A stretch of DNA of 29,422 nucleotides from the IMG/VR virus record IMGVR_UViG_3300035158_000255, positions 1 through 29,422 of that record; one strand, written 5' to 3'. The notes beneath the pieces were generated by a model, which was not told the DNA's origin, did not search any database, and saw only the letters and a list, made by a program, of their open reading frames with translations. A program made the translations under genes and the position numbers. Shown in pieces: positions 1-29,422 of this stretch. Every line of letters starts with the position of its first letter. The first letter of the stretch is position 1. Source of the DNA: a virus.

Positions 1-309
1 CATGTGAAGCCGTGGCTGCAGTTTTTCCATACCACCGAGGGCCAGTCTGGTGTTGATGAACGGAACATCGAACATCTTACCGTACCACGAGGCCCACATC
101 CAGGAATCTTCTAGGTATTCTTTGATGTCCTTGACCAACAGTGAATCGTCAGCCATTGATTCACAAGCGTACTTCTTATCGTCTCCTCGGAAGATCACCA
201 GGTTGACTTTATCACCGACCATATCACAGGCACCGAAAGACACGATCCGACCTACATTGGCTCTCAGGTTCGTTGTTTCAATGTCGAACGCCACGATTCG
301 TGGTAACAT
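1..309 (-). CDS. DnaQ/PolB-like 3'-5' exonuclease (RNase H fold), partial at window edge
   Basis: This is the N-terminal part of a protein that runs off the left edge. Near the N-terminus it has the Exo I motif FDIETTNL (D and E as metal ligands) followed by GRIVSFGA. About 85 residues in is WYGKMFDVPFINTRL, matching the Exo II pattern in which an aspartate follows a conserved Y/N-G-K. This arrangement is typical of the predicted 3'-5' exonucleases related to the PolB proofreading domain, which are common in phages as stand-alone enzymes or polymerase domains. The C-terminus is missing, so I cannot tell which applies. I chose the ATG at 309 because GGGGGTGG lies just upstream; in-frame ATGs at 321 and 339 are alternatives. 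It is the last visible gene of the leftward operon, 60 bases after its neighbour. Confidence 0.75.
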   Translation of the reverse strand, partial: MLPRIVAFDIETTNLRANVGRIVSFGACDMVGDKVNLVIFRGDDKKYACESMADDSLLVKDIKEYLEDSWMWASWYGKMFDVPFINTRLALGGMEKLQPRLHM

Positions 310-369
310 CACCACCCCCATATGAAATTGCTTAGCCATAAAGTTTTTTGACAACTAAATATTACAACA

Positions 370-573
370 CTATTTCACACGTTTATCCACCCAGAGGCGT
401 TTTTTGACCCACTTCCCCAGATGTCGCTCTTTCCACAGACCAGTCTCTATGGGTACAAACTTCCAACGTTTAATATCTAGACCTGGTATAGTTTTCTTCC
501 CGAGCCACACGTAGAAGCGTACCCATAGGGATTGGTCTTTTAATTCCTGACTCATGGACCGTTCGTAGTCCAC
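370..573 (-). CDS. Small basic hypothetical protein (67 aa)
   Basis: A 67-residue protein rich in K, R and W, with a C-terminal half carrying KERHLGKWVKKRLWVDKRVK. No family is recognised. The start is taken as GTG at 573, preceded by GAGG with a 7-base gap; the next in-frame ATG (555) has no ribosome-binding site. It begins 3 bases after the stop of the upstream gene, as expected inside a coupled operon. The basic, tryptophan-rich composition would suit nucleic-acid binding, but that is only inference. It lies between the lysis-region genes and the partial exonuclease. Confidence 0.55.
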   Translation of the reverse strand: MDYERSMSQELKDQSLWVRFYVWLGKKTIPGLDIKRWKFVPIETGLWKERHLGKWVKKRLWVDKRVK

Positions 574-575
574 CG

Positions 576-788
576 TCAGTCCTCGTCGGCAAACCTGATC
601 TCAAGTATGCCCACACCCTCAAGAAACTCCTCTACACCCTTGATGACGAGGTTGGCAACGGCGCAGTAGAACCCGTAGTCCACCGCATCAATGACGGCTG
701 GCAGCTCCAGCTTGTCATCAATGTAAGTGGCGATGTACTCAACCGCCTCCTGCCGGGTCTTTTCGATGTCGATGGTGAATAAGGCCAT
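576..788 (-). CDS. Small acidic hypothetical protein (70 aa)
   Basis: A 70-residue, mostly helical and acidic protein starting MALFTIDIEKTRQEAVEYIA. No family is recognised. The reading frame stays open further upstream, but the ATG at 788 has a strong ribosome-binding site (AGGGGGAAAGGA) directly before it, so the longer version is not used here. The first 50 bases overlap, in another frame, the end of the CxxC microprotein at 739-912. The motif DAVDYGFYCAVANLVIKGVEEFLEGVGILEIRF suggests one packed helical domain with a final beta strand. Function unknown. Confidence 0.6.
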   Translation of the reverse strand: MALFTIDIEKTRQEAVEYIATYIDDKLELPAVIDAVDYGFYCAVANLVIKGVEEFLEGVGILEIRFADED

Positions 789-912
789 TCCTTTCCCCCT
801 GCTTCTGTCTATGCACCATTGCATAGAGCTTTTCAATATCTTTCTTCCAAAACAATGTCGGCTCTCCACAGTGCCGACACTTCACGATCACACCTTTACT
901 TGGTTTTTCCAT
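739..912 (-). CDS. CxxC microprotein (57 aa) overlapping both neighbours
   Basis: A 57-residue protein starting MEKPSKGVIVKCRHCGEPTLFW. It has a single CxxC pair followed by GEPTLFWKK, like half of a zinc knuckle, and a basic C-terminus (HHRHRKDP). Two cysteines alone cannot form a four-cysteine site, so dimerisation or use of the C-terminal histidines would be needed. GAGG lies about 8 bases before the ATG. Its 5' end overlaps the holin candidate by 17 bases, and its 3' end overlaps the next gene by 50 bases in another frame. That long overlap is the main reason for doubt. No family recognised. Confidence 0.45.
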   Translation of the reverse strand: MEKPSKGVIVKCRHCGEPTLFWKKDIEKLYAMVHRQKQGERNGLIHHRHRKDPAGGG

Positions 913-1240
913 TGGTGATCCTCAGGAACGCACTGAGAGCCGACCACGGCCCCCACGAAATAGCAGCCACGCCGATGAACGGCAACTGTATCTCGGCTAC
1001 CACATATACCAGAATGAACAGTACGCCGAAGATGACCAGCCCGAAGAACGCCTTACCGCTACCCTGTGAGCAGGTCCATTCCCAGAACTGCCCGAGGGTA
1101 GGCACTAACACCTTCATATCCTTTCTGAGCTGGCTATACAGGTAGGTTCCGTAAAGAAATAACCCGATGACCAATGCCCACCCCAACGGTATGGGCACTC
1201 TCGATACAGCATCGATAATCTCGTGTAGAGCTTCAACCAT
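896..1240 (-). CDS. Two-helix membrane protein, holin candidate
   Basis: A 114-residue protein with two clear hydrophobic segments, roughly residues 18-37 (LGWALVIGLFLYGTYLY) and 63-84 (AFFGLVIFGVLFILVYVVAEI), plus a weaker third near WGPWSALSAFL. The loop between them is polar. Size, membrane topology and position two genes downstream of the lysozyme fit a class II-type holin, which makes the hole that lets endolysin cross the inner membrane. There is no sequence signature that proves this, since holins diverge strongly. Its ATG directly follows the upstream stop (TAAATG), so translation is probably coupled. The other candidate for this role is the single-pass protein at 3272-3559. Confidence 0.6.
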   Translation of the reverse strand: MVEALHEIIDAVSRVPIPLGWALVIGLFLYGTYLYSQLRKDMKVLVPTLGQFWEWTCSQGSGKAFFGLVIFGVLFILVYVVAEIQLPFIGVAAISWGPWSALSAFLRITNGKTK

Positions 1241-1462
1241 TTAATCACCACCACTCTTTGTTCCGGTTCCACTTGTTGTATATATAATCCAATCCTCTCT
1301 CCACGGGGCTTGCCACCAATATTGGGGATATGTGGGGTACCGCAAGGGGATGGGTACATAATACGGTTGCGGAGAAGGATACCAACGCTCCTCTTTTTCG
1401 AGTACTTCCCGCAACTTCCTAATTTCTTCTATTAATTCCTGTGTTTCAGTTTTTTCACACAC
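1241..1462 (-). CDS. Coiled-coil plus Pro/Tyr/Trp-rich small protein (73 aa)
   Basis: A 73-residue protein with two distinct parts. Residues ~5-27 form a charged coiled-coil stretch (ETQELIEEIRKLREVLEKEE). Residues ~28-56 are very rich in proline, tyrosine and tryptophan (for example PSPQPYYVPIPLRYP), followed by a short polar tail. The start is a GTG at 1462; AGGGGGTG, which overlaps the lysozyme stop codon, is its ribosome-binding site. It is sandwiched between lysozyme and holin candidate, so a role in lysis or envelope contact is possible, but no family is recognised. The aromatic/proline tract is unusual for a phage protein of this size. Confidence 0.6.
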   Translation of the reverse strand: MCEKTETQELIEEIRKLREVLEKEERWYPSPQPYYVPIPLRYPTYPQYWWQAPWREDWIIYTTSGTGTKSGGD

Positions 1463-1464
1463 AC

Positions 1465-1887
1465 CTAATCACCCCCTCCGTTTTTCCATAAGGCCACGAG
1501 ATATATACCCCTGGTTCCCACCTGACCGAACCACACGCTGTCCATCATGTGCCGGGGCACCTCGTCATGCCTACCCTCTTTCACCGCGGCGATCAGGTTC
1601 CTGAACTTGAGAAACCCCGAATGACCCAGGTTAAACCTCATGTCAAGCAACACCCGCTGGCGATGCTCCGGCAAACACGACCACATAGAGTTAAATATAT
1701 CTTTTAGATCATCATAGCACTCATCAATGTCATTTTGAAACAGATACCATATCTCATCATCGGTCAGACCCTTGCCGGATAGGTTGCGACCAATGCCGAT
1801 AGTGATGATCTCCGGTTTGAGGGGGTCAGGATACGGGAAATGCCTGGTGCCCTCGTGCCTGATCAACTGTCCTTCAAGCTCAGTCAT
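1465..1887 (-). CDS. Endolysin, GH24 phage lysozyme (T4/P22 type)
   Basis: A 140-residue glycoside hydrolase of the T4/lambdoid lysozyme family, which cuts the N-acetylmuramic acid to N-acetylglucosamine bond of peptidoglycan. The N-terminal signature LIRHEGTRHFPYPDPLKPE is followed by IITIGIGRN. This gives the expected catalytic layout with E12, D21 and T29 (family pattern E-x8-D-x5/7-T). The C-terminal block GTRGIYLVALWKNGG fits the usual conserved R..E..LW..G region. There is no signal peptide or signal-anchor, so release would need a holin. The start ATG overlaps the end of the upstream gene by 8 bases. Length is slightly below the usual 150-165 residues of the family. Confidence 0.92.
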   Translation of the reverse strand: MTELEGQLIRHEGTRHFPYPDPLKPEIITIGIGRNLSGKGLTDDEIWYLFQNDIDECYDDLKDIFNSMWSCLPEHRQRVLLDMRFNLGHSGFLKFRNLIAAVKEGRHDEVPRHMMDSVWFGQVGTRGIYLVALWKNGGGD

Positions 1888-2104
1888 CGTTTAACCCCGT
1901 GACGAAGACACCAGTACCCGCCTGTTCATCGGTGAGCAAATGGGGGTCGAGCAATGCCTCCAGCTCGTGATGGGCCTCGGTCAATACTTCCGATGCCCTC
2001 ACGGAGAACTCGCTGTCGTTCCCGTTCTCGTCAAACTCCTTGATACCATCCCTGATCATCTCATCATACCATACCGCCTGACGAATCTCGGTCCGTGTGG
2101 CCAT
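1880..2104 (-). CDS. Small acidic hypothetical protein (74 aa)
   Basis: A 74-residue acidic, helical protein beginning MATRTEIRQAVWYDEMIRDG and ending in GTGVFVTGLNDD. No family is recognised. The start ATG at 2104 shares its A with the stop of the preceding gene (TGATG), a classic coupling overlap, so I prefer it to the GTG immediately upstream. Its 3' end overlaps the lysozyme start by 8 bases. Given this tight link to the lysozyme it may be co-produced with the lysis proteins, but nothing in the sequence shows its role. Confidence 0.6.
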   Translation of the reverse strand: MATRTEIRQAVWYDEMIRDGIKEFDENGNDSEFSVRASEVLTEAHHELEALLDPHLLTDEQAGTGVFVTGLNDD

Positions 2105-2214
2105 CACTTCTTCTCCTCTGTCAACCTTTTCTCCAACCGAACAATGATCTGCCTGAGTTCTTCCTGCTGTTTTCTAAGCTTGCGGAGTTCATTCTGTGTA
2201 TCTTCATCGGCCAT
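2104..2214 (-). CDS. 36-residue coiled-coil microprotein
   Basis: An open frame of 36 codons starting MADEDTQNELRKLRKQQEEL. It is almost entirely a charged helix with leucine/isoleucine spaced in heptads (L10, L13, L20, I23, I24, L27, L31), that is, a short coiled coil. The ATG lies 1 base after the stop of the upstream gene, and the stop overlaps the next start (TGATG), so the frame is bounded by coupling signals on both sides. This context is the best evidence that it is real. It could be an oligomerisation peptide or a lysis-related accessory. No family recognised. Confidence 0.5.
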   Translation of the reverse strand: MADEDTQNELRKLRKQQEELRQIIVRLEKRLTEEKK

Positions 2215-2215
2215 A

Positions 2216-2989
2216 TCAAGTCACCTTCCCTGGATAAAGAAACGGTGAGCGTCTCTGCTTCCGACGCGGAAGTATTTCGTTGAGCTTGGCGAGGATACCA
2301 TTGAAATCACCCGAGTAATCCGTCTGTTCGCCCGACGCCGACACCATGAAGAACCCATGGGTTTTTCGTGCCGGGTCATCCGTGGTCATTACCCACAAGT
2401 ACATGGTCGGCTCATAGGGGTTGGTGACGCTTGCCGAATCATCCACGGAGGTCCAAAAGTAAACACCATCAAGGCCGTCTATACCCCCGCCAGACTCGGT
2501 ACACTCGGGGCTACCCAACGATACGGAGTGAAGTCTTACCCCGCCGGACGAGGGGGACAAACCCTCCAGCCGGTATAACTCCAGCCCGGTATTACACCTG
2601 GCCGGCAACCCCTCACCGACACAGATGATCTTATCGGTCGTGTCCTCTGAATAAACCGGGATCCTGTCATTGTATGTATCAGGTTCGACAATGAATCCAC
2701 CCGATGCTTGACACTCTCCGCCCACGAACATAGACCAAACATAATGGGCGGGCATGATTGCCTCGGGAGCGGAAAGCTTGCCCCGCTCCATGTACCATAT
2801 CGCCACGGAACTTGTTGCCCCCGCGTGGACAAGTGTGCAGGTGGGGTCAAGGGGGGCAAGGCTTGTGGGAATCGCACTCTCATCGAGGGGTATCTCCGAC
2901 ACAGATATGGTGGGGGCGGAAGTGAATGTACCGTATCCTATCACAATAATGTCGTTCCACTCGGAAACTTTATATCGGTCCCAAACCAT
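2216..2989 (-). CDS. Hypothetical protein (257 aa), beta-rich, possibly virion-associated
   Basis: A 257-residue protein of unknown family. Composition (many S, T, G, V, Y; few K) and alternating hydrophobic patterns such as NDIIVIGYGTFTSAPTISVS suggest a beta-rich fold, as in phage appendage or receptor-contact proteins. The C-terminus is short and basic (LPRRKQRRSPFLYPGK). Five cysteines are spread through it (Cys51, Cys93, Cys122, Cys131 and Cys162). The start overlaps the previous stop (TAATG), with GGAGAGGTGGGA as ribosome-binding site. It sits between the membrane coiled-coil protein and the lysozyme, an unusual place for a structural gene, so it may have moved in as an accessory. Confidence 0.7.
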   Translation of the reverse strand: MVWDRYKVSEWNDIIVIGYGTFTSAPTISVSEIPLDESAIPTSLAPLDPTCTLVHAGATSSVAIWYMERGKLSAPEAIMPAHYVWSMFVGGECQASGGFIVEPDTYNDRIPVYSEDTTDKIICVGEGLPARCNTGLELYRLEGLSPSSGGVRLHSVSLGSPECTESGGGIDGLDGVYFWTSVDDSASVTNPYEPTMYLWVMTTDDPARKTHGFFMVSASGEQTDYSGDFNGILAKLNEILPRRKQRRSPFLYPGKVT

Positions 2990-3285
2990 TATCCCACCTC
3001 TCCATCCATGTGCAACTGCTTCTTCCTGGTCGCCAACCTCGGGGGCACAACAAAAGCCCCTTCTTGCCGAAGTGCAAATACGACATGAGAACGGGCTTGT
3101 TTCTCCTCAATACTATATCGTGATACCATCTCCGCGGTGGCCTTGGCAACGACATCTGACCAGGATAATGTCGGACAGTCCTGCAAGACCTCATAGGCTA
3201 CCTCAACAGCCACCGATGAATAGAACTTAAAATCGATCTCTCTTGTTCTTGCGTTATAGTAGTTTCTTTCTTCAGCGGATGGCAT
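2989..3285 (-). CDS. Hypothetical protein (98 aa)
   Basis: A 98-residue soluble protein beginning MPSAEERNYYNARTREIDFK. It is largely helical, with a basic C-terminal part (PPRLATRKKQLHMD). No family recognised. I start it at the ATG at 3285, which has GAGGGCAAGG upstream; the frame also offers a TTG one codon earlier. The gene overlaps the end of the upstream membrane protein by 14 bases and the start of the downstream gene by one base (TAATG). Function unknown; it lies in the stretch that carries the lysis genes. Confidence 0.6.
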   Translation of the reverse strand: MPSAEERNYYNARTREIDFKFYSSVAVEVAYEVLQDCPTLSWSDVVAKATAEMVSRYSIEEKQARSHVVFALRQEGAFVVPPRLATRKKQLHMDGEVG

Positions 3286-3559
3286 CAACCTTGCCCTCTA
3301 AACGCTCCAGTGATTTATTTATATTCTTTAACTGCGCACTCATCTCACCCAGCATCACATCAATATCGTGCTGTCTGGCTCGTAGCACGGCGATGTCAGA
3401 ACAATTCTCGTCAACATCGGTCTTAATATTCTCCAACCTGATAAGCTGTGCCGCCCATGCACCACCCATGCCGAAGATGATCGCCACAACCGTCAGTACC
3501 GCCACAAGAGTCTTGGGTGAAAACTCCACCCGTCCGTTTCCGTTCATCTTTATCAGCAT
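3272..3559 (-). CDS. Single-pass membrane protein with periplasmic coiled coil (i-spanin or holin-like)
   Basis: A 95-residue protein with a short basic N-terminus, one hydrophobic helix at about residues 18-37 (TLVAVLTVVAIIFGMGGAWA), then a charged helical region ending with heptad-like LKNINKSLERLEGKVDAIR. This topology (N-terminal anchor, coiled-coil ectodomain) resembles inner-membrane spanins of the Rz type and also some holin-associated proteins. No outer-membrane lipoprotein partner (Rz1) with a lipobox was found nearby, so the spanin reading is uncertain. AAGGAG sits 5 bases before the ATG, a strong site. It is the first gene of the lysis stretch and follows a 60-base gap, so it may be separately boosted. 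Confidence 0.6.
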   Translation of the reverse strand: MLIKMNGNGRVEFSPKTLVAVLTVVAIIFGMGGAWAAQLIRLENIKTDVDENCSDIAVLRARQHDIDVMLGEMSAQLKNINKSLERLEGKVDAIR

Positions 3560-3571
3560 CGTTTCTCCTTA

Positions 3572-3600
3572 AAAATAATGCACATGGTGGTCATTGTCAA
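3572..3600 (-). promoter_or_regulatory. Possible sigma70 promoter before the lysis region
   Basis: On the minus strand, a perfect -35 TTGACA (3595-3600) is separated by exactly 17 bases from TATTTT (3572-3577), a 4/6 match to the -10 box. It lies in the 60-base gap upstream of the membrane protein at 3559. Transcription would begin near 3565, inside the AAGGAG ribosome-binding site, which weakens the case. A slightly different start point or chance are both possible. Confidence 0.3.
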
Positions 3601-3620
3601 CAACAACAAGCACTGCCGGG

Positions 3621-6600
3621 TTATTTCTTCCTGTCCTCCGCTTGGAGAATATTCAATGTCTCAGAGAACTTGGTCTTTTTATATTTCTGGATGTATCCGA
3701 GTTTGCGTGCCCATTCAAGGTTTTCCTGTCTGGCCGCTTCGTTGGGGGCGTTCTTTTGCCAGCCATAGAAGATGGCGGCTCGGTTGTAATCGTCATGAGC
3801 ATCGAACATATCCCACCAATGGATTGGTAGTCCTTTGTTCTTTTCATAGGTGTCAAATATCCGAAATGCATACGCCCTCAACATACGGTCCATCTCTGTA
3901 TCCATCGGCAGGGTGGCAATCCAGTTTTGCACATCTGATCTGCTCTTGGTTCCATCCCAATATAAGTCCATCTGTTTCTTGAGATCGACCTTGAGCAGAT
4001 TTCTCTTAGCCCCATATTCATTGGTCAGCTCGACAGCATCTTCCTGGGCTTTAGGGTCAACAATCATTACCCGCTTGAGTATCCTATTCAGGCCGGGGGT
4101 TTCGGCCAATATCTGACGAGTGGTTTTCTTCCTCTGTTCCTTATCAAGGGCGGCAAAAGCAAGGTATTTTGTACCCCCCATCGCTTCTACGAAAAAATTG
4201 TTATGGGTAATCAGTGCGCCTGCGGCGTTTTCCAATCTTCGGGGAGACACTTGGGGTAGTCCGGCCCCTTTTGTGGCCTCACCAATCATATTGTAAAACT
4301 CCGGCACCGTCTTGGCCGTCTCGCCATAGTCAGCAATCTTATCAGCATTGGGCATCGTCTCAGAGTTATAATACCAATTCTTGTTATAGAAATATCCATA
4401 GGCGGCGGCAAGTACAGGCACAGGCATCATAAACCTAGAGGTTATGTTTGCCTTGCCCATCGCCTTCCACCGTGCTTTGGTCGGTGTGTACCCAAACGCC
4501 AACTTACCAACGGCGGCATCAGCAACATTAATAATAGCCGCCATTGGCTCGGGAATGGGGAGCGTCAGCACATATCCATACTGACGACCCTGATTGTCCT
4601 CATCATACATCATGGGCATGGGGATGGTTAGATTCCTTGATCGAGTATCCTCTGGAACGCTCCTGTGTAATTCGGGGGCCATCATATACGATGCAATAGA
4701 CAACCCCACACCAAGAGACGATAAAGAACCAATTCTCATAGCGGTTTCTGCCGGATGCTCTTTAATGGCCCGACCAAACCCCCGAGACACCTGTGCGTAG
4801 GCATTGAGATAGGGCATAAACGCATCGGCCATCTTGGTATAGTCTCCGCCCTGCGAAAAATCCAGCACCCTACGGGCCAACAGTGTGGCTTCCTCACCCG
4901 AATACCCCTGGCGCACATACCTATCTCTGGTCGCCATGCGGTTCCACAGCTCCCAATGGGAGTTCCACTTGGTCATCATTTCATTGTACTTGCGCCAGAC
5001 ATGGTGATGGTATTTGCCGATCTCGGGCGGGCCGACCTTATATCTTGGCTTGCCGTAAATAGACATCCAATCCATCATGCCGCCCTCTCGGGCGTAATCC
5101 TCAACCTTTGTACCCTCCCAATTCTTCGCCCACACATCACCCTTGACAGACTTGAGGCTCTTTATCCATTGATATGCGGCGGGCAGAAAATGAGGAGAAT
5201 ATGCCCCCTGACCTTTCGTTACGGCGTGCATCTTCGCCATCTCTTTTTGCAAGGGATAGGCGGTGAACCACTGATACCACGCATCAAGGATAAAGTTAAT
5301 CGGACCAAAGGCAGGATTTCCCGGCCCGGTTGCAAAATACCTAACCATACCCGACAGGGAAAACTTGCGGAGATTACCCGCCACCCGAGAGTTCATCACT
5401 GGATCGCTGACCGCCCATGAGTTTGCATATCTGTTTTGCATAAACATGACCTTGGGTGAGCCATCGACCATTGCCGTGACTTTGCTATACCCGCTCGGGG
5501 TTTTCTCGTACTGCACCTTACCCGATTTGGAAGTCTTGAGGGCTTTGGCCGGACGCACCCACGGCTGATCACCCAACGCCCCCTGCTCTGCCCGAGCGTA
5601 CTCAAACAGGGTCTTGTTCGCCCTGTTCTGGGCCACACGCCCCCACGTAGCCACAAGGCTACGAGTAATCAGATAATCAGGGTCAAATACCAGCAGGTCT
5701 TTACTGCCCCGCTCAAGAGATTTTAGACCGCTATCGGTTACAGTCATCGGCTTGCCGCCGTAACTGCGTATCCTGGTGTTATCAAGGTGGTGCAGATATA
5801 GGAACGGATGATAGTTTTCCTGTAGCGATAGCTCGTCAAACCCCTCTTGAGTGATAAGACCTTCCTTGAGCAGAATTTCCCTGTTCATCCGATGGAGGTC
5901 TTTGATAAGACCTTGCGCCCTCTCGATCTTACCCCAATCCTTACCCTCTGTGGCATAGGCTTTCTTGGCATCATCTATCCATGCTTGCTGATGCTCCGGC
6001 CCCTGATCTTTCGGCCAGAACCGTCCGATTTCCTCCGGCGTACCGTCTCTAAAAAACTTATGGGTATTATATTCTTTGGCAAACTCTTTAAACGACCCCT
6101 CAAACCCTCCCGTGGCTTTCATAAAATCATACGCCCTGCGCTTGGTTGCGCCGGAGAGATCGCCAAAGTATTTCAGCCCTAGCCCGAGGCGGTCAATCTC
6201 GATGATACGACTGGCCTGTAGTAACGTACCAAGGGTCTGCATATCTCTGGCATCAAGGTCTTTAAACGCAGACTTCTTGAACGCATCAGCAAGAAACACC
6301 CCATAGCTGTGTCCGCCAGCCACGGCATCACTTCTCATCTCAACCTGCTGGGCCAGCCGAGTGCCTGTCTTGCGTAGCATATTCTTGGCCGGGGACCGAA
6401 TGTCAAACCCATGTTTCTTGATTGACTCCCATGCCTTGCCAAAAGTTACTTTCTCGTCCTGGCGCAAAGCGTCTATCTGTTCCTTTGTAGTCTGTTCAAC
6501 AGCCTGTGCTTTAGGGTCAGTTAGGGGAAGCTCAGGTGGTTCCCTGGAGATGCGAGCGAAACCTTCTTCACCCTTTAATGCTCTCTGAACCTTACTCTTG

Positions 6601-7790
6601 ATTCGCTGTTTTTCTTTCTGCTGATAATCAACCCATTTGTTTCGTATATCAATCAGCTCTGCTACTTTGCCCACCTTATCCAATTTGATCTTATTGCGGG
6701 CCATCTGCCTCATCTGGTCAACAACGATCTTGGCCTCTTTCTTGGGCACGCCATACTGCCGCACCCGATGTTTCCAATACCGATCAAATTTTCTATCGAA
6801 AGATTTCTGTGGGTCGCCTTTTGTTGTAATAGCAAATCCGACATCGGCCAACCACGTAGGAGCTATGTTTTCGATAAACTCCCCTATGTTCTCTGATTCC
6901 TTCGCTGCCTGGAAATACGTCGGGGAGGATACAAACATATTGAGCATCGTATCCACGGTCGGTGCGGCCACGCCGGATATGCCCATGCCCTGTACAATAT
7001 GGGGCGTAGCATTTACCGCCACTCGATATGAGGCTGCTCTTAGCCTGTCCTCAAATGAACCAGGGGTCGTAGTAAACGCATGGGCACCTGTCTTGGCGAA
7101 CCTTTTCATCGCCGCTTTCACCACGGCGGGCTTAGTGGCAAGGGGCGTTACTTTCGGAGAACTCCTGCCCATTACACCGAGGGCCAACATCTGTGCGATC
7201 GTGGCCTCAAGATCAATGCCCGTCTCTGCCCCATGAAAAAGCATCCGACTCCATCTGGGGGCAGTCTCATAGGCTTGGCGGTATTGCTCCGCCTTCTTCG
7301 ACACCCACGGCGTGATCATACCTGTACGCTCGGGGTGGGCGTAGTATTCCCTCGCCCTACTGATAGGCCCGCTAATGGGTGTACCCTCTACGCCCAATGC
7401 TTCCTCGGCAAATTGGGCAGGCAACTCTAACAACCCTGTGGCAAGCTCCCCGGTGGCGGCGGCGGCTCGTTCAATCGCAGACCCAAACCGAGCAAACCCA
7501 TAGCCTGCCGCCTCGGGCGCAGACGGAAAATCCACCTGCCCCTCTCGATAGGTCGGCTCTGCCCGAGTGGTCAAAGGTGCCGCAGGTGTCGTCTGGAAAG
7601 ATATATTGGGCGGGTTGCCGCCGTATTGAGCCAACAGAGACCCGAGAAACTTTTGCCCTTCTTCTGGCTTGTCAGTAAATTTGGGCTTATAATATTTCTC
7701 GTAATAGCTTGATATGAATTTCGCCCTTTCGGGTGCATCCATGTTCTGCCACTCTGGGCCTTGAGATATTTCCTTGATACTTCTGGGCAT
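3621..7790 (-). CDS. Very large candidate DNA-ejection / internal virion protein with LPD38-like region (1389 aa)
   Basis: The longest gene of the window. It lacks an obvious enzyme motif. A region near residues 970-1000 reads ARRVLDFSQGG, then FMPYLNAYAQ about 10 residues later. As I remember it, this matches the A..VL.DFS..G...PF.NA..Q signature of the LPD38 domain of large polyvalent phage proteins, which are often packaged in virions. A hydrophobic segment follows (SLSSLGVGLSIASYMMAPEL), possibly membrane-active. The middle has long charged helices and the N-terminus a proline/alanine-rich stretch. Its place, last of three genes after the tail hub, equals that of ejection proteins in P22 and T7. 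The start overlaps the previous stop (TAATG), with GAGGCG as ribosome-binding site. Ejection function is inferred from size and position. Confidence 0.7.
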   Translation of the reverse strand: MPRSIKEISQGPEWQNMDAPERAKFISSYYEKYYKPKFTDKPEEGQKFLGSLLAQYGGNPPNISFQTTPAAPLTTRAEPTYREGQVDFPSAPEAAGYGFARFGSAIERAAAATGELATGLLELPAQFAEEALGVEGTPISGPISRAREYYAHPERTGMITPWVSKKAEQYRQAYETAPRWSRMLFHGAETGIDLEATIAQMLALGVMGRSSPKVTPLATKPAVVKAAMKRFAKTGAHAFTTTPGSFEDRLRAASYRVAVNATPHIVQGMGISGVAAPTVDTMLNMFVSSPTYFQAAKESENIGEFIENIAPTWLADVGFAITTKGDPQKSFDRKFDRYWKHRVRQYGVPKKEAKIVVDQMRQMARNKIKLDKVGKVAELIDIRNKWVDYQQKEKQRIKSKVQRALKGEEGFARISREPPELPLTDPKAQAVEQTTKEQIDALRQDEKVTFGKAWESIKKHGFDIRSPAKNMLRKTGTRLAQQVEMRSDAVAGGHSYGVFLADAFKKSAFKDLDARDMQTLGTLLQASRIIEIDRLGLGLKYFGDLSGATKRRAYDFMKATGGFEGSFKEFAKEYNTHKFFRDGTPEEIGRFWPKDQGPEHQQAWIDDAKKAYATEGKDWGKIERAQGLIKDLHRMNREILLKEGLITQEGFDELSLQENYHPFLYLHHLDNTRIRSYGGKPMTVTDSGLKSLERGSKDLLVFDPDYLITRSLVATWGRVAQNRANKTLFEYARAEQGALGDQPWVRPAKALKTSKSGKVQYEKTPSGYSKVTAMVDGSPKVMFMQNRYANSWAVSDPVMNSRVAGNLRKFSLSGMVRYFATGPGNPAFGPINFILDAWYQWFTAYPLQKEMAKMHAVTKGQGAYSPHFLPAAYQWIKSLKSVKGDVWAKNWEGTKVEDYAREGGMMDWMSIYGKPRYKVGPPEIGKYHHHVWRKYNEMMTKWNSHWELWNRMATRDRYVRQGYSGEEATLLARRVLDFSQGGDYTKMADAFMPYLNAYAQVSRGFGRAIKEHPAETAMRIGSLSSLGVGLSIASYMMAPELHRSVPEDTRSRNLTIPMPMMYDEDNQGRQYGYVLTLPIPEPMAAIINVADAAVGKLAFGYTPTKARWKAMGKANITSRFMMPVPVLAAAYGYFYNKNWYYNSETMPNADKIADYGETAKTVPEFYNMIGEATKGAGLPQVSPRRLENAAGALITHNNFFVEAMGGTKYLAFAALDKEQRKKTTRQILAETPGLNRILKRVMIVDPKAQEDAVELTNEYGAKRNLLKVDLKKQMDLYWDGTKSRSDVQNWIATLPMDTEMDRMLRAYAFRIFDTYEKNKGLPIHWWDMFDAHDDYNRAAIFYGWQKNAPNEAARQENLEWARKLGYIQKYKKTKFSETLNILQAEDRKK

Positions 7791-8620
7791 TATCGCCTCG
7801 GGGGGGTTAAGCCTTCCTGTTCATAGAGACTGTCAACTGGAGACGGAGTGATGGGGAGCAACCTCGGACGGAATAGATACTCCAGAAAATCCTCTGGATA
7901 CTGTGAGGTAGTATCCACCTGTTCGGGCATGTGCTTGAACCACTCAAGACCAACCGCCCGACCGAGATTGTCAAGGGTCTGTGCCTGTGTCCGCAGATAT
8001 TCAATGTCGTCATCATAACGTTTCTTTATCTCATCAAGTTTGGTGTTATACCCGGGTGAGTTCTTAGTAAACCCATAGGCGCGCCAGCCACTCGTCTCAA
8101 AAGTTTCTACGGCCTTTCTCTTTTCATCTTCCCTGTCCGCAATATCATCTCGTATCTGCTCGGCGCGGATAAGATAAGTGTTTGTGCCTTTGGGGAATCC
8201 ACCCATCGGGCCAGGGGTGGAAGGGGAAATGGGAACATCGCCAATCATCTTGAGATAATCAGGAATGGGCTTGCCTTCTCCGCCTAATCGCTCTATCTCT
8301 GCCAACGCCCTATCCTTTGGGCTTGGTTCGTCAGGCAGTCTGATTCCGGCAAGAGCAAGCTTTCCCTCGCCGAACTTTCTTGGATCGCCCCCAGAGGCAA
8401 CATAATCATAGAACTCTTGTTGCGTTGCCTCTTTCGGGGATGGGGGTTGGGGATGTTCATACGGCAACATCGCCCTGTCCATAGCACCTTCCTGCTGTAT
8501 CTGCAACAACCCAAGTTGGAACTCTCGTTCCTTCTCGGCCTGCTCCTCCTCAAATTTTCTCTGCGCTATGGTATTAATGGCAGAATGAAACGCATCAAAT
8601 GTCGGCCATGTTTTCGGCAT
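7790..8620 (-). CDS. Hypothetical protein, candidate internal virion protein (276 aa)
   Basis: A 276-residue protein with an N-terminal charged helix (residues ~20-45, RKFEEEQAEKEREFQLGLLQ), a middle section rich in proline and glycine, and a second coiled-coil-like part (IRDDIADREDEKRKAVETFE). The C-terminus is proline-rich. No family is recognised. It is placed between the small Ala/Gln-rich protein and the 1389-residue protein, with a TAATG overlap to the latter. In podoviruses this slot holds the second of three ejection proteins, so I infer a virion role. The ATG is preceded by AGGGTGATG, a good ribosome-binding site. Confidence 0.6.
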   Translation of the reverse strand: MPKTWPTFDAFHSAINTIAQRKFEEEQAEKEREFQLGLLQIQQEGAMDRAMLPYEHPQPPSPKEATQQEFYDYVASGGDPRKFGEGKLALAGIRLPDEPSPKDRALAEIERLGGEGKPIPDYLKMIGDVPISPSTPGPMGGFPKGTNTYLIRAEQIRDDIADREDEKRKAVETFETSGWRAYGFTKNSPGYNTKLDEIKKRYDDDIEYLRTQAQTLDNLGRAVGLEWFKHMPEQVDTTSQYPEDFLEYLFRPRLLPITPSPVDSLYEQEGLTPPRR

Positions 8621-8631
8621 ATCACATCACC

Positions 8632-9207
8632 CTACAGTACAGCCAAAGGTAAAAGGCTTGCGCCTAATTGTCCCACACCGGAAAGAAACCCACCAACCCC
8701 ACCGCCACGATTGGCCTCATATTCGGCCGCTTTGCGCTGGAGGTCAAACTGATAAAGCTGCATCGCCAGATCGGTAATGTTCTTCTGCCATGAAGCATAC
8801 GCTTGCAAGTCTCTCTGCGCCTGACCCGCCCTGACCATATTGTGCAGCGACTGTAACTTGGCCCCACCGGATATGCCCATCTGGGCAAGGTTAGCCCCAA
8901 GCATGGCCCTCTCGTCTGCGGCGAGAGATTGGGATCGGCTCTGCGCAGCGTGCAACTCTGGGCCACCATATTTTCTGGCCTGGCTCATGTATTTACCACT
9001 AAATCGTGGGAGTCGGAGATCGGGTTGCAGAGCGTCACCGATGGCTCCCAAACCACCCATGCCGATAGAGAGGGGCATTAACCACCCCGGTGCGCCACCA
9101 GACTGTGTGGCTGGCGCAGAATATCCAGCAGCCATTATGGAGTAAGGGTTCTGATTGTAACCTGCGGTCTGCCACCACTGCGGAGGCTGCAACCCAATGC
9201 CACTCAT
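8632..9207 (-). CDS. Candidate small internal virion / DNA-ejection protein (191 aa)
   Basis: A 191-residue protein with a low-charge N-terminus (glutamine, glycine, proline and tryptophan) that includes a hydrophobic patch (GAPGWLMPLSIGMGGLGAIG). A long Ala/Gln-rich helical domain follows (AAQSRSQSLAADERAMLGAN and onward), with a hydrophobic glycine-rich C-terminus (GGVGGFLSGVGQLGASLLPL). This resembles the smallest of the podovirus ejection proteins (T7 gp14 or P22 gp7 class) in size, composition and place directly after the tail hub. No specific motif proves it. I chose the ATG at 9207 because AGGTGAGAG lies before it; a GTG three codons upstream has poor spacing. Confidence 0.6.
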   Translation of the reverse strand: MSGIGLQPPQWWQTAGYNQNPYSIMAAGYSAPATQSGGAPGWLMPLSIGMGGLGAIGDALQPDLRLPRFSGKYMSQARKYGGPELHAAQSRSQSLAADERAMLGANLAQMGISGGAKLQSLHNMVRAGQAQRDLQAYASWQKNITDLAMQLYQFDLQRKAAEYEANRGGGVGGFLSGVGQLGASLLPLAVL

Positions 9208-9216
9208 ATCTCTCAC

Positions 9217-11463
9217 CTATCCTAACGATGTGGGTTTGCGCATATAGTAATGAATATTTATTTCATGAAACTCTACTTCGTATGTCCCCGAAAAGAATTT
9301 GTCCAACTTAATCTTGATCCTCTTACCCTTTGCCGCCCCTAGGTGTATCCTCTGTGTTGTCAAACTACTCGATATATCCAAAGAGCCAGTTTTCACACTC
9401 ACACCATCAACATATATAGTATAAGTTATCTGTATCTCACTTAAATAATAAAACACCACATCATAATATCTCTTATCTAAATACGGATACCCAAAATCAA
9501 TATCCCCACTCTCCCATAAAAATGTCGTCCAATTATCATACGTGGACATCTTGGTGTAAAGGCCAGTGGAAGTAATAAGATTGATCTTGTCATCGCTATC
9601 CATAAACGCCGCATATAAATAGTCCAGGGCAAAACTTTCCCCTATCCATGCCCCCGTTTTGAGATTATAGCTATACGCCTCGGGATTGGCGGATCTTTTA
9701 ACAATAATATACTTACTCAACCATGGATCATATAAACCAATAAGCTCATCCTTGTTGGTTAGCGCGCTGTATTTATCTCGAATAGGGTCTGAAATCAGCC
9801 CCGCCCGCAACCCATTGTATGCCTGTACGCCCTCTCGGTCGGCAAAATACAGGGCATTGCCTATGCGCCTCACACTATCGGCAGACTCACAACCCACCGC
9901 TGGCAATGATGTCAGGGTTTTCCGCATGAACCCCGAGGGCGATGGGGTGATCTCCTGGAGAGAATTTTCTCGCAGAATAACCGCCTGTCCGTCCAGCTCC
10001 AGGATCTTCTTCACTTCTCCCGAGCCAGATGGTGCCTCGGCGGGGACAACGTTGAGTGGGGGAAACAGGTCGGGGGCAACCAATCCACTCCACCCCTGGC
10101 GAGCGGCATAGCGGACAGAATGTTCGGGGGTTATGCCGAGGGCACCCAAATTAACATGGAGTGCCCCGGGTGGGTTGCGGAATATATCCCCCCCATTGGC
10201 AACCAATATTTGGTCGCCAGCACTACCGATCTTTTCAAACTTGGGGAACCAATAGGCATCTTCGTGGGTGTGGCCGGCAGAGTCATAATAGGTCATCCCA
10301 AGAACATTTTTAAAATCATTTTGAATATACACATCGGCATATAGCGTAAACCCGGCATACCCGATGTCTGCATCAACTGTATCCCATCCCGACGTGCCAG
10401 CCCAACCACGATAACCAGTACCCTCCCTCTCTACAAAGGTAGCCGTGGGGTCAATGCCCTTGCCCGTTGAATCAAACTCCCGATCAATGGGCAAGTGAGC
10501 CAACAATGTCCACTCCGAAATACCGGGCTTGTCATTCTCCACTATGGGCACATACTTCATATAGATCCGCAGGGCTGTCCATCTGTGGTTGATATACGCA
10601 TCATGGTCGGGGTCACGAGCAACAAACGCCTGCAAGTGTATTTCTTTCGCATTGACGGAGGTGTGGTGGATAATGGCATTACCCACCTGGTTGCTAAGAT
10701 CCCACCATCCGACCTTTGTGCCCAATGGGCCCTCCTGAAAACCATCATATACCCACGAAGCGGCGAAATAATAATAACCCCGCGGCACACCAAGCTCATC
10801 ATCCGTTGGATCCTCTAACGTGGGGTGCAGGCATACAGAATGGTAATTCGTACCCCCGCGCATTGTCCGCATGGCCGGTGGATATAAATGCGCGGGGCAC
10901 AAGAGAAAATCATTATTGGATTTGGAGTCGGAGATAATCGCCCCCGACCCAGAGGGGTGTCCAGGGTAGCGGTAAAAATATGAACGTGCAACGTGACCAT
11001 ACCATAGCGGATAACTCGTCGCTACACGCCCCATCATAATACGAGCCACACCATCACGCACGAGGTGGTCTTTATATGTTCCCGACAGGGCGTTCCAGCC
11101 CATTACCTGTGTTTCCCACTCCAGCGTATGATTGGCCTTTATATCATACCACCCGTTTTGCCACGCACTGCCATCCCAATATTTGTGGGCATAAATTTTA
11201 GGGGTGTCGGTCACCAGTATCTTGATTTCCTGGGGACCGGAAGGCTCGCTTACGGTATAGGAAAAACAAGCCGTTGGGGTGCCCGTTACGCCAGTTAAGT
11301 CCTTTTCCTGTTCCCAACCCTTCTGCCTGATCAATGCCCCCGACTTCTCGGAAACCTCCACCCCCTCACAATCCACACAGGCATTATCGGGCAGATCATT
11401 GGCGGCAATGTCCTGGCGAATGCCACCGGAGAAATCCTTTATTCTGTAAATATTCTTTTTCAA
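9217..11463 (-). CDS. Tail hub / tail nozzle beta-propeller protein (748 aa)
   Basis: The N-terminus (IKDFSGGIRQDIAANDLPDN, then a glycine-rich ALIRQKG) has the FxGG...LPDxxa...gaL.kR.G pattern of phage tail-hub and nozzle proteins such as P22 gp10 and T7 gp12. Around residues 535-565, IGNALYFADREGVQAYNG is a typical propeller-blade turn of this family. The protein would close the tail tube and carry appendages. It starts with TTG, whose TTGA overlaps the upstream stop; no ATG exists nearby, and AAGGGGAAA lies 9 bases upstream. The last ~108 residues (9217-9540) are encoded by strikingly AT-rich DNA (23-37% GC in hand-counted 60-base lines, against 58% for a line further upstream in the gene) and look like an added beta-rich domain. 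Confidence 0.75.
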   Translation of the reverse strand: MKKNIYRIKDFSGGIRQDIAANDLPDNACVDCEGVEVSEKSGALIRQKGWEQEKDLTGVTGTPTACFSYTVSEPSGPQEIKILVTDTPKIYAHKYWDGSAWQNGWYDIKANHTLEWETQVMGWNALSGTYKDHLVRDGVARIMMGRVATSYPLWYGHVARSYFYRYPGHPSGSGAIISDSKSNNDFLLCPAHLYPPAMRTMRGGTNYHSVCLHPTLEDPTDDELGVPRGYYYFAASWVYDGFQEGPLGTKVGWWDLSNQVGNAIIHHTSVNAKEIHLQAFVARDPDHDAYINHRWTALRIYMKYVPIVENDKPGISEWTLLAHLPIDREFDSTGKGIDPTATFVEREGTGYRGWAGTSGWDTVDADIGYAGFTLYADVYIQNDFKNVLGMTYYDSAGHTHEDAYWFPKFEKIGSAGDQILVANGGDIFRNPPGALHVNLGALGITPEHSVRYAARQGWSGLVAPDLFPPLNVVPAEAPSGSGEVKKILELDGQAVILRENSLQEITPSPSGFMRKTLTSLPAVGCESADSVRRIGNALYFADREGVQAYNGLRAGLISDPIRDKYSALTNKDELIGLYDPWLSKYIIVKRSANPEAYSYNLKTGAWIGESFALDYLYAAFMDSDDKINLITSTGLYTKMSTYDNWTTFLWESGDIDFGYPYLDKRYYDVVFYYLSEIQITYTIYVDGVSVKTGSLDISSSLTTQRIHLGAAKGKRIKIKLDKFFSGTYEVEFHEINIHYYMRKPTSLG

Positions 11464-12245
11464 TAGTAATTTCCCCTTACGGTCGCCGCCGTGCCAAGAC
11501 TTCTGGTCGTGCCCGCTCCCCTGTTGACCACATCATCATACGCCCTCTTGTACCAGTTGGCCTCACGATGGTATTCCTTGCCGTGCAGGGAGAACAGCTT
11601 GTACAATCCATAGTTCACAATGGCCTCATGATAGTTCTCCGGCACTCTCTGAGCGATCTCGATGCGGGACGGGGCACCCGATGCCGCCTCTATCGCCGTC
11701 TTGAAGGCATGATTAGGCACCCATATATAGTGCAACCTGGCAGACACAGCCTCCTCTACCGGGGGATAGGGGGACCAGAACTTATTGTATTTAATGGTCC
11801 AATATTGTTTGGTCGCATCGCTGCCCTCGCCGGAGAATATCGTTCCGCTGATGGCCTCTCCCTGCGTGTCCGTGCCAAGGGTCGGGGGGGCAGAGCCAGC
11901 AGGATCCAGGATGCGGTCGATGGAAGTGTACTCGGCCAACTCTCCGTCGATGTAGAGCCTCTTGGCTCTCTTGAACGTTGACCCCGCATAGGTATTCTCG
12001 GCATAGGGATAGGTTTCACCACCCGCCAATCCCGCCTCAAACCCCGGCAGGGGATAATCGGTGCGCCACTCGTCGTTCTCCTCGGTGATGGTGTAGTCAT
12101 ATGCCTGCTGGCAGCACTCCGTCTGGGCGCAGATGTCACCGATGGCGTGAAATATCCAGAACTTTATCTGCTCATCCATGATCTTGCGCTCACTGATGGC
12201 CTCGGACTGTGTTCTGATCTCACCCAATATTTGTTCATGTGTCAT
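11460..12245 (-). CDS. Fourth head-tail adaptor paralogue / tail adaptor (261 aa)
   Basis: A 261-residue protein whose N-terminus, AISERKIMDEQIKFWIFHA, follows the same spacing as the tandem adaptor pair (ISE[KR]x[FI]xxExLxxWxxxxxxD). Its C-terminal part (VPENYHEAIVNYGLYKLFSL, ending in a long helix WYKRAYDDVV) also matches theirs in pattern. The middle is longer and beta-rich. The best reading is a diverged member of the connector family, acting just above the tail hub. It ends in the TTGA overlap with the hub gene. Its ribosome-binding site is AAGGGAG, about 10 bases before the ATG. The fibre-like gene separates it from the other three members. Confidence 0.6.
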   Translation of the reverse strand: MTHEQILGEIRTQSEAISERKIMDEQIKFWIFHAIGDICAQTECCQQAYDYTITEENDEWRTDYPLPGFEAGLAGGETYPYAENTYAGSTFKRAKRLYIDGELAEYTSIDRILDPAGSAPPTLGTDTQGEAISGTIFSGEGSDATKQYWTIKYNKFWSPYPPVEEAVSARLHYIWVPNHAFKTAIEAASGAPSRIEIAQRVPENYHEAIVNYGLYKLFSLHGKEYHREANWYKRAYDDVVNRGAGTTRSLGTAATVRGNYY

Positions 12246-12290
12246 GTCGTATCTTCTCCCTTACAGGGGAAGTAAATATGGCCAGACCAG

Positions 12291-12341
12291 TCAGCCAAAC
12301 GGCCCAATAATCTGCAATACACCAATAATGACAATATCCAT
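12291..12341 (-). CDS. Possible 16-residue hydrophobic peptide
   Basis: The gap between the fibre-like gene and the fourth adaptor (about 105 bases) holds a 16-codon frame, MDIVIIGVLQIIGPFG. AGGGGG, overlapping the fibre-gene stop, is well spaced before its ATG. The peptide is almost wholly hydrophobic. Real expression is uncertain at this length; it could also act as a short leader keeping ribosomes on the message between the two large genes. Confidence 0.22.
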   Translation of the reverse strand: MDIVIIGVLQIIGPFG

Positions 12342-12350
12342 CACAGCCCC

Positions 12351-15300
12351 CTACGGATTGAGGTAGTATCCCTCAAGCACAACAAACACATTGCGCAGAT
12401 GAGCATCACTCCCGGTCAACTCGATATATACTCCGCCGGCAGGAACAATCGTATTATTCGCCAATCCCGCTGCGACAGTGTCTGCTCGCATAAAATCACC
12501 TCCTGCTGTTTCCAATGAATCCTGCCAAATGATGTTGTCATCCATGTCATATATCCAAATTTCCAAATCGGAACCGGCAGGCATATATGCCGTGAGTGAC
12601 ACTTGATCTATGAGGAATGTATCAATCGGTGCCCACAGAGCAGCATCGGTGTCTCCGTACTTCTGTGTACCAACCACCCCCGTAGGGCCAAAAGACATCC
12701 CCTGGCGATACAGATACTGATTGCCTGAGGCGGGCTTGAGTTCGCCCTTGAGCGAATCAGCCTCCACATCACCACCCACCTCAAGCTCACCCTCGATATA
12801 AACCGCACCATCGGACCCCTGAACAAATAGGGCAGAGTCAACACCCGAAGCCCCGATGCGCACATCTATGTCTTCGCCGATCTCATTAATCGCCAACTTC
12901 GAGTTGGATGCCGCTTCGCCGAAAGATATAAAATTCAGATTGCCCGCGTACAGGATCATTCTATCATCTCCCTCAAAGGTGATCTTCGAGTCGGTATCGC
13001 CAAGATGGAAAACAGTCTGGGCAACCGATATGTCTCCATTGAACCACGTATCAGCCCCCGTAAATCTTATGTCGCCAATCAGTGTGTCTGTGGTAACGGT
13101 ACCCTCTACATCGAGGTCGTTGGTCATCGTGATATTGCTCACGAGGCTGTCGGCAGTCAGGTCACCCGTAACCTGGAAATCGGCGGCGGAATCCGAATAC
13201 GCCACAATCTTTGCATCGTGGTCGTCGAGAACATCCTGCGCATTCGTTCCCGAAGACAGGTCAAACTCTGTATTGTCTACACCAATCAGGGCCGCACCGC
13301 AGTCGGGATTGGCGTTGCTCTCATCAAGGGTCGTGTTGGCATCTCCGATCTCATCATAAATGTTCTGCATCACATAGAGTCCGCTGGCCCCCCGACTGAT
13401 GGTGGCATCATCGGTGTCCACTCGGAGCCTGTCGGAACTAAACTCCAGGCCGGGGTTGAGCGGTGCCAATTCAATATCAATCTCGTTGCCCGTCTCGGTT
13501 AGCCCATCATCCCATGTCCAGGAGCCTGCGTCAGCACCCTTGGCATACTCCGATGTGTCGGCATACATCACGCTGTCAGCCGCCACCGTAGCATCAATAT
13601 ACTCCACCCACAGACTATCGAACCAAGCATTACTATCGGCGATAACGGCGTAGTCACCCACCTTGAGACTGTCGCCGACATAGAAATCTCCACTGCTCGC
13701 GCTATCTGCCTCCCCCGCCACATAAGCATAGGAAGCACTATCGGCTCGACCCGTCAGCGCACCCGTCACATCGCCGGTCACATCGCCGACGACATTCCCC
13801 TTGATGGCCGCAGCCACCGTATCGATCACGGCATCCACAGCCGTCAGGGTATCGGACACATATACGTCAGCGGCGGACAGGTCATCGGTAATGGTGGCAT
13901 CATCCGATGAGGTCAACTGCTCGGCGTGTATGACGCCGGAGGCGGTCACGGACACAGAGAGCAGTGAATCAGATATATCAATATCGGCAGCGGTCAGCTC
14001 CGCCGTAATAGCGGCATCGTCGCCGACATAAAGATCACCCGTGATGTTCGCATCCACCGCAGTGATACTGTCAGTAACCACCCAATCGTCATCCTCGGGA
14101 TGAGCGGCAGAGTCGGCGACATCGCAGGCGGCACCGTCATACGACCACCCCGCATAGGAGGCATAGTCAGATGTGTCGGCATAAGTGACGCTATCACCCT
14201 GCACGAACAGCCCCGTGTCGGCATAGGTGGATGAATCCACTCTGGTTACGCCACTAATGGCAAGCGCAGTATCGGCGTATGTGGCTGAATCTACCTTGCC
14301 CGTGCAGTATGCCGAGGTATCAGCATTGGTCGCAGAGTCAATCTTGCTGGCTACCCATGCTGCCGTATCAGAATACGTACAGGAATCAATCTTGCCCTTA
14401 CAGTATAGGGCTGTATCGGCTATGCCGTGAAGGGAATCACAGTAAATGTCATTCTCGGACTTGACATCGCCATCGGCGAAATAAGCGGCATAGGGCACGC
14501 TCCCACCAAGACTATCCGCGCGCCCCGTTGCTGATGCATATATAGCATAAGCCAGAGAACAATTTTGAGCGATAAAATATCCAGCAGTTGCTTTATAACC
14601 AGCCCCACCATTTATAGTCGAACTTATGCCAATGGGATTAGAGCCAGCATGGTCAGAAGATTCGCATGTATGAGACACCGAAATTCCTCTACCGCCAACA
14701 GAACCAGTCAAATCCCCCCCCCCATCATAAATAGAATCTGTTAAATTAACAGAAAGACCCCTGCTATAATTTCCATTTACTGCCGCCCAAATTGCCCTAA
14801 CGCCTGGCTCTGTTGAAGTATTTGAGACTGTAATTTGGAGTGTACTATCCCCACCACCCAAATGTCCACCGGGGAATTTCACCTTGTGGCTGGCAACAAT
14901 TTGTGAACCATCCCTTGTGAAAGCCACACCATCGCCGAACTTGATCGAATCGGCAGCACCTAAATGTAATATACCTGCCGTATCCCAATATGCTTCACTG
15001 TTAACACTAAAACCTTTTTCGTCCATACCGATAGGCAATGCGCCCGTAGCATGGATACCACCAGCGGCGGCGTTATACACCACCACTGAATCAAAATACA
15101 CCGGTGACTTGAAGTAAATAATATTCGATCCAAAAGCAGTCGTGTCACCGTCACAACCTTCCCACGGGAAACAGCGGTAATAGTTGGCAGAGTTGTCATA
15201 CCCACCCCAAATAAAATCGTTGAACAGAGCGGCATCACCGACCGCCAAACTATCCACCACATCGAACACGGGATCATCACCATATCTGGCCGTGTCCGTT

Positions 15301-15890
15301 GCCCCGCCCACGCTGTTGATACTATCCCACAGGGCAACCACATCAGCCGTGTGAGCCGTCAGGCTGTCCACATTCAGGTCGATCTGCGTTCTGTGAGCCG
15401 TCAGACTATCCGCCCTGGCAGACAGGCTATCATATACAGCAGAAGACCCGGCCCAGGCGGTCGCATAGTCAGCCGTGTCCGCATAGGTCGAGCTATCGGC
15501 GATGGTCGCACTATCAATGTCGCCGATAACCACCCAGGTGCTACCCGACACAACAGCACTATCCACCGTTGTTACCGTCGGCACCGTACCCTCAAGGGCG
15601 GAGAGGCGATAATCTATCGTAGTGGTTACTTCACTATTCTCTACGCCAACCCATACTTCAAGGCTCTCGATGGCATCCCGAAGCATAATGATGTCATTCC
15701 ACCACCATCGGTCAACGGCATCGACAGGATCGCCCCCCTCCTCGGTAGTCCAATCATCCAGACTATCGGGGAAGTTAATCGAGGTCTTAAGTGAATCCCG
15801 AGCCGCCTCCGGCTGTGCCGTGTCAATACACAGCAGTGTGGTTGATACGAAGAACAGCACAAGAATGGCTGCTTCTAATAGTTTCTTCAT
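12351..15890 (-). CDS. Fibre/adhesin-like repeat protein with signal peptide (1179 aa)
   Basis: A long protein with the features of a phage fibre. There is a helical N-terminal part (NDIIMLRDAIESLEVWVGVE), many beta-structure repeats rich in D, S, T, A and Y, and a GDVTGDVTGALTGRADSASY stretch of the kind common in tail fibres. The C-terminal ~120 residues look like a compact beta domain (DLEIWIYDMDDNIIWQDSLE). No S74 chaperone domain was seen. Unexpectedly, it starts MKKLLEAAILVLFFVSTTLL, a typical Sec signal; the following cysteine lacks a proper lipobox. Start at 15890 is set by AGGTGA 5 bases upstream. Residues ~487-573 hold 16-residue repeats. Residues ~337-450 are encoded by AT-rich DNA, suggesting a swapped module. 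It may be a tail fibre, or an exported adhesin. Confidence 0.7.
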   Translation of the reverse strand: MKKLLEAAILVLFFVSTTLLCIDTAQPEAARDSLKTSINFPDSLDDWTTEEGGDPVDAVDRWWWNDIIMLRDAIESLEVWVGVENSEVTTTIDYRLSALEGTVPTVTTVDSAVVSGSTWVVIGDIDSATIADSSTYADTADYATAWAGSSAVYDSLSARADSLTAHRTQIDLNVDSLTAHTADVVALWDSINSVGGATDTARYGDDPVFDVVDSLAVGDAALFNDFIWGGYDNSANYYRCFPWEGCDGDTTAFGSNIIYFKSPVYFDSVVVYNAAAGGIHATGALPIGMDEKGFSVNSEAYWDTAGILHLGAADSIKFGDGVAFTRDGSQIVASHKVKFPGGHLGGGDSTLQITVSNTSTEPGVRAIWAAVNGNYSRGLSVNLTDSIYDGGGDLTGSVGGRGISVSHTCESSDHAGSNPIGISSTINGGAGYKATAGYFIAQNCSLAYAIYASATGRADSLGGSVPYAAYFADGDVKSENDIYCDSLHGIADTALYCKGKIDSCTYSDTAAWVASKIDSATNADTSAYCTGKVDSATYADTALAISGVTRVDSSTYADTGLFVQGDSVTYADTSDYASYAGWSYDGAACDVADSAAHPEDDDWVVTDSITAVDANITGDLYVGDDAAITAELTAADIDISDSLLSVSVTASGVIHAEQLTSSDDATITDDLSAADVYVSDTLTAVDAVIDTVAAAIKGNVVGDVTGDVTGALTGRADSASYAYVAGEADSASSGDFYVGDSLKVGDYAVIADSNAWFDSLWVEYIDATVAADSVMYADTSEYAKGADAGSWTWDDGLTETGNEIDIELAPLNPGLEFSSDRLRVDTDDATISRGASGLYVMQNIYDEIGDANTTLDESNANPDCGAALIGVDNTEFDLSSGTNAQDVLDDHDAKIVAYSDSAADFQVTGDLTADSLVSNITMTNDLDVEGTVTTDTLIGDIRFTGADTWFNGDISVAQTVFHLGDTDSKITFEGDDRMILYAGNLNFISFGEAASNSKLAINEIGEDIDVRIGASGVDSALFVQGSDGAVYIEGELEVGGDVEADSLKGELKPASGNQYLYRQGMSFGPTGVVGTQKYGDTDAALWAPIDTFLIDQVSLTAYMPAGSDLEIWIYDMDDNIIWQDSLETAGGDFMRADTVAAGLANNTIVPAGGVYIELTGSDAHLRNVFVVLEGYYLNP
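14173..14440 (-). repeat. Degenerate 48-base tandem repeat inside the fibre-like gene
   Basis: On the plus strand the element GTRTCRGCATA or a close variant recurs at about 14173, 14215, 14269, 14317, 14365 and 14413. The last four are spaced exactly 48 bases apart, and the first gaps are 42 and 54 (48 minus and plus 6). In protein this is a 16-residue unit of the form DTAxYxxxKIDSATYA, with 14- and 18-residue variants. Similar DS[AS]TYADT units occur again nearer the N-terminus. This fits a beta-helical or fibrous shaft. Confidence 0.75.
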
Positions 15891-15899
15891 CGGCATCAC

Positions 15900-16571
15900 C
15901 TATTTAACGGGCGGGCGTTGCTGGGGGAATCCTTCTCTCATGTAACGGATATTTTCTTTCATCGCCATCTGGCCCAAATAAGACCTTCTGATACCCTCGA
16001 TGCGGTCAGAAATGTCCTGTTCCAGTGCGCTGCGACCTTCGATAAGACCTTTCTTCTGCATGCCCTTCACCTGGGCAAACATAACAACTAAATCCTGATA
16101 TTGGGGCGGAACATCCATAAGGCTCGAATCAGAACTCATCGTGGCTGGGCGACGAATGTAATACATTTGAACATTGGTACTGTCGTGGGTACTTTTAGAA
16201 AAATACAATGTCTCTCCCCACTGAGCCACAAATCCATTCGTGTCATCGTCCAAAATGGCGTTGCTAGTAAATCCCTCCAGTTCGTCTATCTCTATCATCG
16301 GGATAATAGCACCGTCCGAAGTACAAATTTTCTCAATTCGCACGGGACCATAACTGCTAATGTCTGTTGTCTGACCAGCGACAGCAATGCCCGTTTGTAC
16401 CGTCAAAAACCAGTGAGAACTAATACCAAGCAGTTGAATAGCCGTATCATAGCATCCAAGATTCAACCACCTGTTTAACTCCTCATGCCGAAACTCCTTC
16501 TCTGAAATCTCTCCGAGCCTAATCTGCAGATCAGCCCGGAGTTTATCAAGTCTTACTGTGGACAGCGCCAT
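15900..16571 (-). CDS. Head-tail adaptor paralogue 3 (223 aa)
   Basis: A 223-residue protein clearly paralogous to its neighbour at 16577-17236. Both share LRADLxIRLxExSExEFxxxELNxWLNLGxYD near the N-terminus, I[PV]xI[DE][VE][DK][ED][FL]EGF in the middle, and a C-terminal helix region with [VI]MFAQxK[AG]MQKxGL...DI.[DN]R.E.IR. This N-terminal helical layout and place between capsid and tail genes are those of podovirus connector/adaptor proteins (P22 gp4 functional class), which sit under the portal. The C-terminus is proline-rich (PQQRPPVK). AGGGGAGGTAATG, overlapping the upstream stop, is its ribosome-binding site; the gap between the two genes is 5 bases. Confidence 0.7.
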   Translation of the reverse strand: MALSTVRLDKLRADLQIRLGEISEKEFRHEELNRWLNLGCYDTAIQLLGISSHWFLTVQTGIAVAGQTTDISSYGPVRIEKICTSDGAIIPMIEIDELEGFTSNAILDDDTNGFVAQWGETLYFSKSTHDSTNVQMYYIRRPATMSSDSSLMDVPPQYQDLVVMFAQVKGMQKKGLIEGRSALEQDISDRIEGIRRSYLGQMAMKENIRYMREGFPQQRPPVK

Positions 16572-16576
16572 TTACA

Positions 16577-17236
16577 TTACCTCCCCTGAAACCGCAGATT
16601 TTTTCTATATTCCTCAAGCTGCATCTCGTTCATATATGCACCCCGAATGGCCTCAAGTCTGTTACCAATATCTTTCTCCGTGGCCTGTCTCTGCTCGGTA
16701 AGACCCAACTTCTGCATGGCTTTGGTCTGAGCAAACATAATTACTAAATCATTATGCTCAAGGGGCACCTGAATATACGTCCCATCTGCCGCCAACTCTG
16801 CGGGCTGAGCGATATAATACACCACGGCTGTGCCGGAGGCTGTCTGCGTGACAATAAGCTCCTGACCTCTCTGGGCACAAAAATCAACAGATGAATACAG
16901 GTTATTGCCCTGAAACCCCTCAAAATCCTTAACATCAATAACGGGAATAAACACGCCACTGATAAGAACTTTCTTTATCTCTCCACAATCACCGGGGAGT
17001 GGGCCCACTCCTCCATCACCAATGCCCGGACTAGCTATTAGGGTCACATTCCCTGTCTTGCCATACCAAATACTTGTAATCTGTTTTAATTGCATCCAAG
17101 CATCGTACTGGCCGAGATTAAGCCAATGATTTAACTCATCATCGGAAAACTCTCTTTCGGAAAGTTCGTTGAGCCTAATACGTAGGTCGGCTCTCGCCTC
17201 CTCCCGAACCACGCTATTGTTGGCATCAAATGTCAT
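16577..17236 (-). CDS. Head-tail adaptor paralogue 2 (219 aa)
   Basis: A 219-residue member of the adaptor family and the closest relative of the next gene downstream, as shown by LRIRLNELSEREFSDDELNH and the C-terminal VIMFAQTKAMQKLGLTEQRQ. The central part differs more, with a glycine-rich loop near residues 68-80. These proteins probably form a ring between portal and tail hub. The start ATG has AGGGGCGATAAAG upstream, and the gene begins 2 bases after the stop of paralogue 1. High pairwise similarity in the ends with a divergent centre suggests tandem duplication followed by specialisation. Confidence 0.7.
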   Translation of the reverse strand: MTFDANNSVVREEARADLRIRLNELSEREFSDDELNHWLNLGQYDAWMQLKQITSIWYGKTGNVTLIASPGIGDGGVGPLPGDCGEIKKVLISGVFIPVIDVKDFEGFQGNNLYSSVDFCAQRGQELIVTQTASGTAVVYYIAQPAELAADGTYIQVPLEHNDLVIMFAQTKAMQKLGLTEQRQATEKDIGNRLEAIRGAYMNEMQLEEYRKNLRFQGR

Positions 17237-17238
17237 CT

Positions 17239-17973
17239 TTATCGCCCCTTGATTCCATAGTACGATTGAGCGGCTTGCATATTAATCAACTGTATCCCCT
17301 GCTCATAGGCCGCTGTCAAGGCGGGGATTTCCTCTAATTTCCCATCCTGAATTTTTGCCCGTATCACCGCAAACTGCACCATGTACTCCTGAAAGACATG
17401 GGGTAAGCTGGTAGTATCACCATCGTCCAGCAGTGCCGGTTCCTTGATATAGCTAATGACAACCTTATCTTCCGTATACTTCGTAGTGGCTGAGGCCATT
17501 GCTATATAAATCTTGTCACCCCAAAACCAACCGATAGGACTCGTTTCCGTGGGGGCATAAAGGGTGTTGTGCAACATTGCCAATGCCATTTCCTTCGACA
17601 GAATAACTACACCATAAATCTTATCCCTACTCAAAGTCCCGCCCTCGGCAGACGCTCTCCAATACTGAACCTCTATCGGGCGAACCATATCGGTAGCGTG
17701 CGCCGCACACCATATCCCGTCAACATTCTCTTCCATTAAATCCAACCCACCGACACCAGCCCCGGCGATCTGTTCTTCTGCCCAAAGCGTCGGAATGGCT
17801 TCATTAATGCACTTGCTCACGATGTCAAGTTGGGACATGTTAATCCATTGTTTTACATCTTCCAGCGTGGGAGTTGTTGACGCAGACGGCACTCCGATGT
17901 CCAGCCTTGAACCAACATCCCCACAGAGGCTCCTGTTCGATGCGTGGTATAGAACATACTCTACATTCGCCAA
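17239..17973 (-). CDS. Head-tail adaptor paralogue 1 (244 aa), TTG start
   Basis: First of three tandem adaptor genes. It keeps the family pattern in weaker form: DVKQWINMSQLDIVSKCINE near residues 40-60, VVISYIKEPALLDDGDTTSL (compare YYIAQPAEL... in paralogue 2), then LPHVFQEYMVQFAVIRAKIQ and a long final helix. I place the start at the TTG at 17973 because GGAGGGGAG lies 4-6 bases before it. The frame is open to 18003, but that stretch would encode only proline-rich residues read through a hairpin. The ribosome-binding site is itself part of a predicted stem (17980-17997), so translation may be controlled. Confidence 0.68.
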   Translation of the reverse strand: MANVEYVLYHASNRSLCGDVGSRLDIGVPSASTTPTLEDVKQWINMSQLDIVSKCINEAIPTLWAEEQIAGAGVGGLDLMEENVDGIWCAAHATDMVRPIEVQYWRASAEGGTLSRDKIYGVVILSKEMALAMLHNTLYAPTETSPIGWFWGDKIYIAMASATTKYTEDKVVISYIKEPALLDDGDTTSLPHVFQEYMVQFAVIRAKIQDGKLEEIPALTAAYEQGIQLINMQAAQSYYGIKGR

Positions 17974-17979
17974 TAAACT

Positions 17980-18014
17980 CCCCTCCGGGGGGAGGGGGCG
18001 CAAAGCCCCCTCCC
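17980..18014 (-). promoter_or_regulatory. Overlapping hairpins between capsid and adaptor genes, one masking the ribosome-binding site
   Basis: In the 55-base gap after the capsid gene, the minus-strand RNA can form hairpin A: a perfect 10-base-pair stem (arms 18005-18014 and 17990-17999) with a 5-base loop. It can instead form hairpin B: a perfect 7-base-pair stem (arms 17991-17997 and 17980-17986) with loop CCCC. Arm 17991-17997 is used by both, so the folds exclude each other. Hairpin B buries GGAGGGG, the ribosome-binding site of adaptor paralogue 1. There is no U tract, so this is not an ordinary terminator. Confidence 0.7.
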
Positions 18015-18028
18015 ATTAGAAACACTGA

Positions 18029-19444
18029 TTAGAAGTTGGCGCAATACAGGATCGCGTTCGCTTCCTCATGCTCCACCTGCAGGCCGATCTCGGTGATCAG
18101 CTCATCCAGTCTTCCATCGGTATCGGGAGACTGAATGTCCGTCCGCAACTTGGTATCACGGCCCTGCATCGGGCGCAGTTTGATGGTGCTGAAGTCAAGG
18201 ACAACAGCGTAGTTCTCAAACTTGCCCCGCAGCAGGGGTTCGTGGACCAGGAGCAGGTCACCATGAGTGGCCTCGATGCGGTTCACCCTGATGCCGTACA
18301 CTGACTGGCTCATGTTCCACTGAGCGAACCCGTCTGTGCGGATACCCTTCTCGAAACCCGTCAGCCACTTGCGGGAACACAGTACAACCCTTGAGTCCGA
18401 TCCGACCTCGAAGATCCTCTCCATCGCATCGGTCAGGGGGTTCCACCAGTTGGCCGCAGAGTACGTGCCGTTGGGGTTAAAGTAGAAATCGCTACCCGTC
18501 TGCACAGCAGTCGTGGTGGCGTTCTTGGAGCGAATGAACCCACGGTCATCGTCGGTTCCCGTTCCGCCGGCGGTCACGCCGACACCCAATCCCGTAAGAT
18601 AGGTGGTCGGTGCGGCACCCGACGGGGTGGTTCCGTTCAGATGAGACGAACTTCCACGCCCGGCAAACAGCATCGCAAACTCCATATCGATCTTGTGCTG
18701 TTTGATCTTGCGCAGGTGCAGTCTGGCCAGCTCATCGCCGCCATACAGTTTCGTCTGCTGAAGCGTTCCCGCGATGGTCATGCTGGTACGGAAAATCTGT
18801 GTCCACGCATCACACACCTGGGTCTGCTTGCGGGTTTCCTCAACCGCATCGGCACCCTGGGCGATACCACCATAGGTCTTGTCCGTGTTAGAACCCTTCT
18901 CAAACTCAAGGTTCGGGGTGCGAATTTCGATTTCGATGTTGGTATCATCATCAGTATCGTCATCCATCTTGTCGTCCTGATACCACACGAAACTAACCCG
19001 CCCAGTGTCCCGAGCAATGGGGTAGGTGCCCGCTGAATTGGGTCGGATGTAATACATTCCGCCCTCGGCAGAAGACCCCTCCGTCCAATCGATCTTACAC
19101 TGGATGGCGGTGTTGGCACTCGATGCGGCGGCCTCAAATGCCCTGAAATCCTCTTTGTTGTTGAACTGAAGGATCAGGGTATTGGTGCCGGCCGTCCAAG
19201 AAACAAAATCAATGTCATCGGAGCCCGTACCTGCGGCACCGACATTGTTACCCCGAATGTTCCTGATCAGGAAGAACTCATCCTCGATCCACTTGAACTG
19301 GGGATTATGGCAAGTTTCCTTGCCCAGCCGAGACGAGAAGACGAGAAACGGTGTCTCATTTGGGGCAATGTAGGAAATCTTGTCAGCAATATCTACGACT
19401 GCCCGACCCGAAGTCGGGAAGCCAGTTCCATACGTAATAGACAT
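18029..19444 (-). CDS. Major capsid protein (471 aa), SU10/DUF5309-like
   Basis: The N-terminus (GRAVVDIADKISYIAPNETPF) and the blocks DAWTQIFRTSMTIAGT, KLYGGDELARLHLRKIKQHK and GDLLLVHEPLL...AVVLDFSTIKLRPM resemble the SU10-type major capsid family (DUF5309, HK97 fold), which builds the icosahedral shell. Position directly after portal and scaffold agrees. GGGAGGTGAG precedes the ATG, one of the strongest ribosome-binding sites in the window, as expected for the most abundant virion protein. An acidic run (QDDKMDDDTDDDTNIEIEI, residues ~155-173) is unusual and may be a surface loop. Length 471 is longer than many HK97-fold proteins (about 300-400), perhaps because of an inserted domain around residues 85-180. 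Confidence 0.85.
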   Translation of the reverse strand: MSITYGTGFPTSGRAVVDIADKISYIAPNETPFLVFSSRLGKETCHNPQFKWIEDEFFLIRNIRGNNVGAAGTGSDDIDFVSWTAGTNTLILQFNNKEDFRAFEAAASSANTAIQCKIDWTEGSSAEGGMYYIRPNSAGTYPIARDTGRVSFVWYQDDKMDDDTDDDTNIEIEIRTPNLEFEKGSNTDKTYGGIAQGADAVEETRKQTQVCDAWTQIFRTSMTIAGTLQQTKLYGGDELARLHLRKIKQHKIDMEFAMLFAGRGSSSHLNGTTPSGAAPTTYLTGLGVGVTAGGTGTDDDRGFIRSKNATTTAVQTGSDFYFNPNGTYSAANWWNPLTDAMERIFEVGSDSRVVLCSRKWLTGFEKGIRTDGFAQWNMSQSVYGIRVNRIEATHGDLLLVHEPLLRGKFENYAVVLDFSTIKLRPMQGRDTKLRTDIQSPDTDGRLDELITEIGLQVEHEEANAILYCANF

Positions 19445-19458
19445 TATTTCTCACCTCC

Positions 19459-20067
19459 CTATCGGGGATCGGGCAACTCGCTCACATCTTTAGTGATGCC
19501 AAGCAAGTCCTGACCGACAGCAACAACGGTATCGGCGGCGGCTTTCTTGGCTGCGAACGCATCAACATTTACAGTAACAACGGAAGTGTCCGGGTCGGTC
19601 CAGGCATACGCAGAGATGAATGTAGACGCTGGAACAGAATCCGCTTCGGCGGTCGTTTTCATGTCGTCAGCGGCATTTGAGTGGATGTCGGCGGTTCGCA
19701 CATGGTCATTGAGCTTGGCTCTCAGAGAATCAAGCCCAGCCTTGAGGTTTGCCATGTAAGCCGCCAACGTATCAAGCGCCTGATCGTGGGCATCGAACAC
19801 ATCATCAGCACCACGAATCCAAGTGTTGTGCTGCGCCCACACCGTATCCGCATCAGATACATACGCACCGACAGAATCCAGGGCCATACCGACAGAGGTA
19901 TCATTCTCGGCAATCTGCGTGGCCGTCGAGTCAACCTTGTCTTTAACCAGGTCTATGAACCTGATCATATCGCCCATTCCACCGATGGGGTACGTATCAG
20001 CACCCGCTACTCCCGCCGTTAGGCCGATGACCAACATGGCCGTCAGCGCAACGACAAACTTCTTCAT
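19459..20067 (-). CDS. Sec-signal protein between scaffold and capsid genes (202 aa)
   Basis: A 202-residue protein with a textbook Sec signal: MKK, hydrophobic core FVVALTAMLVIGLTAGV, and AGA before DTYP as a likely cleavage site near residue 23. The mature part is acidic and helical, rich in A, D, S, T and V (for example NDTSVGMALDSVGAYVSDAD and LDSLRAKLNDHVR), without cysteines. No family recognised. Its place between scaffold and major capsid genes normally holds a decoration or head-stabilising protein, for which a signal peptide makes no obvious sense. It may be exported and act at the envelope, or the hydrophobic N-terminus may serve in membrane contact. GGAGTG precedes the ATG. Confidence 0.7.
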   Translation of the reverse strand: MKKFVVALTAMLVIGLTAGVAGADTYPIGGMGDMIRFIDLVKDKVDSTATQIAENDTSVGMALDSVGAYVSDADTVWAQHNTWIRGADDVFDAHDQALDTLAAYMANLKAGLDSLRAKLNDHVRTADIHSNAADDMKTTAEADSVPASTFISAYAWTDPDTSVVTVNVDAFAAKKAAADTVVAVGQDLLGITKDVSELPDPR

Positions 20068-20084
20068 CGTATATCACACTCCAA

Positions 20085-20948
20085 TTATTTCTCCGCAACA
20101 GGTATCCCGAGTGTGGCCGCATCCCGCTGTTGTCTATCAAGCTCATCAATGCGGGCAAAGTGTGCATCCATCTCTTTTTCCTGTGCGGTTCGTTTGTCAG
20201 GTGGTCGTGTTTGTCCTGCCGTCGGAGCAATGGTCGGCTTGGAGGCTTTGGCGACCTGACGAGACACGGTTTCGACACCCTCTTTCTTGGCCTCCTGCAC
20301 CAGATTGGACTCCCGCTTGTCTCGGTTTTCGAGATCGAGAATCATCTTGTAGCGCAGTCTGCCGGGCTGAGAGTATTCACGCACCTTGGCGATGACATCC
20401 TCGCGGGTCAGTTCGGGATATGCTTCCATAGCTTCCTGAATCTGCCGCTCGGATTCCTCCTGCTGCTTGATGCGCTGAAAGTCCTGACGGGCATCCTCAA
20501 GGTTTTCCCGCCGCTCGATCTTCCGCCGGTACTGATAACTGTTCGTACCGGGGGTCATCGCTTCCAACGGGTCGTACCATTCGGGAACACCCTGCTGTCG
20601 GGGCTGGTCCTGTTGCGCCATCCGTGCGCTCTCAACCGTCATGTTCATCATGTTCTTCACGGTCGCCAGTTCTCTCTCAAGGGCAGACATCTGCGACTTG
20701 AAAGACTGGTTCTCCGTCGCCAACTTATCTTTCTCCGACTGCAATTTACGATAGACCTCATTCGGGTCTTCTGCGGGCTGCTCTACTTCGGCTTCCTCGG
20801 GAACTTGACCGCCCTCGTCAGTGGTCCCCTGCTCAGTCGGCTCATCCTGTGAAGGCTCGTCAAGCTCGATACGGGTATCGCCCGAGGTATCACCCTGATC
20901 GAGGCTGACCAGTTGCTCCGCATAATCAGCTTCCTTTTCCTTCGCCAT
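20085..20948 (-). CDS. Scaffolding protein candidate (287 aa)
   Basis: A highly charged, helix-rich 287-residue protein. Residues ~15-65 are very acidic and low in complexity (EPSQDEPTEQGTTDEGGQVP). Residues ~66-100 form a coiled coil (YRKLQSEKDKLATENQSFKS), and the rest is charged helices with a basic stretch (LENRDKRESNLVQEAKKEG) and a closing helix. This acidic-coiled-coil-basic layout and position between portal and capsid genes are typical of internal scaffolds that guide capsid assembly and leave before DNA entry. No protease motif was seen. The start shares its A with the portal stop (TAATG). Confidence 0.75.
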   Translation of the reverse strand: MAKEKEADYAEQLVSLDQGDTSGDTRIELDEPSQDEPTEQGTTDEGGQVPEEAEVEQPAEDPNEVYRKLQSEKDKLATENQSFKSQMSALERELATVKNMMNMTVESARMAQQDQPRQQGVPEWYDPLEAMTPGTNSYQYRRKIERRENLEDARQDFQRIKQQEESERQIQEAMEAYPELTREDVIAKVREYSQPGRLRYKMILDLENRDKRESNLVQEAKKEGVETVSRQVAKASKPTIAPTAGQTRPPDKRTAQEKEMDAHFARIDELDRQQRDAATLGIPVAEK

Positions 20949-22924
20949 TACTTCTCCTCCTGTTTTTGCTGAATCTTCGATTTTCGATTGGACTCAGCGT
21001 TTTTAATACTATCGGTCATCTTCTGTCTGGTAACCTGTAGCTGGGCACGGGTCTTGTATTCCTCACCCTTCATCGCCGCCTTGTGAGCGGCCACGTCACG
21101 GTCGATGCGGGCATGACGGATCTCGTTCTCCTGCATCTTGATGACCTGCTCCTGCCGCTTAGCAACGGATTGGGTCTGCTCTACCTGCGCCCGCAACTGG
21201 TCCCTCTCGCCCAGTCGCTTGATCAATCCCTCCTTGTCTTTAATGTACGGATTCTGACGGATTAATGTCTCCCTGTCCATCGCCCCGACATTGGCCATCT
21301 CCAGGAAGTGCTGAAAAATAGCCATCGGGTTTTCATCCATCGTGCTGCCGGGAACGACACGAACTGCATACCGCCCGATAGTCACATCCTGCAACATCTC
21401 ATTGGCATAGTTGCCCAGAATGGACAGGTATTGTTTCTGGTCGTCAGTTAAATGCGGGTCGCTCATCTCTGTATCAATGACCCGGCTCAGCTTCTCCGGT
21501 GTCCAACTCGACGGCACCATCTCCAGGGCAACACTTGCCATCTTATTCAGTGCAGGCTCAAGGGACGTTTCCACATAGTCCCGAATCCTCGTGTCGCTAT
21601 ATCTCTTGTAGGCAAGCGTCTGCCCCAGCGTCCTCGGCGCACCCTCGGTGCTACCCAGATCGGGGGCGAACCGCCCCAGAGTGTACTCCATATTGGCCGC
21701 ATCCATCTCGATGGTCTTGGCCAGGGTCGCCACAGGGGTTGCCACATTGGGCGTTTCCGTCCGCGGTGCCCCCCCGTCATACTGTGGGAAATAAGGCAGT
21801 AACGCTCCCGGTAGGGAAGCGTGATCCGCCCAGTAGTCCCTGTCAATAGAGTTGTCGGGGTAAATAATTCTCGGATTGGCCGAGGTGGAGACGATGTGCA
21901 ACAGGACGGCCCATCTCTTGTTAATTGAGATTTGCTGGTCTTTCGACCTGTGAATGTCCCCGAGGCTACCGGGATTACCCGTGTGCCTGTGAACAATCGG
22001 GGAAAAGGGGTACTGTGAAATGGGCAACACATCGTCATACAAAAACTCATTGCCGACACAGCATATTCGCTTTATTCGGGGTTTGCGAACAGTTGTCTCA
22101 AGATGGTACCCGCTGGCAATATTTCTCTTGTCGTCGTCAGAAAGATGCTCAACCTCCTTCGGCTGCAATCCCTGTACAGTGGGGGTTAATACATGATAGT
22201 TTACAATTTCTTTCGTATATCTTTCCCGAAAGCACACCTTCGGGGTGTTCGTCTCAATATCTCCGTGAAGTTTCTGCCCCTCCCCGGCGTAGCGGCTCGT
22301 CTTACGGGAAGTGCCATAATCGACATCCACGCCCGATTGGGACTCAATGGCGTGCCAGTATTGTTTGTCGGAGAGGAACCGCTTGGCCTGGTCCACGGTC
22401 ATGATCTTTTCAAACCCGATATTGTCCGCGTCCTCCCAATCCCTACGGGTAGTATCCCACGGGACCAGTATCTCCTGCGGGTGGCGGATCACCTCAATGA
22501 CTATCTCGCCCTGTCCGTAATCAGCCAACGGATCGAACCGAACCATCAAACACCCACGCCCACAGACAAGTGATGCCTCCACCGCATCACGAGCCGCCGT
22601 CCTTAAATCTGAATACCGGGCGATATACTGGAGGGCCATCTTGCGGACGGTCGCCTGATATGTATTCGCACCCCACCCCGTCGGGATGACATCCCAGGCA
22701 GGGCTGCGGGCCATGATGGAGCCGATCTTGTTCTCGATGATAGGGGATGTGCGGTCGATCTTGTACGGGTACTGTCCTCGCTGTTTGAGTTTTTCGGCCT
22801 GCTCGGTGGTCCAATGGATGCCATAATAAAACTCCCAATTATCCCATGCTTCCTCCCGCCAATCGGAGGAATCAGACCTGATGTCCTCAAACAGCTGCCT
22901 CGTCTCGTAAGCGATTCGGCTCAC
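20948..22924 (-). CDS. Portal protein, P22-like (658 aa)
   Basis: The dodecameric portal through which DNA enters and leaves the head. Evidence: place directly after the large terminase, length 658 (P22 gp1 is 725), and the family-like N-terminal part with WEFYYGIHWTTEQAEKLKQR, IENKIGSIMARSPAWDVIPT and AARDAVEASLVCGRGCLMVR. Further on come LPISQYPFSPIVHRHTGNPG (a conserved region in P22-type portals) and LGRFAPDLGSTEGAPRTLGQ. The C-terminal ~90 residues are a long charged coiled coil (QVEQTQSVAKRQEQVIKMQE), which would form the barrel. Start is GTG at 22924, with AGGTGA five bases upstream, overlapping the region of the terminase stop. Confidence 0.9.
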   Translation of the reverse strand: MSRIAYETRQLFEDIRSDSSDWREEAWDNWEFYYGIHWTTEQAEKLKQRGQYPYKIDRTSPIIENKIGSIMARSPAWDVIPTGWGANTYQATVRKMALQYIARYSDLRTAARDAVEASLVCGRGCLMVRFDPLADYGQGEIVIEVIRHPQEILVPWDTTRRDWEDADNIGFEKIMTVDQAKRFLSDKQYWHAIESQSGVDVDYGTSRKTSRYAGEGQKLHGDIETNTPKVCFRERYTKEIVNYHVLTPTVQGLQPKEVEHLSDDDKRNIASGYHLETTVRKPRIKRICCVGNEFLYDDVLPISQYPFSPIVHRHTGNPGSLGDIHRSKDQQISINKRWAVLLHIVSTSANPRIIYPDNSIDRDYWADHASLPGALLPYFPQYDGGAPRTETPNVATPVATLAKTIEMDAANMEYTLGRFAPDLGSTEGAPRTLGQTLAYKRYSDTRIRDYVETSLEPALNKMASVALEMVPSSWTPEKLSRVIDTEMSDPHLTDDQKQYLSILGNYANEMLQDVTIGRYAVRVVPGSTMDENPMAIFQHFLEMANVGAMDRETLIRQNPYIKDKEGLIKRLGERDQLRAQVEQTQSVAKRQEQVIKMQENEIRHARIDRDVAAHKAAMKGEEYKTRAQLQVTRQKMTDSIKNAESNRKSKIQQKQEEK

Positions 22925-22932
22925 ACGATCAC

Positions 22933-24540
22933 CTATCTCGTAAGTATATCGTCAAAACTGTGTGTGGAATTGCCCCAGTATCTTACCCGGTCGGCGTAAT
23001 ACTCATCGATCTCGGGGGTCTTAGACGGCGTGGGTGCCCGCCGAGAGATCGCAAACGCCTTGTGCAAAGCATCCAGGGCATCCAACTCTTTCGATTTGTC
23101 CCTGCGGTAATCTATCATCGGGCGTATCAAGTCACGGCTATGTTCGGGGGGTTTGACATGAAAAGTCTCTGACTTGATACGGTCGTAATAACTTTCGATT
23201 CGATCTTCTTTCTTGCCCGTTTCTTCCTTGATGCGGGCCACTCTGAGTCTGCGGCCCTCCTTCTTCTGCCGCTCCTCAAACCAGCCCCCCGGCCCGTAGA
23301 TTAAATACTGGAACGAGTTTTGTTCAACGGAAAACTCCGGCCCGTTATATTTCTTGTCTATCTCAAAAAACGAGTCCATGATCTGACCGGGATCATAGTG
23401 GCCGACACTTGTTTCCAATAGCCACGTATGATTATCCTGGTCGGTGCCGACGACCATAAACGCCGTTTTGCTCCCCGTGCGTCGGGAACGGCCAGTGGCA
23501 AGATCCACGCCCACAGAAACATTGAGTATCCGTTCCCTCTTGTCGCCCACCCAATCGGGGTGATCTTCGCACTCGGATAGTATAAGTTTGTGGTGCTTGC
23601 CGTCGTACTCGTATTCGCCCGCGTAGTTTTTTATCCATTCCCTGCGGAACACCGCCGTTTCTTTAGGGGTGACGGTACACAGGTACTCCATCGCCCACCC
23701 CTCAAAATCATAAATCTCCTCAAACTCCTGCTTCTTCTTCATTAGGAGTTCACGAGGATGCTTCTCAGGCCAGAGAAGCGGGCCGTCCTCGGAGCCGATA
23801 GTGGTGAACGCACCCCATTTCAAAGAACGCCACGTCGTAAGACGTTCCAACATCAGCCCCAAACAGTCCTCATGGCTCGGGGTAAACAGATAAATCATTT
23901 GCCCGTGCTGGTCATCAACCGCCTGCGCTACTGCCCGAAACCACAGGTCTTTCGCTTTGCGCCTGATTTCGGGCGTGGTGACATCTCGCTCGCCCTCAAT
24001 ATCATCCCCAATAACTAAATCTGGGCGGTACTGCCAGTGTCCAGTTCCACGGATTCCCTGTTTCAGCCCAACGGAGATAACTCTTATACCGCCCGCTGAT
24101 GTCACAATCTCGTCCTGCCGCCATTTGCCGTACTCATCCTTGGTCAGTTTAACATCTTGGGGGCCGAAATACTTTTTAATGACCTTATTGCTCTCCAGCT
24201 CGTGTTTGATCTTCTCCAGTTTCTCCTTCGCCATCGTGTTGCTCTGGCTGATGATGATGATGTAATTTTTTCGGCGAAAGAGAATGTTCCACAGGCAATA
24301 CACGATACCAAGAGTGGTCTTGGCAAACCCTCGGGGGCAGCGAAGCGACACCTGGCGTTCCGTTCGGAACCAGCCGGAGGAGTCCAGCAGCATCTCCCGA
24401 TAGATCTCCTCGTGGAACTTCGGCACCCCGTAGTTCTTGTACTGGATGTAATTGGGGAGTACCTGTTTGGAAAATAAAACAATGTCAGAGAGCCACTTTT
24501 TCTTGCGTTCTTTTATCCTGTCGGATGTCACGGTAGCCAT
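22933..24540 (-). CDS. terL: Terminase large subunit (535 aa)
   Basis: The ATP-driven motor and nuclease that packages DNA into the head. The ATPase domain has Walker A CPRGFAKTT at residues 68-76 and Walker B DLVIGDDIE at 174-182, where the usual DE pair is DD. LFTPSHED at ~219-225 fits the coupling (motif III) region. The C-terminal RNase H-like nuclease shows VGVDLATG (Asp346), FSVEQN (Glu406) and LDALDAL (Asp487/Asp490) as likely metal ligands. Length 535 is normal. It lies 3 bases after a small basic protein and 8 bases before the portal. The full set of motifs suggests an active enzyme; the packaging type (headful or cos) cannot be told by eye. Confidence 0.95.
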   Translation of the reverse strand: MATVTSDRIKERKKKWLSDIVLFSKQVLPNYIQYKNYGVPKFHEEIYREMLLDSSGWFRTERQVSLRCPRGFAKTTLGIVYCLWNILFRRKNYIIIISQSNTMAKEKLEKIKHELESNKVIKKYFGPQDVKLTKDEYGKWRQDEIVTSAGGIRVISVGLKQGIRGTGHWQYRPDLVIGDDIEGERDVTTPEIRRKAKDLWFRAVAQAVDDQHGQMIYLFTPSHEDCLGLMLERLTTWRSLKWGAFTTIGSEDGPLLWPEKHPRELLMKKKQEFEEIYDFEGWAMEYLCTVTPKETAVFRREWIKNYAGEYEYDGKHHKLILSECEDHPDWVGDKRERILNVSVGVDLATGRSRRTGSKTAFMVVGTDQDNHTWLLETSVGHYDPGQIMDSFFEIDKKYNGPEFSVEQNSFQYLIYGPGGWFEERQKKEGRRLRVARIKEETGKKEDRIESYYDRIKSETFHVKPPEHSRDLIRPMIDYRRDKSKELDALDALHKAFAISRRAPTPSKTPEIDEYYADRVRYWGNSTHSFDDILTR

Positions 24541-24543
24541 AGA

Positions 24544-24747
24544 TTAGAACTCGCCGGGGGACGATGAGTATTTCCGCTTCTTGCTTTTCTTCCGCCCACC
24601 ACTCACCAGGTATGGGAGCTTGGAACCCCTCACCGTGTTGAAGTGTCCCCACACATCCTCGTTCGGGTTCGTTATTTTCTTAAATCTGCGCTTGAGTTGA
24701 CGCAGGGGGGGCTTCTTTTTCTTGACCTTCCTCATCTTGGTTTCCAC
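24544..24747 (-). CDS. Small, very basic hypothetical protein (67 aa)
   Basis: A 67-residue protein with long lysine/arginine runs (MRKVKKKKPPLRQLKRRFKK and GGRKKSKKRKYSSSP). No family is recognised; the charge would suit binding of nucleic acid or of the acidic terminase/scaffold partners. The start is taken as GTG at 24747 because AGGGGGTGAT, overlapping the previous stop, is well spaced to it; an in-frame ATG lies four codons further. It sits directly upstream of the large terminase, inside the packaging module, with a 3-base gap. Confidence 0.6.
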   Translation of the reverse strand: METKMRKVKKKKPPLRQLKRRFKKITNPNEDVWGHFNTVRGSKLPYLVSGGRKKSKKRKYSSSPGEF

Positions 24748-24751
24748 AGAA

Positions 24752-24904
24752 TCACCCCCTGTCAGGCCGTTTCTTCTTGAACGATTTCCCAGTCACATAC
24801 GACTGACCCGTGCTTTCCTGACAGATGCGTATGGCCTTGGTCTTGTCGTATCCCTTGGCAACCAGCTTCTGTACGCACCTGGCCACCTTCGTTCCCTCGG
24901 GCAT
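24752..24904 (-). CDS. Conserved-looking microprotein (50 aa) in the packaging module
   Basis: A 50-residue protein beginning MPEGTKVARCVQKLVAKGYD and containing AIRICQESTGQSYVTGKSFK. The pattern KV.RCV.KL...G....AI.ICQ.STGQSY.TGK is one I recall from small uncharacterised proteins of phages and viral metagenomes, though I cannot verify this here. It has two cysteines and a basic C-terminus. The start shares its A with the stop of the candidate small terminase (TAATG). A role in packaging is suggested only by its neighbours. Confidence 0.65.
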   Translation of the reverse strand: MPEGTKVARCVQKLVAKGYDKTKAIRICQESTGQSYVTGKSFKKKRPDRG

Positions 24905-25815
24905 TACTTCCCCCCATCAGGGGTGGCTCCCAGGTCGTCATCGTCATCGAGTAGATCATTTTCCCTGTCATTCCCGCCTATAGGTTCGGCAGTATCTCCG
25001 TCATCAACTTGACCAGCGCCTGCCCCAGCAGAATTATCTCCCGCATCTGTTTCCCCCCTCAAGCCTTTCTGTCTCTCTTGTTCAATGGCACCCACTTCAT
25101 CGTCATCGAGGTCGTCAGGGCGCACACCACTCAAGTCCCCTCCAACATTCTTGCGCAGTTTCATTAACTCATTCAAACCCTTCAGCCGGGCCACCCCATC
25201 CTTGAGGTCGATCTGACGATAGGCGTTCAGCCCCTCCTCCATGAGCCACTTGTCATTGACATCTGCCGCAGGATCACCCATGTATTTTGCTATCTCCCTT
25301 TTAACGTGAGGTCTTTGAAGGACATTGGAGGCATAGCGTTGCCACGTTGCGGGCTTAACATTGTGCGCCGTGCCGGGCCACACGAACCGAAATGCCTCAT
25401 ATGCGGAGGAGAACAGGTCCGCCGAGGGGTCGGTGTAGAGCTTGGTGGTGATGTAGTCGCAGAACTTCTGCTCCTTCTTGCCACATCTGGCTTTTGAGAC
25501 ATGCGGACTCCAGTGGCTCCTACCTGAAAATGTGTACCGGCTCTTGCGAGGGGTCGTATCACACACCTTGCCGGTGATCGAGAATGTCCCGATGCAGGTG
25601 CGCACATACGTGGTCGGCCCAGCCTTACCCCTGCGCAGGCACTTGATCACGTACCCGTCAGTGGTCAGAAACCAATCGCCCTCAACAGCCTCTTTCCAAT
25701 CCTCTTTGTAGTGTATACCAGCGCGATCAGCTTCTCCACGGGTATAGATAATTTCCCAGATGGTCTTCTCATTCGGGATGGGAAACTTTGCGGTCGTGAG
25801 GGGTACCTGGCGCAC
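24904..25815 (-). CDS. Candidate terminase small subunit with N-terminal extension and acidic tail (303 aa)
   Basis: A 303-residue protein just upstream of the large terminase. Residues ~115-180 (KFCDYITTKLYTDPSADLFS, then AFRFVWPGTAHNVKPATWQR and VLQRPHVKREIAKYM) follow the layout of the helix-turn-helix domain of phage small terminases, where an A-rich helix, a W/Y-containing helix and a V..EI helix alternate. These subunits recognise viral DNA and regulate the large subunit. Residues 1-110 form an extra, cysteine-containing beta-rich part. The last ~75 residues are acidic and glycine-rich (GNDRENDLLDDDDDLG). At 303 residues it is longer than most small terminases (about 150-200). Start GTG is preceded by AAGGTGA. 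Assignment rests mostly on position. Confidence 0.55.
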   Translation of the reverse strand: MRQVPLTTAKFPIPNEKTIWEIIYTRGEADRAGIHYKEDWKEAVEGDWFLTTDGYVIKCLRRGKAGPTTYVRTCIGTFSITGKVCDTTPRKSRYTFSGRSHWSPHVSKARCGKKEQKFCDYITTKLYTDPSADLFSSAYEAFRFVWPGTAHNVKPATWQRYASNVLQRPHVKREIAKYMGDPAADVNDKWLMEEGLNAYRQIDLKDGVARLKGLNELMKLRKNVGGDLSGVRPDDLDDDEVGAIEQERQKGLRGETDAGDNSAGAGAGQVDDGDTAEPIGGNDRENDLLDDDDDLGATPDGGK

Positions 25816-25870
25816 AAAGAGATCACCTTATATCAGATCCGACATATTGATTACTTAAACCACTCGATTG

Positions 25871-25893
25871 ATCGTATGTTCCCATCATACGAT
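25871..25893. repeat. Perfect inverted repeat ATCGTATG-N7-CATACGAT
   Basis: Two 8-base arms (25871-25878 and 25886-25893) are exact reverse complements, with a 7-base spacer TTCCCAT. It lies in the gene-free stretch upstream of the small-terminase candidate and overlaps a possible -10 box. Dyad length and spacing fit a repressor-type operator; an RNA hairpin in the leader is the other option. Confidence 0.6.
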
Positions 25894-25980
25894 TGTATGC
25901 CCTATGGATACACGAACCCCCTGATGCCACCTCTCGTGCCTGTCCAGGGTTTGGGTTTGACAGAGCCGGGTGTCGGGGTT

Positions 25981-26000
25981 CATGTGAATCTTTTCACAAG
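25981..26000. promoter_or_regulatory. CRP/FNR-like box, left copy
   Basis: CATGTGAATCTTTTCACAAG contains TGTGA (25983-25987) and TCACA (25994-25998) separated by exactly 6 bases, the consensus of cAMP receptor protein-type sites. It shares 16 of 20 bases with the second copy at 26643-26662. It lies about 165 bases upstream of the small-terminase candidate. An identical palindrome could also serve a phage regulator. Confidence 0.6.
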
Positions 26001-26060
26001 ATGTGCGAAAATTTTTATCGAAACGGCCAGATGCGCAGTATCAACCACACCGGCCAGAGA

Positions 26061-26306
26061 TCAAGCAGCAGGATCAGGGCAATCGTCCAGCTCCTCAAGT
26101 TCCTGTCTGGCTCTTTCTTTTGTCTTTGTCGCCTTGAGTTTCTTTTCACGTTGTCTGTGCGCCTGTTCAAAACATATATCGCAGAGATTGATATAGTCGA
26201 TGTGGCCGAGCAACACCTCACACTTCACACACCGATCCGGCAACTGATGGTCAACCTGTCGCCTGGACCTCTCCGCATAGTGCAGTTCCTTTTCTTCTCT
26301 TTGCAT
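26061..26306 (-). CDS. Small zinc-ribbon protein (81 aa), first gene of the leftward operon
   Basis: An 81-residue protein with two CxxC pairs: CVKC (Cys26, Cys29) and CDIC (Cys42, Cys45), 12 residues apart, a spacing that can bind one zinc ion. The flanks are rich in charged residues, and a long basic/acidic helix follows (HRQREKKLKATKTKERARQE), ending in an acidic tail. This is like small phage zinc-finger regulators, but no specific family is recognised. AGGGAG lies a few bases before the ATG, and a -10-like TATACT is 25 bases upstream, so it is probably the first gene expressed on the leftward strand. A control region separates it from the packaging genes. Confidence 0.7.
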   Translation of the reverse strand: MQREEKELHYAERSRRQVDHQLPDRCVKCEVLLGHIDYINLCDICFEQAHRQREKKLKATKTKERARQELEELDDCPDPAA

Positions 26307-26330
26307 ATATCTTTCTCCCTGACATTGTTA

Positions 26331-26359
26331 AGTATACTAAAAAAAATAAGAAAAAACAA
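26331..26359 (-). promoter_or_regulatory. Leftward sigma70-like promoter
   Basis: On the minus strand, TATACT (26331-26336, 5/6 match to the -10 box) lies 17 bases from TTGTTT (26354-26359, 3/6 match to -35). A run of T residues fills the spacer. Transcription would start near 26324, giving a short leader with AGGGAG before the ATG at 26306. This is the most likely start point for the leftward operon. Confidence 0.5.
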
Positions 26360-26456
26360 TACAAACCACACAGGATTTTGCCCTTTATTCTCAAGTTTTT
26401 AAACTATCCCTCCTTACGGGGTAGCCAAAAACCACCCCCAAACCCTAAATTAAAAG

Positions 26457-26550
26457 AAAAACCTAGTATTTAAAACCTAGTTTTTAAGTTTTTGATCTTT
26501 AAACCCCCTTATAGGGGGATCTAAAAACCTTTTATTTAATATTAAAACCT
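26457..26550 (+). repeat. Four AAAACCT direct repeats (iteron-like)
   Basis: AAAACCT occurs at about 26457-26464, 26472-26478, 26523-26530 and 26544-26550; the first two continue as AAAACCTAG. They fall within 94 bases of AT-rich sequence. Short repeats of this kind can bind a replication initiator or regulator, but they are close to low-complexity DNA, so chance similarity is possible. Confidence 0.4.
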
Positions 26551-26642
26551 AAAAGATTAATCTTTGGTGCCGTCGGCTCGTCCGCCGAGACACATCGTAA
26601 GTGCCGATCTTGACCGTGAACGTCAACACCCGCCCTATGTCG

Positions 26643-26662
26643 CTTGTGAAAAATTTCACAAG
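26643..26662. promoter_or_regulatory. CRP/FNR-like box, right copy (perfect 20-base palindrome)
   Basis: CTTGTGAAAAATTTCACAAG has 9-base arms CTTGTGAAA and TTTCACAAG around AA, and contains TGTGA-N6-TCACA. Its centre (26652.5) lies about 75 bases upstream of the predicted transcription start of the rightward promoter, near the distance used by class I activators. A second copy is at 25981-26000. Confidence 0.65.
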
Positions 26663-26692
26663 AAAGTATTTTCATTTTTTTTAAAAAATTCC

Positions 26693-26721
26693 TTGACACT
26701 GCGGTTAGGGCAACATACATT
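26693..26721 (+). promoter_or_regulatory. Rightward sigma70 promoter with perfect -35 box
   Basis: TTGACA (26693-26698), a 17-base spacer and TACATT (26716-26721, 4/6 of TATAAT) form a well-spaced promoter. An A/T tract just upstream may act as UP element. The predicted start (~26728) is only 2-3 bases from the first ATG (26731), so the message would be leaderless or nearly so. Confidence 0.7.
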
Positions 26722-26730
26722 GTCATTACC

Positions 26731-26907
26731 ATGACCGAAGTGAAACAATGTCCGATGTGTCACAGGGTGTTCAGCCAGCCGACGGAGGTGGTCTATCTGG
26801 ACAATGTGCTGATGCACTGCCCACACTGCGGGTACAAACAATACATCACCAAAGACAATCACACGGTAGAGGCGGACGATGGAACTCCCGGAACTCCCAA
26901 GGACTGA
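26731..26907 (+). CDS. Small zinc-ribbon protein (58 aa), first gene of the rightward operon
   Basis: A 58-residue protein beginning MTEVKQCPMCHRVFSQPTEV. Two knuckles, CPMC (Cys7, Cys10) and CPHCG (Cys30, Cys33), are 19 residues apart and form a classic four-cysteine zinc ribbon; the tail is acidic (VEADDGTPGTPKD). Such small ribbons act in transcription, DNA binding or protein contacts; the exact role is unknown. The ATG has no convincing ribosome-binding site and lies almost at the predicted transcription start. No other start is possible without losing Cys7. The last 29 bases overlap the helicase gene in another frame. Confidence 0.7.
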   Translation: MTEVKQCPMCHRVFSQPTEVVYLDNVLMHCPHCGYKQYITKDNHTVEADDGTPGTPKD

Positions 26908-28195
26908 GGACAACGAGGCGAGTTTGCTGGCGGTGCTGATGCACGTGCCCGAGTTGGTCGATGACTGCGCCGAGATCGCATCCAGGGAGGATTTTTACTC
27001 GGCCGACAACGCCATCGTGTTCGATGCTATCTGCCAGCTCAGGGCCAAGAACAGGCCCACCGACATGTCACATGTCGCCAACCACCTGCAGTACAAAGGC
27101 AAGATCAAGAAGATTGGGGGGCGGGTTTATCTCGCCCAGATCCTCGACACCCCCGCCTCCAAGTCAAGTGCCATCGGCTATGCGACCAACATCAGGGACA
27201 AGGCCATCCTGCGGCAGATCATCTACTCCTGCCACAAAATCGCTCAGCAAGCCGCTGACAACCCGCCCGATGTGAGCAAGATGCTCGATGCGGCGGAAAC
27301 CGAGATTATGGACATACGGCGGTTCAAGAAGGGCGGCAGCTTTGTCAAGATCGAGGAGGCGGTCATGGAGGTGTGGAAGGATCTGGAGAACAAGGAGGCG
27401 ACCGGGAACTGGGCATCGGGCATCCCCTCGGGATACAGCCGGCTGGATGCGATGACCACGGGGTTCAAGAAGGGTGAGTTCATCATATTGGCCGGTCGAC
27501 CCAGCTCGGGGAAGACCTCAATGGCCATGGATTTTGCGCGCCACGCCGCCGTCGAGAAACGATTTCGGGTGGCGTTCTTTAGTCTGGAGATGTCCAACGA
27601 ACAGCTCTCCCATCGACTGTTAGCGGCCCATTGGGGGGTCGACGCACACAGGCTGCGCAGTGGGAAACTGCAACAGGAGGATTGGGCTAAGATGTCGGGG
27701 GCGATGTCGTTCATCAACGGAGTACCCCTGTGGATACTGGATGTGCCGCGGCTCTCACTGGCCGAGATCAGGGCGAAGGCCCGACGGGAAAAGACCGACC
27801 ACCAGACCGACATGATCATCATCGACTACCTGGGCCTGATCAACCCGCCGCACAAGAAGTCGAGAGAACAAGAGGTGGCGGCAATCAGCGCAGAACTCAA
27901 AGGACTGGCTCGGGAATTGGATGTGCCCGTCATCGCCCTGTCGCAGATGTCACGGGCGGCGGAGAAACGGGAAGACACCAGGCCGAGGTTATCGGACCTG
28001 CGGGACAGCGGGGCACTGGAGCAGGATGCGGACATGGTTCTGTTCGTGTACCGGCCAGAAATGTACTCCAAGGAGCAGGATGCCGACAGGGGCCGAACGG
28101 AATTGATACTGGCCAAACAGCGCAACGGTCCCACGGGTACAGTGGAGTTGCGGTTTTTCCGTGAAAGTATGCTGTTTCGGGAAGGAGGGTACTGA
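26879..28195 (+). CDS. dnaB: Replicative DNA helicase, DnaB family (438 aa)
   Basis: The ring helicase that unwinds DNA at the phage fork. The N-terminal domain (residues ~10-115) has the DnaB-N pattern, for example NEASLLAVLMHVPELVDDCA and KKIGGRVYLAQILDTP. A linker helix leads to the RecA-like motor: Walker A GRPSSGKTS (206-214), the FFSLEMSNEQL region, Walker B DMIIIDYLGL (311-320), then ALSQMSR and RPRLSDLRDSGALEQDADMV, which holds the conserved arginine and sensor residues. Length 438 is normal. The start overlaps the zinc-ribbon gene by 29 bases, and the stop overlaps the next start (TGATG). No primase or helicase loader is present in the window. Confidence 0.95.
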   Translation: MELPELPRTEDNEASLLAVLMHVPELVDDCAEIASREDFYSADNAIVFDAICQLRAKNRPTDMSHVANHLQYKGKIKKIGGRVYLAQILDTPASKSSAIGYATNIRDKAILRQIIYSCHKIAQQAADNPPDVSKMLDAAETEIMDIRRFKKGGSFVKIEEAVMEVWKDLENKEATGNWASGIPSGYSRLDAMTTGFKKGEFIILAGRPSSGKTSMAMDFARHAAVEKRFRVAFFSLEMSNEQLSHRLLAAHWGVDAHRLRSGKLQQEDWAKMSGAMSFINGVPLWILDVPRLSLAEIRAKARREKTDHQTDMIIIDYLGLINPPHKKSREQEVAAISAELKGLARELDVPVIALSQMSRAAEKREDTRPRLSDLRDSGALEQDADMVLFVYRPEMYSKEQDADRGRTELILAKQRNGPTGTVELRFFRESMLFREGGY

Positions 28196-28290
28196 TGCGA
28201 GTACATCAGGACTATTGGCAGGTGGGGTTGTTGGGGTTGCTCATCGTATTGTCGGTTATCATCGTCATTGCCGGCCACTGTGGGGGGTAA
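28195..28290 (+). CDS. 31-residue single-pass membrane microprotein
   Basis: A 31-residue frame starting MRVHQDYWQVGLLGLLIVLS, with one hydrophobic helix at about residues 10-26 and a short tail ending HCGG. GGAGG sits 6-8 bases before the ATG, a very strong site located in the helicase 3' end, and the start overlaps the helicase stop (TGATG). These signals make a real gene likely despite its size. Function unknown. Confidence 0.6.
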   Translation: MRVHQDYWQVGLLGLLIVLSVIIVIAGHCGG

Positions 28291-28413
28291 ATGGAAACAT
28301 TAGTGAAAATATTTATCGGCATCATGTGTGTTGTCGTACTGTTGATGGCTCTTCTTTTGTGGGTGTTGGTCTGTGTTTCGATATTGGGTTGGCTCGGTTA
28401 CATGCTGGTTTGA
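28291..28413 (+). CDS. 40-residue hydrophobic membrane microprotein
   Basis: A 40-residue frame starting METLVKIFIGIMCVVVLLMA and continuing hydrophobic almost to its end (LLLWVLVCVSILGWLGYMLV). It could cross the membrane once with a long helix, or twice as a hairpin. GGGGGG lies immediately before the ATG, overlapping the previous gene's stop, which is directly adjacent. No family is recognised. It is second of three membrane microproteins in a row. Confidence 0.55.
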   Translation: METLVKIFIGIMCVVVLLMALLLWVLVCVSILGWLGYMLV

Positions 28414-28427
28414 GAGAGGAGCGTGAA

Positions 28428-28703
28428 ATGAAATTCAAGATCGATTGGCTCAATGTGTTCTTTGCGGCCTTTATGGCCGTGGTGATGTTCCTGTTGGTGA
28501 TGAATTTCGTACACACCCACCGCATGGGCGGGCTTTCTCAAGAGAATGAAATACTCACCGATACGGTCATACTGCAATCGGCGATGATCAAAGATATGTA
28601 CGAAACAATGCACGCCGCGTGGGATTTTGAATACTCGGGGCGCACGCAAGGGATGGCCAAACAATGGTATGATACCTGGGGGGACGAAACAAGGGAGGAA
28701 TAG
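28428..28703 (+). CDS. Small membrane-anchored protein (91 aa)
   Basis: A 91-residue protein with a short basic N-terminus (MKFKIDW), one hydrophobic helix at residues ~8-27 (LNVFFAAFMAVVMFLLVMNF), then a polar domain with a helix (QENEILTDTVILQSAMIKDM) and an acidic end. The start at 28428 is fixed by GAGGAG 7 bases upstream; the frame is open further upstream but crosses other genes. No family recognised. The N-terminal anchor with soluble domain could place a replication or exclusion factor at the inner membrane, but this is inference. Confidence 0.65.
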   Translation: MKFKIDWLNVFFAAFMAVVMFLLVMNFVHTHRMGGLSQENEILTDTVILQSAMIKDMYETMHAAWDFEYSGRTQGMAKQWYDTWGDETREE

Positions 28704-28746
28704 GGGCGATTATAGCCTCCAAAGAAGGAGAAAAGAAGGGGGAATA

Positions 28747-29118
28747 ATGACCATCAATAAAGTTATTCTCATTGGCAATGCCGGAAAAGACCCTGAGACG
28801 ATGACCTTTTCCGACGGGTCGTTCAAGATACGGTTCCCGATAGCCACCCACGAGCGGTGGAGGGACAAGAACGACGAGATGCAGGAACGTACCGAGTGGC
28901 ACAACATCGTCGCCAAGGGCCAGAGGGCCGACTTCGGGCGCAAGTACATCAAGAAAGGCTCCCAGGTCTATGTCGAAGGCAAGATCCGCACCCGCTCCTA
29001 CGAGGACGAAACCAACACGACCCGCTGGATCACCGAAGTGGTGTGCCGTGAACTTATCCTGTTGGGCAAAAAAGACAGCGAGAACGCCGACCCGCCCGAC
29101 AAAGAACTGCCGTTCTAG
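28747..29118 (+). CDS. ssb: Single-stranded DNA-binding protein (123 aa)
   Basis: An OB-fold protein of the bacterial/phage SSB family that coats single-stranded DNA during replication. Characteristic blocks are NKVILIGNAGKDPETMTFSD at the start, RTEWHNIVAKGQRADFG (the conserved EWH..V..G) and KGSQVYVEGKIRTRSYEDE. The C-terminus is short (DSENADPPDKELPF) and ends in LPF, as in SSB tails that bind partner proteins, though with KE in place of the usual DDD. At 123 residues it lacks the long glycine-rich linker of E. coli SSB. AAGGGGGAATA before the ATG sets the start; a longer in-frame extension is not supported. Confidence 0.93.
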   Translation: MTINKVILIGNAGKDPETMTFSDGSFKIRFPIATHERWRDKNDEMQERTEWHNIVAKGQRADFGRKYIKKGSQVYVEGKIRTRSYEDETNTTRWITEVVCRELILLGKKDSENADPPDKELPF

Positions 29119-29126
29119 GGGGAATA

Positions 29127-29282
29127 ATGGCCCACATGGTGCCGATACGCAAGGACGGATACGACCAGCAGAAACGTCCCCTGTGGGACCGCATCTTCGA
29201 TGCGGGATGCTGGCTGCTGGCCGCACTTATCAGCTTGGATATTATTCTGTTCCTTTTCTGGTTGCTGCGAGAACTCTTTTGA
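29127..29282 (+). CDS. 51-residue membrane microprotein after ssb
   Basis: A 51-residue frame starting MAHMVPIRKDGYDQQKRPLW, with a polar, basic N-terminal half. A hydrophobic helix follows at residues ~26-46 (AGCWLLAALISLDIILFLFW), and it ends RELF. The ribosome-binding site (AGGGGGAATAATG) is nearly the same as that of ssb, which supports a real gene. It is the last intact gene before the transposase fragment; the fragment's recognisable part begins about 25 bases after its stop. Function unknown. Confidence 0.6.
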   Translation: MAHMVPIRKDGYDQQKRPLWDRIFDAGCWLLAALISLDIILFLFWLLRELF

Positions 29283-29307
29283 GGGTCCCCAATGGCAGAA
29301 CCCACGA

Positions 29308-29422
29308 CTGGTCTTTCTGACCAACAACTTTCATCTGCCGGCTCTAATCATTCCACAGCTCTATCAGAGACGCTGGCAGGTGGAACTGTTCTTCAAATGG
29401 ATCAAACAGCACCTGCGGATCA
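29308..29422 (+). mobile_element. IS4-family transposase fragment at the window edge
   Basis: The frame starting at 29308 reads LVFLTNNFHLPALIIPQLYQ, then RRWQVELFFKWIKQHLRI up to the window end. The second part contains the IS4-family YREK signature with exact spacing: Y, 2 residues, R, 3 residues, E, 6 residues, K. This is the C-terminal catalytic region of the DDE transposase that carries the final glutamate. Only about 38 residues are present, and the earlier catalytic part is absent to the left, where phage sequence stands instead. No terminal inverted repeat is visible. It may be a truncated insertion or an assembly join. Confidence 0.85.

Follow-up and report, generated by a model that had tools for sequence, protein, structure and literature searches.

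We found two palindromes in the control DNA of an uncultured phage that resemble operators of the redox-sensing repressor Rex. Arrays of such sites recur in many unrelated phages, cultured Enterococcus phages among them, so that some phages may respond to or perturb the redox balance of the host. Judged from their sequence, both are somewhat likely to be operators for the Rex protein of the host, which would tie phage transcription to NADH/NAD+.

Gene map and control regions

The window, i.e. the whole stretch of DNA that was analysed, comprises 29,422 bases from an IMG/VR virus record. Its leftward genes include those for a large terminase, a P22-type portal protein and a head protein, and its rightward genes those for DnaB and a single-strand DNA-binding protein (SSB). 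The features discussed here are listed below; the palindromes are labelled ROP1 and ROP2.

20948-22924, minus strand: P22-type portal protein (PF16510, 1.6e-54)
22933-24540, minus strand: large terminase subunit (phrog_38, 1.2e-62)
24904-25815, minus strand: leading gene of the leftward late block; in contig L003 a homologue (E 1e-10) stands ahead of the large terminase gene
25816-26060, no strand: gene-free gap with ROP1, flanked on both sides by leftward genes; the packaging and head genes are downstream of it
25982-25999, no strand: ROP1, ATGTGAATCTTTTCACAA, Rex-operator-like with one mismatch to TTGTGAANNNNTTCACAA; the leftward start codon at 25815 lies 167 nt downstream
26061-26306, minus strand: small CxxC...CxxC protein between both control regions, without a Pfam or PHROG match
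26307-26730, no strand: gene-free divergent AT-rich control region with ROP2 (gene map, repeats)
26644-26661, no strand: ROP2, TTGTGAAAAATTTCACAA, zero mismatches to the Rex consensus and a W4 spacer; the predicted -35 lies 31 nt downstream
26693-26721, plus strand: predicted sigma70-type promoter TTGACA-17-TACATT (10 of the 12 bases agree with the consensus) for the rightward replication genes
26731-26907, plus strand: small zinc-ribbon-like protein, first rightward gene (weak matches, below cut-off, to zf-C2H2 and Zn_Ribbon_YjdM)
26879-28195, plus strand: DnaB-type replicative helicase (PF03796, 1.3e-98)
28627-29118, plus strand: SSB (PF00436, 2e-28; the real start is possibly more downstream)

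The first gene of the leftward late block possibly encodes a small terminase, and the control region at 26307-26730 is possibly a replication origin as well. A promoter scan returned three sites versus 1.6 expected in shuffles; the start predicted for TTGACA-17-TACATT falls almost on the ATG at 26731, and no good promoter was seen near ROP1.

Some further elements were observed in the window. Between 26440 and 26560, beside the dnaB block, the DNA is AT-rich with AAAACCTAGTATTT repeats and a CCCCCTTATAGGGGG hairpin (26504-26518) and resembles a replication origin. A perfect 8-bp inverted repeat, ATCGTATG-N7-CATACGAT, at 25871-25893 between ROP1 and the leftward late genes is a candidate operator of another regulator. 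Directly 3' of the major head protein gene a strong GC-rich hairpin (GGGAGGGGGCGCAAAGCCCCCTCCC, 17990-18014) is probably a terminator or processing site. The right end of the record (29283-29422) is a fragment of an IS4-type transposase (PF01609), either a chimeric end or an insertion; its use as a host marker was dropped, as similar transposases occur across many phyla and an exact 36-base match was not found.

Position of the palindromes and expectation by chance

A scan of the window confirmed that TGTGA-N6-TCACA occurs only at 25983-25998 and 26645-26660, while 11 other places fit with one or two mismatches, a number as predicted by shuffles. The chance expectation of about 0.03 copies given in the original prediction was reproduced by a first-order model, which gives 0.035 copies for the window and 0.0004 for its 669 gene-free bases. 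The gene map likewise bore out that both copies lie in gene-free stretches (25816-26060 and 26307-26730). These had been described as two divergent control regions, which is true of the right one; the left one is not divergent, since both of its neighbours (24904-25815 and 26061-26306) are leftward. The proposed spacing of about 75 bases between the right copy and the rightward start is sound only if the predicted TTGACA-17-TACATT promoter is real.

ROP2 can be extended to the palindrome CTTGTGAAA-AA-TTTCACAAG at 26643-26662, and ROP1 and ROP2 also form an extended 22-bp repeat that is 86% complementary. That they are chance palindromes or weak hairpins in AT-rich intergenic DNA appears highly improbable to us. 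ROP2 does score as a terminator-like stem-loop, and reversed-motif palindromes in other phages are also somewhat intergenic (28%, by crude ORF calls). Another near-perfect 7-N4-7 palindrome pair, unrelated and with the common half-site GATGTGT, is present in the window, so that we give weight to the exact operator match and the location and not to repetition alone. At up to one mismatch to TTGTGAANNNNTTCACAA, however, chance would give 0.005 sites over the window and 0.0004 over its gene-free stretches, against two seen.

Similarity to Rex operators

Ravcheev et al. (2012), as quoted in PMC5317091, give TTGTGAANNNNTTCACAA as the Rex operator consensus. Against it, ROP2 has no mismatch, ROP1 has one and the next best site of the window has four. 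For Staphylococcus aureus, a gel-shift-tested Rex site reads TTGTGAAW4TTCACAA, and the Rex sites lie inside promoters or a few base pairs away (PMC2883068). The half-sites TTGTGAA and TTCACAA are likewise found four bases apart in the window, with no mismatch in ROP2 and one in ROP1. Their spacers are A/T-rich, AAAT (four of four bases A/T) in ROP2 and TCTT (three of four) in ROP1; the S. aureus form has W4. Both sites are in gene-free DNA; ROP2 precedes the predicted -35 by 31 nt and ROP1 is without a clear promoter.

Positions 7 and 12 distinguish Rex sites from CRP sites. ROP1 and ROP2 both have the A7/T12 required by Rex, whereas CRP prefers T7/A12, and each site differs from the CRP core TGTGATNNNNATCACA (TGTGAT-N4-ATCACA) by two mismatches exactly at these positions. 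An FNR reading was rejected, because no FNR core fits in the motif scan of the window: neither palindrome is among the best matches listed for TTGAT-N4-ATCAA, and every window site has at least two mismatches to it. By their bases the palindromes probably fit Rex operators better than CRP/FNR sites. The general idea of the original prediction, in which a global regulator of the host, of a metabolic or oxygen type, is read by the phage, is supported; as to the choice of CRP/FNR, the mismatches at positions 7 and 12 make Rex (NADH/NAD+) the more likely regulator.

The sites could nevertheless be read by a host protein of the CRP/FNR family, for example one of the HcpR type that binds TTGTGA-N6-TCACAA, acting as a class I activator from about 75 bases before the rightward start, a distance to the predicted start that is close to class I positions. 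The published Desulfovibrio HcpR motif, TTGTGANNNNNNTCACAA (PMC545781), fits ROP2 with no mismatch and ROP1 with one. We nevertheless consider this improbable: both copies carry A/T at positions 7/12, the opposite of the T/A of CRP, and this bias, which is left unexplained by HcpR, extends to 93 of 109 sites in the array phages described below although neither the CRP nor the HcpR motif asks for it. An FNR-type core is absent, and recurrence of the sites in Enterococcus and Aerococcus phages suits hosts that bear Rex.

Encoded regulators and relatives

Among the proteins encoded in the window we found none of the CRP/FNR type (PF00027). A Rex gene (PF06971) was absent from the window and from the other phage records searched, and this points to the host protein. 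For the zinc-ribbon proteins of the phage, which had been named as possible binders of the palindromes, we found nothing in support.

Searches for close relatives with the large terminase, the portal and late-gene queries returned one contig only (L003, 26% identity), which is without a palindrome site at up to three mismatches. A terminase profile search added 80 distant loci (25-29% identity), none with a site at zero or one mismatch, and a DNA search with the control region among known phages gave zero matches. As the collections searched held no close relative, recurrence of the operator was examined in other phages instead.

Recurrence in cultured phages

Among 50,697 phage records, full 18-mers were found in the Enterococcus phages EF1, EF5, H1 and VRE9_1 to VRE9_4 and in Aerococcus phage AVP. 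The 18-base search also matched one cyanophage structural gene, and the matched control gave zero full-length sites. The only type of matched control in these collection scans was the reversed motif AACACTTWWWWAAGTGTT, which is of equal composition and symmetry. All seven Enterococcus phages with full sites are E. faecalis/E. faecium phages. Both host genera, Enterococcus and Aerococcus, are Gram-positive fermenters that have Rex.

Six of the eight matching Enterococcus/Aerococcus records were scanned whole and showed four to six sites per genome and zero control sites. The sites are mostly clustered in sparsely coding control regions: EF1, H1 and AVP have several of them in gaps of about 500-800 bases between annotated genes, with two to three sites within a gap of about 800 bases in EF1 and H1, and the annotation of the matching region in VRE9_1, VRE9_3 and VRE9_4 consists of tiny predicted genes only. 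At one site VRE9_1 has the spacer AAAT where the others have TTTT, while the half-sites are unchanged. The EF1 control region is at 63700-64510 of record MF001358. In the Enterococcus phages the non-coding region with the sites is long and also contains many other repeats.

The same non-coding region also holds a site for a second metabolic regulator of the host. The consensus CcpA cre site TGTAAGCGCTTACA is present in four of five aligned regions (VRE9_1, L384; H1, L386; VRE9_4, L388; VRE9_3, L389), and the aligned region of EF1 has a one-base variant of it.

Recurrence in uncultured viral contigs

In 2.9 million viral contigs, TTGTGAAWWWWTTCACAA was found in at least 119 stretches versus 37 for the reversed motif, and more than one site (zero to one mismatch) was present in 22 of 103 newly fetched ROP loci versus one of 35 control loci. 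The looser pattern TTGTGAANNNNTTCACAAGA with 16 fixed bases showed no overall excess in the viral contigs (40 versus 38 for the control), which confines the signal to the W4 form, i.e. the Rex form.

Several phages contained arrays of five to 20 sites with the control absent or nearly so. Whole records held 20 sites in G003 (202 kb), 13 in G031 (176 kb) and nine each in G027 and G028, and reversed-control matches numbered at most one in any record of both lists and zero in nearly all. Among 109 TGTGA-N6-TCACA sites of the array phages, A7/T12 was present in 93 and T7/A12 in none, and the four spacer bases are about 95% A/T. This count is partly conditioned, because it was a site having both A7/T12 and a W4 spacer that led to many of the array loci. 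In most array loci TTGTGAA or TTGTTAA is the commonest half-site of near-perfect 7-N4-7 palindromes.

The clostridial Rex box has the consensus TTGTTAANNNNTTAACAA (PMC5367854). Three phage contigs carry arrays of this form, TTGTTAA-N4-TTAACAA, instead, with 24 sites in L258, ten in L244 and eight in L249; the architecture is like that of the window sites, and the form itself is absent from the window. L258 is IMGVR_UViG_3300033463_001124. L244 is IMGVR_UViG_3300028797_000878, in which we also observed repeated GAACATATGTTCG boxes resembling Gram-positive LexA sites.

The recurrence bears on a further explanation, in which the palindromes are operators or replication-initiator sites of a protein of the phage itself and only look like Rex sites. 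ROP2 lies beside dnaB in an AT-rich divergent region whose repeats and hairpin are origin-like, and the Enterococcus phage sites are in a long non-coding region rich in other repeats. Still, 14 identical fixed bases recur in phages of differing gene content, and each of the two variants matches one of the two published Rex consensus forms, which is hard to explain via unrelated phage proteins. We therefore regard this explanation as unlikely.

Possible regulation by Rex or titration of Rex

The largest array, in G003 (L242, IMGVR_UViG_3300009702_000014, 34000-51000), has about 20 Rex-type operators within 14 kb, several of them in the order terminator, operator, TTGACA promoter and small gene. 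A fixed promoter spacing suggested by G003 (30-31 or 42-43 nt before TTGACA) was not upheld across all array phages, where promoter-like hexamers are only mildly associated with the sites, and we therefore claim no spacing rule. Since TTCACA itself scores as a -35, we disregarded an excess of -35 hexamers seen at offset -7. By crude ORF calls, about 30% of array-phage sites are inside open reading frames.

The sites might be decoys that titrate host Rex: growing numbers of phage DNA copies would draw Rex off the fermentation and respiration genes of the host and shift metabolism in favour of the phage, and phage promoters need not respond. The clusters of as many as 20 operators that some phages have in a single region, the sites inside open reading frames, the merely mild promoter association and the lack of a phage Rex among the records searched are all in line with this, and for large arrays titration of Rex fits at least as well as regulation. 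For the window phage we judge it a live but much less probable alternative. There are just two sites in the window, each ahead of a main gene block, an arrangement more naturally explained by regulation; nor does titration need the order of elements seen in G003.

Under regulation by Rex, at high NAD+ Rex-NAD+ would occupy both sites, ROP2 ahead of the rightward genes for replication (zinc-ribbon protein, DnaB and SSB) and ROP1 ahead of the leftward genes for packaging and the head. Bound Rex would restrain or tune transcription of the adjoining phage genes. A rise in NADH, e.g. when electron acceptors are exhausted, would release Rex and allow expression of phage genes. We infer the presence of Rex in the host, its binding to both sites and repression as the effect. 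A simple repressor site would overlap the promoter, whereas ROP2 is placed 31 nt ahead of the predicted -35, and modulation from upstream is possible.

Relation to known systems and significance

The window sites share with Gram-positive ROPs, such as those of S. aureus adhE, ldh1 and pflB, the 18-bp palindrome TTGTGAAW4TTCACAA and a location in non-coding DNA upstream of genes. They differ from them in being located in a phage, upstream of replication and packaging genes, in that binding of Rex is a prediction, and in that ROP2 lies upstream of the predicted promoter and not over it. With CRP sites and Desulfovibrio HcpR sites they have TGTGA-N6-TCACA in common (TTGTGA-N6-TCACAA for HcpR); CRP sites prefer T7/A12, unlike the A7/T12 of the window and array phages. 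Host regulators are known to be used by phages, for example OxyR at the mom gene of phage Mu and LexA at phage promoters, and these cases are alike in that the operator of a host regulator lies in phage control DNA. We found no report of Rex operators in phages in the open-access literature searched.

We tentatively propose, at somewhat less than even confidence, that operators for host Rex, single or in arrays of up to 20 sites and in the variant that suits the host group, represent a phage strategy that is widespread and has so far not been described, serving either timing by NADH/NAD+ or the stripping of Rex, of which the window phage would be the minimal two-site case. As the sites are present in cultured Enterococcus and Aerococcus phages, the proposal lends itself to tests with purified Rex and with laboratory strains that lack rex. 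Should it hold, phages of fermenting and anaerobic hosts would sense or manipulate the NADH/NAD+ balance via the host's own repressor, and there would be a direct molecular link from redox state to phage development.
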